A DNA stretch of 64,000 nucleotides from Gemella morbillorum (GTDB taxonomy: Bacteria > Bacillota > Bacilli > Staphylococcales > Gemellaceae), in contig NZ_LS483440.1 in the NCBI RefSeq assembly GCF_900476045.1, positions 1,054,001 to 1,118,000 of the forward strand. The letters are read 5' to 3'. Shown piece after piece: positions 1 to 64,000 of this stretch. The position numbers were made by a program, and so were the translations under genes. Each line of letters starts with the position of its first letter. Position 1 is the stretch's first letter. The notes below the pieces were generated by a model. That model had not been told where the DNA came from. It searched no databases and worked only from the letters and a program-made list of their open reading frames with translations.

Positions 1-216
1 ACACAAACTACTCTAACAAAACAGTTAAAGCAACTAGAACAAGATGGACTTATAAATAGAAAAGTTTATGCTCAAATCCCTCCGAAGGTAGAATATAGTC
101 TTACTGATATCGGTAAAAAATTTAAAGGTGTTCTTAATGAACTTGAAAACTGGGGTGCAGATTACATCAATTATTTAAAAGAAAATGAAAAACATCCTGT
201 TCACAATATCATGTAG
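1..216 (+). CDS. HxlR-family transcriptional regulator, C-terminal part
   Basis: The window opens inside a gene; 71 codons remain before the TAG at 214-216. The visible part reads as the second half of a winged helix: a recognition-helix-like stretch (TLTKQLKQLEQDGLI), then the beta wing with PPKVEYSLTDIGKKF, then a C-terminal helix with ENWGADYI. The 'P-KVEYSLT--G' wing is typical of HxlR/MarR-like regulators. These usually sense redox or small electrophiles and control a neighbouring gene, but the target is not visible here. The next gene begins a few bases after the stop, so the two are probably co-transcribed. The 5' end is outside the window. Confidence 0.8.
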   Translation, partial: TQTTLTKQLKQLEQDGLINRKVYAQIPPKVEYSLTDIGKKFKGVLNELENWGADYINYLKENEKHPVHNIM

Positions 217-224
217 GTGTGTTT

Positions 225-716
225 ATGAATAAAGTAGAAAAAATAAAAAATAAATTAATGTTGCTTAACGATAACCAGCTAGATATTGTTGATCGATTGA
301 TAAACTCATGGCAACCAAAACAAAATAATATTGAGACAAGTGAGGATACTGTAAAGAAAATATATGAAAATACTATATCTCCTATCGAAGACCCACTTAA
401 AAATTACTCAAAAGAAGAACTTTTAGATGAGTATGGTGTTTTATTTTATAATCAAAATGAAGAGAATAACATAGAAGAGATAGATATACAATATAATTTT
501 GAAGATAAAAAACACAATCATGAGGATAAATATAACAATCTAGATATTTCAGCGCTTATTTCTAACAAACCTACCTCATCCAACGAAAAAAATTTAAATA
601 TTGATGATTTTGATCCACTATTTCCTGATACAGACTTTGATTCATTAACAGATATAAGTGATTCGAAATATGATGACTTAGATTTCAGCGCCTTAATTTC
701 TAACAAAATAAAATAG
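225..716 (+). CDS. Hypothetical acidic protein with a duplicated 14-residue motif
   Basis: I do not recognise this protein. It has about 163 residues, is rich in Asp, Glu and Asn, and has no signal peptide or membrane segment. A short helical N-terminus (MNKVEKIKNKLMLLNDNQ) is followed by a low-complexity acidic region. Two near-identical motifs, KYNNLDISALISNK and KYDDLDFSALISNK, stand about 45 residues apart; the second is almost at the C-terminus. ATG at 225 is chosen over the in-frame GTG at 219 because TAGGTG just upstream serves as ribosome site. It follows the HxlR gene by 8 bases and is probably in its operon. The repeats could be peptide ligands for a partner protein, which is inference. 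Confidence 0.7.
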   Translation: MNKVEKIKNKLMLLNDNQLDIVDRLINSWQPKQNNIETSEDTVKKIYENTISPIEDPLKNYSKEELLDEYGVLFYNQNEENNIEEIDIQYNFEDKKHNHEDKYNNLDISALISNKPTSSNEKNLNIDDFDPLFPDTDFDSLTDISDSKYDDLDFSALISNKIK

Positions 717-747
717 AACCAAGTTTGACTAACTCAATCTTGGTTCT
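715..747. terminator. Bidirectional Rho-independent terminator
   Basis: Perfect 9-bp arms (agaaccaag at 715-723, cttggttct at 739-747) flank a 15-base loop, with T-rich sequence on the plus side and A-rich sequence on the other. It lies between two convergent genes and can serve both. Confidence 0.8.
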
Positions 748-751
748 TATT

Positions 752-1849
752 TTATATTTTTTGTTCTATTTCAGATGTTATTAAACTCTCGATATAGTTA
801 ATATACTTTTCATCTATAATTTTTGCATATAAATGAGGACTTCTATGTAAAATCTTCCTAGCATCTTCTAAATAAGCTAATGCCTTTTGAGGGTTATTTT
901 TAACACGCCATTCATATACTGCCAAAATAGTTTTATTTTGAGGTTCTTTCGCTTTAAGACGCGCACTAACGTATTTATCCTTCATCAGTTTTTCTATAAT
1001 TTCTGATTCAGGCTCAAATAAACTCGCAAACATCACTAAACTTCTCATTACCTCTATTTTATATGGCAATATTAAATCTGGATTTTCTAAATAAAGTTTT
1101 AGTAAGCCATCATAAACTTTTTTTAATTCGAATTTATCTTGATTATATTCTATTTCTAAAAACTTTAAGTAATCTGTTATATGCGTCGCTTCCTTTACTC
1201 TTAAGTTTTTTATTTTTTCTAATACTTCTGGATGTTCTACCACATAAGATTTTCCAAGTATTGCATAAGCTGCACTAACTAAACTCAAATGAATTGCATA
1301 TCTATTTATTTCACTTCTCAAGCAAAGTTTAAAACTCATTCCATCATTAAATCCTATAGGAATTGCATTAGTAATTGCAAAAACTAATCCGATTAAAGTA
1401 AATATCAACATATATACACTAGGTGCTATAATCCATCCTAATAACGAAAATATTATATTAAATAGCACTCCACCAGCTAAATATAGTTTATAGGGAAATG
1501 TCCCATTTTCAAGCTTTGGTGGCTCCATTAAACATTGTCCCGCTGTTCCCTTTGTTCCCTGAATTATTTTGAATTTTATTCTATTTTCTTCATCTTTGAC
1601 TATCGCAAAATTAAACGCCTTAAAACTTATAAATTTATAACCACTTAGTAAGCCAAAAAATAAGTGACCTGCTTCATGAATTATAATTTGTAAAATAATG
1701 CCAAATAATAATGTTACAATTATTAAATAAATATTTGGTGCTTCTTGTGATGAAAGTTGTTCCCCTGCATAGTATCCGATTAAATTTCCTACACCATATC
1801 CTAATCCAATAATAACAATATATAACAAGATTTTGAACTTTTTATTCAC
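752..1849 (-). CDS. M50-family (site-2 protease-like) membrane metalloprotease
   Basis: An intramembrane zinc peptidase-like protein with several predicted membrane helices in its first 190 residues. The zinc motif HEAGH (about residues 58-62 from the chosen start) lies inside a hydrophobic helix. A second motif, NAIPIGFNDG (about 161-170), matches the N-x-x-P-x-x-x-x-D-G element that supplies the third ligand in M50 proteases. The C-terminal 180 residues are soluble and helical. GTG at 1849 is preferred to the upstream GTG at 1876 because AAAGGGG lies just ahead of it. The gene follows the ATP-grasp gene by 35 bases in the same direction. Substrate unknown. Proteases of this type process regulators or peptide precursors in some systems; nothing here shows which. 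Confidence 0.75.
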   Translation of the reverse strand: MNKKFKILLYIVIIGLGYGVGNLIGYYAGEQLSSQEAPNIYLIIVTLLFGIILQIIIHEAGHLFFGLLSGYKFISFKAFNFAIVKDEENRIKFKIIQGTKGTAGQCLMEPPKLENGTFPYKLYLAGGVLFNIIFSLLGWIIAPSVYMLIFTLIGLVFAITNAIPIGFNDGMSFKLCLRSEINRYAIHLSLVSAAYAILGKSYVVEHPEVLEKIKNLRVKEATHITDYLKFLEIEYNQDKFELKKVYDGLLKLYLENPDLILPYKIEVMRSLVMFASLFEPESEIIEKLMKDKYVSARLKAKEPQNKTILAVYEWRVKNNPQKALAYLEDARKILHRSPHLYAKIIDEKYINYIESLITSEIEQKI

Positions 1850-1884
1850 CTTTACCCCTTTCTTATAGACTATCACAGTTTATT

Positions 1885-3045
1885 TTATATTTTTTGAACA
1901 TAGTCCATGACTTCATTAATTTGATTTTTATTATCAACTGATATAATTATTATAATGTCACCCATTGCTGTTGAGAAAACTTCTGGGACATAAAAAATCA
2001 TACGTAACTTATGTAGATATTTAGTTCGTATTTCATCTAAAGAATACATATAGTTATACTTATTTCGTCTAGATAACGCTATAGTATATTTATTTGTTGA
2101 AATTTCAGGTACTCTATTATCCAACACTATATCAGCATAAATATTATATAAAGAAATATTATAAGAATAATTATATAAATCTACACATGTTCCACCAGCA
2201 ATACGATTATTATATTCAAGAGCGATATACTCACCATCCGGAAGTCTAAAGAACTCTATATGGAAAAATCTTTCTCTCATACCAAATTTATAAACTATCC
2301 GTTGACCTAATTCTTTTAACTTTGGATCAATATTTGGTTCAATAATATTTGCATAATCCAATCCATTATTGACCAAGTCAAGTGTAGGTTGTGTATAAAT
2401 AAAACTTGTCTCAAATACAATATCTCCATGTTGATTGATTAACCCATCATATGTACAAAGAACGCCATTTTCCACAAATTCTTCAAAAAAATAACTTACC
2501 TTTTCATTCCATTCATTAATAAACTCTTCTACATCTCTTTGAGTTAATAATTTGTATGTATTGGCAGAACCTACACCATTATCTGGCTTAGCAATAAGTG
2601 GTAATTCCAATTTTTTCAGAATACCATTTAATTCTTCTTTATTGTTAGCAGCATAACCCTTGGCTACTCTCGCCCCTGCTTCTTTAAACATAGTCTTCAT
2701 TTTTGATTTATATTTCGTAAATTCTAACTGTTTAGGTTTAACTCCATAAACATTAAAATCTTCGCGTAACCTAGCATCTAGTTCAAGCCAATATTCATTG
2801 TTAGATTCTATTCTATTTATTTTCCCATGTTTGTATGTTAAAAATGCAACTGCTCGAAAGACTTCTTCATAATCTTCTAAGTCATTAACTCTAAAGTATT
2901 CTACCAAGTTATCCTTTAATGTTTGACTTAATGCATCATAACTTTCTGATCCCACTCCTAATACATTAATACCTTTTTCTTTTAATTCTTTCGCAAAGAA
3001 CTCTTGACTTATTGGAAAGTTCGGAGATACTAATAAATAATTCAT
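1885..3045 (-). CDS. ATP-grasp family ligase-like enzyme
   Basis: An ATP-grasp carboxylate-amine ligase-like protein of 386 residues. A Rossmann-like N-terminal domain (LLVSPNFPISQEFFAKELKE) precedes the ATP-grasp core. Visible elements are the nucleotide-binding Lys in IAKPDNGVGSAN (about 151-162), the FFEEFV hinge (about 186-191) and the metal-binding E264 with E277/N279 (FHIEFF and ALEYNNRIAGG). This resembles the CPSase-large-like/L-amino-acid ligase branch rather than D-Ala-D-Ala ligase. The product is unknown; enzymes of this shape make dipeptides, modify peptides or biotinylate/carboxylate substrates. It is upstream of the M50 protease gene and probably co-transcribed. A good ribosome site (AGGGTG) precedes the ATG. 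Confidence 0.75.
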   Translation of the reverse strand: MNYLLVSPNFPISQEFFAKELKEKGINVLGVGSESYDALSQTLKDNLVEYFRVNDLEDYEEVFRAVAFLTYKHGKINRIESNNEYWLELDARLREDFNVYGVKPKQLEFTKYKSKMKTMFKEAGARVAKGYAANNKEELNGILKKLELPLIAKPDNGVGSANTYKLLTQRDVEEFINEWNEKVSYFFEEFVENGVLCTYDGLINQHGDIVFETSFIYTQPTLDLVNNGLDYANIIEPNIDPKLKELGQRIVYKFGMRERFFHIEFFRLPDGEYIALEYNNRIAGGTCVDLYNYSYNISLYNIYADIVLDNRVPEISTNKYTIALSRRNKYNYMYSLDEIRTKYLHKLRMIFYVPEVFSTAMGDIIIIISVDNKNQINEVMDYVQKI

Positions 3046-3132
3046 AATTTTTTCACCCTACCCTTCTAATTTTGTTATTATTCTATCATAAAAGTTAAAT
3101 TTTTTCTATACATTTCCTGAAAAACGTATATT

Positions 3133-3162
3133 AAAAGGCTTTGGAATAATCCAAAGCCTTTT
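3133..3162 (-). terminator. Rho-independent terminator
   Basis: 12-bp arms (aaaaggctttgg and its complement) at 3133-3144 and 3151-3162 with a 6-base loop, just downstream of the DedA-isochorismatase gene on the minus strand. Confidence 0.85.
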
Positions 3163-3163
3163 T

Positions 3164-4474
3164 TTATTCTTTTACTCTTACTGTAAGTTGTTCTAAATAT
3201 TTTTTAAGTGTACTATCAATTTCATCATCCATACCTTTAGTTGCATTTAGATCTACTTTAATTTCTACTTTTTCATTATATGTTTGAGTCATAATGATAT
3301 TACTTAATACGCAAATATTCGATACAACACCGCAAAACTCAACTTCCTCATAATCACTACGACTTATATATTTTGCTAAATCAATGCTACCAAAAGATGT
3401 TTTATTGAAAACTTTCTTAGCATATTTTTCATATTTTGCTACTTCACCATATAACCCATGTCCTTCTGTATCAATTATACAATGTTCTATTGGGATATAT
3501 CGACCTTCTCTTGTAGTTAAATAGTTAGTATAATGCGTATCTTTTGTAAACATTATATCTTGGTTATCTTGTCTATATTTTTCTATTTTATCTACAATAA
3601 CTTTTTCTAATTCCCTTGCACGCTCGACTGTTAGTGAGCCATCAACAAAATCTTTTTGATAATCTACTACTACTAACAATTTTTTTGTAGTATTATTTTT
3701 CAATGTAATTCTTAAATAACATAAAAATGAAATTACTAATAATATTACTGCTAGGTAAAATAAAACTTCAGTAATAAATTTCGGATGAAACATTGGTGCA
3801 GTTGAACATTTATAAATTATTACTGCTATCGAAAAAATAATAGGCAGAATAAAAATTAATACTCTCTTTTTAATGAATGCTGAAAATTCTCTAGTTCCTA
3901 ATTTTTTGTAAATTAAATATATAAATAATCCAACTAATCCAAATAACATTGCTAATGTTCCATATTTGTGCATTAAATGGAATACAGGTTTGGCACTAGG
4001 CCCTAAAACGTAACCTAAAGTAGTAAATGTTCCTACCCAAGCAATTCCTCCAAAGGTAGAATAGATATGGAATCTTTTTGCATCCACTTTTGTTATCCCA
4101 GAAAAATATCCTAATATATGACGAACTCCAGGTAGATAATATGCAATTATGATTACTATGTTACCATATTTATTAAAGAATTCAGACGCTTTTGTCATTC
4201 TGTAAGGCGTAAGCCCTATATATGAACCATATTTTTCTATAGCTTTAACTCCTAATCGACGTCCCACTTCGTAAGATAGCTGCATTCCTATTATTGTCCC
4301 TAATGCACTTGCTAATATCATTCCTAAATAACTTGCATGTCCTCCATAAGCCATAATACCAGCAAGAAGCATCATTGTTTCACCTGGAAGCGGCAAAGCT
4401 GCAAATTCTAAAATCATTGATATAAACAATATCAAATATACATGTTCAGTCAATAGTTTAAACAACATTTCCAT
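3164..4474 (-). CDS. DedA-family membrane protein fused to an isochorismatase/nicotinamidase-like hydrolase
   Basis: A two-domain protein of 436 residues in one open frame. Residues 1-190 are a DedA/SNARE-associated membrane protein: the early PLPGE motif (28-32), GRRLG (71-75) and the membrane-reentrant stretch with YLPGVRH (113-119) are hallmarks. Two more hydrophobic segments (about 204-221 and 235-254) lead to a soluble domain at 265-436 of the isochorismatase/PncA fold. That domain shows the catalytic Asp in VVVDYQKDF (D271), Lys in FNKTSFGS (K358) and Cys in VVSNICVLS (C388), plus metal-binding candidates D312, H314 and H331. DedA proteins are linked to membrane lipid flipping and proton-motive-force homeostasis; the hydrolase may act on nicotinamide or a related amide. 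The fusion is unusual. Substrate unknown. Confidence 0.85.
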   Translation of the reverse strand: MEMLFKLLTEHVYLILFISMILEFAALPLPGETMMLLAGIMAYGGHASYLGMILASALGTIIGMQLSYEVGRRLGVKAIEKYGSYIGLTPYRMTKASEFFNKYGNIVIIIAYYLPGVRHILGYFSGITKVDAKRFHIYSTFGGIAWVGTFTTLGYVLGPSAKPVFHLMHKYGTLAMLFGLVGLFIYLIYKKLGTREFSAFIKKRVLIFILPIIFSIAVIIYKCSTAPMFHPKFITEVLFYLAVILLVISFLCYLRITLKNNTTKKLLVVVDYQKDFVDGSLTVERARELEKVIVDKIEKYRQDNQDIMFTKDTHYTNYLTTREGRYIPIEHCIIDTEGHGLYGEVAKYEKYAKKVFNKTSFGSIDLAKYISRSDYEEVEFCGVVSNICVLSNIIMTQTYNEKVEIKVDLNATKGMDDEIDSTLKKYLEQLTVRVKE

Positions 4475-4576
4475 TTATAAACTATTCTCCTTATTAAAAT
4501 TACTTTTAAATTATATCATATTTAATTTTTCTTATCTACTCTAACATATTTAACTAATACTTACTTTAAACAAAAT

Positions 4577-4614
4577 AAAATCTGAAGATAGAAAAAATTC
4601 TACCTTCAGATTTT
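4577..4614 (-). terminator. Rho-independent terminator of secDF
   Basis: 17-base arms (4577-4593 and 4598-4614, pairing aaaatctgaag with cttcagatttt, one mismatch inside) just past the secDF stop. Confidence 0.85.
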
Positions 4615-4618
4615 CTTA

Positions 4619-6913
4619 TTAAACTAATACTTTATCATTTTCTTTTCTCTCTTTTGGAGATTTACGAACTGATACTTCTATTTTTCCTTTTTTATTTAAC
4701 TCTCTAACTTTCAACACTGCCCATAGTTGTGCGGCGATGAATAGAGATGAGTAAAGACCAAATATAAGACCAATAAGTAATGCTACATTAAATGTATAAA
4801 TTGAGCTACTTCCTACTAATAACATAACGACAACTGTAATAATAACAGTTAATACAGTATTAATAGAACGAGTCAATGTTTGACGTAATGATACATCAAC
4901 AAGTTTGTAAATTTGCTCTTTTGATGTCAATACTTTTTCATGACGCATATGTTCTCTAATCCTATCAAATGTAACGATTGTATCATTAATAGAATACCCG
5001 ACAATTGTAAGAACTGCAGCAATAAACGTAATATCGACTTCTAAACGTAAAATACTTGTTATAAATATAATTACCGCTACATCGTGTAAAAGAGCTATTA
5101 CACTTGTAAGTCCCATTCTCCATTCGAATCGGAATGCAACATAAAGAATAATACCGATTGAAGCATACATCAATGCAAACAATGCATTTTTTGCAAGTTC
5201 TTTACCTATTACTGGTGATACAACGCTTAGATTAGCATCTTTATTGTATTTTTTAGAGAAGTACTCTTTTATTTCAATAGCTTTATCTTGTGCAAAACTA
5301 TCTTTAGAATGAACAGTTACTTGTTTTTTATCTGGTGTTAAAACAATTTTTTCGTCTTTCACTCCAAGCGATGATAAGTCTTGTTTTACTTGTTCAGTTG
5401 TAAGTTCAGTATTTGATGCTACGTCAATACGTGTACCACTAGAAAAATCAATTCCTAAGTTAAGTTTAAACATTCCTAAAGAGATTGTCCCTGCAATCAT
5501 AATTGCTATACTAAATGCGAAGAATTTTTTCATGTTTTTTGTAAAACTTAACCATTCAAATTTTGTATTTAATTTTAATGAATTAATTCCAAATTTAGAT
5601 TCATGAATTGATTTTTTATTAACTCCAAAATATTCTGGTCTATTATTAAAGATATTAGAATTTACTAATAAACTTAATAATAATCTTGTACCAAATACAG
5701 AAGTTATAAAGCTGACTAGAATTGATAGTAATAACATTGTTGCAAAACCTTTAACACTACTTGTACCAAAGATAAACAGTACTATAGCTGCTATTACTGT
5801 AGTAAATTGAGAGTCAAAAATAGTCCAAAGTGATTGACGCGCTCCATCCAGATATGCTTTCTTAAGTGGATATCCTGCACGAACTTCTTCTTTAATTCTC
5901 TCGTACATAATAATATTAGCATCAACTGCCATACCCACCCCAAGAATTAAGGCTGCAATACCTGGTAACGTAAGAACACCTGAAATCATGTTAAAGAACA
6001 CAACTGTAATATAAACATAGGCTACCATCATTACACTAGCTACAAATCCAGGTACACGGTAAACTATTAGCATAAATAAACAAATAATACCAAGTGCGAT
6101 AGCTCCTGCTAATACTGTTTGACTTAATGCATCTGCTCCAAATTGAGCTCCAACTGAGTTTGAATAAATCTCAGTAAGTTTAACTGGTAAAGCACCAGAG
6201 TTAAGTAATGCTGCCATTTCTTTAGCTTCTTTTACTGTAAAGTTTCCTGTGATTTGAACATCTTTTGAGTTAATAGTTTGACTTACTTGTGGTGCTGAAA
6301 TGTACTTAGGATTACTTTTAGCAGATTCTGCTTTAAACGAATCACCTTCGTTAAAGTCCATCCAAATTACCATTAAGTTTTTACCTGCACCACGTTTACT
6401 AATTTCAGAAGTAATATTTCCGAATTTTTCACCATCTTTTAATTTTAAATTGACATCTGGTTTATTATTTTGATCAAAACCTTGAGAAGCTCCATTTTCT
6501 TGAAGATCAGAACCATCTAAAAGTATCTTATCATCTACATCACGAATTGTTAAATTAGCTTGTGTAGATAAAACTTTTCTCGCTGATTCTTGATCCTTAA
6601 CTCCTGCAAGTTCTACCCTAATTCTATTACCAGATTCTACTGTAATAACTGGTTCGCTTACACCTAATATATTAATACGTCTACTGATTGTATCGGCTGT
6701 TGCTTTAACTGCCGCTTCATCTATAGTTTGACCGTCTCTTAGAGGCTCTACTTGATATAGTACCTCAAATCCTCCTTGAAGATCTAGTCCTAGATTTACT
6801 TTTTGTGCATTAGTTTTTGTAGTTAAACCAATTGAGGTTAAAATAATAACTACTAAAGACAGAAAGGCAAGTATTCTACTAGACTTTTTCTTCTCATTTC
6901 TTCTTCCTCTCAT
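4619..6913 (-). CDS. secDF: Fused protein translocase subunit SecDF
   Basis: Auxiliary subunits of the Sec translocon, which use the proton-motive force to pull exported proteins across the membrane. The 764 residues hold SecD then SecF in a single chain, as in Bacillus and Staphylococcus. After a first membrane helix (about 13-33) come the SecD signature NLGLDLQGG and the large extracytoplasmic domain (P1-like region with ISRRINILGVSEP), then the six-helix RND-like bundle (about 260-430). The SecF half begins near 460 and has NLGIDFSSGTRID and its own six helices with VGYSINDTIVTFDRIRE. The gene stands alone and has its own terminator. Start ATG follows AAAGGAG. High certainty. Confidence 0.97.
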   Translation of the reverse strand: MRGRRNEKKKSSRILAFLSLVVIILTSIGLTTKTNAQKVNLGLDLQGGFEVLYQVEPLRDGQTIDEAAVKATADTISRRINILGVSEPVITVESGNRIRVELAGVKDQESARKVLSTQANLTIRDVDDKILLDGSDLQENGASQGFDQNNKPDVNLKLKDGEKFGNITSEISKRGAGKNLMVIWMDFNEGDSFKAESAKSNPKYISAPQVSQTINSKDVQITGNFTVKEAKEMAALLNSGALPVKLTEIYSNSVGAQFGADALSQTVLAGAIALGIICLFMLIVYRVPGFVASVMMVAYVYITVVFFNMISGVLTLPGIAALILGVGMAVDANIIMYERIKEEVRAGYPLKKAYLDGARQSLWTIFDSQFTTVIAAIVLFIFGTSSVKGFATMLLLSILVSFITSVFGTRLLLSLLVNSNIFNNRPEYFGVNKKSIHESKFGINSLKLNTKFEWLSFTKNMKKFFAFSIAIMIAGTISLGMFKLNLGIDFSSGTRIDVASNTELTTEQVKQDLSSLGVKDEKIVLTPDKKQVTVHSKDSFAQDKAIEIKEYFSKKYNKDANLSVVSPVIGKELAKNALFALMYASIGIILYVAFRFEWRMGLTSVIALLHDVAVIIFITSILRLEVDITFIAAVLTIVGYSINDTIVTFDRIREHMRHEKVLTSKEQIYKLVDVSLRQTLTRSINTVLTVIITVVVMLLVGSSSIYTFNVALLIGLIFGLYSSLFIAAQLWAVLKVRELNKKGKIEVSVRKSPKERKENDKVLV

Positions 6914-7033
6914 GAAAGTTCTCCTTTGTTTTTTTCATTGTACTCGACAATAAATAATTTTTGTTTTTTACTTTTAGTATAAATTAATACGCTATATACT
7001 AATTTATCAAATTTTATCAAACTTCGCAAGTAC

Positions 7034-7867
7034 TTATTTTATTTTTTTATAGTAATCTTCCACATACTTTATTACAGAAAAATCATTATTATTACCAATG
7101 ACTTCATCACACATATTTTGAATAGCCGTACTTGCATTATCTGGACAAACACTCCATCCAGCTACATCAAACATTTCTTTATCATTGAAATTATCACCAA
7201 ACACTACACATTTATCTATTGGATAATTATAATGCTGTGCCAACTTTTCTATTGCAGTTCCTTTGTTACAACCCTTTGGCATTATATCGAAAAAATCTGT
7301 TGCTGAGAAAGTTCCATCTACATCTAATACTTTACTAACTTTTTTATAGAATTTTTCAACTTTCTCATGATCCTTTGCAATCATCATTATTTTTTGACAA
7401 TCTTCTTTATTCTTTTTTATTTCTCCTATAATATCATCATGAATATACATTGGTGTTTTTAATTCATCAGGCATATTTTCTTCTAAACGTTTCATACGCG
7501 CCATACTAAACGACAACTTGTTACAATAAATATAGTTTAATGTATAAACGTGAAATTCTATAACATCATCATTTAACTCTTTAAACATATTGTATATCGT
7601 TTCAACTTCATCTATAGTAAAACTTTTTTGATAGACTATCTCTCCTGTTTTTAAGTTTCTGATTAAGCTACCATTGTTGGAGATAACTACATCATTCATC
7701 CCCAAATTATAATAATAGTGTTTAACTGCAATATCAGGTCTTCCAGTCGCTATGATAAACTTACTTCCTTTATCTTGCAATTTTACTACTACATCTTGAG
7801 CGTTAGGGGCAACTTCTTTTTTGTCATTTAAAAAAGTTCCATCCATATCAGTAATAAACCACTTCAT
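7034..7867 (-). CDS. Cof-type HAD-superfamily sugar-phosphate/nucleotide phosphatase
   Basis: A cytosolic HAD hydrolase of 277 residues, Cof/class IIB type. Motif I is DMDGT (D7, D9) at the N-terminus, motif II is IATGRP (about 39-44), and motif IV is FGDNFNDKEM (about 223-232), which binds Mg2+. The C2B cap lies between motifs II and IV. Members dephosphorylate sugar phosphates, FMN or pyridoxal phosphate; sequence alone does not fix the substrate. The gene starts 3 bases after the GtrA-family gene ends, so the two form an operon. ATG at 7867 is preceded by GGAG. Confidence 0.9.
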   Translation of the reverse strand: MKWFITDMDGTFLNDKKEVAPNAQDVVVKLQDKGSKFIIATGRPDIAVKHYYYNLGMNDVVISNNGSLIRNLKTGEIVYQKSFTIDEVETIYNMFKELNDDVIEFHVYTLNYIYCNKLSFSMARMKRLEENMPDELKTPMYIHDDIIGEIKKNKEDCQKIMMIAKDHEKVEKFYKKVSKVLDVDGTFSATDFFDIMPKGCNKGTAIEKLAQHYNYPIDKCVVFGDNFNDKEMFDVAGWSVCPDNASTAIQNMCDEVIGNNNDFSVIKYVEDYYKKIK

Positions 7868-7870
7868 AAA

Positions 7871-8302
7871 TTATTTCTTCTCCTTTGTAAAAACTAAAAA
7901 TTTACTAATCACATAATTAGCAACAAGTACTACAAATTGAATAATAAATTTAGCCAAATAGGCATTCATTCCTACATAAATAAATAATTCAACTCCAAAC
8001 ACTTCAATTACTAAAGTCGTTAATCTGGCTGTGAAAAATTTTGAAAGTTCATAAAAAACCTTTTTAAATCCTACAGCTTTTGAGTTGAAGACATATTTTG
8101 CATTGACAAAATACGCGAATAAAATTGACAGTGTTATCGATATTAAATTGGCTGGCATTACTTCCATACCATAATAATACAAAATTGCATATGTCACAAA
8201 GTTTACTAATGTTGTACAAACTCCAAAGAAAATGTAATTAACAACACTTTTATATTTTGGTTCTTTGTAGAGTTCCAGCATTTTTTTTATTAAATTTTTC
8301 AT
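7871..8302 (-). CDS. GtrA-family small membrane protein
   Basis: A 143-residue protein with four predicted membrane helices and the family's N-terminal pattern (VVNYIFFGVCTTLVNFVTYAILYY) and a positively charged middle loop. GtrA proteins are thought to flip polyprenyl-phosphate-linked sugars or otherwise help cell-surface polysaccharide modification. No glycosyltransferase lies nearby. It is translated just ahead of the HAD phosphatase gene, which might act on the same sugar phosphates (inference). Confidence 0.88.
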   Translation of the reverse strand: MKNLIKKMLELYKEPKYKSVVNYIFFGVCTTLVNFVTYAILYYYGMEVMPANLISITLSILFAYFVNAKYVFNSKAVGFKKVFYELSKFFTARLTTLVIEVFGVELFIYVGMNAYLAKFIIQFVVLVANYVISKFLVFTKEKK

Positions 8303-8387
8303 ACTATCCTCTTTAAATTTAAAATTTTGCTAACACTTTATTATATACCTAGAATAACTTTTTTTCAAATTTTTATACATAAAAATC

Positions 8388-8441
8388 AAGGAATGACTAG
8401 CAATCATAGTTTCTTAAAACCTGTTTATTTAGTCATTCCTT
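8388..8441 (-). terminator. Rho-independent terminator downstream of prfC
   Basis: Perfect 12-bp arms aaggaatgacta (8388-8399) and tagtcattcctt (8430-8441) with a 30-base loop; A-rich sequence follows on the plus side, giving U's on the minus transcript. It separates prfC from the GtrA gene. Confidence 0.75.
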
Positions 8442-8478
8442 ATAAGGTATATTAACTTTTTTACTATTAGTTGATATT

Positions 8479-10044
8479 TTACAACTTGCTAAATAATTTC
8501 ACTTCTGGATATTTGTCATTAAACCAGTTCATGGCGAAATCATTTTCGAATAGGAATACATAATTATCGTATAAATCTTTTACTAAAATACTACGCGAAC
8601 TCGACATATTTTCATTAATTGAATCTTCGTTTTCTATCCAACGAGTTGTCTTTTGCCCTATTCTCTCCATTATAACTTCTGTATTATATTCATTTTTCAT
8701 ACGATGTTCAAATACTTCAAATTGCAACTGACCTACTGCTCCTAAAATTATTTGATTTGTATGTAAGGTTTTATAATATTGAATTGCACCTTCTTGAACA
8801 AGTTGTTCCACTCCTTTGTGGAAGTGTTTTTGTTTAAGAACATTTTTCGCAGAAACTTTTACGAAAATTTCTGGTGTGAATGATGGTAATGCTTCAAACT
8901 CAACTTTTTTATTTTGATAAAGTGTATCTCCTATTTGATAATTTCCACTATCATATAATCCAATAATATCTCCAGCATAAGCAACATCTACTGTAGCTTT
9001 GTCGTCCGCCATAAAGTTTGTTGAACGAGATATTTTTAATTTTTTCCCTGTACGTGCAAGAGTTACGTCCATTCCACGATTAAATTCTCCTGAACACACG
9101 CGCAAGAACGCTATTCTATCACGATGTTTTGGATCCATATTAGCTTGAATTTTGAAGATAAATCCTGAAAATTCAGCATCAGTTGGTTTAATATCTTCCT
9201 CATGTATGCCACGACGACCTTTTGGAGTTGGTGCATTATCTACATAATAATTTAAGAAACTTTCTACACCAAATGAAGACAATGCTGAACCGAAGAATAC
9301 TGGTGTCTGTTCTCCGCGAAGTTGTTTTTCATAATCATAATCAACACCCGCTTCTGTAACTAAAATCATATCTTCTACGCACTTTTGATACATTGCATCT
9401 TGTGCGATTGGGTTATCATCCACAATATTATATTCACCATCTAATTCAACAAAGTCGCTATCTTCTTTAAATGGTTCAATATAATGATTTTTTCTATCCA
9501 TAATCCCAAAGAAGTTTTGCCCCATACCAACTGGTAAATTCATAGGATATGTTTCAATTTCTAGCTTTTCTTCAATTTCTTCTAACAGCTCTAGTGGATC
9601 TTTTATCTCACGGTCAAGTTTATTAATAAATGTAAAGATTGGAATACCACGCATACGACAAACTTTGAATAGTTTTAGTGTTTGTGCCTCAATCCCTTTA
9701 GCTCCATCAATAACCATCACCGCGCTATCTACCGCCATAAGTGTACGATATGTATCTTCAGAAAAATCCTCGTGTCCCGGTGTATCTAGTATGTTTATGA
9801 TTTTATTATCATAATCAAATTGCATTACAGAAGAGGTAACCGAAATCCCCCTTTGTTTTTCTATATCCATCCAGTCACTTTTTGCATATTTACCTGTCTT
9901 TTTACCCTTTACAGTACCCGCCTCTCTTATAGCTCCTCCAAAAAGTAATAGTTTCTCTGTTAAAGTTGTTTTCCCTGCGTCAGGGTGAGAGATAATCGCA
10001 AACGTTCTTCTTTTTTCTACTTGTTCTCTAATCTTTTCTATCAC
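8479..10044 (-). CDS. prfC: Peptide chain release factor 3 (RF3)
   Basis: Translational GTPase that removes RF1/RF2 from the ribosome after peptide release. The 521-residue length fits the family. The GTPase domain shows G1 [15 protein letters not shown] (about 20-34), switch [10 protein letters not shown] and G4 NKLDRE. The RF3-specific C-terminal half follows ([21 protein letters not shown], then [15 protein letters not shown]). It lies 20 bases after murE in the same direction, so they are probably one transcript. The start is GTG with GGAAAAAG upstream. High certainty. Confidence 0.97.
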
Positions 10045-10064
10045 GTCTTTTTCCTTTCAAATTT

Positions 10065-11561
10065 CTACTTCACATTAAATTTCTTTTTAGCTTCTTCTAT
10101 CGCAACTACTGGGTCAGAATGCCAAACCTTCTTGCCACCTCGAAGAATTTCATAATCTTCGCGACCTTTTGAGGCAAGTATTACAACATCCCCTGGTTCA
10201 GCCAACTGAATAATTCTTTTTACTGCATCCGTTCTAAACCATACTTTTTCGTAGTTTTTATGTGTCATACCTTTTTCAATTGTTCCCATAAGAACCTCTA
10301 CATCTTCATCACGTGGACTATCTGTCGTTATTACTACATAATCAGCTTCTGAGATAATTTCACCAATTAACGGTCCTTTAGAAATATCACGTCCCCCGCC
10401 CATTCCTGTCAGCAATAAGGTACGTTTGTTTTTTCTAATTTCACGAGTTGCTTCCAATAATTTTTTATAACCATCTGGAGTATGCGCAAAATCACTTATG
10501 ATATCAATCGGTAAATCTTCTCCTAAAATCTCCATACGTCCGTATAAAGCTCCTAAGTTCGGTAAAATATTTACCAATTTTTCTACTGAATATCCTTTTA
10601 ACCACACCGTTATAAGAGCAGCTAGGACATTACTTACCATAAAATCTCCAATATAATTTGTCTGACACTCGTATTCACCTTCTGGTGATTTTAAGGTAAA
10701 TGTCGTTTTATATCTTCCATTTTCACTATATTGTTTTATATTATACGCATAAAAATCTGCTGCTTCATCCAGCACTGAATAATTTATTTCTTGATGGTAT
10801 AAGCATTTTGACATAATACTATAATACTCATCATCTTTATTTAATACCCCATACTTAGCTTCAGAAAAATTATTTCCTAATGTTGAAAACAATAAGCTCT
10901 TATCATAAGCATAAGTTTGCATATCACCATGGAAATCCATGTGTTCATATGTAAGATTAGTAAAAATCGCAACATCTATATCAACATTGTAAATTCTACC
11001 TAATACCATCGCGTGTGATGATGCTTCAAATGCTAAATTTTTAATATCTTCACGATGTAATTCACCAATTTTGTTATGTAAAGTTACTACATCAGGAGTT
11101 GTATTCCCTAAATAAATTGGCTCATCATCGTTTTTCCCAAAACCATTTGTTCCAATATAAGAACTACTTTCTCCTAATTCACGTAACATATTGTGTACTA
11201 ATGTTGAAATACTCGTTTTCCCATTCGTTCCTGTTACTGCAACAGTATGAACCTTGTTCCCTGAATTTATTTTTTTTGCAAGCATACTTGCAATTTTTTC
11301 GATTTCATGCTCTTTTACAACAACAACGGCACAATCTTGAACGTTATAATCTTCGTAACGACTTGCTATTACTAAGGCAGCTCCTTGTGCAATTACCTTT
11401 TCTATATAATTATGGCCGTCTACTGTATAGCCCTTAATTGCAACAAAGACATCACCTTTTGTAATTTTTCGTGAATCTTGAGAAATATTATTTACTTTAG
11501 TTGGTAATGATCCATAAATGGTTTTTATTTTTATATTTTCAATAATATCTAATATATTCAT
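10065..11561 (-). CDS. murE: UDP-N-acetylmuramoyl-tripeptide synthetase MurE
   Basis: Cytosolic ligase that adds the third amino acid to the UDP-MurNAc dipeptide in peptidoglycan synthesis. The Mur-ligase ATP loop VTGTNGKTS is near residue 116 and the substrate-binding region (GNTTPD) near 160, both numbered from the upstream ATG. The selectivity loop reads TTDSPRDEDVE (about 419-429): it keeps the Arg of the DNPR motif of diaminopimelate-adding enzymes but has Ser for Asn, so I do not assign Lys or Dap. The ATG at 11561 is preferred over that at 11579 because AAAAAGGT lies at the right distance from it. Its product is used by murD and mraY in the dcw cluster. Confidence 0.93.
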   Translation of the reverse strand: MNILDIIENIKIKTIYGSLPTKVNNISQDSRKITKGDVFVAIKGYTVDGHNYIEKVIAQGAALVIASRYEDYNVQDCAVVVVKEHEIEKIASMLAKKINSGNKVHTVAVTGTNGKTSISTLVHNMLRELGESSSYIGTNGFGKNDDEPIYLGNTTPDVVTLHNKIGELHREDIKNLAFEASSHAMVLGRIYNVDIDVAIFTNLTYEHMDFHGDMQTYAYDKSLLFSTLGNNFSEAKYGVLNKDDEYYSIMSKCLYHQEINYSVLDEAADFYAYNIKQYSENGRYKTTFTLKSPEGEYECQTNYIGDFMVSNVLAALITVWLKGYSVEKLVNILPNLGALYGRMEILGEDLPIDIISDFAHTPDGYKKLLEATREIRKNKRTLLLTGMGGGRDISKGPLIGEIISEADYVVITTDSPRDEDVEVLMGTIEKGMTHKNYEKVWFRTDAVKRIIQLAEPGDVVILASKGREDYEILRGGKKVWHSDPVVAIEEAKKKFNVK

Positions 11562-11595
11562 ACTATCTACCTTTTTCATATTTTCTAACTACTAA

Positions 11596-11624
11596 ATTAT
11601 ACCACGCATAAATGTAATACTCAA
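11596..11624 (-). promoter_or_regulatory. Promoter of murE-prfC
   Basis: TTGAGT (11619-11624), 17-base spacer, TATAAT (11596-11601) on the minus strand, about 35 bases upstream of the murE start. Confidence 0.7.
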
Positions 11625-11660
11625 CAGAATAACAGAGTTTGATTTAATTATTTTTTTAAT

Positions 11661-11689
11661 TTGCCAATTAAAACAAAGTATTGTAATAT
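11661..11689 (+). promoter_or_regulatory. Promoter of the plus-strand methyltransferase gene
   Basis: TTGCCA (11661-11666), 17-base spacer, TAATAT (11684-11689), divergent from the murE promoter. AAGGAG at about 11720 serves as ribosome site. Confidence 0.65.
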
Positions 11690-11729
11690 GGAATATAAAT
11701 AATATTTAATACATTCTCAAGGAGAAACT

Positions 11730-12905
11730 ATGAATCACGAAATAATCTCGGAATTATTATCTCATATAAAAAATAATAATCTTTCCAAAATAACCTTTTC
11801 TAATATTCGTAATAAAGAATCAGAACTTGACAAAGTTATTGCAAAACCTGTTAATATTAAAAACAATATTAATATACAATTTGAATATCGTTATAAGCGT
11901 ATAATAAAACATGAAAACATCATTACAGCAAATGTAGATAAAATAAAAATTATGCTCGAAGAATTATTTTCTCTTGCAAAAGATATTAGTGTTATTACTA
12001 GTGACGAAATCATCAATATAAAGATTTCTAAAAAGTTTAAAGTTAGTATAAATAAAAAGAAAACAGAGAAAAAAAATATATCTTTTGAGCATAATACTAG
12101 TAAAGAATACTTCCTAGATGAAAAACAAAAGTATGATTTTCTAATTGAATTAGGTATTCAAAATAAAGAAGGAAAAATCTTAAAGGCACGCTATAACAAA
12201 TTCAGACAAATTAACAAATATTTAGAATTTATTAAGCATGCGACAACTCAGCTTGATACTAAAAACCAAATTACAATTTTGGACTTTGGTAGTGGCAAGA
12301 GTTACTTGACTTTTTCTGCGTATTATTATCTAACAGAAATTCTTAAATTAAATGTCAAAATTATTGGTATTGATTTGAAAAAGGAGGTCATTGAAAATTG
12401 TAATAACATCGCCAAAAAACTTAATTTTAATAACCTAGAGTTTATTTATGGAGATGTCATCGACTATGAAAACAAAAATAAAATAGATATGGTTATCAGT
12501 CTTCATGCATGTAATACGGCTACAGATATCGCCTTACTAAAATCCCTAGGTTGGAATACAAAAGTATTTTTTGCCGTTCCGTGCTGTCAAAAGGAAGTAA
12601 ACAGTCAACTAGATTCGACCTTTATTCCATTTATGCTAAAGCATGGTATTATAAAAGAAAAATTTTCTACCCTTCTTACTGATTCTATTCGTAGTGAGGT
12701 GTTAGAAGTATTTGGTTATAAATCAGATATCGTTGAATTTATTTCAGAAGAAAACACACCAAAAAATCAACTTATTAGAGCTTACAAAACAACAGATAAA
12801 ATTAATTTTGAAAAACTAGTCTCTCTAGAGAGATTTGTAGAATCTTTGAATATTAAAATGTTCTTACTAGATGAAGTAAAAAAATTAATTAATTCAAAAG
12901 AATAA
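11730..12905 (+). CDS. Class I SAM-dependent methyltransferase (Methyltransf_32-like)
   Basis: A 391-residue protein with an N-terminal helical domain of about 140 residues and a Rossmann methyltransferase core. Motif I is ILDFGSGKSYLTFS (about 185-198), followed by the acidic ribose-binding residue in IIGIDLKKE and then the distinctive VISLHACNTATD and FAVPCCQKEV. The PCCQ element matches the Methyltransf_32/GSTCD-METTL25 group, several members of which act on RNA. The substrate in bacteria is not clear to me. It is one of only four protein genes on the plus strand and has its own promoter and a shared terminator. Confidence 0.85.
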   Translation: MNHEIISELLSHIKNNNLSKITFSNIRNKESELDKVIAKPVNIKNNINIQFEYRYKRIIKHENIITANVDKIKIMLEELFSLAKDISVITSDEIINIKISKKFKVSINKKKTEKKNISFEHNTSKEYFLDEKQKYDFLIELGIQNKEGKILKARYNKFRQINKYLEFIKHATTQLDTKNQITILDFGSGKSYLTFSAYYYLTEILKLNVKIIGIDLKKEVIENCNNIAKKLNFNNLEFIYGDVIDYENKNKIDMVISLHACNTATDIALLKSLGWNTKVFFAVPCCQKEVNSQLDSTFIPFMLKHGIIKEKFSTLLTDSIRSEVLEVFGYKSDIVEFISEENTPKNQLIRAYKTTDKINFEKLVSLERFVESLNIKMFLLDEVKKLINSKE

Positions 12906-12948
12906 TCCTGAAATTTTGTAATACGAAATTAACTATTTTGGCATATAA

Positions 12949-12986
12949 AAAATCACCTGTGATATAATCTATCAACAGGTGATTTT
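12949..12986. terminator. Bidirectional Rho-independent terminator
   Basis: 12-bp perfect arms aaaatcacctgt (12949-12960) and acaggtgatttt (12975-12986) between the convergent methyltransferase and brnQ genes; T-rich on both outer sides. Confidence 0.88.
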
Positions 12987-12989
12987 ATT

Positions 12990-14321
12990 TTACAATTCAC
13001 TAAAATCGTAAACTTTTCCTTTTTGTCTATTAGGTAATACTGCTGCTAGAGCAATAAATACTAATGCTGGTATTAACCATTCTAAACTTTGGGCTGCTAA
13101 CGGTAATTTAGCTATTAATTCAGCTATCGCTGCTACTTTAAATGTGCTTCCAATTACTGACAATATAGAAATTAGAGTAACTACTCCCATAGCAAGTTGC
13201 ATACCTAATTTCGATAATGCTACATACTTGTTAACTATAACAATAATAACTAATGCTACTGTGATTGGGTATAAGAATAGTAACATTGGAACTGAGAATT
13301 TAATTACATCTTGAAGTCCAATATTTGCTATAGCAAATCCAACTAATGTGAAAACAATAGCATATGCTTTATAAGAAAATTGTGGGAATTTTTTATTGAA
13401 AAACTCTGATGTTGCTACGATTAATCCTACTGTAGTTGTAAAACATGTAAGGATAACCATAACTCCTAAGAAGATTCCACCAAAGTTACCAAATACTCCA
13501 CGTGCTGATTCTGTAAGAACATATGCTCCTTTATTAACTTTTGGATCAGCTAAAACTTCTGCTGGTACTGCAAATTTATTCCCTAAAAGTCCAAGACCTA
13601 TATATAGAATACTGAATCCGATTGCAGTTACAATCCCAGCCACCCATGTGCTTGCTAAAAATTCTTTTTTATCTTTAAAGCCAAGCTGTTTTAATGCACT
13701 CATTGCAATAATACAAAACGCAACAGATGCTAATGCATCAAGTGTATTATATCCTTCAATAAATCCAGTACCAAACGCTACTGAACTTGTTGCATAAGTT
13801 TTTGCAGCTGGATTAGTTGCATCAAACTTAGAAACTCCTAATATAACTAAAATTACAATTAGTAATGCGAAAATTGGAGTTAAAATTTTCCCTACACGGT
13901 CCAATATTTTACTAGGATTAATCGCAAGAATAAATGCACAAGCAAAATAAATAACTGTGAAAATTAATAACCATGGTAAACTACTTCCTTTTACTAATGG
14001 TGCTACTCCAATATCAAATGATGTCGCTGCAGTTCTCGGAATTGCGAATAATGGACCAATAGATAAATACAACAATACTAAATATGTAGTTGAATATAGT
14101 GGCGAAATCTTTTCGTCTAATTCTGCTCCATATCCTTTTGGATTTAGAGTCCCGACGATTAGTGTTACAATTGCAATTCCAACTCCTGAAACAACAAATC
14201 CTAAAATTGCTGGCCAAAAATTTTCACCAGAATTTACTCCTAGCGCTGGTGGAAAAATTAAATTACCTGCGCCAAAAAATATACCAAATAATAACAATCC
14301 GGTTAGTAAACCTTTTTTCAT
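12990..14321 (-). CDS. brnQ: Branched-chain amino acid:cation symporter BrnQ
   Basis: Imports leucine, isoleucine and valine with Na+ or H+. The 443 residues form about 12 hydrophobic helices. The N-terminus KKGLLTGLLLFGIFFGAGNLIFPP is the family signature, and the conserved GFIEGYNTLDALAS segment lies near residue 190. It is monocistronic, with a terminator at its 3' end and a promoter close to its start. A start at the first ATG follows GAGAGGAAAA. High certainty for family; the exact amino-acid preference is inferred from the family. Confidence 0.95.
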   Translation of the reverse strand: MKKGLLTGLLLFGIFFGAGNLIFPPALGVNSGENFWPAILGFVVSGVGIAIVTLIVGTLNPKGYGAELDEKISPLYSTTYLVLLYLSIGPLFAIPRTAATSFDIGVAPLVKGSSLPWLLIFTVIYFACAFILAINPSKILDRVGKILTPIFALLIVILVILGVSKFDATNPAAKTYATSSVAFGTGFIEGYNTLDALASVAFCIIAMSALKQLGFKDKKEFLASTWVAGIVTAIGFSILYIGLGLLGNKFAVPAEVLADPKVNKGAYVLTESARGVFGNFGGIFLGVMVILTCFTTTVGLIVATSEFFNKKFPQFSYKAYAIVFTLVGFAIANIGLQDVIKFSVPMLLFLYPITVALVIIVIVNKYVALSKLGMQLAMGVVTLISILSVIGSTFKVAAIAELIAKLPLAAQSLEWLIPALVFIALAAVLPNRQKGKVYDFSEL

Positions 14322-14361
14322 ATAAAATATTTTCCTCTCATATAAAATAATTATGCTTACT

Positions 14362-14390
14362 ATATTACTATATTTCGGTTACAATATCAA
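14362..14390 (-). promoter_or_regulatory. Promoter of brnQ
   Basis: TTGATA (14385-14390), 17-base spacer, TAATAT (14362-14367), minus strand, leaving a short leader of about 35 bases. Confidence 0.7.
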
Positions 14391-14513
14391 TATTTTTTTA
14401 TTTAAATAGTATTAAATCTTTATTTTCCCCTTAATTCTCCAAAAGAAATATTTAAATTAAAAATTGTAATCCTTAATAAAATTAAAGTATTAGTCTGTTC
14501 TTTTTCAAAAAAT

Positions 14514-14539
14514 AAAACTCACCTAAAAAAGTGAGTTTT
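14514..14539 (-). terminator. Rho-independent terminator of the purine permease gene
   Basis: 9-bp arms aaaactcac (14514-14522) and gtgagtttt (14531-14539), 8-base loop, directly after the permease stop. Confidence 0.85.
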
Positions 14540-14546
14540 AAAACGA

Positions 14547-15848
14547 TTATATATGCAACCACAATAACTGGATAACAAATAATATTGCGAAAATATACAT
14601 TAATGGATGAATATTTTTCCATTGTCTTTTCGATACTTTTAAAATAACATAAAATATAAATCCAAATGCGATACCATCATTGATTGAGCCTGTAAGTGGA
14701 ATACCCACAATTGTAACAAATGCTGGGAAAGCTTCCGTGATATCAGCCCAATCTATTTTTGCAATACTTTCCATCATAAATGATCCAATAATAATTAATG
14801 CAGGAGATGTAATTGCTGGTACTGAAGCTAAGCTACTTGCTAATGGGAATAAAAAAATTGAGATTACTACAAAGAAACTTGTCGTCAATGCTGTAAGTCC
14901 TGTACGTCCTCCGTTTGCAACTCCTGCAGAAGATTCTATATATGCTGAAGTTGGTGTACTTCCGAATAATGATCCTGCTAATGATGCAAATGAATCAGCT
15001 AATAATGCTTCTTTTACTTTTTCCATTTTTCCATTTTTTACTAAACCTGCTTGTGTAGTTACTGCGACCATTGTACCCGTAGTATCAAATAGTGTTACCA
15101 TTAAAAATGTAAAGACTATTCCATATAACCCTAATTGTAATACGTTAATACTCTCACTAACTGGATTATATAATAAGCTTAAATCCATATGAGGAATACC
15201 AAAAATTTTATCAACTTTTAACATTCCTGTAAAGTATGAAATAATAGCGACTACCACCATACCTATGAAGATAGCACCTTTCACCTCTAAAGCTAATAGA
15301 ACAAGGATTATAAAGATACCTAAAATTGTCATATAAGCAACTGGATTTTTTAAATCACCTAATGAAAGAATCGTATGTGGGTTTGCCACGATTAATGCAG
15401 AGTTTTTAAGTCCTAAAAATGCGATAAATAACCCAATTGCAGCCGAAATTCCATATCTTAAATTATTGGGAATTGAATCGATTAAAATTTCGCGGAATTT
15501 TGTTGCTGATAATATTACAAAAATAACAGCAGCTAAAAAACACGTTGCTAATAAAGTTTTATAGTTATAACCTGATGTAGCAGCTAATGTTGCAAAATAC
15601 GAGTTTATTCCCATACCAGGTGCAACTACTATTGGATAATTTGCTGCTAATGCCATAATTAAAGTACCAACTAAAACTGCAATAATTGTTGCTGTAAACA
15701 CTCTATCTAATGGAATACCTGCTGCTGATAATACAGCTGGATTTACTACTAAAATATAACTCATTGAGAAAAATGTGATCAAACCTGAAACTACTTCAGT
15801 TTTAACGTTTGTATTATTTTCCCTTAATTTAAAAAGACGTTCTATCAT
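14547..15848 (-). CDS. NCS2-family purine permease (PbuG/PbuO/AzgA type)
   Basis: A membrane permease for adenine, guanine or hypoxanthine. The 433 residues start with the AzgA-subfamily pattern (ERLFKLRENNTNVKTEVVSGLITFFSMSYI, here cited in parts: TEVVSGLITFFSMSYI). They include VVAPGMGINSYFA (about 74-86) and the FDTTGTMVAV and STPTSAYIESSAGVANGGRTG signatures (about 255-320) that form the substrate site. Length matches PbuG. I looked for a purine riboswitch in its 5' region and found none. Monocistronic with its own promoter and terminator. Confidence 0.92.
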   Translation of the reverse strand: MIERLFKLRENNTNVKTEVVSGLITFFSMSYILVVNPAVLSAAGIPLDRVFTATIIAVLVGTLIMALAANYPIVVAPGMGINSYFATLAATSGYNYKTLLATCFLAAVIFVILSATKFREILIDSIPNNLRYGISAAIGLFIAFLGLKNSALIVANPHTILSLGDLKNPVAYMTILGIFIILVLLALEVKGAIFIGMVVVAIISYFTGMLKVDKIFGIPHMDLSLLYNPVSESINVLQLGLYGIVFTFLMVTLFDTTGTMVAVTTQAGLVKNGKMEKVKEALLADSFASLAGSLFGSTPTSAYIESSAGVANGGRTGLTALTTSFFVVISIFLFPLASSLASVPAITSPALIIIGSFMMESIAKIDWADITEAFPAFVTIVGIPLTGSINDGIAFGFIFYVILKVSKRQWKNIHPLMYIFAILFVIQLLWLHI

Positions 15849-15898
15849 AATTAGAATTTTCTCCTTATTTATATTTTATTTCCTTTTCCAACTATACC

Positions 15899-15927
15899 AT
15901 AATATACCTTTTTCTTTATTATGTCAA
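15899..15927 (-). promoter_or_regulatory. Promoter of the purine permease gene
   Basis: Consensus TTGACA (15922-15927), 17-base spacer, TATTAT (15899-15904) on the minus strand, about 50 bases before the ATG. Confidence 0.75.
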
Positions 15928-16012
15928 GACATTAAATTTTAACGTTCATTTTTTTGTGGAATTCTACTGCTCATCAACTAAATAAAAGTTATTTTAGTTG
16001 CAAAACATAAAA

Positions 16013-16046
16013 AAACAACCTTGTATTTCTATAAACAAGGTTGTTT
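16013..16046 (-). terminator. Rho-independent terminator of the amino-acid ABC transporter operon
   Basis: 11-bp arms aaacaaccttg (16013-16023) and caaggttgttt (16036-16046); a run of A on the plus strand gives the U tract of the minus transcript. Confidence 0.88.
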
Positions 16047-16103
16047 CACGAACTTTAAATTTTAACTTTACATTTAATTTCTTGCAAAATATTAACTAAT
16101 AAC

Positions 16104-16832
16104 TTATAAAATTTTTGAAAAGAATTCTTTAGTTCTTTCTTCTTTTGGATTGTCAAATATCTCTGACGGTGTTCCCTCTTCTAAAACTATTCCACCATCC
16201 ATAAAGATTACTTTATCAGCAACTTCTTTAGCAAAGTTCATTTCATGAGTAACTATTAACATAGTTAATCCTTCTTCTGACAGCTCTTTAATTACATCTA
16301 ATACTTCTTTTACCATTTCTGGATCCAAAGCACTAGTAGGTTCGTCAAATAATAATACTTCTGGTGAGTTGGCTAACGCACGTGCTATCGCAACACGTTG
16401 TTTTTGGCCGCCCGAAAGACTATTTGGATAGACATCTTTTTTATCTTCAAGCCCTACTCTCTTCAATAATTCTATTGCTTTCTTCTCTATGTTTTCATCA
16501 GTATCATCTCCAAAAGCTTTTGGTGCTAGCGTTATATTTTCTAGAACACTCATATTTGGAAATAGATTAAAATTTTGGAATACCATTCCTACTTTTTTTC
16601 TATACTTATTGATATTTTGTTTAGTAATGTCTTCCCCGTTGTATAATATTTGTCCACCAGTAGGAGTTTCTAATAAGTTTACACAACGTAATGCTGTACT
16701 TTTTCCACTACCACTAGAACCTAGAATTACGATTTTCTCCCCTTTTTCTACACTAATATTCACACCATTTAATACTTCTAATTTACCGAATTTTTTATGC
16801 AAATTTTTTATTTCTAACAACAACGTCTTCAC
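16104..16832 (-). CDS. Polar amino acid ABC transporter, ATP-binding protein
   Basis: Cytosolic ATPase of a PAAT-family importer, 242 residues. Walker [10 protein letters not shown] (about 37-45), Q-loop [10 protein letters not shown], signature LSGGQKQR (about 139-146) and Walker [14 protein letters not shown] are all intact, and the final switch His is in VTHEMNF. It is the last gene of a binding protein-permease-ATPase operon. Its first possible codon (GTG) abuts the permease stop; a TTG at 16823 or 16820 would have better spacing to AGGTG, so the start is uncertain by three or four codons. The T-box in front of the operon points to arginine as substrate (inference). Confidence 0.93.
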
Positions 16833-17474
16833 CTACTTTGCTAATTTTTTTTCTAGTCTTTTTACTAGGAATGATAATACTGATGTAATTATAAAATATA
16901 TTGCCGCAGCTATTAAATATGGACCAAATGTTTCATAAGTTGCATTTTTTACAGTATTGGCTGCAAACATTATATCCGCTACCCCGACAAAGTATACTAT
17001 TGATGATTCTTTTACTAGCGATATAAACTCATTACCTAAAGCTGGTAAACTATTTTTTAATGCTTGTGGTAAAATGATAAATTTCATCGTTTGGAAGTAA
17101 CTAAGACCTAAAGAGCGTCCAGCCTCCATCTGACCTTTATCTATAGCTAATATTCCCGAACGGAAAATTTCGCTCACATAAGCTCCTGAATTTATAGATA
17201 ATGCAATTATTGCTGACATAAATGGAGTAAATGATATTCCTACTTCTGGAAGAGCAAAGTATATAATCATAATTTGCACTAATATTGGAGTATTTCTAAT
17301 TACTTCAACATAAATTGTTGCTAGTACATTCAATACTTTTATTGTACTTATTTTGGCTAAACAAATTACTATTCCTAGTAACAATCCTATTAATAACGCA
17401 ATAAGTGATACTTTTAATGTTGTTACGGTTGCGTCTATATAAGTTGTATAATACTTTGGAAGAAAATCAAACAT
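16833..17474 (-). CDS. Polar amino acid ABC transporter, permease
   Basis: Membrane subunit of the importer, 213 residues and about five helices (HisM/GlnP type). The N-terminal TLKVSLIALLIGLLLG and the EAA loop region (SGAYVSEIFRSGILAIDKGQMEAGRSLG, cited in parts as SEIFRSGI and GQMEAGRSLG) are typical. It is 18 bases after the binding-protein gene and directly precedes the ATPase gene, with which it shares no gap. One permease gene implies a homodimer in the membrane. Confidence 0.94.
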   Translation of the reverse strand: MFDFLPKYYTTYIDATVTTLKVSLIALLIGLLLGIVICLAKISTIKVLNVLATIYVEVIRNTPILVQIMIIYFALPEVGISFTPFMSAIIALSINSGAYVSEIFRSGILAIDKGQMEAGRSLGLSYFQTMKFIILPQALKNSLPALGNEFISLVKESSIVYFVGVADIMFAANTVKNATYETFGPYLIAAAIYFIITSVLSFLVKRLEKKLAK

Positions 17475-17492
17475 TTTATTTTTTACCTCTTT

Positions 17493-18317
17493 CTATTCAC
17501 TTGCAGCAGCAAGTTTTGCATATTTATCTAATTCTTTTTCAAATAGATTTTTCTCTTTAATTTCTTTAATAACGGCATTAACTTGCTCTAATAAAGTTTT
17601 GTTGCTACCATCTTTTGCTTTTTTGAAGACAATAGCCATACCTGTTGCTTCTGGATCATTTTCTGCACTAAATGCACTAATTTTAATGTCATTGTATTTA
17701 TTAATTGCAATTTTTGCTACATCATCTGGAATTAGTACTACATCAATTTTTTTATTTTTTAAATCTTGTAGTAAGCTTGGCACATCTGTTAAAGATTGTA
17801 AATCTTTATCTTCAATTTTTAATTGTTCTTTAGCATATGTTTCATATGTAGATCCTTTTTGAACTCCAACTTTTTTCCCTTTTAAATCTGCAACTGATTT
17901 TATCTCAGCAGAATCTTTGTTAACTACAAAAATACCTTTACCTGTATAGTATATATCAGAAAAATCTACTGCTTTTTTTCTTTCTTCAGTAGGATTTACT
18001 CCAGAAATAACCATATCAACTTTATTAGCATTTACTGCTGCAATTAGTGAATCAAAAGCCATTTCTTGAATTTCTACTTCTACGCCTAGTTTTTTAGCTA
18101 TTTCTTGAGCTAGATAAATATCTGCTCCAACCACTTTCTTTTGCCCATTTTCTGTAGTTGTAAACTCATAAGGTGGATAGTCTGGAGAAACTCCTAGGAC
18201 AATTTTACCTTTTTCTTTAATTTCATCCATCTTTGTTTTAGTTGTTTTTGCCCCTGAACAAGCTGTTAACGTAATTGCTGCAACCATTGCAGTTATTAAT
18301 AGTAATAATTTTTTCAT
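17493..18317 (-). CDS. Amino acid ABC transporter, substrate-binding lipoprotein
   Basis: Surface lipoprotein of 274 residues that captures a polar amino acid. The signal peptide KKLLLLITAMVAAITLTAC ends in a lipobox with Cys20. The SBP_bac_3 fold follows: GKIVLGVSPDYPPYEF (about 36-51), VGADIYLAQEIAKKLG, then AFDSLIAAVNANKVDMVISG and ERKKAVDFSDIYY. The Asp-Tyr-Pro-Pro-Tyr-Glu binding element is intact. It is the first gene of the operon and lies right behind the tandem T-box leader, so uptake is induced when the matching tRNA is uncharged. The arginine assignment rests on that leader, not on the protein. Confidence 0.93.
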   Translation of the reverse strand: MKKLLLLITAMVAAITLTACSGAKTTKTKMDEIKEKGKIVLGVSPDYPPYEFTTTENGQKKVVGADIYLAQEIAKKLGVEVEIQEMAFDSLIAAVNANKVDMVISGVNPTEERKKAVDFSDIYYTGKGIFVVNKDSAEIKSVADLKGKKVGVQKGSTYETYAKEQLKIEDKDLQSLTDVPSLLQDLKNKKIDVVLIPDDVAKIAINKYNDIKISAFSAENDPEATGMAIVFKKAKDGSNKTLLEQVNAVIKEIKEKNLFEKELDKYAKLAAASE

Positions 18318-18370
18318 TTTTTTGTCTCCTTTTTATTTATTTTTTCCTTTAGATAATTATAGTAATAATA

Positions 18371-18493
18371 AATAAAGTCTCTTTATAGTTAAATTTGCTA
18401 TCTAACTATAAAGAGACGAATTTTCGCGGTGCCACTCTTTTTGATATTCTTATACCTAGATTTTATCTCTATACCATAAAGTTACAGCTAAAT
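18371..18493 (-). promoter_or_regulatory. Second, partial T-box module (stem III, antiterminator and terminator, no stem I)
   Basis: The T-box sequence AGTGGCACCGCG lies in 18425-18439 (minus strand). A terminator with perfect 15-bp arms (18377-18391 and 18403-18417) and a U-rich tail follows. A small hairpin, GGTAT-AAGA-ATATC, stands just before the T-box and matches stem III. Only about 58 bases separate it from the terminator of the first T-box, too few for stem I; no AGTA or GATGGTG elements are present. The UGGC bulge would pair with a GCCA tRNA end, as in the first module. Confidence 0.85.
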
Positions 18494-18740
18494 AAAAAAG
18501 TCTTTTTACAATTCCTAATAGAACTGTAAAAAGACGAAATACAAATCCGCGTTGCCACTTTTCTTGGTATAAGCATACCCACTCGAACTCCTTAAGGCAG
18601 AGTAACCAATTATTTTCATAATTAACTAAAAAGTGCGTTCATTAAGAAATTAATTACCAACCTCTCACCATCGTTAGCTCGCTAAAAATTTTTTTCAAAA
18701 TTACTATTCTTTTCTAAAGTTTTATTTTTATTGATACTTA
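18494..18740 (-). promoter_or_regulatory. T-box riboswitch, probably arginine-specific
   Basis: A complete T-box leader on the minus strand. Stem I carries the AGTA S-turn element, the distal GATGGTGAGAGG element and, on its 3' side, GAA-CGC-A before the closing helix. With the usual GAA/specifier/purine layout the specifier is CGC (Arg; 18635-18637). Reading one base later gives GCA (Ala), but the antiterminator bulge UGGC calls for a discriminator G, whereas tRNA-Ala normally has A. Stem III (GGTAT-GCTT-ATACC), T-box AGTGGCAACGCGG (18547-18560) and a terminator with 11-bp arms (18500-18510, 18525-18535) follow. It controls the downstream ABC transporter operon. Confidence 0.9.
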
Positions 18741-18768
18741 TTTTACACCCTTAATATTTACTTGTCAA
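18740..18768 (-). promoter_or_regulatory. Promoter of the T-box/ABC transporter operon
   Basis: TTGACA (18763-18768), 17-base spacer, TAAAAT (18740-18745) on the minus strand, overlapping the intergenic end of the ECF operon. Confidence 0.8.
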
Positions 18769-18779
18769 GCGAAAAATTA

Positions 18780-19355
18780 TTATTTTTGATATTTTTTCAA
18801 AATTTTTCTTGCGATCAATACACCTATACAACTTAACGTTATTATACATACTATACCTAGGATTAACCATGGTCCTGACCCATATTTTATTGAGGTATCC
18901 ATTGCTTCAGCTGATTGACCTCTTGCTATCCAATCACTTCTGTATGAATCAGCAAAAAATATTATCGGTATCCATGCACCACACGCACTTCCTATGTTTA
19001 TCAAACTTAATGCTGCACATTGAGAAATAACATTATTATAACCAAATGTTTTTAATACAAAATCTGCTAAAAAGGCACCAGTAATCGAAGATATCCACCA
19101 TGGTAAATACGCTCCTCCCATTATTGAAAATATAATCATATGTATAATTATAAAAACAGTAAATATACCAAACTTTTTGTAATTATAGCATATATATACA
19201 AAGATTATTCCTGCTAATAATCCCCATATCCCAGGTGATATGCTATGACCAAATGCACCTAAGAAGCTTGAGATAACCATTGCTATCATGTAAACTACTA
19301 ATGACAATACTGTTGCCATTCCTAAAAAAATATAATCTTTTGTTTTTAATTTCAT
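18780..19355 (-). CDS. MptD/Trep_Strep-family ECF transporter S component
   Basis: Membrane substrate-binding subunit of an energy-coupling-factor importer, 191 residues with about five to six helices. The composition and motifs (SPGIWGLLAGIIFVYI, IMGGAYLPWWISSITGAFLAD and the positively charged C-terminus) match the MptD-like Trep_Strep S family. It is the last gene of a T-A-S operon and starts 3 bases after the ATPase gene ends. The substrate is unproven. Related S components in streptococci and staphylococci import heme, and the Fur-like box in the operon promoter fits iron-related uptake (inference). Confidence 0.85.
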   Translation of the reverse strand: MKLKTKDYIFLGMATVLSLVVYMIAMVISSFLGAFGHSISPGIWGLLAGIIFVYICYNYKKFGIFTVFIIIHMIIFSIMGGAYLPWWISSITGAFLADFVLKTFGYNNVISQCAALSLINIGSACGAWIPIIFFADSYRSDWIARGQSAEAMDTSIKYGSGPWLILGIVCIITLSCIGVLIARKILKKYQK

Positions 19356-19358
19356 TTT

Positions 19359-20759
19359 TTATCCCTCCATATTTATAAAAATATTCTGAACTTCTGATTT
19401 ACTTTCATTATCTAAATAAAAATCTTTTTTTATCGTCTTATTATCTAAGTATATTATTCTATTGCATGTTTTATATAAAAACTCTATATCATGTGTAGCT
19501 ATTATTAGAGCATTTTCTTTGGATAGATTTTTTAACACACTACTAACCTTTTCCATATTTATATAATCTAGACCACTAGTTGGTTCATCAAACATCAATA
19601 AATTTACATTAGATATTGCAGCTATAGAAATGAGTAACCTTTGTTTTTGCCCTCCTGACAATTCAAAAGGAATTTTATCTTTAAATTTATTTAATCCCAA
19701 TTCTTCTAATAGATTATTAATTTTATCATTCTCAACTCCTTCATTTCCAAAACGTATTTCACTTAAAACTGATTCTGTAAAAAATTGATAATCCATATCT
19801 TGCATCACTAAAAACGGTTTAACATTTCCTAAAATTTTTCCTTTAGTTGGATTCATTATATTGGTAAGCATCCTTAATAATGTTGTTTTCCCTGCACCAT
19901 TTCTTCCAATCAAACCGATTACATCACCTTTATTTATAGATGTTGAAATTTGCAATAATATATCTCCATAACTTACATTATCAATCTGCAGTAGTAAGTC
20001 TTTATTTTTTGAGCTAATATTTTCTAGCTGTAAATTAAATACATCTAGAGTTCTTAAAGGAAAATCAGTGGTGTTTTTCAAATCATCAATTGTTATTTCC
20101 TTAGTCATACCTTTATTTACAATTAAAACCTTATCTATTAATTTTTGAATATAATGTATTCTATGCTCTGCAATAATTATTGTATAACCTTTATTTTTCA
20201 GTTTTTCAATTAATATTGTTAATTTCTTTGTCATGCGAAAATCTAAGTTAGATGATGGTTCATCTAATATTATTACTCTCGGTATTAATGTTAAACTACA
20301 CCCAATCGCTATTTTTTGACGCTCCCCACTAGAAATATACAAAATATTCTTATCAACAATTTCTTCCAGTTCTAATAATTCAACAACTGCATTATACCTT
20401 TTTTTCATTTCATCTAGAGAAATTCCAAAATTTTCCATAGCAAATACAAGCTCACTCGTTGTGTTTGTAGTAAAAAAATGTCCTCTTGGATCTTGGCTAA
20501 CATAACCGATATCTTTTGCTATGTCATATGTTTTTATACTTTCTAAAGAAGTATTATTATAATATATTTTCCCAGTTAATTCTCCTTCATATAAAGCTGG
20601 TATAAGCCCATTCATTAAATGAACAATAGTTGACTTCCCACTTCCAGATACTCCTGTTAATAAAATACACTCCCCCTCATTAATTTTAAAACTCACATTA
20701 TTTAACACCTTCTCTTCTGAATTCTTATAAGTAAAAGACACATTTCTAAATTCTAACAT
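19359..20759 (-). CDS. ECF transporter ATPase with two ABC domains
   Basis: Cytosolic energy unit with two tandem ABC domains in 466 residues. Domain 1 has Walker A LTGVSGSGKST (about 34-44), signature ISSGERQK and Walker B VIILDEPSSNLD. Domain 2 has Walker A LIGRNGAGKTT (about 286-296), signature LSGGQKQR and Walker B LLMFDEPTSGLD. Both sites look catalytically complete. It follows the T-subunit gene with a one-base overlap (stop and start share position 20759) and precedes the S-component gene, so the dedicated importer is encoded whole. Confidence 0.93.
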   Translation of the reverse strand: MLEFRNVSFTYKNSEEKVLNNVSFKINEGECILLTGVSGSGKSTIVHLMNGLIPALYEGELTGKIYYNNTSLESIKTYDIAKDIGYVSQDPRGHFFTTNTTSELVFAMENFGISLDEMKKRYNAVVELLELEEIVDKNILYISSGERQKIAIGCSLTLIPRVIILDEPSSNLDFRMTKKLTILIEKLKNKGYTIIIAEHRIHYIQKLIDKVLIVNKGMTKEITIDDLKNTTDFPLRTLDVFNLQLENISSKNKDLLLQIDNVSYGDILLQISTSINKGDVIGLIGRNGAGKTTLLRMLTNIMNPTKGKILGNVKPFLVMQDMDYQFFTESVLSEIRFGNEGVENDKINNLLEELGLNKFKDKIPFELSGGQKQRLLISIAAISNVNLLMFDEPTSGLDYINMEKVSSVLKNLSKENALIIATHDIEFLYKTCNRIIYLDNKTIKKDFYLDNESKSEVQNIFINMEG

Positions 20760-21439
20760 TATTTAATGCCCCCTATTAATAGAAATACAAAAATTATAAA
20801 GACAATAATTAAGAAAATATAATCAATTATTCTCATTTTCACATTATAAAATGATGTCCTTCTCATTGGTGACTCTACCCCTTTTGTCATAGCTGTTGCT
20901 GTCATTTCTTCTGCAATAAGATTCATCCTCATTAGAACTGGGACTAGCCAATACTCTAAAAATTTTAGCGGTTCTGTAATTTTTAAATTAATATTTCTCA
21001 TCTTTAATGATTCTCTAATCATTCTAATTTCCAATTTATATGTTGGGAAAAATCTTAAAGCTACTGTAATACTTAACATAATTTTTTTTGGTAAATGAAT
21101 TTGTTCAAATGCAGATAATAATTCATTACTTTTTATGTCTTTTACTAAAATATAAGCAATCATCATAACCGGTGTCATTCTGAGGATAATGTAAACTAAT
21201 GTTCCAAATAGATCTGCAATCCAAATTATATTACTAATTGATATTAAATAAGCTAGTATTGAAAAAGATATATACCAAATTATAAATTTTAATATTTGTA
21301 AATAGCGTTTGTATATAGATAAAACTACAATTGCAATCAATAGACAAATAGTTTCATAAATTATACCTTTCCCTAAAAAGATAACTACTGGAAATAAAAT
21401 GTTTAATATTACCAGCGTTAATGGATTTAACTTTATCAT
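20759..21439 (-). CDS. ECF transporter T component (EcfT-like transmembrane protein)
   Basis: Membrane scaffold of the ECF module, 226 residues and about five helices. The cytoplasmic coupling helices show the family pattern with LRFFPTYKLEIRMIRESLKMR and a later ALTKGVES-like stretch (MTATAMTKGVESPMRR). These contact the two ATPase domains. First gene of the operon; ATG preceded by AAGGAGG. It probably couples only to the S component of its own operon (group I ECF), since both are encoded together. Confidence 0.92.
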   Translation of the reverse strand: MIKLNPLTLVILNILFPVVIFLGKGIIYETICLLIAIVVLSIYKRYLQILKFIIWYISFSILAYLISISNIIWIADLFGTLVYIILRMTPVMMIAYILVKDIKSNELLSAFEQIHLPKKIMLSITVALRFFPTYKLEIRMIRESLKMRNINLKITEPLKFLEYWLVPVLMRMNLIAEEMTATAMTKGVESPMRRTSFYNVKMRIIDYIFLIIVFIIFVFLLIGGIK

Positions 21440-21469
21440 TATATCCTCCTTACTTTTCTACTTATATTT

Positions 21470-21498
21470 ATCTTATCAATAATAATTATCAATGTCAA
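21470..21498 (-). promoter_or_regulatory. Promoter of the ECF operon with a Fur-like operator
   Basis: TTGACA (21493-21498), 17-base spacer, TAAGAT (21470-21475) on the minus strand. TGATAATTATTATTG at 21477-21491 matches 12 of the 14 fixed bases of the 7-1-7 Fur box (TGATAATNATTATCA) and lies between the two promoter hexamers, where a bound repressor would block RNA polymerase. Confidence 0.6.
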
Positions 21499-21583
21499 TT
21501 ACTGTTGAAATATTTCTTTTTATATTTGCGAATTTTTTACAAAATCTTAATATAATTACCAGCAAATTCACAATATTATATAA

Positions 21584-21623
21584 AAAAGCTCAAGAATATA
21601 ATATGTTATACCCTTGAACTTTT
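21584..21623 (-). terminator. Rho-independent terminator of pepA
   Basis: 11-base arms (aaaagctcaag at 21584-21594, cttgaactttt at 21613-21623, one mismatch) immediately past the pepA stop. Confidence 0.8.
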
Positions 21624-21629
21624 AATATT

Positions 21630-23063
21630 TTATTTATTTAATAAATTGTACAATGTTTTTACATGAACTCCTGTTGCACCTTTCGGTAAGTACCCTTCTG
21701 GTTTAGATAGATACGCTGTTCCTGCTATATCTAAGTGAATCCATGGTGTATTATTAGCCACAAAATTTTCTATAAATAAACCTGCGGTAATTGTTCCACC
21801 TAAACGACCTCCTGTATTTTTTACGTCGGCCACTGATGAATTATTTAACTTTCTAAAACTGTCGTCTACTGGCATTTGCCATATTCTTTCTCCAGCCTTT
21901 TTCGATGCATTGACTAACTCATCATAAAATTTTTGATCATTAGTTACGGCTCCCGTATAGAACTCCCCAAGTGCTACTAAACATGCCCCTGTTAAAGTTG
22001 CCAAGTCTATTACTTTACTTACTTTTAATTTCTCTGTAGCGTAATAAACTGAATCAGCTAATGTAATACGTCCTTCTGCATCTGTGTTCAATACCTCCAC
22101 AGTTTTTCCTGATAATGTAGAAATTATATCACCTGGTTTATATGAACTTCCTGAAATCATGTTTTCACATGCACCAATAATTCCAATAACATTTGTTTTA
22201 AGTTTTCTTGTTGCTATTAGCTTCATTGTTCCTAGTACAGTTCCAGCACCCCCCATATCACAGTGCATTATATCCATACTATTAGCTGTTTGTTTTATTG
22301 AATATCCCCCAGTATCATATGTTACACCTTTTCCTACCAGACCAATAATTTCATCATTTGTTTTATCATTTATATACTTCATAACAATAAAACGAGGTTT
22401 TCTTGTTGATGCTCGTCCTACTGCCAAAAGACCTTTTAGTCCTAATTCTTCACATTGTTTTTCATCATATACCTCTACTTCTACCCCAAGTTGAGTTAAT
22501 TCATTTTTTGCTATATTTGCCAAACTTTCTGGATACAAATATTCTGCTCTTTCATTTACTAAATCCCTTGCAAAGAAGATACCATTAATAACATCTTGTG
22601 CCTCTTTTACACATGATTCCAATAGTGATGAGTCTTCTTCAGTTATTAAATTGATAGTTATCTCTGGATAATCTTTTCTATCACTTTTATATTTATCAAA
22701 TTTGTATGTAGAATGCAAGAATCCTTCCACTATCGCTTTTACTAGGGAACTAGTTTTTATATTATCTAGTTTTGGTAGTTGTAATAATACTTCTTGTTCC
22801 TTAAATCTTATTAGTTCTTTCCCTAATTTGAAAAATACTTTTCTTATATCGTCTTCTAATAAGTCTTCTTTTTTCCCAAACCCCACTAAAATTTCTTTTT
22901 CACCATTAAATGGTAAATTACAATAAACTTCGTTTAATTTCCCACTAAATAGTTTTTTTTCTTTTGTATAAGCTAATAATTCATTAGTATAGTCTATATC
23001 TTCAAAAATAAACGTTACTTTCGTTCCATTAGCTTTATTAAAATTAAATTTCATCATATTCAC
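21630..23063 (-). CDS. pepA: Leucyl aminopeptidase, M17 family
   Basis: Cytosolic metallo-aminopeptidase of 477 residues, active as a hexamer, which trims N-terminal residues from peptides. The catalytic C-terminal domain shows GLVGKGVTYDTGGYSIK (metal-binding Lys and Asp, about 243-259), DMGGAGTVLG and the M17 signature NTDAEGRI (about 322-329), all intact. The variable N-terminal macro-like domain covers about 1-155. It is 23 bases after the HemY-like gene and is probably the last gene of the ecs group. Confidence 0.95.
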   Translation of the reverse strand: MNMMKFNFNKANGTKVTFIFEDIDYTNELLAYTKEKKLFSGKLNEVYCNLPFNGEKEILVGFGKKEDLLEDDIRKVFFKLGKELIRFKEQEVLLQLPKLDNIKTSSLVKAIVEGFLHSTYKFDKYKSDRKDYPEITINLITEEDSSLLESCVKEAQDVINGIFFARDLVNERAEYLYPESLANIAKNELTQLGVEVEVYDEKQCEELGLKGLLAVGRASTRKPRFIVMKYINDKTNDEIIGLVGKGVTYDTGGYSIKQTANSMDIMHCDMGGAGTVLGTMKLIATRKLKTNVIGIIGACENMISGSSYKPGDIISTLSGKTVEVLNTDAEGRITLADSVYYATEKLKVSKVIDLATLTGACLVALGEFYTGAVTNDQKFYDELVNASKKAGERIWQMPVDDSFRKLNNSSVADVKNTGGRLGGTITAGLFIENFVANNTPWIHLDIAGTAYLSKPEGYLPKGATGVHVKTLYNLLNK

Positions 23064-23086
23064 CTCATATCATAGATATTTCTTAT

Positions 23087-24487
23087 TTATTTAATTTTTT
23101 CCACAATTTCTTTTGCAGTCTCTTTTGCCTCTAAAATAGTGTTTTCAAGATTAGTTGCTTTTTTGGACTTACCTATTATATATAAATTCGGATATTCTTC
23201 TGCTAAATAAGTTGATAAACTATTAATTTTTTCATTATACTTTTCACAACAAAATCTATAATTATCTTCTACTTTGCTCACATAACATCTCTCTGGCTTA
23301 CCAACGAATCCATGTACAGTACGGATCTCCTCTTCAACAATATTTTGAATCTCTTTATCAGTTTTCTTAAGAAGTTTTTTTACTGCTTCTTGGCGATTTA
23401 TATAAGCTCTAACTATTTGAATACCGCTCATTTTCACATCAATCCACTTATTACTTATATATTCCAATTTAGTTAAATACTCGCTCTCCTCTTTTGGAAA
23501 AATAATTTCTCCTATTTCTCTATTTATATGCAATTCATCTCGTCTATAAACGAAAGTTAAAACTATATTCGATACATAGGCCATATCTTCAAAAAAATCT
23601 TTTATTGTTTCATCTTGAGAAAACCAAGGTAGAAAATTTTTTTGATTTAATGTTAATATCAAATAATCGTATTGATAAATACTTCCATTAGAATATACTA
23701 AATACTTCTCACCTTTTTTCTCTATTTTTTCAACATCTCTATTAAATTCTAAAAACACTTTTCCTGAAAAATTAGATTCTAATGTTTCTATAAAAGATTT
23801 TAAAGTGAATTTTAATCTATATTCTCTACCTACTGTTATATTATCAATAACTCTTCTATTATACATGTCTTCTAAAATTTTATTGATGTCTTCTTTTTGA
23901 ATAGTCAAAAATGATAACTCTGGCATTAAACTTACCATGTTTTGCGTAGAAATATCACTACCGTAGTGGCTAGTTAGAAGTGGTTCTATTAATTTAATAT
24001 AAATATGTTCATTTATATTTGCCTTGAAAAATTCTTCTACTGTAAGTTTTTCTACATTTTCATCTTCTAATGTATTGTGCATATTATATAAAACAGATAA
24101 TTTTTCTTTAAATGTAAATATATCAGATAATAGTATTTCTTTTTTATCTAACGGATAACCATACAACATTTTATCAGGTAAATATTTTATTCCTTCTTTT
24201 GTAAAAAATACTTTTTTAGTTAATCCACTTTGTATTAGGTATCTGTGTAAACCCAACTCAACCATTAGATAAAACAAAACTCCCTGTTCATTTATAGAAT
24301 TATGCCATCCATTATCATATATTTCCTGACCATATTGAAATTTCCCAAATTTATCATTTGCAAATTCTAAATCTTTTTCTATTAAATCAATATTGAACTT
24401 TTTAGAATTAGCACCTGAAAACTTATCAAGAAAATAAGCACAGCTTACCCCTGACAAATCTCCACCAATTATTGCAATATTTTTCAT
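23087..24487 (-). CDS. HemY-like FAD-dependent oxidoreductase
   Basis: A 466-residue flavoprotein resembling protoporphyrinogen/coproporphyrinogen oxidase (HemY) and amine oxidases. The N-terminal nucleotide-binding fold starts NIAIIGGDLSGVSCAYFL; here the usual G-x-G-x-x-G reads G-G-D-L-S-G. The acidic ribose contact follows in DLIEKD. The substrate domain and a C-terminal FAD-contacting stretch (YPNLYIIGKSKKATNLENTI) complete the chain. No other heme gene is in the window. In Bacillus the ecs genes also lie close to hem genes, which supports HemY ancestry, but the degenerate motif leaves the activity uncertain. It lies 13 bases after ecsB. Confidence 0.7.
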   Translation of the reverse strand: MKNIAIIGGDLSGVSCAYFLDKFSGANSKKFNIDLIEKDLEFANDKFGKFQYGQEIYDNGWHNSINEQGVLFYLMVELGLHRYLIQSGLTKKVFFTKEGIKYLPDKMLYGYPLDKKEILLSDIFTFKEKLSVLYNMHNTLEDENVEKLTVEEFFKANINEHIYIKLIEPLLTSHYGSDISTQNMVSLMPELSFLTIQKEDINKILEDMYNRRVIDNITVGREYRLKFTLKSFIETLESNFSGKVFLEFNRDVEKIEKKGEKYLVYSNGSIYQYDYLILTLNQKNFLPWFSQDETIKDFFEDMAYVSNIVLTFVYRRDELHINREIGEIIFPKEESEYLTKLEYISNKWIDVKMSGIQIVRAYINRQEAVKKLLKKTDKEIQNIVEEEIRTVHGFVGKPERCYVSKVEDNYRFCCEKYNEKINSLSTYLAEEYPNLYIIGKSKKATNLENTILEAKETAKEIVEKIK

Positions 24488-24500
24488 AGTATCCTCCCTT

Positions 24501-25766
24501 CTACTTAACTTTAGCTATAAATACCCTCACCAATAAATTTGCCAGTACAAATGATAAAATATTTATACCTATTGTTAAATAATCTATTCCACTTACTACA
24601 ATACTTAATAATGTCAATATAAATGTTGTTATTAAAATAACTGCTGTTAATAAATTTTTAAAACTTTTAATTTTTATTTCTTCATTAACTGGTAATATAC
24701 TATGCCAAATATTATTGCTTATTTGCTTATACAATGGGACAAGTTGAATAATAGTTAAATAACTATATGATATAATAACCACTAAACTCACATATACATT
24801 ATTGAAGCTATATATTATAATACCTGCTATTAACATTAATCTTAGTGCAAGAAATACTGTATTTTCTTGACGTAGAAATACTCGATAGTAATAATATTTA
24901 AAACTATTTTCTACTGTGAAGTTTTGTTCGGTTAATTTTGGTAGTAATACATCAAAATATTTTCGTCTGGCAACTTTTATTCCATTTAGTGGTACATCAA
25001 CAAACATACTAACAAACTTAAGATAATTTTCTTCTCTATGTCTATCATATTCTGCTGCTTCATTCCATTTTAATGCATAACCTATGTCATTATTTAGTAG
25101 TAAAGTTTTTTTCACATTACTATGATTTTTAACAATAATTATTGATATAATTATTAAAGTAACAAAAGTAGTATATTCTAGATAATTATATTTACCAAAT
25201 ACGACCAATATTGGAAGAAATATATTCAAGAATAATAAAATCTTCATAAAAAACTTTTTCTCAAAATAAATAGCTTCTGCTAATCTATAGAAAACATTCA
25301 CCATTACTCCTACAATAAGCATAAAGAATTGAGCTCCTACGATTCCAGTAAACTCTTCTAACCCACTAAATCCACCTATACGACTTAATAATGGTTTAAT
25401 TATAAAATAAAATATAACTAAGAATAATAAATGAATACTTGTTAATATTATTCCTGTTTTTATAGCTACTTTTCCATAATACTTTTCTAATGGAAGTAAA
25501 AATATTGCATCCGCTTCTTTTATAAAAGTCTTTACTTTTAACGATACTAAAAGATAACTGAATATCGCTGATGCTGCAATAAAAACTGTCTTCATCTCTA
25601 ACTTACTAGCATTCTCTAGCCACTGTGAATAATTAATTAGCCCTGCTCCTAGCACTATGATAAGAAACATAACTAAGTGCGAATTGAAAATATATTTACT
25701 ATATGTTACTCTTGTTTCACGTTCTCTTCTTCTTCTATCATCAAAAATATTCTTTATATTACTCAT
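24501..25766 (-). CDS. ecsB: ABC transporter permease EcsB
   Basis: Membrane subunit of the Ecs exporter, 421 residues with about eight to ten hydrophobic helices. The N-terminal soluble stretch IFDDRRRRERETRVTYSKYIFNSH and the long cytoplasmic loop with FVDVPLNGIKVARRKYFD are EcsB features. In Bacillus and Staphylococcus, Ecs affects protein secretion, protease RasP and peptide (linear pheromone) export. It overlaps the ecsA stop by 8 bases, so translation is coupled. Confidence 0.9.
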   Translation of the reverse strand: MSNIKNIFDDRRRRERETRVTYSKYIFNSHLVMFLIIVLGAGLINYSQWLENASKLEMKTVFIAASAIFSYLLVSLKVKTFIKEADAIFLLPLEKYYGKVAIKTGIILTSIHLLFLVIFYFIIKPLLSRIGGFSGLEEFTGIVGAQFFMLIVGVMVNVFYRLAEAIYFEKKFFMKILLFLNIFLPILVVFGKYNYLEYTTFVTLIIISIIIVKNHSNVKKTLLLNNDIGYALKWNEAAEYDRHREENYLKFVSMFVDVPLNGIKVARRKYFDVLLPKLTEQNFTVENSFKYYYYRVFLRQENTVFLALRLMLIAGIIIYSFNNVYVSLVVIISYSYLTIIQLVPLYKQISNNIWHSILPVNEEIKIKSFKNLLTAVILITTFILTLLSIVVSGIDYLTIGINILSFVLANLLVRVFIAKVK

Positions 25767-26502
25767 CTTGACCTCTCGTAGTCAACGCTAGATAAATTTC
25801 ATCTAAAGATGCATCTGCCATATTAAACTCTTTTCTCAAATATGATAATTTTCCACTAGCCAATATTTTACCTTCATGAATTATAATGAAATTATCGCAA
25901 TACTTTTCTGCTGTAGCTAGAATATGAGTAGACATCAAAATACTCGCTCCATTATCTCTTTTTTCGCACATTAAATTAATTAGATCATTAATTGCTATAG
26001 GATCTAACCCTAAAAATGGTTCATCTATTATGTATAAGTTAGGTTCTACAAGGAAAGAACAAATTATCATAACTTTCTGTTTCATCCCTTTTGAAAAATG
26101 AACTGGGAAAAATTTCTTTTTATCACTTAATTTAAACAATTTCAATAGAACATCAGCTTTTTGCCATGCTTCTTTCATATTTAAGCCATATGCCATAGCT
26201 GTTAAATTTATGTGTTCTTCCAAAGTTAATTCATCATATAAAACTGGTGATTCTGGAATATAACTAATACTTTTTCTATATTTTTCATTATTTTCTCTTA
26301 TTGTAATTCCATTAACCTTTATCTCTCCGTCCATAGGGCGTAATAAACCTAAAATGTGTTTAATCGTTGTACTCTTCCCTGCTCCATTTAAACCTATTAA
26401 AGCAGTGATACTTCCTTTAGGAATCTCTATATTAATATTTTCTATAATCTTTTTACGGTTGTACCCACCACTAAGATTTTCTATTTTTAACACTTGTGTC
26501 AT
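25759..26502 (-). CDS. ecsA: ABC transporter ATP-binding protein EcsA
   Basis: Cytosolic ATPase of the Ecs system, 247 residues. Walker A LIGLNGAGKSTT (about 36-47), signature FSKGMKQKV (about 138-146) and Walker B LYIIDEPFLGLDP are intact; the SKGM form of the signature is usual for EcsA. The gene is 4 bases after coaE and overlaps ecsB. The order coaE-ecsA-ecsB suggests an operon. Confidence 0.93.
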   Translation of the reverse strand: MTQVLKIENLSGGYNRKKIIENINIEIPKGSITALIGLNGAGKSTTIKHILGLLRPMDGEIKVNGITIRENNEKYRKSISYIPESPVLYDELTLEEHINLTAMAYGLNMKEAWQKADVLLKLFKLSDKKKFFPVHFSKGMKQKVMIICSFLVEPNLYIIDEPFLGLDPIAINDLINLMCEKRDNGASILMSTHILATAEKYCDNFIIIHEGKILASGKLSYLRKEFNMADASLDEIYLALTTRGQDE

Positions 26503-26506
26503 TTTA

Positions 26507-27106
26507 TTATTCTCCTAGTTTTAATTTTTCTAAAATTCTATCTACTTGGTTATAAGTATTTTCTTGAGTGAAACTATTATCTACAACATAATCCCCCAGT
26601 TTTTCTTTTTCTCGAACTGGTATTTGACTTTTTATTCTTTGTAATGCCTCTTCTTTTGATAAAGAATTTCTGTTCATAAGTCTTTCTAGTTGAATTTTCT
26701 CATCTAAAGATATGACAATAATTTTTTCTACTAAATCATCAAATTTTGCTTCAAACAACAAAGGGACATCTACAAAGACTAATTTCTCATTTTTATGCAC
26801 TTGTATTTGTTCTGAAATATTTTTTCTAATTTGAGGATGAATTATATTATTTAACTCTTTTAAATTTTCATTATTTTCGAATACTAATTTTCCTAAAGTT
26901 ACTCTATTTACTTCATTATCTTTTAGTATTGACTTTCCAAATTTATTGACAAGTTGTTTTTTTACTTCATCATTCTCTAGTGCCATATGCCCTATTTTAT
27001 CTGCATCTATAATTGTATAACCCTTTTCTTGCAAATAGTTAGATACTAGACTTTTTCCACATGCTATACTTCCAGTAATTCCTATAATCAAAATCATCAT
27101 CTCCAT
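26507..27106 (-). CDS. coaE: Dephospho-CoA kinase
   Basis: Last enzyme of coenzyme A synthesis; it phosphorylates the 3'-OH of dephospho-CoA. The P-loop is GITGSIACGKS, followed by the DADKIGH element and HPQIRK of the CoA domain. The true start is not certain. Upstream codons reach 27133, but the fold begins at LIIGITG; ATG at 27106, the ATGs at 27100/27097 or a TTG at 27091 (best spaced from GGAG) are possible. I give 27106 as a compromise. Length is then about 199 residues, normal for the family. Confidence 0.9.
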   Translation of the reverse strand: MEMMILIIGITGSIACGKSLVSNYLQEKGYTIIDADKIGHMALENDEVKKQLVNKFGKSILKDNEVNRVTLGKLVFENNENLKELNNIIHPQIRKNISEQIQVHKNEKLVFVDVPLLFEAKFDDLVEKIIVISLDEKIQLERLMNRNSLSKEEALQRIKSQIPVREKEKLGDYVVDNSFTQENTYNQVDRILEKLKLGE

Positions 27107-27190
27107 AAAATCACTTAAATATAATTTTATCACAAAGTTTTCTTATTTTCTATATATTAGAAGTGTATAAACTAATTATTTCTTTTAAAA

Positions 27191-27224
27191 AAAGATAACA
27201 AGAAATTTTATTCTTGTTATCTTT
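27191..27224 (-). terminator. Rho-independent terminator of the amino-acid permease gene
   Basis: Perfect 14-bp arms aaagataacaagaa (27191-27204) and ttcttgttatcttt (27211-27224), 6-base loop. Confidence 0.9.
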
Positions 27225-27229
27225 CTTAA

Positions 27230-28672
27230 CTATTTCTCGCTGTATGGATCAATATCCATTTCTTCCAATTTAACAAACTTTCTTTTAGTCACCAATTTAA
27301 ACGACATATATAAAATTAAACATATTACTGGGCAAACTAAATTGTATGACATCTGAATAATTCCACCTGTCAAATAATCAGACACTAACTGTAAAATTAT
27401 AATTATTCCAAAAGAAATCAAAGCTATATAAGAGCCAATTACACCTGTTTTAGCTGTATATGGTAGTACATCTTCTGCTTTTTTCCCTTGTTTTACTATT
27501 GCTTTTCTCAAACGAATTTGTGAAATTAAAGATACCATCCAAATAATCATTACTACAATTCCTACCATAGAAAGGAGCATATAATATCCTTTGGGATTAT
27601 ATTTTTCAAAAATAAAACATAGTATCATAAATATAACTGAAAATGATAACGCAATTGTTGGAGTAGAGTTTGAGTTTAATTTTTTAAATGATTTTGGTCC
27701 ATAATTACTCAAACTCAATGAAAATAGCTGTCTACTAGAAACATACATACCAGAATTTGCTGCTGAAAGCACAGAAGTTAATATTACTATATTCATAATA
27801 ACAGCAGCTATTCCTAAACCAATATTTTGAAATACAATTGTAAAAGGGGACGCTGTAACATTATTAGTATCTAAGAGTCTAGGATCATCTGCAGACACTA
27901 TAGATGAAATAATAAACATAGTTGCTATATAAAATATTAAAATTCTCCAAAATACCTGCTTTACAGCTTTAGGCATAGTCTCTTTAGGGTTAGGTGATTC
28001 TCCTGCTGTTACTGCAACAATCTCAGTTCCCCCAAAAGAAAAAGCCGCTGTTGAGAAAATTCCAAACAATCCTAAAAGACCTGCAGTAGAAGTTTTTTCT
28101 CCATTTTTTATGAAAGTTGTTATTCCTGCATCAGTATTATTAGTTATTCCAAAAATAATTGCTGCTCCTACTATAAGAAATACAATTACTGTTAAAACTT
28201 TTATTATAGTTATCCAGTACTCTACCTCTCCAAAAACTTTTACACTTACTAAATTTAAAATATATAATAACACTAAAAAAAACATACAAATATAAAATGT
28301 AGAGAATTGTCTAAAAAATTCCCAGTAGTGTAAAATTTTCGATAAAGTTATAATATCTACACTAGATACCAAGATCCATAATATCCAATATAACCAACCT
28401 ATACCAAAACCTAACCCTGGATCAATAAATCTTGTTGCATACGAACCAAATGAACCAGAAACAGGATAAAATGTAGCTAGTTCTCCTATAGAAGCCATTA
28501 AAAAGTAAATAACAACTCCGATTAAGCCATACGTAAATACAGCACCATAAGAACCTGCTTTACTAACTACAGCACCACTAGCCATAAACAAACCAGTACC
28601 TATACATCCACCAATTGCTATCATTGTTATGTGGCGTGCTTGTAATTTTCTTTCCATTTTTTGATTTGTCAT
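27230..28672 (-). CDS. Amino acid permease, APC superfamily (AAT type)
   Basis: A 12-helix permease of about 480 residues. The N-terminus ERKLQARHITMIAIGGCIGTGLF is the AAT-family signature, and the GTEIVAVTAGESPNPKETMPKA loop (cited in parts: GGTEIVAVTAGES) is conserved in lysine, GABA and aromatic amino-acid permeases. The exact substrate cannot be read off. ATG at 28672 is chosen over that at 28681 because GAAAGG sits 8 bases before it but directly abuts the other. Monocistronic. Confidence 0.9.
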   Translation of the reverse strand: MTNQKMERKLQARHITMIAIGGCIGTGLFMASGAVVSKAGSYGAVFTYGLIGVVIYFLMASIGELATFYPVSGSFGSYATRFIDPGLGFGIGWLYWILWILVSSVDIITLSKILHYWEFFRQFSTFYICMFFLVLLYILNLVSVKVFGEVEYWITIIKVLTVIVFLIVGAAIIFGITNNTDAGITTFIKNGEKTSTAGLLGLFGIFSTAAFSFGGTEIVAVTAGESPNPKETMPKAVKQVFWRILIFYIATMFIISSIVSADDPRLLDTNNVTASPFTIVFQNIGLGIAAVIMNIVILTSVLSAANSGMYVSSRQLFSLSLSNYGPKSFKKLNSNSTPTIALSFSVIFMILCFIFEKYNPKGYYMLLSMVGIVVMIIWMVSLISQIRLRKAIVKQGKKAEDVLPYTAKTGVIGSYIALISFGIIIILQLVSDYLTGGIIQMSYNLVCPVICLILYMSFKLVTKRKFVKLEEMDIDPYSEK

Positions 28673-28707
28673 TCTATACATCCTTTCTCTAAAGTATTTT
28701 ATAATTG

Positions 28708-28736
28708 ATTATACTAGACTTTTCTATTTTTGTAAA
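28708..28736 (-). promoter_or_regulatory. Promoter of the amino-acid permease gene
   Basis: TTTACA (28731-28736), 17-base spacer, TATAAT (28708-28713), minus strand. Confidence 0.75.
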
Positions 28737-28789
28737 TTGTTTCTAGAAAATATATGTGTATTTTCATTTTAATACTATAAACAAAAAAA

Positions 28790-28814
28790 GACGATTTCCA
28801 TATTAGAAATCGTC
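28790..28814 (-). terminator. Rho-independent terminator of ftsZ
   Basis: 8-bp arms gacgattt (28790-28797) and aaatcgtc (28807-28814) followed on the minus strand by a run of U; it ends the dcw cluster. Confidence 0.85.
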
Positions 28815-28825
28815 CTTAGTATTTA

Positions 28826-29917
28826 TTATATTTCTCTTCTAGTTCTTCTTCTTGGACGTGGATACATTTCTTGTTCTACTTCATTTTTTCCATACCCACT
28901 TGTAAATGAACTAGCTTCTGGTTGTGCTGGACGTTGCGCTAAAATATCTCTTTCGACACTAACCCCGTCTTCTTCAAATCCAGTGGCGATAACTGTAACA
29001 ATAATTTCATCTGTTTTTTCTAAATCTTCGTTAAATACTGTACCGAAAATCATGTTTACTTCATCGTCACTAGCTTCTTGAACAATACTTGCTGCTGCTT
29101 GTGCTTCAAATAAACTTAGTGATGGGCCACCAGTAATGTTTAATAATACACCTTTTGCTCCTACGATAGAAGTTTCTAATAATGGTGATGAAATTGCTTT
29201 TTTAGCAGCTTCAATTGCTCTGTTTTCACCAGTTGCTACACCAATTCCCATTAATGCAGAACCTTGGTCAGCCATAATAGCTTTTACATCTGCAAAGTCA
29301 AGATTAACTGTTCCTGATACGTTAATTAAATCAGATATACCTTGAACACCTTGGCGTAAAACATTATCAGCCTCAACAAATGCTTGCATCATTGGAGTAG
29401 ATTTATCTACGATGTCTAATAATCTATCATTAGGGATTACGATAAGAGTATCTACTGCTCCTTTAAGTGAATTGATTCCTGCTGTAGATTGTACTTGACG
29501 CTTTTTACCTTCGAAATTGAACGGACGAGTGACAACACCTACTGTTAATGCTCCTAATTCTTTTGCAATACTTGCTACGATTGGAGCTGCTCCAGTACCT
29601 GTTCCTCCTCCCATACCAGAAGTTACAAATACCATATCTGCACCTTCTAAAGCTGCTTCAATTTTATCTTTTGTTTCTTCAGCGGCTTTACGTCCTACTT
29701 CAGGATTAGCACCTGCACCCAATCCTTTTGTTAGCTTCTCTCCAATTTGAATTCTTACATCTGCTTTAGAACGTTTTAAAGCTTGAGCATCTGTATTGAT
29801 TGCGATAAACTCTACATTTTTTATTCCACTTTCTTTCATTCGGTCAACGGCATTTCCTCCACCGCCACCTACACCGACTACTTTAATTACTGCTGATTGA
29901 TCAAATTCTTCAAACAT
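28826..29917 (-). CDS. ftsZ: Cell division GTPase FtsZ
   Basis: Tubulin-like GTPase that forms the Z-ring. The 363 residues show the nucleotide-binding [12 protein letters not shown] (about 16-27), the tubulin signature [10 protein letters not shown] (about 103-112) and the T7-loop region [17 protein letters not shown]. After the core (about residue 320) the tail is short and ends [19 protein letters not shown]. The usual D-I-P-x-F-L peptide that docks FtsA and other partners is not recognisable; only the basic end is kept. Start ATG has GGAGG upstream. Last gene of the cluster, 20 bases after ftsA. Confidence 0.97.
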
Positions 29918-29936
29918 TATTTAATTCCTCCTATTA

Positions 29937-31316
29937 TTATTCAAAAAATGAATTATACATCTTACTAAGTTTAGAAAAGAAGTTTTGTTCTTTTTCATTT
30001 TCTTCTTTATTATTTACGTCTTCTTCGTAATAATCATTCTCTTCATCATGTTCAATATTTTTATCGTCTGTAATTAGACTCTCTGCAGTTGGAGTAGGTA
30101 TAGCTATCTCCTCTACAGTTGAAATGTTTTCAAAAGTTGAATTCGTGTTTTTTATGATAGGTACATCTTCTGTTACTTGATAACCAAGTAACGATTCCAT
30201 TTTATAACTGCTTGTTAGCGCTCCTACTACCACTGATAATTCTGGAGAATTAGCTCCTATTATTTTAGGGGAACCAATTCTTACATTCATTTTTCTTAGC
30301 ATATCTTTTGCTAATTCCAAAACACCTGGCATTTGAGTAGTTCCACCCGTTAAAACAACATTTCCTTTTACTCTATTAATACCTGCTTTTCTTAAAACAT
30401 CAAAAGAACGTAAAATTATTTCTTCAACTATTTCTTCAATGTAGTCTGCTAACTCTTTTTGCGTATAGGGCTCTTCATTAGGCTCTAAGTTATCTAATTC
30501 AATAATCACCTGTGGTGAAGCCATATCATAAAAAGCATGACCTTGAGTTAACTTTATTTCCTCTGCACGTTTCATAGGAACATTTAAGACATCAGAAATC
30601 ATTCTAGTTATATCTTCACCAGCAAGTTCTATAGATTGCGATAATTGTAAAATTCCATCTTCAAAATAACTTACTGTTGTAAGTCCTGCTCCTATATCAA
30701 TAACAACAGAACCATAATCTTTCTCTTCTTCGTTTAAAAGTAATTCTCCTAACGCATGAGAAGTACAAAATGTTTCATTACAATCAAGTCTTAAATTCTC
30801 TATACACTTATATATTGTATGCAAGTGCGTTTTAGAAGTAAGAACCCTATTCCCAGTAATTTCAAAAGTATTATGCACTGTCATTCCTTTTGGTTTTCTA
30901 ATATTCTCAATATCATCTAACCTATAGTAGTCTGGAATTACTTGTACTACTTCTCTTTCCCTTGGTAATGGTAAAATCTTAGCTTCTTCTATTACTTCCT
31001 CTATATCTCTACCATCAATATCATGTTTTGTATCGAACTTAATTTCCGCTACACTTTTCTTAATATGAGTGTGTATACTTGGAACTGCTACATATACTGA
31101 CCTTATATCTTTATTAGCTTCACTTTTTGCAATATCAATCGCTTTTTGAATATCCCTAGATGCCGATTCCACATCAATTATATTTCCTCGTTTTATCGAT
31201 GTAGTTTTCACAATTCCTACACCTAGTATATTCAATTTTTCATATACTACATCTGCTATAATCACTTTTATACTTGATGATCCTAAGTCTATTGAAGTAT
31301 ATAATTGTGAACTCAA
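29937..31316 (-). CDS. ftsA: Cell division protein FtsA
   Basis: Actin-like protein that tethers FtsZ to the membrane. It has about 459 residues. The phosphate-binding loop SIDLGSSSIKVII is at the N-terminus, the 1C domain follows, and the second phosphate loop is DIGAGLTTVS; the adenosine motif is VLTGGTTQMPG. An acidic linker rich in Glu and Asn leads to a C-terminal amphipathic helix (FFSKLSKMYNSFFE) for membrane binding. TTG at 31316 has GGAG at good spacing; the GTG at 31325 would overlap the ribosome site. It has its own promoter region and is separated from divIB by a terminator. Confidence 0.95.
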   Translation of the reverse strand: MSSQLYTSIDLGSSSIKVIIADVVYEKLNILGVGIVKTTSIKRGNIIDVESASRDIQKAIDIAKSEANKDIRSVYVAVPSIHTHIKKSVAEIKFDTKHDIDGRDIEEVIEEAKILPLPREREVVQVIPDYYRLDDIENIRKPKGMTVHNTFEITGNRVLTSKTHLHTIYKCIENLRLDCNETFCTSHALGELLLNEEEKDYGSVVIDIGAGLTTVSYFEDGILQLSQSIELAGEDITRMISDVLNVPMKRAEEIKLTQGHAFYDMASPQVIIELDNLEPNEEPYTQKELADYIEEIVEEIILRSFDVLRKAGINRVKGNVVLTGGTTQMPGVLELAKDMLRKMNVRIGSPKIIGANSPELSVVVGALTSSYKMESLLGYQVTEDVPIIKNTNSTFENISTVEEIAIPTPTAESLITDDKNIEHDEENDYYEEDVNNKEENEKEQNFFSKLSKMYNSFFE

Positions 31317-31402
31317 GTCAAACACTCCTTCCTTAATAATATCTTATATTTCTTTAATAATAAAATTGTAAATACACAACAAATTCTATTTACACATACT
31401 AA

Positions 31403-31411
31403 ATTATATCA
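31403..31411 (-). promoter_or_regulatory. Extended -10 promoter of ftsA-ftsZ
   Basis: TGATATAAT (TGN-TATAAT) on the minus strand at 31403-31411, about 90 bases before ftsA. No good -35 is present; an A/T-rich tract lies upstream. The long runs of A and T around 31411-31480 show nothing else. Confidence 0.55.
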
Positions 31412-31524
31412 CAAAATTTAAAAAAAAAATATGAAAAAAGCTAAAAAAATTAAAATTTTATTAAAATATTTTTAAATTGTAATATAATTTCATTATATCT
31501 TTTAATTACTTGTTAACTAGAGAA

Positions 31525-31561
31525 AAAATCTATCCAAGACTGAAAATTTCGAATAGATTTT
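31525..31561 (-). terminator. Rho-independent terminator of the mraZ-divIB operon
   Basis: 9-bp arms aaaatctat (31525-31533) and atagatttt (31553-31561), right after divIB, separating it from ftsA-ftsZ. Confidence 0.75.
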
Positions 31562-31576
31562 AATTTATTATTTTTA

Positions 31577-32530
31577 CTAAGTATTTTTTCTTTTATTTGC
31601 TTGAGTCGACGCTTGATTATTATTTTGTGAATTTATCGCACGGTTTTGAGTTGTGTTTTTATCACTTGAAGAATTATCTTCTTTATTTTGAGATTCAGAA
31701 GTTGTTTTTTCTTTATCATTACTTGTATCTACTGAATTTTTAGCTAATAAGTTCTTAATGTTTTGGATACGTTGTTTTTCACTTTTAGACGTTTCTAAAT
31801 ATGCACCATTAATCAAATTTAATGTTGTATTTTTTTTGTCATCAATATACTTAGAAATTTCATCATAATAATTAAGTTTTTGTGCGAAATTTGCTCTTGA
31901 AACTTTTATTTTTTGACCATCATTCATGTATATTGTTAAATTTCCATCATCTTCGCTAATTATTTCTGATATTTGAATTAGAATTTCTTGTTTTAATTCT
32001 AATAGATTTTTATAAACTTCTTTTAATTTTTCTTCATCTTCTTTGAAGTTTTCTAATATAGGTAAATTATAATTATTACGAACTTGACCACTATACGTTC
32101 TTCCATTTTCCATAATTATCTCTATTTGCCCATCAGTCTTTTTATTTTTAGCAATAAACCTATATTCTTCTACTTTTATATCAATTTTTGACGGGAATGT
32201 ACTCTTTACAGTGACCTCTTTAAATATACTATATTTATTTTTAATATTATTTCTTACTTCATCATTTTTTATAGTCCATGTTTTTAAATTAGAATTTATA
32301 TTCCCAGCAGCTAAAATCTCATCTTTAGTTATTTGATTTTCACCAGAAACATTAATAGTTTTAAGTTTCACATAGCTACTAAACATGAATCCCACGCCCA
32401 AAATTACGGTTAAAAATAACAATACTATTAAAGATAATTCTCTTCTTTTTTTCTTTTTTATTTTTTCTAGTGAACTTTTTCGCTTATCTTTATTAATCTT
32501 CGAAAGTAGCTTTTTATTTTTTTCATTCAT
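31577..32530 (-). CDS. divIB: Cell division protein DivIB/FtsQ
   Basis: Bitopic membrane protein of the divisome, 317 residues. A basic cytoplasmic N-terminus (about 40 residues) leads to one membrane helix (ELSLIVLLFLTVILGVGFMF, about 31-50). The POTRA domain follows (VKLKTINVSGENQITKDEIL...), then the beta domain, and a Ser/Asn/Gln/Lys-rich disordered tail (about 275-317). It works with FtsL and DivIC to regulate septal peptidoglycan synthesis. It is 6 bases after murD. Confidence 0.93.
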   Translation of the reverse strand: MNEKNKKLLSKINKDKRKSSLEKIKKKKRRELSLIVLLFLTVILGVGFMFSSYVKLKTINVSGENQITKDEILAAGNINSNLKTWTIKNDEVRNNIKNKYSIFKEVTVKSTFPSKIDIKVEEYRFIAKNKKTDGQIEIIMENGRTYSGQVRNNYNLPILENFKEDEEKLKEVYKNLLELKQEILIQISEIISEDDGNLTIYMNDGQKIKVSRANFAQKLNYYDEISKYIDDKKNTTLNLINGAYLETSKSEKQRIQNIKNLLAKNSVDTSNDKEKTTSESQNKEDNSSSDKNTTQNRAINSQNNNQASTQANKRKNT

Positions 32531-32536
32531 ACACAG

Positions 32537-33877
32537 TTAGTCCTCACTACTGATTTTTTCAAACATAGTAATAAATTCGTCTCCACGATCTTCAAAGCAC
32601 TTATACTGATCCCATGATGCACAAGCTGGTGATAGTAACACTGTATCTCCGTTTTTTGCTAAACTGCTAGCTAACTTAGTAGCATCTGCAACTTTTATGG
32701 CTTTAATACATTTCACATTATGCTGAATCGCTAAACTATATAATAATTCTTTACTTTCTCCTACTACAACCATAACTTTTATTTTACTTAGATATGGAAT
32801 TAACTCTTTAAAGTCAATTCCTCTATCCTTACCACCACATATTAAAATAATATTTTTATCGAATCCTGATAACGCGGTTGTTGTTGCTACTGGATTAGTT
32901 GCTTTAGAGTCATTGTAATATTTTACACCTTTGTATTCTCCTACATATTGCAATCTATGCTTAACTCCACTAAAATTATACAGTACTTGTTGAATAGCAT
33001 CTGTACTTGCGCCTTTTAAATAAGAAATAATAGCTGCATTTATTGCATTTTCAACATTATGCATACCTGGTAGTTTAAGTTTTGTACTATCAAATAACTC
33101 AGTTTCTCTAAACATTACTATATTTTCTTTAATATATACAGCTGCGCTTATATTTTCTTTTGTATCATAGAAAATTATAGTAGCCTTAATTTTATCTAAA
33201 TTATACTTTTCTTTTTCTTTTATATTTATAATTAAGAAATCATCTTTGGTTTGATTTACATATATTTTTTTCTTAGCATTTTGATAATTTTCTAAATTCC
33301 CATGATAATCTAAATGTCCTTCTCCTAAATTAGTTATCACTGCTATGCTTGGCTTGAAATATTTAGTTCCTTCTAATTGGAATGATGAGACTTCTGTAAC
33401 AATTAGTGACTTCGGATGATTATAGGCTACTTCTACACTTGGATAGCCGATATTTCCAGCTAAAAATACATCTTTATTAGCTTTTTTTAATATATCATAA
33501 GTCATTTGTGTTGTAGTTGTTTTTCCATTTGTTCCTGTTATAGCAACCATATCAATAGAGAATAGCGTATTAGCTAATTCAATTTCTGTGATAATATCTA
33601 TTCCCATTTCCACAGCTTTCTGTAAAAACTCTATTTGATATTTTATTCCTGGATTTTTAACTATTAAATCAACTGTCTCTAATAATTCAAGCGGGTGTCC
33701 ACCATCAATTATTTCTATTCCCAATTCACGAAGTTCTTGAGCTTTTTCATCATTACTCAAATCGTCATAAGAGTTTAACTTAACATCATACCCTAGTTTC
33801 TTTAAAATTTTTACAGTTGAATATCCACTTCGCGCAAAACCCAAAACTAATATTCTTTTATTTTTTAAATTAATCAT
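32537..33877 (-). CDS. murD: UDP-N-acetylmuramoyl-L-alanine:D-glutamate ligase MurD
   Basis: Cytosolic ligase adding D-Glu in peptidoglycan precursor synthesis. The N-terminal Rossmann domain shows RILVLGFARSGYS, the ATP loop is ITGTNGKTTTTQ (about 113-124), and the C-terminal domain has KYYNDSKATNPVAT and CGGKDRG. About 446 residues, normal for MurD. ATG at 33877 is one base after the mraY stop; an upstream in-frame TTG is less likely since GGGG precedes the ATG. Confidence 0.96.
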   Translation of the reverse strand: MINLKNKRILVLGFARSGYSTVKILKKLGYDVKLNSYDDLSNDEKAQELRELGIEIIDGGHPLELLETVDLIVKNPGIKYQIEFLQKAVEMGIDIITEIELANTLFSIDMVAITGTNGKTTTTQMTYDILKKANKDVFLAGNIGYPSVEVAYNHPKSLIVTEVSSFQLEGTKYFKPSIAVITNLGEGHLDYHGNLENYQNAKKKIYVNQTKDDFLIINIKEKEKYNLDKIKATIIFYDTKENISAAVYIKENIVMFRETELFDSTKLKLPGMHNVENAINAAIISYLKGASTDAIQQVLYNFSGVKHRLQYVGEYKGVKYYNDSKATNPVATTTALSGFDKNIILICGGKDRGIDFKELIPYLSKIKVMVVVGESKELLYSLAIQHNVKCIKAIKVADATKLASSLAKNGDTVLLSPACASWDQYKCFEDRGDEFITMFEKISSED

Positions 33878-33878
33878 T

Positions 33879-34862
33879 TTATAGTACCCCAATAAAATAT
33901 CCTATTGCAGATGATATTACTGCAATAATCACGAATATGTATACTGTTTTCACCTCACCATATCCCGTCAATTCAAAATGGTGGTGTAATGGTGACATTT
34001 TAAAAATTCTCTTTCCTGTTTTTTTAAAGTATGCAACCTGAATGATTACTGATAATGTTTCTAGAATATACACTAAACCAATAAATAAAAATACTATTTC
34101 TTTGTGTAATATTATTGATATAGCTGCTAAAATTCCACCTAATGCAAGAGAACCTGTATCTCCCATAAAAATTTTTGCAGGCTTTTTGTTAAATAATAAA
34201 AATCCTAATAGCGCACCAACAATAGCCAAACAGAATACTAACACTGGAAAATTATTTTCTTTATACGCCAACAGCGCAAATGTACTGGTTGTTATTATCG
34301 TTACACTTGTAGCTAGACCATCTAGCCCATCTGTTAAATTAACTGCATTCGAAAATCCTGTCTGCCAAAATATAACAAATAACAAATATAAATAAGAAAT
34401 ATTTAGCTGATAATTAATTATTGGTATTTCTATAAAGTTGACATTATCATATACTAATGATACTAAAATATAAAATATTAATGAAAATACTATTTGCAAT
34501 AATAATTTTTTTCTTGGTGATAAACCATCATTTTTCTTTTTTACAACTATTAACATATCATCTATATAACCAATTATTGCAAATGACACTGTCGTATAAA
34601 TGAATAATAAATAATATTTTATATTTTCGCTATTTAAAAACATAGCTATTATAAGAGCCACAACAATTGCCAGGATAAATGAAATTCCTCCCATTGTCGG
34701 AGTACCCTTTTTATGAATATGACTCTGTGGACCTTCTTGTCTTATTTCTTGACCAAATTTAAGATAATGTAAATATTTTATTAATTTCGGTAGCATCACT
34801 ACAGTTAGCAAAAATGCCACTAGCAATAACGATATAGCAATTATTATACCTGAATTACCCAT
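33879..34862 (-). CDS. mraY: Phospho-N-acetylmuramoyl-pentapeptide transferase MraY
   Basis: Ten-helix membrane enzyme that makes lipid I from UDP-MurNAc-pentapeptide and undecaprenyl phosphate. 327 residues. Catalytic motifs are FAIIGYIDDMLIV (Asp-Asp pair), NAVNLTDGLDGLA and FMGDTGSLALGG. The C-terminal HHHFE-containing loop (PLHHHFELTGYGE) is the family signature. It lies between the penicillin-binding protein gene (9 bases upstream) and murD (1 base downstream). Confidence 0.97.
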   Translation of the reverse strand: MGNSGIIIAISLLLVAFLLTVVMLPKLIKYLHYLKFGQEIRQEGPQSHIHKKGTPTMGGISFILAIVVALIIAMFLNSENIKYYLLFIYTTVSFAIIGYIDDMLIVVKKKNDGLSPRKKLLLQIVFSLIFYILVSLVYDNVNFIEIPIINYQLNISYLYLLFVIFWQTGFSNAVNLTDGLDGLATSVTIITTSTFALLAYKENNFPVLVFCLAIVGALLGFLLFNKKPAKIFMGDTGSLALGGILAAISIILHKEIVFLFIGLVYILETLSVIIQVAYFKKTGKRIFKMSPLHHHFELTGYGEVKTVYIFVIIAVISSAIGYFIGVL

Positions 34863-34871
34863 TTCGTTCTC

Positions 34872-37070
34872 CTAACTAAATTTTATTTTTATATTATCCC
34901 CTTTTTTCACAATTCTTCTAGCTGGTACTGATTGTTGTTTTACATAACCATTTCCTTCAGTTTCTATATTTAACCCAGCTAACTCAGCATAATTTAAAAC
35001 ATCAGCTTTAGACCATCCTAAAAAATTAGGTAATATCATATTTTCATTTGAACTCAATAAAAATACTTTATCATCTTTCTTCAATATATTACCTTGAGAA
35101 GGAAATTGTCCCAATACTTCATCTCCCGAACCTATAACTACTATATTTTTTGTTTGTGTAGATAATTTTGAAATAACTTCATTAATATTTTTCCCTTGGA
35201 AATTATCCATCATATAATTTTGAAGATTTTCATCACTACTTGTTTTTTTAACATTCAAGTAATTTAATATATTTTGCATTATAGGTTTAAATATCTCTGA
35301 TGCCCCATTAGCAGAACTTTCAGCAAGTTTTTTATTTGGAAGTTTCATTCCTACATATAAAATTACTTCAGGATTTTCACTTGGTGCATACCCTAAAAAT
35401 GAATGTAACACTTTATATGGGCTCTTGTAGTATGTTCCTGTTTTCGGATCAACGACTTCGGCTGTTCCTGTTTTCCCAGAAACACTATAATTTTCTATAG
35501 AGTAACGTTTACCACCTGTGCCCCATTCCCCATTTACAACACCATAAAGTTCTTCTTTCATTTTTTCTGCTGTAGTTTTTGAAATTGGTGTTCCAACAAC
35601 AGTTCTTTGACCTATATTAACATCTTTATTTAATGTTTTATCATGTACTCTTTGTAAAAAATACGGTAATAGCATTTGGCCTTCATTCAAAATAGCCGTT
35701 TCTGCCTGAACCATTTGCATAGCAGTAACCGTACTACCTTGACCGAACACCGTAGTTGAGGCTGATACTTTATTATTAAATACTAAGTCACCCGTAGCCT
35801 CATTACCATATAAAGAATTTGTACTTTTTCCGAATCCAAAACTCTCTAATCCTGTTTTTAATTTTTCTCTACCTAACCCTTCCAATAAAGTAAGCATAAG
35901 TGTATTTGATGATTGTTGGAAACCGTGTCGTTGTGTAATAGTTCCCCATCCCGTTTTATTCCAGTCATAAATAGTAGCGTCTTCTACTCTATATGAACCA
36001 GATTTGTAATATGCATTGGGATTATAAATATTATTTTCTACCATTAATGACATTGAGAACGTCTTTAGAGTAGATCCAGGCTCATACGCTGAATTATAGA
36101 ATATATTCGCCCATGCTTTCTCCAAGTTTTCTTGAGTATTCGGGTTAAAAGCTGGAGTTTGTCCTAACCCTAAAATTTCTCCAGTTTTAGCACTTACAGC
36201 TATTGCAAATGCACTTTCCGGCTCATATTTATCATGGATATCTTTTAAAGTATTATCTATAAATCCTTGAATATTTTTATCTATAGTTAAGTAAATATCT
36301 GCACCATCAACTGGGTTAATTTCAACTTTTGGAATATTAGAAACTATTTTCCCCCATGCATCTTTTGCATATGTTATATGACCTTCTTTTCCTCTTAAAT
36401 AGTAATCAAATGTTTTTTCTATTCCTAAGCGACCTGTTATTAAATCACTATCTGGAGAATTTTGAGCAAAGCCTAAAAAGTTCCCTAACATACTACCATT
36501 TGGATAATACCTCTTCGTTGTTGCTATAAACTGTATTCCTGGTAAATTTAGTGCTTCTATTTTTTTCTTATTTTCTATACTTATATCTTTTCCAGCTGTA
36601 CCAAACTCTACCTGGTAAACACCCTGTTTTAATAATATCTCTTTTATCTTACTTTTATCTAATTTAATAAAATTAGATAGCTCGTCAGCAGTCTTGTCTA
36701 CATCCACTACATGACGAGGATTTTTTTCATCTTCTGTAGCCTTATCAGATACAACAGCAACAAGCTTATATGATTCTATATTGTCTGCCAATATATTACC
36801 ATTTCTATCAAATATTTTTCCTCTTTTAGGTTGTAAACTAGTATCTATTTTATATTTCTTATCCGCAAGTTCAGACAGATTTTGACCTCTAACAGTGCCA
36901 ATAAGCATCATTTGTCCTATATTAATGATAACTACCCATACAAAGAAAAAAACAAAAATTAGAAGAAATACTATTTTTGTTCTTTCCCTTGAAATATAAT
37001 CTTTTTTTTCTAAACTTTTTCTGTCTTCCAGAAACTTCAAAGTAAATAGTTTCCTAAAAAGTTTTTTCAA
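34872..37070 (-). CDS. pbpB: Division-specific class B penicillin-binding protein with PASTA domains (PbpB/FtsI type)
   Basis: Septal transpeptidase of 732 residues. One N-terminal membrane helix (about 32-52), a dimerisation domain (RGKIFDRNGNILADN), and the transpeptidase domain with catalytic Ser333 in GSTLK, SSN (387-389) and KTGT (533-536). Two PASTA repeats (about 615-675 and 676-732) end the protein, as in S. aureus PBP1 and pneumococcal PBP2x. The start appears to be TTG right after the ftsL stop, with AGTGAGA as a weak ribosome site, so coupling to ftsL is likely. Confidence 0.95.
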   Translation of the reverse strand: MKKLFRKLFTLKFLEDRKSLEKKDYISRERTKIVFLLIFVFFFVWVVIINIGQMMLIGTVRGQNLSELADKKYKIDTSLQPKRGKIFDRNGNILADNIESYKLVAVVSDKATEDEKNPRHVVDVDKTADELSNFIKLDKSKIKEILLKQGVYQVEFGTAGKDISIENKKKIEALNLPGIQFIATTKRYYPNGSMLGNFLGFAQNSPDSDLITGRLGIEKTFDYYLRGKEGHITYAKDAWGKIVSNIPKVEINPVDGADIYLTIDKNIQGFIDNTLKDIHDKYEPESAFAIAVSAKTGEILGLGQTPAFNPNTQENLEKAWANIFYNSAYEPGSTLKTFSMSLMVENNIYNPNAYYKSGSYRVEDATIYDWNKTGWGTITQRHGFQQSSNTLMLTLLEGLGREKLKTGLESFGFGKSTNSLYGNEATGDLVFNNKVSASTTVFGQGSTVTAMQMVQAETAILNEGQMLLPYFLQRVHDKTLNKDVNIGQRTVVGTPISKTTAEKMKEELYGVVNGEWGTGGKRYSIENYSVSGKTGTAEVVDPKTGTYYKSPYKVLHSFLGYAPSENPEVILYVGMKLPNKKLAESSANGASEIFKPIMQNILNYLNVKKTSSDENLQNYMMDNFQGKNINEVISKLSTQTKNIVVIGSGDEVLGQFPSQGNILKKDDKVFLLSSNENMILPNFLGWSKADVLNYAELAGLNIETEGNGYVKQQSVPARRIVKKGDNIKIKFS

Positions 37071-37397
37071 TTATCTCACTACCTTTATATTGTCTTTTTG
37101 AGTTTTCATACCCATAGTCTCAGCTATTTTTTTAACTCTTTCATACGAAGACAAATCATTTATAATAACCTTTTGCTCATTATTATCTTTTTGTTTTTCC
37201 GAAATTATTACATCATTTTTTTGCTGAGCGCTTCTTAATGAATAAAGTTCTCCTTTATAGTTTAACATAACTACGTTAGCAAGTAAAATAACTCCTACAA
37301 AAACACCATATCCTGCTTTTTCTAAAAAATTAAATTTTACCTTTTCCTGAACTTTTCTTACTCCATATTCATTGCTATATACTTTTAATGTTGCCAT
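37071..37397 (-). CDS. ftsL: Cell division protein FtsL
   Basis: Small bitopic divisome protein of 108 residues: basic N-terminus, one membrane helix (about 33-51, FVGVILLANVVMLNYKGELY) and an extracytoplasmic coiled coil. It partners DivIB and DivIC and helps activate the septal synthase. The position between rsmH and pbpB is the standard ftsL locus, which is the main evidence since FtsL sequences are poorly conserved. Confidence 0.9.
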   Translation of the reverse strand: MATLKVYSNEYGVRKVQEKVKFNFLEKAGYGVFVGVILLANVVMLNYKGELYSLRSAQQKNDVIISEKQKDNNEQKVIINDLSSYERVKKIAETMGMKTQKDNIKVVR

Positions 37398-37407
37398 TAA
37401 CCTTTTC

Positions 37408-38346
37408 CTACTCTTTCATTTGTACTTCTGCTACACGTAATTTTGCACTACGTGATCTATTATTTTCTTCTAACTCTTTATCCGTTGGATAAATTGGTTT
37501 TCTTGTTATAATTTTTAATTTAGCCAAACTTTCTTCTGGTAATATTGGAAGATTTTTAGGAGTTTCTTTTCTTTTTGCATATGAATTAAATATTTGTTTA
37601 CATATTCTATCTTCTAGTGAATGAAAAGTAATGACCGATATTCTTCCATCTTTTTTTACAATGTCTATTGCTTGCTCTAACGAATCTTCAAAAACTGATA
37701 GTTCATTATTTACAGCTATTCTTATCGCTTGAAAAACTCTTTTCGCAGGATGTCCACCTGTTCTTCTTTTAGCTGCTGGTATAGATTCTTTTATTATATC
37801 CACTAATTCAAAAGTTGTTTCTATTGGTTTTTCTAAACGTTTCTTTTCTACATTTCTTGCTATTTGCTTAGAAAATTTTTCTTCACCATAACGATAAAAT
37901 ATTTTAACCAATTCGTTATAATCATATTCATTTACAATTTCGTATGCACTTATTTTTGCATCTGTGTCCATACGCATATCTAGTCTTGTATCATAATTAT
38001 AACTAAAACCTCTTTCTGGTGTGTCTAATTGTGGAGAAGATACTCCCAAGTCATAAAGCACTCCATCTACTTCTGTAACACCGTGCTCTAGTAACTTTTC
38101 TCTCAAGTTTTTAAAATTAGATTTTATAAAGACAACCTTATCTGCATAATCTTTTAATTTATCTTTTGCATTTTCTAACGCAACGCTGTCTTGATCAAAA
38201 GCATATAGCTTTCCATCAGTTAATTGTTTTAAAATTTCTAAACTATGCCCTGCTCCACCTAAAGTGCAATCTACGTATACACCATTTTCTTTTATATTTA
38301 ATCCAGCAACAGCTTCGTTTAATAATACACTGTAATGTTTAAACAT
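37408..38346 (-). CDS. rsmH: 16S rRNA m4C1402 methyltransferase RsmH
   Basis: SAM-dependent N4-methyltransferase acting on C1402 of 16S rRNA. 312 residues. The SAM motif [11 protein letters not shown] (about 25-35), [12 protein letters not shown] (about 96-107), [13 protein letters not shown] and the C-terminal [13 protein letters not shown] are hallmarks. Also known as MraW. It is 12 bases after mraZ in the dcw operon. Confidence 0.97.
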
Positions 38347-38358
38347 TTCTCATCCATC

Positions 38359-38790
38359 CTAAAAGTCAAAATCTTCTAATTCTTCTGCTATTTCCTCAAC
38401 ACTAGCCTCACTTTCAAGAAGAAGATCTTCCCAGTGAGCTTTATCCCAAATTTCTATTCTATTAGATAAACCATTTACTACACACTCTTTATTTAAAAAT
38501 GCATGTTCTATTAAAGCATTAGGAATATTTATTCTTCCTTGTTTATCTATCTCTACTTCCGTAGCCCCTGAAAAGAAAAAACGTTGGAAAGTACGTGCAT
38601 TTTTCTTAGTAATAGGTAGTGATTTTATTTTACTTTCCACTTTTTGCCACTCTTGTAGTGAATAGCCAAATAAACAAGAGTCCAGACCTCTTGTTATAAT
38701 AAATTTTTCACCTAATTCATCTCTGAATTTTATTGGTATACTAAGCCTTCCTTTAGCATCCATTTTATTATTGTATTGACCTATAAACAC
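38359..38790 (-). CDS. mraZ: Transcriptional regulator MraZ
   Basis: AbrB-fold DNA-binding protein that forms rings and represses the dcw cluster. GTG at 38790 gives 143 residues (the usual length), starting [25 protein letters not shown] just upstream serves as ribosome site. Two SpoVT/AbrB-like halves are seen, with [13 protein letters not shown] and [12 protein letters not shown]. It is the first gene of the operon and has matching operator repeats in its upstream region. In-frame codons further upstream to 38823 are probably untranslated. Confidence 0.94.
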
Positions 38791-38819
38791 TACCCTCACC
38801 ACCTTACTTCTATAATTTA

Positions 38820-38844
38820 CCACATTTCCCCACTTTTTTCCACT
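38820..38844 (-). promoter_or_regulatory. MraZ-type operator repeats
   Basis: Three direct repeats on the minus strand, AGTGG (38840-38844), AGTGG (38830-38834) and TGTGG (38820-38824), spaced exactly 10 bases apart. Such GTG(G) repeats with one-helical-turn spacing are the known target of MraZ, so the cluster is probably autoregulated. The core promoter is not clear; a weak AT-rich -10 follows. Confidence 0.75.
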
Positions 38845-38902
38845 ATTTTGATAAAAATAATTGTTTTTTTTTTTATTATTTTTTTTTAAATATCTTTTTG
38901 TG

Positions 38903-38935
38903 ATTATAAAACCTTATTAAATAAGGCTTTATAAT
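38903..38935. repeat. 33-base imperfect palindrome upstream of mraZ
   Basis: 15-base arms (38903-38917 and 38921-38935) with a single mismatch and a 3-base loop, between the dnaI terminator and the mraZ operators. It has only short U runs, so it may be a second weak terminator or a protein-binding site. Confidence 0.7.
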
Positions 38936-38971
38936 TATATTCTAAATTTAATAGTTTTCCCTCTTAAAAAT

Positions 38972-39010
38972 AAAAAATGTCGAATAACTATATGTTATTC
39001 GACATTTTTT
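38972..39010 (-). terminator. Rho-independent terminator of the dnaB-dnaI operon
   Basis: 17-bp arms at 38972-38988 and 38994-39010 (aaaaaatgtcgaataac and complement) with a 5-base loop, just after dnaI. Confidence 0.9.
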
Positions 39011-39019
39011 TATCTATAT

Positions 39020-39904
39020 TTAATTATTATATTCACGCTCATTATCACCATTCAAAAAGTGTACAGTGCTTAAAGATTTTATACGTTGTATAATTCGTAA
39101 GGATTTCGTTTGATCAACTGAATTTCTTGAGTTAGCTAATAATTCAGCTAAGTCATCTAGACTTAAATTTGATGAGAAAAATGTTGGTAAATTTTCTGCC
39201 TCTCTATAATTTATAATCGGGCCTAAAACTTCATCACGAATGAATTCAGTAATATTTTCAGCTCCTATATCATCTATGATTAAAATTTCATCCGCTCTAA
39301 CTAAATCTATATATTGATCATAATTATTAGAACTTATTTTACTTTTTATCTTTCTTATAAATTCCGGATAATATAAGATAGTGGGCTCTTTCCCTTGTTC
39401 TTTTAGGTAATTATAAATACAGCCCATTAAATAAGTTTTCCCCATCCCTGTTGGGCCATATATATATACTCCTTTTTTAGCTTGACCATCTAAAATATTT
39501 TTACATGTCTTTATTATTTCAGTTGCAAGACGCCCTTTTTCCTTACTTTTTGATAAGTTTTGAAATGTATATGTAAGTACTTTTTTAGGTATAAATTCTG
39601 TTTTGATTCTATTATTAAGTTGCTGACTTAGCTTTTTATTTTTATATTCATATGTTTCCGAATATACTATATTAACTCTTTTTCCATCAATTATCAGTTT
39701 AGGTTTATGTTCGATATTTAAGTCGGAATCTTTTGAAATATAATATTGATAAAATTTTTCCAAATTCTCTTCTATATGTTTACGCGTGAAATTATTTTCT
39801 TGAATAAACTTTATAATTTCTAGATCTTTTAATACTTTTTCAGATATAAATTTTTCATAAGTATTCTCTGTATTCATAGACATAACACTAGATAACTTTT
39901 TCAT
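39020..39904 (-). CDS. dnaI: Primosomal protein DnaI (helicase loader)
   Basis: AAA+ ATPase that loads the replicative helicase with DnaB and DnaD. 294 residues. The N-terminal helicase-binding region (about 1-120) precedes the ATPase domain with Walker A GPTGMGKTYL (about 150-159) and Walker B EILIIDDIGAE (about 205-215); the arginine-finger region is near the C-terminus. Its start overlaps the dnaB stop by one base, so translation is coupled. Confidence 0.93.
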   Translation of the reverse strand: MKKLSSVMSMNTENTYEKFISEKVLKDLEIIKFIQENNFTRKHIEENLEKFYQYYISKDSDLNIEHKPKLIIDGKRVNIVYSETYEYKNKKLSQQLNNRIKTEFIPKKVLTYTFQNLSKSKEKGRLATEIIKTCKNILDGQAKKGVYIYGPTGMGKTYLMGCIYNYLKEQGKEPTILYYPEFIRKIKSKISSNNYDQYIDLVRADEILIIDDIGAENITEFIRDEVLGPIINYREAENLPTFFSSNLSLDDLAELLANSRNSVDQTKSLRIIQRIKSLSTVHFLNGDNEREYNN

Positions 39905-41280
39905 TATGTGTCCTTCTTCCTTGTAAGTTCTTTCATCATCTCATTATACGCATCTTCGTCTTCTTGAGTAACAACACGATTCTGTGATGATTTTATTGTA
40001 GAAATATTTTCCATCTGTTGTTTTAAATATTCTGGGAAAGGCGCCTTATAAACTTTCCTATTAGTATTTGAGTTCCATACTGATGCTGTTTTTTCAACAT
40101 TTTTTCTAACAGTCCTCATATTACGTGATTTTCTAACAAATTCGATAGCATCTTTTGCTCCTAATAATCGTTGACTTTGCCAATTACTAGCAATTTTATC
40201 TATATAATTTTTATGTGGTAATCCTGAACTATTACTAGTATTTATAGAATACTCTAACAAAATATTTAAAACACCTGTTGGGAAGTTATATTTTTCCTGA
40301 ATCTCAGTAATATTTCTTGCATCAACATTAGATAAAACTAAGCCTTTTTGCTTATTTAAATAGGTTATATAATCTATATTGTCTACTTCTCTTATAAATT
40401 TATCTTCTTCTGTAAGTTGTTCTTTCTCTTCTACTAATTTTTTATTTAACATCTTATCTAAAGTTGGAACTTCTTGTTTTCTAACATTTACATAAAGCTG
40501 AGTTAAATAATTTTTTAACTTCTCTACATTTAGTGTACTCTCCCCAGCATTTACATCAGCAACTTTTTCTATTGCTTTTGCCATATCTGAAGGTGCTACT
40601 TTATATAGATGAGCTAATCCTAAAATATCATTTTTAATATTACTCTTCTCAATTACTTCTGATAAATAACTATTAGCTAAATAATAATTTAGCTTTGAAA
40701 AATCAAAGAAATATTCATCAAAATTCGGACCAGAAGCTAAGTCTGTTTTGGTAAAACCAGATTCATAGCTATCTAAATTCTCCAAGTTATAAATATCTGA
40801 AAATTTAACGGTTAATTCTTCAAAATTGTTAAAACTAACCTTATCAAAAGAATAATAAGTTTTTATTTCATTATATTCACTATTTCCTATAGTATTTTCT
40901 AATAATTGACACAAAATAGGTGTGTTAAAAAATTCAAAGAAGCTTAATGCTTCTTTTATTTTATAAACGTACTGTTTCCCTGATGAATTATTTATATAAA
41001 ATGATTGTAATAAACCAATAGCTTCTAATTTTTTACGAGCAATTATAAATTTATTAACATCTAATGCTAAATTATCAAAAATATCATAATGTAAATAATT
41101 CTTTGATAAATTTGTATCTCCAATCATTTTGCTTCCCAAAAATTGGTATAACTTGACTGCATCAGAGCCTACTAAAGGTAAGTATAGTAAGTTTAATTCA
41201 GTTGTTCTTAGAGAAACATTATAATCATTATATACGCAGTAAAAATCTTTTTGAAATACTTTATCTTTCATTATTTTCAT
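39904..41280 (-). CDS. dnaB: Replication initiation and membrane attachment protein DnaB
   Basis: Firmicute helicase co-loader (not the helicase), 458 residues. The N-terminal winged-helix DDBH1 region (about 20-130) begins with YCVYNDYNVSLRTTELNLLYLPLVG, and the DnaB/DnaD C-terminal DDBH2 region (about 300-385) includes VDARNITEIQEKYNFPTGVLNILLEYS. It overlaps the preceding unknown gene by 20 bases and dnaI by one. Its order with dnaI is conserved in Firmicutes; nrdR, often adjacent, is not here. Confidence 0.9.
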   Translation of the reverse strand: MKIMKDKVFQKDFYCVYNDYNVSLRTTELNLLYLPLVGSDAVKLYQFLGSKMIGDTNLSKNYLHYDIFDNLALDVNKFIIARKKLEAIGLLQSFYINNSSGKQYVYKIKEALSFFEFFNTPILCQLLENTIGNSEYNEIKTYYSFDKVSFNNFEELTVKFSDIYNLENLDSYESGFTKTDLASGPNFDEYFFDFSKLNYYLANSYLSEVIEKSNIKNDILGLAHLYKVAPSDMAKAIEKVADVNAGESTLNVEKLKNYLTQLYVNVRKQEVPTLDKMLNKKLVEEKEQLTEEDKFIREVDNIDYITYLNKQKGLVLSNVDARNITEIQEKYNFPTGVLNILLEYSINTSNSSGLPHKNYIDKIASNWQSQRLLGAKDAIEFVRKSRNMRTVRKNVEKTASVWNSNTNRKVYKAPFPEYLKQQMENISTIKSSQNRVVTQEDEDAYNEMMKELTRKKDT

Positions 41281-42259
41281 CCATTACTTCTATAATAATT
41301 TGAGTGTATTCTAAAGCAAAGATAAATTCAGGATTATAATCATATTTTATTTTATCATCATTTCTCAGTGGTGCAAAAAAAGATTTTACTAATATTGGAT
41401 AAATATTATCTAACAATAATTTAGCATTGTCATTCTCATATAATGTTCTCAAGAAATTAAATACTTTATGTACACTACTCAAAAACTCTTCTTTAGACGG
41501 CGTTGTTACATTAGTATAACTATCTATTTTAGTAGAAAAACTTAAAATATTTTTCTTATCTTTTTTAGCTACAAATGTTCTAAGATCATCAATTAAGTCA
41601 TACATATAGTTGAAGAATGATTCAAAGTTCTCTAAATACTCATTATTAATTATTTTTGACTCATTCTTTAATAATAGTTTATTAATGTTATAGTCTGTAA
41701 CAAATAAATAAATTTTATACAAATCAGCAAACTCTATATCATTTAATTCACAATAATCTTTTATTATAGAATTTAGACTCTTACCTTCTTTATAAATATT
41801 ATATAACGTATTTAGCCAAATAAATTCTTCCAATTTCTTATCATTAATTAATGTAATCAAGTAATTGTTAAATCTATATTCTTCTTCATCTTCAAATAGA
41901 ATAGCAGTTCTTCCTTCTATTCTTAATAAAATATCATTAAATTCTTCTTCAATATCTTTATCATAATTTTCATCATCAAAAGATCCTTTTAATTCTGCTT
42001 TTACTCTCGTAAATTCCTCACGACTATTATCTAAACTCTCTAATCTTTCTTTGAAAACTTCATTAAAAGATGGATTTTGTGAATGATAATACATTTCTAT
42101 TGCCTTATTAAATTCTAAAACTTTTGCTAAAATTTTAATATATGCAACCTTAATGTTTTTATCGTTAGAAATATAGTTAATTTTTCTTAATGCATTTAAT
42201 ATATCTTTTTTATTTTCACCAGTTAAAACTAGCGTTTTTTCATCTTCCAAATAAAACAT
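41261..42259 (-). CDS. Hypothetical protein coupled to dnaB-dnaI
   Basis: I do not recognise this 332-residue protein. It is soluble, predicted to be almost all helical, acidic (about 20% Asp+Glu) and without a signal peptide, Cys motif or nucleotide-binding loop. Its last 20 bases overlap the start of dnaB, and a good ribosome site (TAGGAGGGTTAGGA) and a consensus-like promoter precede its ATG. It therefore leads the dnaB-dnaI operon. A role in replication or a dedicated DnaB partner is possible from context only. Confidence 0.85.
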   Translation of the reverse strand: MFYLEDEKTLVLTGENKKDILNALRKINYISNDKNIKVAYIKILAKVLEFNKAIEMYYHSQNPSFNEVFKERLESLDNSREEFTRVKAELKGSFDDENYDKDIEEEFNDILLRIEGRTAILFEDEEEYRFNNYLITLINDKKLEEFIWLNTLYNIYKEGKSLNSIIKDYCELNDIEFADLYKIYLFVTDYNINKLLLKNESKIINNEYLENFESFFNYMYDLIDDLRTFVAKKDKKNILSFSTKIDSYTNVTTPSKEEFLSSVHKVFNFLRTLYENDNAKLLLDNIYPILVKSFFAPLRNDDKIKYDYNPEFIFALEYTQIIIEVMDENNER

Positions 42260-42285
42260 TCCTAACCCTCCTAAAGTATATTATT

Positions 42286-42314
42286 ATAATACTCCATTTC
42301 TGCAATAAAATCAA
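42286..42314 (-). promoter_or_regulatory. Promoter of the hypothetical-dnaB-dnaI operon
   Basis: TTGATT (42309-42314), 17-base spacer, TATTAT (42286-42291), minus strand, just beyond the rRNA terminator. Confidence 0.65.
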
Positions 42315-42342
42315 AATAAAAGTAAGTTATTTATATTAAAAA

Positions 42343-42366
42343 AGAACCTTCCGAAAGGAAGGTTCT
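42343..42366 (-). terminator. Rho-independent terminator of the rRNA operon
   Basis: 10-bp perfect arms agaaccttcc (42343-42352) and ggaaggttct (42357-42366) with a GAAA/TTTC tetraloop and a U run, directly after 5S rRNA. Confidence 0.92.
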
Positions 42367-42372
42367 CTCAGT

Positions 42373-42489
42373 TGCCTGGCAACGTTCTAGTCTTGCAGGG
42401 CGTAAACCCAACTACATTCGACGCTAAAGAGCTTAACTTCTGTGTTCGGTATGGGTACAGGTGTGTCCTCTTCGCTATCGCCACCAGAC
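42373..42489 (-). rRNA. rrf: 5S ribosomal RNA
   Basis: About 117 bases on the minus strand. The ends TCTGGTGGC and GCCAGGC pair as the terminal helix; the interior CCCATACCGAACACAGAAG is the conserved loop. Ends are accurate to a few bases. Confidence 0.95.
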
Positions 42490-42554
42490 GAAAACTTCAT
42501 ACATATATTATATCATCTTTTCTTCTCTTGTCAACAAATTTTTCAGAACTTCAC

Positions 42555-47205
<4,651 letters not shown>

Positions 47206-47282
47206 TGTTTAGCTTGATTAGCTCTTTAAAAAGTTTTATAGTTTCTTTTCAAAACTGTCCTTTTTGGAATTAACGTTGACTT

Positions 47283-47308
47283 AATTCGTTTAGTTTTCAA
47301 TGTTCAAG
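47283..47308 (-). other. 16S rRNA processing stem, 5' arm
   Basis: AACTAAACGAATT and neighbouring bases pair with 45598-45623 on the far side of 16S, giving a stem of about 26 bases with few mismatches, the expected RNase III substrate. Confidence 0.75.
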
Positions 47309-47331
47309 TTTGTTGCGTTAGCAACTTTTAT

Positions 47332-47360
47332 ATCTTATCATTTTTATTTTTTTTTGTCAA
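47332..47360 (-). promoter_or_regulatory. rRNA promoter P2
   Basis: TTGACA (47355-47360), 17-base A-rich spacer, TAAGAT (47332-47337) on the minus strand. Confidence 0.8.
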
Positions 47361-47424
47361 TAGTTTTTTTAAACTTTTTTTAACTTATTTTAAAATGACT
47401 TCGTCTTTCTTCAAGACTTTTTCT

Positions 47425-47453
47425 ATTCTATCATCTACTTTTCCCTTTGTCAA
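47425..47453 (-). promoter_or_regulatory. rRNA promoter P1
   Basis: TTGACA (47448-47453), 17-base spacer, TAGAAT (47425-47430) on the minus strand, 93 bases upstream of P2. The remaining sequence of 47206-47536 holds only AT-rich leader and a small GTTGC-GCAAC hairpin at 47312-47325. Confidence 0.8.
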
Positions 47454-47536
47454 GGTGGTTTCTTCTTTTTTCTTAACATTTGTCTTTTATTCTTTTAAAC
47501 AACATTGTTTATTAATAATATCTTCTATAAAAATAC

Positions 47537-47581
47537 AAAAGATTGAATTACCAAAATCATAAAATAGTAATTCAATCTTTT
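47537..47581 (-). terminator. Rho-independent terminator of mutS2
   Basis: Perfect 14-bp arms aaaagattgaatta (47537-47550) and taattcaatctttt (47568-47581), 17-base loop. Confidence 0.88.
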
Positions 47582-47583
47582 TA

Positions 47584-49923
47584 TTATTTCATCTCTACTA
47601 CTGTAGCTCCCATTCCACCTTCATTTTGGCCACCACTTCTAAAACTCTTGACATAACGATTATTCTTCAAGTACTCAGCGATATTTTTTCTAAGTATTCC
47701 TGAGCCTAGACCATGAATTATAGTGAAAGTATCATACCCTTGTAAGATAACCTTGTCCATATAATCCTCAATAACTCTTATCGCTTCTTCAGTATTTAAA
47801 CCGATAACATTAATATCAATACCAACCTTTTTACTACTTACTTTACTAGTACTAATATATCGTTGAGTTGTTTCTGGTTCACTATCAATTTTTCTAACTT
47901 CTTTTTTCTTAATACTAAGTTTCATAGCCCCCATTTTAATTTGCAGATTATCCCCTGATGTTTCTAGGACAGTTGCACGCTGATTATAACTAAGAACCAA
48001 TACATCGTCCCCAACTTTAATTTCAGTATCATTAAATTTAAGTTGATCCTCTAATTTTTTCGTTAAATTAATTTTGTTTTTTCTATTATCAATATTATGA
48101 AGAATTTCATTTACCTCATGTTGTTTTAGAGCTGAACTATCTTTAAAATCACGATACAAATCTAAAATTTCTTCTTTTTTAGCATCAATCTCTCTATTCA
48201 ACTCTAAACTTAGCTCATTATATAAACTATCTTTATATTCATTATATTTTATAAGATTGTTTTCTAAAGTTGCTTTCACTTCATTTATTTCATCAACAAC
48301 TCGATTTATATATTCCAATTTAAAATCGTATTCTCTTATACTTTCAGAAAGTTTATCGATAAATAAATTATTTTCTTTTTCATTTTCTTCTTGCAATGCA
48401 CTTGCTTCAGCTATAATTGAACTATCTAACCCTAACTTTGCCGAAATATTTATCGCATTTGATTTTCCAGGCAAACCTATTATAAATCTGTATGTAGGTT
48501 TTAATTTTTCAAAATCAAATTCCATAGAAGAATTTTTATAATATTCCGATTCAAAACAATAATTTTTAATCTCTGGATAGTGAGTTGTACATAACATTGT
48601 AGCATTTAGTTCTTTAAATTTATCAAGAAGAGCTATCGATAAGACCGCTCCTTCACTTGGGTCAGTTCCTGAGCACAATTCGTCTAAAAGAATTAAACTT
48701 TTCTCATTTGTTTCTTCTAATATATTAATGATATTTGTCATATGCGAAGAAAATGTAGATAAATTATTTTCTATAGACTGTTCATCTCCTAAATCAACAA
48801 AGACTTTTACAAAGAACCCAACTGTAGACTCCTCTAAAGCGGGAATATAAAATCCTAAGTGAGACAGATAGACACATAATCCTACCGTTTTTAATATTAC
48901 AGTTTTCCCACCGGTATTAGGTCCAGTAATAATAAGTGAGTTCCCAAAATTATCTAAAGTAATATCATTTTTCACAACAACGTCCTTATCTATCAATGGA
49001 TTATATGCTTTTTTTAAATTAATTTCTTGTTTATGAACAATATTTTGCTTATTAAATCCCTTTTGACTACAGAAATTCATTTTTGAAAAAATAAATTCTA
49101 CTTGAGAAAAATTCCATAATGAATTTAACAATTCATTTGCTTTTATTTTTATAACTTCCGAGGCATCTTTCAAAATTCTTAATATTTCTTCTTTTTCTTT
49201 TCTTCTTAAGACACCTATTTCATTATTTATTTCTACATTTTCTTTCGGTTCTACGTAAAATGTATTTCCAGAAGCAGATTCATCATGGATTATTCCTCCA
49301 AAATCATTCTTATGTTCTGGTTTAACTAAAATTACATCACGATCATTACGCTTAGTAACAATAGCCTCTGTTAATTTTTTCACATTTGCTCTTATTATAT
49401 TTTTTAATACTTGGTCACTTTTAGTTTTTAATTTGGCAATATTTGCTTTTATATTTTTCAATTCTAATGATGCATCTGGTCTAATATAGCCGTCTTCATC
49501 AATTATTCTATCTAAGTATTTCTCTAAATCTTCAAAGTTATCTAATTTTTCTATATACTTATCTAAACTTCTATAAGATTTATTTTCTTGAATTTTTATT
49601 CCTTCAAAACGCTTTGTAAATCTATCATAAACGATAATATTCCTTAAAATGTAAAATAAATCTTTTTCTGAAAGAATACTATCTATTTTAGCTTTTTTAA
49701 CGCTCGCTTCATAATTGTAAATTTTCAAACGAAATTCATTTGGGTATTTTCTTAGCAATTCATATGCTTCTTCATTTTCTCTATGGACTTCTAGTAACTT
49801 ATCAAAATCACTTATATATTCAAGATTTTTTATTTTTTCATAAGATATTTCTGAATAACAATATTTTTCTACATCTTTTAAGACTAAATCTAAATTCAAT
49901 TTTTTTCGAATTATCTTATCCAA
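47584..49923 (-). CDS. mutS2: MutS2 (ribosome-rescue/recombination ATPase with Smr domain)
   Basis: 779 residues. MutS core and clamp helices (about 1-320) precede the ABC ATPase with Walker A TGPNTGGKT (about 333-341) and Walker B LILLDELCSGTDPSEG. A long coiled coil follows, then a KOW-like segment (VGDDVLVLSYNQRATVLE) and the Smr domain (about 705-779) with IIHGLGSGILR. The Smr LDLRG element is replaced by NVIGLN, so the nuclease motif looks altered. MutS2 suppresses homologous recombination and splits collided ribosomes in Bacillus. Start is TTG with AAGGGG upstream. Terminator follows. cvpA lies upstream, as in Bacillus, but polX and zapA are missing. Confidence 0.95.
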   Translation of the reverse strand: MDKIIRKKLNLDLVLKDVEKYCYSEISYEKIKNLEYISDFDKLLEVHRENEEAYELLRKYPNEFRLKIYNYEASVKKAKIDSILSEKDLFYILRNIIVYDRFTKRFEGIKIQENKSYRSLDKYIEKLDNFEDLEKYLDRIIDEDGYIRPDASLELKNIKANIAKLKTKSDQVLKNIIRANVKKLTEAIVTKRNDRDVILVKPEHKNDFGGIIHDESASGNTFYVEPKENVEINNEIGVLRRKEKEEILRILKDASEVIKIKANELLNSLWNFSQVEFIFSKMNFCSQKGFNKQNIVHKQEINLKKAYNPLIDKDVVVKNDITLDNFGNSLIITGPNTGGKTVILKTVGLCVYLSHLGFYIPALEESTVGFFVKVFVDLGDEQSIENNLSTFSSHMTNIINILEETNEKSLILLDELCSGTDPSEGAVLSIALLDKFKELNATMLCTTHYPEIKNYCFESEYYKNSSMEFDFEKLKPTYRFIIGLPGKSNAINISAKLGLDSSIIAEASALQEENEKENNLFIDKLSESIREYDFKLEYINRVVDEINEVKATLENNLIKYNEYKDSLYNELSLELNREIDAKKEEILDLYRDFKDSSALKQHEVNEILHNIDNRKNKINLTKKLEDQLKFNDTEIKVGDDVLVLSYNQRATVLETSGDNLQIKMGAMKLSIKKKEVRKIDSEPETTQRYISTSKVSSKKVGIDINVIGLNTEEAIRVIEDYMDKVILQGYDTFTIIHGLGSGILRKNIAEYLKNNRYVKSFRSGGQNEGGMGATVVEMK

Positions 49924-50019
49924 TTAATTTTCACCCCTTCAAACATAATATTTTCTTATATTCAACAAAAACTATTATACACTAAATATATTCTTTTAAC
50001 AATTTTATTAAACAGAAAA

Positions 50020-50057
50020 ATAGAGTAATAATTTAAATAATTTAACTATTACTCTAT
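50020..50057 (-). terminator. Rho-independent terminator of cvpA
   Basis: 11-bp arms atagagtaata (50020-50030) and tattactctat (50047-50057) after the cvpA stop. Confidence 0.8.
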
Positions 50058-50064
50058 TAATATT

Positions 50065-50598
50065 CTATCTATCGAAGAATAAGCTTATTAGCTGTTTTGA
50101 CAATATTGGTGTGTTTTCTAAAATATACTCTGGAAGTGTTGAATTAGTAAAAATTGTTGTTTTCCATTCTGATGTTGGTAAAATTGTTCCAACATAAAGA
50201 ATTAGAAAGATTATCAAATAAATTTCTACAAAACCTAAAATAGCACCTAAAAATCTATCCGTTGTCTTTATTAAAGGTAATTTTCTTATTAATCCAAAAA
50301 TAGAAGCTAAAACTTGAATTATCAATCGAATCACAATAAATATCACAATAAACGAAATAACTCTATAATAAGCTGTAGGAATATTAAGATTTTGGTAAAT
50401 CCCGTTTAATCCTTCTGACACATTATCAGGTATTGGAATTAATCCTGTAAATAAATAAGCTAAACGGGAACTGAACAACATAGAAACAAGATAGCCTATT
50501 ATAATTGTTCCTAAATAAAAAAGTTGCATTATAAGTCCTCGTTTATAACCTAGATAGACTCCTGCAAAAAGAAGTAATACAATTAATATATCTACCAT
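50065..50598 (-). CDS. CvpA-family membrane protein
   Basis: 177 residues with four predicted membrane helices. The N-terminus DILIVLLLFAGVYLGYKRGLIMQL and the KTTDRFLGAILGFVE segment (about 114-128) match CvpA (colicin V production accessory protein family; YshB in Bacillus). The role is poorly defined; CvpA contributes to envelope stress survival in some bacteria. It lies upstream of mutS2 in the same direction but a terminator separates them. Confidence 0.9.
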   Translation of the reverse strand: MVDILIVLLLFAGVYLGYKRGLIMQLFYLGTIIIGYLVSMLFSSRLAYLFTGLIPIPDNVSEGLNGIYQNLNIPTAYYRVISFIVIFIVIRLIIQVLASIFGLIRKLPLIKTTDRFLGAILGFVEIYLIIFLILYVGTILPTSEWKTTIFTNSTLPEYILENTPILSKQLISLFFDR

Positions 50599-50647
50599 AA
50601 CATCCTCCTTTCATAATTATATTATACAATTGTAAGTGATTAACTTT

Positions 50648-50684
50648 AAAGTAGCATTAATCTGAATAAGATTAATGCTACTTT
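50648..50684 (-). terminator. Rho-independent terminator of fakA
   Basis: 15-bp arms (50648-50662 and 50670-50684, agtagcattaatc core) with a 7-base loop. Confidence 0.88.
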
Positions 50685-50703
50685 GTTAACAAAAAATAAT
50701 TTT

Positions 50704-52353
50704 TTATTCTAATCCTATGATGTATGGATATACTGGTTGCCCTGATTCTACAAGCTCAACTTCTACATCAGGATATTTATCTTCGATTAATTTTTCTAAG
50801 AAATCCGTATATTCATCTGTACTTTCTTCACCTAGGTAAATAGTTACGATTTCTTTGTCTTCATCGATAGATTTCTCTAATAATTCTTCTAATACAGTGT
50901 TAAGTGATAAATTAGAAACTACAATTTTCCCATCACGAATCCCCATAAATTCATCTTTTTTAATCTCAACACCTTCAATATGCGTATCACGAACAGCATG
51001 AGTTACTTCTAAAGTACTAACTGTCCCTAATACTTCTTGCATGTTTGCAAAGTTTTCTTCTGGACTAACATTAGGATTAAATACCATTACTGCAGCCAAT
51101 CCTTGAGGAGCTGTCTTGCTTTCCACAACATAAACATTTTCTTCTGCTAACTCTGCTGCTTGTTTAGCTGCAAGTTGAATATTCTTATTATTAGGGAAAA
51201 TATAGATATTTTTAGCATTTACTTCTTTTATAGCTTTCATAATGTCTTCTGTTGAAGGATTCATAGTTTGACCACCTTCAACTACATAATCAACGCCCAT
51301 TGAAGTTAAAACTTTACTTAATCCACTTCCCATTGAAATAGAAATCATAGCTTGCTCTTTAACTTCTTTTGAAGTAGTTGCTTGTTTAGATTCTTGTTTT
51401 CTTAAAACTTCTCTATGTTGCTCACGCATATTATCTGATTTAATTTTTATAAGCTCCCCATATTGTTGTCCATAATTAAACACCTCTCCTGGAGTCTCAG
51501 TGTGAACGTGAATTTTTACATACTCACTATCTGAAATAACAAGTAACGAATCTCCAAACTCACTCATATCTTTACGGAACTGATCTTCATCAAATTCTTT
51601 TTTATCTTTATCAAGACGAACAGTAAATTCTGTACAGAAACCATAAACTATATCTTCTGGACTCATGAAGTCCATGTCATGATCATCTTCAAATTGCATA
51701 TCAACTATATTTGTTTCAACTGCATCTAAACCGTCGATTTCTTCTCCTTTAAGAGCAGCAACAAAGCCTTGATATACACAAACAAGTCCTTGTCCTCCTG
51801 AGTCGACAACACCTACTTCTTTCAAAATAGGTAATAGGTCTGGTGTTCTTTTAAGTGATTCTTGTGCTTCCGCATAGATAGCTTCCATTACTTCAATAAC
51901 AGATGTTGTACTTTCAGCTTTTTTAACTCCTGCTTCTGCTGCTTCACGAGCTACTGTTAAAATAGTACCTTCAACTGGCTTAATTATAGCTTTATACGCT
52001 ATGTTTACACCATTTTGAATTGCGGCAGCAAATTCTTTAGAATCAATTTCTTTCTTGTCAACAATGTATTGTGACATCCCTCTAAATAATTGAGAAAGAA
52101 TAACTCCTGAATTACCACGAGCACCCATTAACAACCCTTTAGAGAATGATTTTCCTAGTTCTCCAATATTTTCAACAGTATTAGCTGCTGTTTCTTTAGC
52201 TCCTGAAGACATAGATAGGTTCATGTTTGTTCCTGTGTCTCCATCTGGAACAGGGAATACATTTAATGAATTTATTTTTTCTGCATTTTTAGCTAAATTT
52301 CTAGCACCTAAGTCTATCATTTTAGCTAAAACAAGGCCATTTATCTTTTCCAC
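50704..52353 (-). CDS. fakA: Fatty acid kinase FakA (DhaL domain ATPase)
   Basis: 549 residues; phosphorylates fatty acids bound by a FakB (DegV-family) protein so they can enter phospholipid synthesis. The N-terminal DhaL domain (about 1-200) shows NVFPVPDGDTGTNMNLSM with the Mg-binding Asp residues. A middle domain and a C-terminal domain follow (about 330-549), ending YPYIIGLE. No fakB is in the window. Start GTG with GGAGG upstream, 11 bases after the asp23 gene; the pair (yloU-yloV) is conserved. Confidence 0.95.
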   Translation of the reverse strand: MEKINGLVLAKMIDLGARNLAKNAEKINSLNVFPVPDGDTGTNMNLSMSSGAKETAANTVENIGELGKSFSKGLLMGARGNSGVILSQLFRGMSQYIVDKKEIDSKEFAAAIQNGVNIAYKAIIKPVEGTILTVAREAAEAGVKKAESTTSVIEVMEAIYAEAQESLKRTPDLLPILKEVGVVDSGGQGLVCVYQGFVAALKGEEIDGLDAVETNIVDMQFEDDHDMDFMSPEDIVYGFCTEFTVRLDKDKKEFDEDQFRKDMSEFGDSLLVISDSEYVKIHVHTETPGEVFNYGQQYGELIKIKSDNMREQHREVLRKQESKQATTSKEVKEQAMISISMGSGLSKVLTSMGVDYVVEGGQTMNPSTEDIMKAIKEVNAKNIYIFPNNKNIQLAAKQAAELAEENVYVVESKTAPQGLAAVMVFNPNVSPEENFANMQEVLGTVSTLEVTHAVRDTHIEGVEIKKDEFMGIRDGKIVVSNLSLNTVLEELLEKSIDEDKEIVTIYLGEESTDEYTDFLEKLIEDKYPDVEVELVESGQPVYPYIIGLE

Positions 52354-52364
52354 TATCTTTCCTC

Positions 52365-52724
52365 CTATTTGTTAACCTTGATGCCTTGAATAAAGATATT
52401 AACCTCATCCACTTTAACACCTAATGTTTTTTCAATTTGGTATTTTACTGAAGATTGAACATTATTAGCAATTTCTGAAATTTTTGTTCCATACATAACT
52501 ATAATATATAAATCAATTATTAATTTACCTTCGTCTTTTTTTACTTTTATTCCTTTAGAATAATTTTCTTTACCTAATATTTCTGTAATTCCATCTTTAA
52601 CTTGATTTTTACTAGCCATTCCTATAATTCCGTAACAACTTACCGCTGTACCTCCAGCAACTGATGCAATCACATCATCACTAATAGAAACATGTCCTAG
52701 ATCATTATTAATTTCTAATGCCAT
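52365..52724 (-). CDS. Asp23/Gls24-family envelope stress protein
   Basis: 119 residues, cytosolic, of the YloU/Asp23 family. Characteristic elements are GHVSISDDVIASVAGGTAVSCYGIIGMA (about 10-37; cited in parts: ISDDVIASVAG and CYGIIGM) and the C-terminal EVNIFIQGI. Asp23 proteins gather at the membrane and affect envelope stress. It directly precedes fakA and is probably co-transcribed from the promoter just upstream. Confidence 0.93.
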   Translation of the reverse strand: MALEINNDLGHVSISDDVIASVAGGTAVSCYGIIGMASKNQVKDGITEILGKENYSKGIKVKKDEGKLIIDLYIIVMYGTKISEIANNVQSSVKYQIEKTLGVKVDEVNIFIQGIKVNK

Positions 52725-52769
52725 ATCTTTTTCCTCCTATTTAAAATAGACAAAATGAACATACGAATT

Positions 52770-52798
52770 ATTATACCTTTTTTATAAAAAAAATACAA
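52770..52798 (-). promoter_or_regulatory. Promoter of asp23-fakA
   Basis: TTGTAT (52793-52798), 17-base spacer, TATAAT (52770-52775), minus strand, about 45 bases before the ATG. Confidence 0.65.
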
Positions 52799-52875
52799 GT
52801 AAAACATTGATATTTCTAAAACAAGAGCCTTTGGTTGTCCCTTATTTTATCGAGGTCTCTCACTATTATTTCTAA

Positions 52876-53808
52876 TTATTTATTGCCATTTACTGACTCT
52901 TTTGAATGTATCATCAATGTAATAACATCGCATACTGGGGTAGGAATGTTGTGAATTTTACCTAAACGAGAGATTTCTCCATTTAAGTAATCTATTTCTG
53001 TCAATCTACCATTTTTCATATCTTGATATAATGATGGATAATGCAATCCTGCAGTTTTCGGATCAAAACAATTTTCTATATTTTTCTCAATTATTTCTTG
53101 CTTAACATCAATACCTTCAGCGTGACCAACCGCTGTTACTTCATTCAGAATAGCACGAGTCAAATCTAAGTGCTTTTCATAACTTCCATATTGATTTATA
53201 TTACAATCTATCAATGTACAATAAGTATTTAAAACACAATTCAACCCTGCTTTGTGCCATATCGATTGATATGTATTATCTGAATAATTCATATTAAGTC
53301 CCGCTTGATTTAAACGTTCAATAAGCTTTAGAGTTTCGTCTAAATTATCTTCTTTTACTTGTTTAATTTCAGTTTTTCCCGAACCATAAGCCTTTAAAAC
53401 TCCTGGTCCACCTAAACCACTCGTCCATACAGTGACACCAATTAATATATTCTTTTCTTCTACAAAATCTTTTAACGTGTCAACATGACCTAAACCATTT
53501 AGAATACAAATAACTTTTGTATCTTCATGAATTAGATGTTTTACTTTCTCTAGCATACTTCTTAATTGCATTGATTTTGTTGCTATAAAAATTACATCAT
53601 ACTTTCCTGAAACATCTTCAGGATAGTATGTTGGAATATAATAATTACCAAGATCTTTGTCATCAATAATAACCTTTAGGCCATTTTTCGTAATGTTTTC
53701 CACGTGTTCCTTCCATGAATCAACAAACGTTACGTCTTCTCCATTCTTAAATAACATATATCCAAATCTTGATCCTAGTGCTCCTGCACCTGCAAATAAA
53801 ACTCTCAT
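52876..53808 (-). CDS. Ketopantoate reductase-like oxidoreductase (PanE/ApbA family)
   Basis: 310 residues from ATG 53808, which has AAGGAG upstream; codons further upstream to 53901 are unlikely to be used. The N-terminal NADP fold begins RVLFAGAGALGSRFGYML, and the VIFIATKSMQ and ILNGLGH elements follow. The C-terminal helical domain has WHKAGLNCVLN (the catalytic Lys of the family) and EIDYLNGEI. The family makes pantoate for coenzyme A, but many paralogs use other 2-oxoacids. No other pan genes are near. coaE occurs elsewhere in this window. Confidence 0.87.
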   Translation of the reverse strand: MRVLFAGAGALGSRFGYMLFKNGEDVTFVDSWKEHVENITKNGLKVIIDDKDLGNYYIPTYYPEDVSGKYDVIFIATKSMQLRSMLEKVKHLIHEDTKVICILNGLGHVDTLKDFVEEKNILIGVTVWTSGLGGPGVLKAYGSGKTEIKQVKEDNLDETLKLIERLNQAGLNMNYSDNTYQSIWHKAGLNCVLNTYCTLIDCNINQYGSYEKHLDLTRAILNEVTAVGHAEGIDVKQEIIEKNIENCFDPKTAGLHYPSLYQDMKNGRLTEIDYLNGEISRLGKIHNIPTPVCDVITLMIHSKESVNGNK

Positions 53809-53936
53809 AAATTTTCTCCTTAATATCTTTATTTTTAAATATAAAATTACCACTAATCTTTCATATCTTTTTTTAAAATTTATTATTAAATAACTTTCCA
53901 TGTTTTATAAACTAGTGATATTTTTCTTATACCCTA

Positions 53937-53965
53937 ATTTTATAATTATCCTAAAACTTTGTCAA
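53937..53965 (-). promoter_or_regulatory. Promoter of the ketopantoate reductase-like gene
   Basis: TTGACA (53960-53965), 17-base spacer, TAAAAT (53937-53942), minus strand. Confidence 0.75.
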
Positions 53966-53987
53966 CGCGTTACGGCCTTAAAAAAAA

Positions 53988-54015
53988 GAAGAAGCGACTT
54001 TCGTCGAATCTTCTT
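53988..54015 (-). terminator. Rho-independent terminator of the PTS-IIC-like gene
   Basis: A GAAG-CGAC/GTCG-CTTC stem with a small bulge (53988-53998 and 54003-54015) and a U run on the minus transcript. Confidence 0.75.
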
Positions 54016-55060
54016 ATAAGTTTTCTGGTTTGTATGCATCTACTGTATATAATTTTAAAACATTACAATAGAATCTATCAGCTAAGAATGCCACTCCAAA
54101 AGGAATTACAAAAAATGCTAAAACAATTTGTAATAAACCTCCGTGAGTCATCTCATACGACTTTAGTGGCCCAATTAATCCGATAATACCAAAACCTGCA
54201 CTTTCATGCGTTCCTACAATATTTAAGAAATAACCAGAAATTCCAGTTATTGCAGCGGTAGTTAAAATAGTTAAAAATAATTGAGGTTTTCTGGCACAGT
54301 TTGGCATCATTAATTTAATAGCTCCTAAAATAATCGCTGCCGTGGCTCCTCTACTATTTGCTCTAAATGTTCCTATTGCTAATACGGCTGCTGCGGAAAC
54401 TAATCCTAATGTTGCTGCTCCAGCACCTATATAATTTTCATTTGTAAATAAAATTATACCCATTGCTACTGTTGATACAGGTGTTACAATTAGACATGCA
54501 AAAGCCATAGTTATCAACATACACATTAAGATTGGTTGTAACGTAGTAAACTCAAATATAATTGTTGCTAATAATTTAGTTAGACCTTTCATATAAGGTA
54601 ATGTCACTAAACCAAAAGCTGCTACTAATCCACCAATTATTGGAAGAAATATAATTGTTACTGCACCAAATTTATCTTTTACCAACAAAATAAGTAATGC
54701 CCCTATAATAGCTACTAGCATTACATTGAATAAATCCCCCATCGGTACACCTGTCCAAGCTTTATTAGCAGCATTATAAGTCAATGAACCACTTCCCGCT
54801 AAAACTGTTGCTCCTAGTACAGATGATTCTAGCGGTTTAAATTTTAAAAATTGCCCTACAATAACTCCAACTAATACAGGAATAGAAAATTGTAATAAAT
54901 ACATTGCTTGTGATAATGTAGCAAATAAGCTAGGGGCAAATAATGTTCCTAAGTATTTAAATAACGTACTCAATACTGCGTTTGGAATTAAACCAGCTAC
55001 TACACCTAGTGCTGTACCATTCAAAATTATATTAAGAAAATCCTTTGTTTTTTTCGTCAT
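54014..55060 (-). CDS. PTS_EIIC_2-type membrane permease
   Basis: 348 residues, about ten hydrophobic helices. It matches the PTS transporter subunit IIC-like family (PTS_EIIC_2): KDFLNIILNGTALGVVAGLIPNAVL at the N-terminus, then VGVIVGQFLKFKPLESSV and NSRGATAAIILGAIKLMMPN. No EIIA or EIIB domain or neighbour is present, so its energy source and substrate are not known. ATG at 55060 is preferred to 55066 because AAGGAGG is correctly spaced from it. Confidence 0.85.
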   Translation of the reverse strand: MTKKTKDFLNIILNGTALGVVAGLIPNAVLSTLFKYLGTLFAPSLFATLSQAMYLLQFSIPVLVGVIVGQFLKFKPLESSVLGATVLAGSGSLTYNAANKAWTGVPMGDLFNVMLVAIIGALLILLVKDKFGAVTIIFLPIIGGLVAAFGLVTLPYMKGLTKLLATIIFEFTTLQPILMCMLITMAFACLIVTPVSTVAMGIILFTNENYIGAGAATLGLVSAAAVLAIGTFRANSRGATAAIILGAIKLMMPNCARKPQLFLTILTTAAITGISGYFLNIVGTHESAGFGIIGLIGPLKSYEMTHGGLLQIVLAFFVIPFGVAFLADRFYCNVLKLYTVDAYKPENL

Positions 55061-55191
55061 ATACATCCTCCTTTTATATTATTATACTATAATAATATAA
55101 AATCAAAAAAAAGTAAAGAATTTTTTGAAAATTTCTATAATTTTTCTTTTTATTTTAGATTAATTCACAGAAAGCTAACTTTATTAAAAAA

Positions 55192-55217
55192 TAGCTTATT
55201 GAAATTTCAATAAGCTA
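55192..55217 (-). terminator. Rho-independent terminator of mnmG-rsmG
   Basis: 11-bp perfect arms (tagcttattga at 55192-55202, tcaataagcta at 55207-55217). Confidence 0.85.
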
Positions 55218-55223
55218 CTTTCT

Positions 55224-55937
55224 TTATAGTAATGGTTTTTTATTAGGTAATCCTGCTTTTCTTGGATATTTGTTCGGTGTTTCTTTTGTTTTTCTTATTT
55301 CCAGTATATGGCGTTCTTCTCCTTCTAAGTCAAATTCTATATCTTGTTCTAACTTTCCACCTAATAGTTTTATTGCATTTATTGCTTCATTCGTTTCTTC
55401 TTCAGCTTTTTGTGCTTTTAAACTCAAGAAATAACCACCTTTTTTTACTAATGGTAGGCATAGTTCAACTAAAACATTTAAACGAGCAACTGCCCTAGCT
55501 GTTACTATCTCAAAACTCTCTCTAAAATTTTTATCTTGACCAACTTCTTCTGCACGTGCATGTATAAAGTTGCAATTTGTCAATCCCAATTCCTCTTGAA
55601 GTAGATTTAAAAATTTAATACGCTTATTTAACGAATCAACTATTGTTACTTCTAAATGTGGATATAATATTTTAAGAGGAATCGAGGGAAATCCTGCTCC
55701 GCTTCCTACATCACAAATATTACTTACTTTACTGTAATCTCTATAAAACGAGAGTGAAATAGAATCATAAAAATGTTTAGTATAAAATTCCTCTTCTTCA
55801 GTTATCGCAGTTAAATTAATTTTTTGATTCCATTCTACCACTAATTCAAAATACTTCTCATACTGCTTCTTTTGAATATCACTAAGAACTATATTTGTTT
55901 TTTCCTCAACTTTTTTATAGAATTGTTCCTTATTCAT
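55224..55937 (-). CDS. rsmG: 16S rRNA m7G527 methyltransferase RsmG
   Basis: SAM-dependent enzyme methylating G527 of 16S rRNA. 237 residues. Motif [19 protein letters not shown] (about 41-59), SAM motif [16 protein letters not shown] (about 74-89) and VTARAVARL are typical of GidB/RsmG. The start overlaps the mnmG stop by 8 bases; the mnmG-rsmG order is the standard one. Confidence 0.96.
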
Positions 55938-57813
55938 TATTCATCCCTCTTCTTTGTTCTAAGAAAACTAATAGAATAGAAATATCCGCTGGATTAACTC
56001 CAGAAATACGAGACGCTTGACCTATTGTTAACGGTAAAACTTTTTTAAGTTTTTCACGAGCTTCTATTGCCAAACTCGGTACCTCATCATAATCTAAATC
56101 ACTTGGAATTTTCATCGCATTCATTTTTTTAAGTTTTTCAACTTGTTGTAAAGATTTTTTTATATATCCTTCATATTTAACTTCTATTTCTACTTGTTCA
56201 ACAATATCTTTAGGCAATATTGTAGAATCATCTGCTAAATACATAACATTTTTATGGCTCAATTCTGGACGTCTTAACATATCAATTGCAAGTATTCCGT
56301 CTCTTATTTCTGCACTATTTAATTCCACTAGTTTTTCTAATGTATTTGCAGTTGGTGTTATTCTAAATGTTTTTAATCTTTCTATTTCATCAGCCACTGC
56401 TTGACGTTTTTCACTGAATTTTCTATATCTTTCTTCAGTTACTAATCCATAATTATATGCTTTTTCTGTTAAACGCATATCAGCATTATCGTGACGTAGT
56501 AATAATCTATGTTCCGCACGCGATGTCAATAATCTATATGGTTCATTTGTTCCTTTAGTTACTAAGTCATCTATCAAGACACCAATATAAGCTTCATCAC
56601 GTCCTAAAATCATAGGTTCTTCACCTAAAATTTTACACGCTGCGTTAATCCCCGCCATAATTCCTTGACCAGCCGCCTCTTCATATCCACTTGTTCCATT
56701 AATTTGACCAGCAGTGAATAATCCATCTATTAATTTTGTTTCTAGAGTCGGCCATAATGTCATAGGGTTTACTGCATCATATTCTATGGCATATCCATTT
56801 CTAATAATTACTGCATTTTCTAATCCAGCTATACTTCTTACCATATCATGTTGAACATCATCAGGTAACGATGTTGACAATCCTTGAATATATATCTCTT
56901 TTGTATTGCGCCCTTCAGGTTCTAAAAATAATTGATGTCTCTCTTTATCATTAAATCTCACGTATTTATCTTCTATACTTGGACAATATCTTGGTCCTGT
57001 TCCTTTTATTACTCCTGAGTACATAGCTGAACGCCCAAGATTTCTATCTATTATCTCGTGGGTAGTTGTATTTGTATAAGTTAACCAACATGGAATTTGG
57101 TCTTCAACATATTCCGTAGTTTCATAACTAAATGCATACTTCTCATTATCACCAGGTTGAATTGCAGTTTGTGAAAAATCTACACTGTCCGCATTAACAC
57201 GCGGAGGTGTTCCTGTTTTGAATCTTACTAAATCAAACCCTAATTCTTCTAATTGTTTTGCTAAATCAATTGATGGCATTTGATGATTCGGACCTGATGA
57301 ATACTTTACATCGCCGATAACTATTTCACCACGCAGATAAGTACCTGTAGTAATAATAATTACCTTAGCTTTATAAGCTGTACCTAGCATAGTTTTCAGT
57401 CCAACTACTTTATTATTTTCTATTATTAACTCTCGAACCATCGCTTGTTCAATATCTAAGTTGGGTGTTCCCTCTAAAATACGTTTCATTTCAGTCTGGT
57501 AAGCTACTTTATCAGATTGCATTCTCAATGCACGAACAGCTGGACCTTTTGCTGTATTTAACATCTTACTTTGAATATTTGTTTTATCCGCAACACGTCC
57601 CATAAGTCCACCAAGCGCATCAACTTCACGAACAACTATTCCTTTGGCAGGCCCCCCCACACTTGGATTACATGGCATAAAGCCAATTGTATCCAAATTA
57701 ATTGTAATCATAAGAGTTTTTACACCTTTTCTGCTCGCTGCGTGCGCAGCCTCAATCCCAGCATGACCTCCCCCAATTACAATAACATCATATTCTTTTA
57801 AAAATTTAGTCAT
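55930..57813 (-). CDS. mnmG: tRNA uridine-34 modification enzyme MnmG (GidA)
   Basis: FAD enzyme that, with MnmE, installs carboxymethylaminomethyl groups on wobble U34 of several tRNAs. About 627 residues from ATG 57813, which follows GGAGG; the earlier in-frame codons to 57861 are unlikely. Visible motifs are the Rossmann [46 protein letters not shown] and [17 protein letters not shown]. The C-terminal helical domain ends [16 protein letters not shown]. mnmE is not adjacent in this window. Confidence 0.97.
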
Positions 57814-57956
57814 AGTACCTCCATATATTTTAACGTAATTGCAAAATAATGCTTTGACCAAAATTTTGATACATTACTAATTTTTACCTTTATTATATTA
57901 TCATAACCATATAAAAAATACGAATAATATACTTTGTAGATTATTTATAAATAAAA

Positions 57957-57984
57957 AATCGCAATACAAATTTGTACTGCGATT
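57957..57984 (-). terminator. Rho-independent terminator of tcyP
   Basis: 14-base arms (57957-57970 and 57971-57984; aatcgca-tacaaa and its complement, one mismatch), essentially loop-free on paper, followed by an A-rich plus strand. Confidence 0.75.
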
Positions 57985-57994
57985 CTGCATTTCT

Positions 57995-59392
57995 CTACTT
58001 TTTATTTTCAAATTTATCAAATTCTTCTTTATTAAATAATTTAAGATGTTTATCAACCATAATAGAATTCGTCATCCCACCACTTACATTTAAACAAGTA
58101 CGTCCCATATCTAAAATTGGATCTATTGCTAAAATTGGATTAATTTGATTAAAGAACGCTCCAAATCCAACTCCATTAACTGAAACTGATGCAGCCGTAA
58201 TTGCTGTCCCTGGCACACCTGCTATTCCTACTGAACCAAGAGTCACAACTATAATTGACATAACAAATAATGTAGCATCAATAGCTATACCATTAGCATT
58301 TGCTAAAAATACTATTAGCATTGCTGGATAAATACCAGCACACCCTTGCATTCCTGCTGTAGAAGAAAATGAAGCTACAAAGCTTGCAGTCGATTGATTG
58401 ACACCTAACTCTTTTGTAAGAGTATTGATAGTTAGGGGTAATGTACCTGCACTTGAACGTGACGTAAACGCTAGTATTAATGCTTTACTTGCTTTCCTAA
58501 AGTATGTAATTGGAGATAATCCATGAAATACTAAAAATAATCCTTGAATTATAAATTGAACAATTACTGCTAAATAAAGTAGTATAATAAACAGTAATAC
58601 ATCTTTAATAGATTTTAGTCCACGTTGAGCAATTGTATTTGCCAATAATGGAATTACAGCATATGGTAATAGCTTTATGACCATAACTGTAATACGGGAC
58701 ACTATAGCATGAAGACTTGCTATGTATCCAACAAAAGATTTAACTTTATCTTTATCTTTATTTTGAATATACCTTGCAGCTATTCCTATAAACATAGCGA
58801 AAATGACAATACCAATAACATTAAAATCAACCATAGCCTTAATAGGATTTGACGGGATTAATTCACGTAAGATAGTTACTACATCTTTTACTTCTTTTAT
58901 TTTACTTTCACCGCTACCTAATATTATAGAACTGCTTCCTAATTTAAATGCTGTTCCTACTAAAAAACCAACTGTTGAACTTATTGCTACCATCCCTAGA
59001 GTAATTATTAATGTAAAACGTGTTAATTTTTTTATATCTGTATTAGCATTTATATTAACAATAACATTAATAATTGACACTAAAACCAATGGAATAATTA
59101 ACATTTTAATTAAATCAATAAATCCATTTCCGAATAGCGAATACCATTTTGTAATTTCTACAACATATTTTATTTTCGTTGGATCATCACTAAATCCAGA
59201 ATATGCTTGAATTACAATTCCAAGTACTAATCCTATAGCAGTTGCTAATAACGTTCTTTTTGCCGAACTAACACGTCTTTTAGATAGATAATACATTAAA
59301 TAAAATAACGTAAAAAGCAATACTAAGAATAATAATGTCTCCTTTGTAGAAATCATAATAAATTTTTCAAAAAATGTAAACTTATTTCCCAT
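57995..59392 (-). CDS. tcyP: L-cystine:cation symporter TcyP (DAACS family)
   Basis: Sodium/proton-dicarboxylate-type symporter of about 465 residues with eight helices and two re-entrant loops. Similarity is strongest to TcyP of Bacillus: the N-terminal YLSKRRVSSAKRTLLATAIGLVLGIV, the hairpin SRSSAGTLPLTINTL and the VGIAGVPGTAITAASVSVNG stretch (cited in part: GIAGVPGTA). ATG at 59392 has GAGGT 8 bases upstream. A Cys-rich 17-codon leader ORF lies 70 bases ahead, which independently supports a cysteine/cystine role. Confidence 0.9.
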   Translation of the reverse strand: MGNKFTFFEKFIMISTKETLLFLVLLFTLFYLMYYLSKRRVSSAKRTLLATAIGLVLGIVIQAYSGFSDDPTKIKYVVEITKWYSLFGNGFIDLIKMLIIPLVLVSIINVIVNINANTDIKKLTRFTLIITLGMVAISSTVGFLVGTAFKLGSSSIILGSGESKIKEVKDVVTILRELIPSNPIKAMVDFNVIGIVIFAMFIGIAARYIQNKDKDKVKSFVGYIASLHAIVSRITVMVIKLLPYAVIPLLANTIAQRGLKSIKDVLLFIILLYLAVIVQFIIQGLFLVFHGLSPITYFRKASKALILAFTSRSSAGTLPLTINTLTKELGVNQSTASFVASFSSTAGMQGCAGIYPAMLIVFLANANGIAIDATLFVMSIIVVTLGSVGIAGVPGTAITAASVSVNGVGFGAFFNQINPILAIDPILDMGRTCLNVSGGMTNSIMVDKHLKLFNKEEFDKFENKK

Positions 59393-59409
59393 TCTATTGT
59401 ACCTCATAA

Positions 59410-59430
59410 TGAATTAGATTTCCTAATTCA
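59410..59430 (-). promoter_or_regulatory. Hairpin next to the tcyP ribosome site
   Basis: Perfect 8-bp arms (TGAATTAG and CTAATTCA, 59410-59417 and 59423-59430), ending 3 bases before the tcyP ribosome site (59401-59407). It may expose or bury the site depending on the upstream leader structure. Confidence 0.6.
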
Positions 59431-59443
59431 CCTTTCTATAATT

Positions 59444-59478
59444 TTGTTGTGTAATTTATTAATTAATTCTCACAACAA
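59444..59478 (-). promoter_or_regulatory. Hairpin covering the Cys codons of the tcyP leader ORF
   Basis: Arms TTGTTGTG (59471-59478, holding Cys codons 14 and 15) and CACAACAA (59444-59451) pair over 8 bp with a 19-base loop that holds the leader stop codon. A ribosome paused at the Cys codons would open it. Confidence 0.65.
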
Positions 59479-59516
59479 CTACAGATAGAGTGGAAACGAA
59501 TAAATTCATTTTCCAT
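59463..59516 (-). CDS. Cysteine-rich leader peptide of tcyP
   Basis: A 17-codon open frame, ATG to TAA, encoding MENEFIRFHSICSCCEN. The Shine-Dalgarno sequence GGAGG stands 6 bases before the ATG, as strong as any in the window. Three of the last six residues are Cys (codons TGT at 59481-59483, 59475-59477, 59472-59474). It ends about 70 bases before tcyP, a cystine transporter gene, and the Cys codons lie in a hairpin. By analogy to amino-acid leader peptides, its translation probably senses charged tRNA-Cys and sets tcyP expression. It is too short to be a conventional protein. Confidence 0.75.
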   Translation of the reverse strand: MENEFIRFHSICSCCEN

Positions 59517-59545
59517 AGTATACCTCCATAAATAAAAGATGTATA

Positions 59546-59576
59546 ATATTAAACCACTAATAAAATAACTTTTCAA
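59546..59576 (-). promoter_or_regulatory. Promoter of the leader-tcyP transcript
   Basis: TTGAAA (59571-59576) on the minus strand with TTTAAT at 17 bases (59548-59553) or TAATAT at 19 bases (59546-59551). It would give a short 5' end ahead of the leader ORF. Confidence 0.5.
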
Positions 59577-59614
59577 CTTATATGCTTGAAGATAAAAAAC
59601 TTTCTTATCTTATA

Positions 59615-59643
59615 TTTACTATTTTGTTTATATAGGTTATAAT
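59615..59643 (+). promoter_or_regulatory. Promoter of the flavodoxin gene
   Basis: TTTACT (59615-59620), 17-base spacer, TATAAT (59638-59643). An inverted repeat (aagataa/ttatctt, about 59588-59610) stands just upstream, between the two divergent promoters. Confidence 0.7.
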
Positions 59644-59689
59644 ACTAATTAGTTGATAATAAATTTTAATTAGAATCGGAGTGATATTG

Positions 59690-60136
59690 GTGAACATAAA
59701 ATTAGTATATGCTAGCTTAACTGGTAATACAGAAATGTTATCAGACTTAATAATAGAAAAATTTGAAGCAGAAAAAGGTATAGAAATTGAAAAATTATTC
59801 ATCGAAGATATGGTAGATTTTGATTTTTTAGATGATGCTGATGCATTTATCGTTGCTACCTATACTTATGGTGAGGGTGAACTCCCAGAAGAAATGGAAG
59901 AATTTTTTGAAGCACTTAGCGAAAAAGATTTTAGTGGCAAAATTTACGGTGTTATCGGTACTGGGGATACTGTATACGAACAATATTGTGTTTGTGTAGA
60001 TCAATTCAACGAGCAAATTGCTCAGACTGGTGCTACTAACCCTACTCAAAACTTAAAAATTGAAATAGAAGCCGATACTGATGAAGATTTTGAAAACATC
60101 GATAAATTTATAGAAGACTTTTCTTCTGCACTATAA
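59690..60136 (+). CDS. Flavodoxin
   Basis: Small FMN electron carrier of about 148 residues. The FMN phosphate loop reads YASLTGNTE, then TYTYGEGELPEE contacts the isoalloxazine ring, and GTGDTVYEQYCVCVDQF follows. The protein is strongly acidic, as usual. GTG at 59690 is chosen because GGAGTG lies 8 bases ahead; codons GTG at 59681 and TTG at 59687 are alternatives. It is one of the few plus-strand genes and shares its promoter region with tcyP. Its redox partner is not in the window. Confidence 0.92.
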   Translation: MNIKLVYASLTGNTEMLSDLIIEKFEAEKGIEIEKLFIEDMVDFDFLDDADAFIVATYTYGEGELPEEMEEFFEALSEKDFSGKIYGVIGTGDTVYEQYCVCVDQFNEQIAQTGATNPTQNLKIEIEADTDEDFENIDKFIEDFSSAL

Positions 60137-60139
60137 ATT

Positions 60140-60186
60140 AAAGGATAAAAAAAGAATGGTATAATACCATTCTTTTTTTATCCTTT
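60140..60186. terminator. Bidirectional terminator between flavodoxin and Rrf2 genes
   Basis: Perfect 22-bp arms (60140-60161 and 60165-60186) around a 3-base loop, with tracts of A and T inside the stem; it serves both convergent genes and includes the Rrf2 stop codon. Confidence 0.9.
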
Positions 60187-60681
60187 AAAGAAGACATTAA
60201 CTCTTTCAAACTCTTCTTCCCAATTATTCCAATCTAGACGGATTCTTGAATTTTCATCTAAAATATCTTCCACTAAATTATCTATTGTAATTTCTTCTAA
60301 TGATTTTTTTATTGATTGATTAATTGAATTAACTTTATTAAGATATTTTTTATACCTCTTATCAACAGCTAATGCACCTTCAAATATTTTAGAAACATAG
60401 TCAGTTTTTAAAACAAAAATTTCTACTTCACCATTCAGTGCCACATAAATATCATATAAAGTAACTTTTTTGTTAGCTTTATATTTATATCCTCCTCCTA
60501 CACCTGTATTGGCTTTTACTAAATCATGAAGAACTAACTTTCTCATGATTTTTTTTAAATATGTAGGAGATATATTAAGGCGTTGGCTAATTTCTTTTGA
60601 ATTAAGAAATACATGTCTATCTTGAAGATACAACATTACCATAATACAAATCGCTTGTTCAGTACTTTTTGTTAAATGCAT
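60178..60681 (-). CDS. Rrf2-family transcriptional regulator
   Basis: 167 residues. The N-terminal winged helix is typical: TEQAICIMVMLYLQ, KEISQRLNISPTYLKKIMRKL, then the wing with GVGGGYKY. The dimerisation helix follows. Its only Cys is near residue 12, so the three-Cys Fe-S site of IscR/NsrR is absent; in this it resembles CymR, the cysteine-metabolism repressor. Its proximity to tcyP is suggestive but not proof. A perfect inverted repeat (60758-60770) lies at its own promoter. Confidence 0.88.
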   Translation of the reverse strand: MHLTKSTEQAICIMVMLYLQDRHVFLNSKEISQRLNISPTYLKKIMRKLVLHDLVKANTGVGGGYKYKANKKVTLYDIYVALNGEVEIFVLKTDYVSKIFEGALAVDKRYKKYLNKVNSINQSIKKSLEEITIDNLVEDILDENSRIRLDWNNWEEEFERVNVFFKG

Positions 60682-60738
60682 AACCCCTCTACCTCTCTTT
60701 TCTTTATGTTATTATGTAAAACTTTTATCCTCAATTTA

Positions 60739-60770
60739 ATTCTAAAATATATTATTATAATTGTCAATTA
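60739..60770 (-). promoter_or_regulatory. Promoter of the Rrf2 gene with a palindromic operator candidate
   Basis: TTGACA (60762-60767), 17-base spacer, TAGAAT (60739-60744) on the minus strand. TAATTG-N-CAATTA (60758-60770) is a perfect 6-1-6 palindrome covering the -35, which suggests autoregulation. Confidence 0.6.
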
Positions 60771-61898
60771 TTATCTTAATTTCTCTCCCCAGTACTGATA
60801 ATAAGTACATTCAATAGATCCATTAAATAATTTTCTTCTCTTAGTTGCTTTTTTCCCATATAAATGTTCAAACATTTTATGAGAAGTTAGTAAATACAAT
60901 GACCAATATTTTTGATTTTTTAATTGACTTCCTAAATATTTATACATTGCCTCAACTTCTTTTTTCTCACCTAAACGCTCTCCATAAGGTGGATTGGCAA
61001 TGACACATCCAGATTCTCTTTTTACAACAAAATCATAAACTGACATCTGCTTAAATTTTATCACACCTGCTAATCCGATTTCCTCAGCATTATTTTCTGC
61101 AGTTTGAATCATTTTAGGGTCGATATCAGAACCATATAACTCTAATTCTTTCTCATAGTCTATTGCTTCCTCAGCTTTATTTCTTTCTTCATCTACCAGA
61201 GATTTTGGCATCCATGGCCATTTTTCAAAATCAAAATTACGATTTATACCTGGTGCCATATTTTGAGCTAACATTGCTGCTTCTATCAACAACGTACCTG
61301 ATCCACAAAATACATCATATAAAGGAGTTTCTCCCTTCCAATTGGTTAATTTTACCATTGCTGCCGCAAGGGTCTCTTTTAGCGGAGCAGTCCCTTGTTT
61401 AGCTCGATAACCACGCTTGTGAAGTCCATCACCAGATGTATCTAATAAGATTGTCGCAATATCATTTAACATTATAATTTCTAATCTATATCTTTCTCCT
61501 GTTTCTGTTAACCAACCTGTAATTCCATAGCTTTTTTTCATTTTTTCTACTATTGCTTTTTTTACAATTGATTGACAGTCAGATACACTAAATAATGTTG
61601 ATTTATGACTACGTCCATCTACTGGAAATTTAGCATCAACTGGAAGATATTTATCCCAGTCTATTTCTTTTGTTTTTTCAAATAACTCTTCAAATGTGTA
61701 TGCTGGAAATTGGGCAACAACAATTTTCACCCTATCTGCACATCTTAACCAAAGGTTTGATCGTACTATAGCTCTTTTATCACCAGAATAATATACTCTA
61801 CCATTTTCTACCTTTGTTTCATATCCTAAATCTTGTACTTCTTTTGCTACTATCGCTTCAATTCCCATAGGCGTTGTCGCTACTAAATTAAATTTCAT
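60771..61898 (-). CDS. RlmL/RlmK-type 23S rRNA guanine-N2 methyltransferase (YpsC)
   Basis: 375 residues: a THUMP domain (about 40-160) followed by a class I methyltransferase. The core motifs are PLYDVFCGSGTLLIEAAM (SAM site, about 191-208), YGSDIDPKM and the catalytic NPPYGERL (about 309-316). This is the bacterial RlmL N-terminal/YpsC group that methylates G2445-type positions of 23S rRNA; the exact base is inferred from the family. ATG follows AGGAGG. rnpB lies just upstream on the same strand. Confidence 0.92.
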   Translation of the reverse strand: MKFNLVATTPMGIEAIVAKEVQDLGYETKVENGRVYYSGDKRAIVRSNLWLRCADRVKIVVAQFPAYTFEELFEKTKEIDWDKYLPVDAKFPVDGRSHKSTLFSVSDCQSIVKKAIVEKMKKSYGITGWLTETGERYRLEIIMLNDIATILLDTSGDGLHKRGYRAKQGTAPLKETLAAAMVKLTNWKGETPLYDVFCGSGTLLIEAAMLAQNMAPGINRNFDFEKWPWMPKSLVDEERNKAEEAIDYEKELELYGSDIDPKMIQTAENNAEEIGLAGVIKFKQMSVYDFVVKRESGCVIANPPYGERLGEKKEVEAMYKYLGSQLKNQKYWSLYLLTSHKMFEHLYGKKATKRRKLFNGSIECTYYQYWGEKLR

Positions 61899-61916
61899 TT
61901 CTTCCTCCTTAAAAAA

Positions 61917-61938
61917 GAGGCCCCTAAGAGCCCCTAGA
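61917..61938 (-). terminator. Terminator of rnpB
   Basis: Stem AGGGGC/GCCTCT (one wobble) with an 8-base loop and a run of U on the minus transcript, right at the RNase P RNA 3' end. Confidence 0.6.
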
Positions 61939-61939
61939 A

Positions 61940-62338
61940 CTAGTTATTTTTCTTATCATAAGCCATATTCTGTATCTATTCTTACTCAAACAAGACTAGT
62001 CTACTCTCGTAAAAATAGCTGTGATCATCTGTCTAAATATATACATATTTCCTATTCCTACATTCAATTCTGCGGAATAAGTGCTTCTACCAAAATTTGA
62101 ATTGCTCACTCAAGGGGTTTACCTCGTTCCACTTCTTATATTTCTATAAGAACTTCGTCACTGTGGCACTTTCAAGATGTATAACCATATACATGTACTT
62201 AGGTTATACTTTCTGCCGTCACCTAATGGTGCCTAAACTTATTTTTTCGTTTAGCGTTGAACACTACAAGCATCTCAGCTTGTGTGAGTATGGACTTTCC
62301 TCAGCGAAATACACCGCGACCACTCAAAGAAAAATACT
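61940..62338 (-). ncRNA. rnpB: RNase P RNA, type B
   Basis: About 400 bases on the minus strand. The conserved 5' core GAGGAAAGTCCATACTC (near 62295) and GAGATGC...GTAGTG are followed by the Firmicute-type (type B) body; the 3' core GGCTTATGATAAG (near 61965) closes the molecule. It processes the 5' ends of tRNA precursors with RnpA. Open frames read here on the plus strand are spurious. The ends are approximate. Confidence 0.93.
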
Positions 62339-62344
62339 TATATT

Positions 62345-62373
62345 ACTTTACACTAAAATAATATTTTTGTAAA
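62345..62373 (-). promoter_or_regulatory. Promoter of rnpB
   Basis: TTTACA (62368-62373), 17-base spacer, TAAAGT (62345-62350), minus strand, immediately after rpoZ. Confidence 0.7.
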
Positions 62374-62376
62374 CTA

Positions 62377-62574
62377 TTATTTTTCTAAAACAGAAATTTT
62401 GCCTTCTGCTATTTCTTCTAATGCTTTCCCTACTTCTTTATGTGAAGTATATTTTTCTAATTTTGCTGTATCAGGATTAGCAAATAGTTCTCTTGCTCTT
62501 TTACTTGCTAATGATACTAACATATATTTTGAATTTACTTTTGATTTTAATACATCTAATTTTGGATATAACAT
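62377..62574 (-). CDS. rpoZ: RNA polymerase omega subunit
   Basis: 65-residue subunit that helps RNA polymerase assemble. [31 protein letters not shown] carries the family core (cited in part: [16 protein letters not shown]), followed by [15 protein letters not shown]. It is 9 bases after gmk, the common gmk-rpoZ order. Confidence 0.93.
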
Positions 62575-62583
62575 TCTTTTCTC

Positions 62584-63222
<639 letters not shown>

Positions 63223-63339
63223 TCATTTATTATCTATCTATCATACCACAAAACTTATAAAAATTAAACTATTATAGCATGTATTTACAAATTTTCATAG
63301 TAACTTCCTCTAAAATACAAAATCTTTTAGAGTTAAGTA

Positions 63340-64000
63340 TTAAACAAATTTATTGTTTATTAATTCGTTAATAAACATCTTATCTATTTTTTGTTTAATT
63401 GTTTTTTGCCCAGTATAAGTAACCATCCCGGGTTTTGCTCCTGATATTTTTTTCACATTTTTTATAAGTGTCATATCTACAGCAACTCTATCTTCATTTT
63501 TAAATTTAGAAAAATATCCAGCCAACATCGCCGCTACTTCTTTTGTTTTTTCATCTGGGTTATTATTAAAAATTACAACATGACTTCCTGGAATATCTTT
63601 TGCGTGAAACCAAAGATAATCACGGCGTGCAAGTTTGTTTGTAATTGCATCATTTTGAATATTATTTTTCCCAACATAAATATCTATTCCATTATAGTTA
63701 ATTACAAAGTAATTATTCTTATTTTTTTTCTTTGAACTTGAAACTTTTTCCTTTAATAATCCTGAGTTTATTAACTCTTCTTTTATTTCTATCAAATCAG
63801 ACTTATCGGCATTCTCTACTTGAAATTGTAGAGTTTCAAAATAAACTATATCTTCTTCTGTAATTTTTATTTGCTTATATAGATTTCCAATTGTTCTTTT
63901 ATTTTTTTTATAAAGATTAAAATATCTGTCTGAATTTTTTTCTATAGTTAAGTTAGGATCTAATTCTATCTTTATATCCTCGAATTCTTCACTATAAAAA
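63340..64000 (-). CDS. rqcH: RqcH (NFACT-family ribosome quality control protein), C-terminal part
   Basis: Only the C-terminal 220 residues are in the window; the reading frame continues open to the right edge. The sequence begins with the family linker LDPNLTIEKNSDRYFNLYKKNKRT (cited in part: LDPNLTIEKNSDRYFNLY), then the coiled coil and the NFACT-R domain: YLWFHAKDIPGSHVVI, ARRDYLW and a KKISGAKPGMVTYTGQKT end. RqcH adds C-terminal alanine tails to stalled nascent chains on split 50S subunits. An internal TTG at 63795 is not the start, because the frame upstream still encodes conserved sequence. Older names are FbpA and YloA. Confidence 0.93.
   Translation of the reverse strand, partial: FYSEEFEDIKIELDPNLTIEKNSDRYFNLYKKNKRTIGNLYKQIKITEEDIVYFETLQFQVENADKSDLIEIKEELINSGLLKEKVSSSKKKNKNNYFVINYNGIDIYVGKNNIQNDAITNKLARRDYLWFHAKDIPGSHVVIFNNNPDEKTKEVAAMLAGYFSKFKNEDRVAVDMTLIKNVKKISGAKPGMVTYTGQKTIKQKIDKMFINELINNKFV

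Follow-up and report, generated by a model that had tools for sequence, protein, structure and literature searches.

How is the import of cystine controlled in Gemella, whose species are common commensals of the human mouth and occasionally cause disease? The question is raised by one locus in a 64,000-nucleotide stretch of Gemella morbillorum DNA (the window; the genome carrying it is 1.76 Mb), where a short ORF with three Cys codons precedes tcyP, a gene for a putative cystine transporter. The original prediction, made from this stretch, was of a cysteine-sensing attenuator in which ribosomes pausing at clustered Cys codons change the folding of the RNA downstream. The 17-codon ORF, its ribosome site and the gap of 70 nt between its end and the tcyP ATG are all found on the minus strand as described. 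The features of the locus are collected in Table 1.

Table 1. Features of the leader and tcyP start in the window, in the order in which they would be transcribed.
Feature	Position	Strand	Basis
Probable promoter of the leader-tcyP transcript, TTGAAA-17 nt-TTTAAT	59548-59576	(-)	consensus match only
Ribosome-binding site of the leader ORF, TGGAGG	59523-59528	(-)	sequence; GGAGG invariant in 8/8
Leader ORF, 17 codons, MENEFIRFHSICSCCEN	59463-59516	(-)	sequence and 8/8 tcyP loci, aligned without gaps as far as codon 12
P1 5' strand TTTCCACTCTAT, codons 7-11, anti-RBS/anti-start	59485-59496	(-)	complementary to 59386-59397
Invariant Cys12 codon TGT inside TATCTGTA, proposed stall site	59481-59483	(-)	8/8 loci
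Extra Cys14 and Cys15 codons, not conserved	59472-59477	(-)	sequence
Hairpin 1, 8-bp stem TTGTTGTG (59478-59471) / CACAACAA (59451-59444), overlapping the leader ORF end	59444-59478	(-)	sequence
Hairpin 2, TGAATTAG-GAAAT-CTAATTCA, 8-bp stem, no U-tract	59410-59430	(-)	sequence, double changes
tcyP translation start region: RBS GAGG 59405-59402, AUG 59392-59390, P1 3' strand ATAGAATGGGAAA	59385-59406	(-)	sequence
tcyP, SDF-family L-cystine symporter, 465 aa	57995-59392	(-)	homology

The tcyP gene and its conserved leader

Compared with four E. coli paralogues of the SDF type, the product of the gene scores best against TcyP (32% identity, 217 bits; GltP, DctA and SstT reach 104, 89 and 65 bits), so that homology gives good grounds for calling it a cystine importer. 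Its start is placed at ATG 59392 (MGNKF...) rather than at an in-frame ATG at 59407, because only the former is common to relatives. Nearby, a flavodoxin gene (59681-60136, plus strand) runs divergently from the leader, and there is a gene for an Rrf2-family regulator (60178-60681, minus strand). The latter is only distantly CymR/IscR-like and could provide a second, transcriptional input.

In a sample of nine Gemella genomes, among them records of G. cuniculi, G. bergeri and G. haemolysans, tcyP is present in eight (protein identity 84-100%). Each of these loci has a leader ORF with GGAGG and ATG in the same place, preceded by a promoter-like TTG[A/C]AA-17-TTTAAT whose 17-nt spacer is also kept in 8/8. 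The remaining genome (G008) is without tcyP and without the leader element, and retains cysK-cysE. The encoded peptides are MENEFIRFHSICSCCEN in the window and MENEITRFHFICTYCKN, MEKASILFHSICS, MEKGLILFHFICSRSKI, MEKGHYLFHSICRWSKI (two genomes), MKNGFTRSHRICRCCKIQ and MENGFTRSHHICRCL elsewhere. Their alignment has zero gaps from the ATG to codon 12 and many gaps outside this segment; His9, Ile11 and Cys12 are invariant, and an 8-nt block, TATCTGTA, that covers Ile11-Cys12 and neighbouring bases is identical at all eight loci. In tcyP itself, only 12 of 160 fourfold-degenerate sites (7.5%) are invariant among the same genomes, which suggests that silent sites are near saturation across the genus. 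Many short ORFs and weak hairpins are expected in low-GC DNA, and the region might thus be a chance ORF followed by chance hairpins, with no regulatory leader. Conservation at 8/8 loci against near-saturated silent sites, together with the pair-keeping double changes described below, makes this scarcely credible. Judged from its conservation, the leader ORF is genuine.

The end of the peptide is a different matter. Stops and frames differ after codon 13 and the tails vary (ICS, ICRWSKI, ICRCL, ICTYCKN), with a frame shift in G007, which rules out a conserved CxCC tail. Half of the eight peptides contain a single Cys codon, the other four species have further Cys codons at positions 14 and/or 15, and an adjacent Cys-Cys pair occurs in only two peptides. 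The original prediction named alignment with relatives as one of its tests and expected both a conserved short ORF and a CxCC end; the ORF survived this comparison and the CxCC end was not kept. Its argument that the Cys cluster exceeds chance agrees with the composition of the window, in which Cys makes up 0.66% of long-ORF residues and three Cys occur in two of the ten SD-preceded short ORFs (8-45 codons), but relatives keep only Cys12 of the CSCC cluster, and conservation of the ORF is the stronger evidence.

A predicted helix between the leader and the tcyP start

Codons 7-11 of the leader are complementary to the ribosome site and AUG of tcyP, so that a long-range helix, P1, can form. In the window it would join 59496-59485 with 59397-59386 through 11 pairs (one of them G.U), interrupted once by a C.A mismatch where the A of the AUG stands. 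The two strands covary, as CCC/GGG and UCC/GGA. In G. cuniculi the helix is uninterrupted, with TTTCCATTTTATC opposite GATAAAATGGGAAA; in the haemolysans group TTTTCCATT lies opposite AATGGAAAA, with TATC facing GATA, and in G. bergeri TTCCCAT lies opposite ATGGGAA. One pair of alignment columns (37:145) is UA in four sequences and UG and CG in two each. Across the eight species, 92% of cells in the P1 core are paired. When P1 is taken together with the two hairpins, 87.5% of the cells in the alignment are paired, compared with at most 53% in slid registers, and eight cells are changed on both sides, against a shuffle mean of 2.9 and with none of 500 shuffles as high.

P1 is predicted to enclose both hairpins and can mask the tcyP start. 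Codons 14 and 15 do fall in the 8-bp hairpin 1, as originally described, and an equivalent of this hairpin was found in relatives. Hairpin 2 also lies where it was expected, directly 5' of the ribosome site in all species and with changes on both sides in three of six scored pairs. It does not quite abut the tcyP ribosome site in the window, ending 3 nt ahead of it, and it is not a terminator, being followed by TTATGAGG rather than a U-tract. No terminator-like site was found between the leader ORF and tcyP, and a post-hairpin U-tract is absent from all eight loci. Terminator-based attenuation was rejected on this ground. Transcription attenuation, the usual interpretation of a Cys leader, in which pausing at Cys codons alters the formation of a terminator, would give a role to the Cys codons held in hairpin 1 of the window copy, but in view of the missing terminator and the TTATGAGG after hairpin 2 we regard it as very improbable. 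Since there is no intrinsic terminator, control would act on translation.

Codon choice in the leader is restricted. The His codon is always CAY and faces the tcyP AUG, Ile11 is always ATC and faces GAT, and codon 8 is always TTC or TCC. Of the Ile codons in these tcyP genes 62 of 453 are ATC, and of the Phe codons 44 of 249 are TTC; the choice made in the leader argues for a constraint on its codons at the level of RNA. With CAY set against AUG and the rare ATC against GAT, the invariant peptide motif is largely an RNA motif.

An RNA-level constraint of this kind is also what would be seen if leader and gene were coupled by translation without any sensing of an amino acid. Passing ribosomes would open P1, the Cys codon would be a by-product of the pairing strand, and output would be constant or would depend on growth rate. 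The clear constraint on ATC, TTC and the CAY opposite AUG fits such coupling, as do the presence of one Cys codon only in half of the species and the invariance of His9 and Ile11 to the same degree as Cys12. Set against it, the P1 core of most species does not include the GUA of TATCTGTA, which is nevertheless kept in 8/8, additional Cys codons stand at 14 and/or 15 in four species, and the target is a cystine importer that is under T-box control in a sister lineage (see below). We therefore consider coupling without sensing unlikely.

The eight species have leader-to-start duplexes with energies between -15.6 and -11.6 kcal/mol, and P1 pairing appears in most of their MFE folds. Cognate duplexes reach -14.4 kcal/mol and non-cognate ones -12.8 kcal/mol, a weak contrast that is not decisive. 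RNAalifold prefers an alternative in which the anti-start strand is paired with the start region of the leader itself. The start regions of leader and tcyP are alike (GGAGGTA...AUGGAAAA and GGAGGATA...AUGGAAAA), so that the anti-start strand can mask either.

Folding with ribosome footprints

The RNAs were folded with ribosome footprints in two arrangements, with a ribosome on the leader start, or with Cys12 in the A site and the leader start also occupied. In the first arrangement P1 is favoured and the calculated cost of opening the tcyP start is 6.8-10.6 kcal/mol, compared with 2.5-6.9 kcal/mol in the second; the ribosome at Cys12 lowers the opening energy by 2-8 kcal/mol in 8/8 species. 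Stalls anywhere from codon 8 to about codon 14 give much the same opening, so the identity of the slow codon would set the signal. When codons 7-12 were shuffled, the observed effect was larger than in 98-100% of shuffles for two of the eight species and than in about 89-94% for three, and was unremarkable in the other three, namely the window copy (L001), L004 and L005. Part of the effect is reproduced by shuffles, since a strand rich in pyrimidines will pair with purine-rich start sites in any case. The thermodynamic argument for a switch is supportive rather than proof, and the comparative argument is the stronger of the two.

A model for control by the supply of Cys-tRNA

These observations are best accommodated, with a probability that we put at roughly 0.6, by a cis-acting translational attenuator of tcyP that follows the logic of ermC and has the supply of Cys-tRNA as its probable signal. 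When Cys-tRNA is plentiful, ribosomes would reach the stop codon of the leader and P1 would re-form, aided by ribosomes that occupy the competing leader start region, and tcyP would stay closed. When Cys-tRNA is scarce, a ribosome would wait with codon 12 (or 14/15 in the window copy) in the A site and cover about codons 6-15, and with them the 5' strand of P1. The tcyP start would thereby be freed and the importer made. The original proposal of a cysteine-sensing attenuator is thus upheld in part: a leader ORF with a conserved Cys codon and a ribosome-dependent RNA switch are supported by conservation at 8/8 loci, but the switching element is P1 and not only the hairpin with Cys14 and Cys15, and cysteine is a signal that we infer.

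If the element is a switch that senses ribosomes, cysteine is a likely signal. The Cys codon just 3' of P1 is invariant, extra Cys codons occur in four of eight species, the gene imports cystine, no CymR scores above cut-off, and the sister lineage has a T-box. Conservation alone cannot single out Cys, since His9 and Ile11 are equally invariant, and the first U of UGU may be kept partly for pairing. Stalling might also be caused by the nascent chain or by a drug: the leader would then be an arrest peptide that, on meeting a small molecule or inhibitor, halts its ribosome on top of the P1 strand. The geometry would be that of erm leaders, in which the ribosome stalls near codon 11-12 with the anti-start strand beneath it. 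We think this quite improbable, however, as residues ahead of the proposed stall site vary widely (MENEFIRFHS, MEKASILFHS, MKNGFTRSHR), the invariant residues coincide with the codons that pair in the RNA, and the target is an amino-acid importer rather than a resistance gene.

A more elaborate version of control by Cys-tRNA can be offered as speculation. One anti-start strand would pair with either the leader start or the tcyP start, loading of ribosomes on the leader would drive it to tcyP, and one hungry Cys codon would remove it; in Gemella this arrangement would have replaced CymR or T-box control. If true, it would be an amino-acid sensor that has one codon and works without a terminator.

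Distribution and other control of cysteine genes

Within the genus, a covariance model of the element finds the eight tcyP leaders (E 1e-17 to 1e-25) and nothing else, the next best match having an E of 0.2. Candidate second copies, all with E of 0.2 or more, were dismissed as chance-level matches; several lie over the starts of ordinary genes, one of which we take by eye to encode an ATP-synthase-type subunit. Among 399 genomes of other Bacilli, none has the element at E 0.01 with this model, which finds weak matches less sensitively. No family of Rfam release 15 reaches its gathering score at the tcyP leader, the best matches being at chance level and far below gathering, and a T-box or other known RNA at the window tcyP was rejected for want of a match to the T-box covariance model or Rfam. 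Just upstream of cysK-cysE, present in 9/9 genomes, there is neither a short Cys-rich leader ORF nor a T-box, and there is thus no regulon-wide Cys leader. No CymR-like regulator scores above the curated cut-off in the nine Gemella genomes.

No Cys leader was seen at distant relatives of tcyP in Peptostreptococcus and Lachnospiraceae. Conserved leaders stand upstream of tcyP in Peptostreptococcus and Mediterraneibacter/Lachnoclostridium (L022, L023, at about 1860-2000, and L024-L026); those of L022 and L026 have no Rfam match at E 0.5, and these leaders are possible undescribed regulatory RNAs.

In a sister lineage, Gemella sp. S13M (L015), the tcyP gene (69% identity) has a T-box upstream (101.7 bits) whose specifier region reads GAAAGUGCG. 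Neighbouring T-boxes (Met AUG-G; probable Arg CGU-G and CGC-A) served to calibrate the reading, by which the specifier is probably UGC-G, for Cys; strict-offset alignment to the Met paralogue gives GUG. The base after a T-box specifier should be a purine, which pairs with U33. UGC is preferred over GUG because of this rule and because it is the usual specifier of Cys T-boxes (PMC2940859). Control of tcyP by tRNA charging would thus recur by way of another device. Closely similar T-boxes stand before S13M tcyP and the next gene (1140-1380 and 3072-3340 of L015), and the first of them seems to have changed its specifier from Met (AUG) to Cys (UGC). The second of these genes presumably encodes an FNT-type formate/nitrite/hydrosulfide channel.

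Other T-boxes were noted in passing. The window has one at 18400-18726 on the minus strand (99.4 bits), followed in tandem by a second T-box-like sequence and a terminator; its specifier looks like CGC (Arg), and the gene after it is, by eye, one for the binding protein of an amino-acid ABC transporter. An apparent Met (AUG) specifier is seen in the T-boxes of L033 and L043, which stand ahead of what we take to be a cyclase/kynurenine-formamidase-like gene; methionine control of such a target is unexpected.

Comparison with known systems

In Firmicutes, CymR, CysR and Cys T-boxes are described as the main regulators of cysteine genes (PMC2940859). If the model holds, Gemella has replaced such control at tcyP with a minimal translational leader-peptide switch, and orthologous tcyP genes provide a clear comparison, set up by nature, of unrelated RNA devices, two in number, that probably read the same signal. 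The Gemella element would also be a very small and easily testable sensor. We found no description of a Cys leader for tcyP or for Gemella in open-licence papers, in agreement with the original view that none was known for this transporter in this group; the genus-wide element is real and apparently undescribed, and the type of switch is already known.

Cys-specific T-boxes, such as those of C. perfringens cysK, cysP1 and cysP2 (PMC2940859), share the presumed signal, tRNA-Cys charging, and the class of target, but they bind tRNA directly, use a terminator and have no leader ORF. The Rhodobacterales cysS motif uORFC-8-2 is a uORF with Cys codons and an intrinsic terminator (PMC8632094). The likeness lies in Cys codons at 14-15 within a stem, the difference in the terminator, which makes it a case of transcription attenuation, and in the regulation of cysS. 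Staphylococcus belongs to the same order as Gemella. Its S. aureus ilv-leu leader peptide (PMC5794164) is also an attenuation device, but one that has Leu/Ile codons, depends on a terminator and serves a biosynthetic operon.

Mycobacteria and other Actinobacteria have known or predicted Cys leader ORFs (PMC1262725; Canestrari et al. 2020, cited in PMC9031893), and the polycysteine leaderless sORFs of mycobacteria are reported to make downstream genes responsive to cysteine (Canestrari et al. 2020, cited in PMC9031893). The polycysteine sORFs resemble the tcyP leader in placing Cys codons in a short upstream ORF; they are leaderless and have contiguous runs of Cys, whereas the tcyP leader is SD-led, has one invariant Cys and is predicted to pair with the downstream start. 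Closer in its pairing is the LEU element of actinobacterial leuA, where the coding strand of the leader is proposed to pair with the leuA SD (PMC1262725). The tcyP leader would pair in a like manner, but the LEU element has a run of Leu in a pseudoknot, a biosynthetic operon as target and a place in another phylum, and the paired strand of the tcyP leader ends just before a single Cys codon.

The translational attenuators of ermC and cat likewise have a short SD-led ORF, a masking strand in or next to it, no terminator, and control over translation of the next gene. There the signal is a drug, whereas the tcyP leader is proposed to answer to a shortage of Cys-tRNA and serves an amino-acid importer. 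Its masking strand lies inside the ORF and would pair directly with the downstream ribosome site and AUG.
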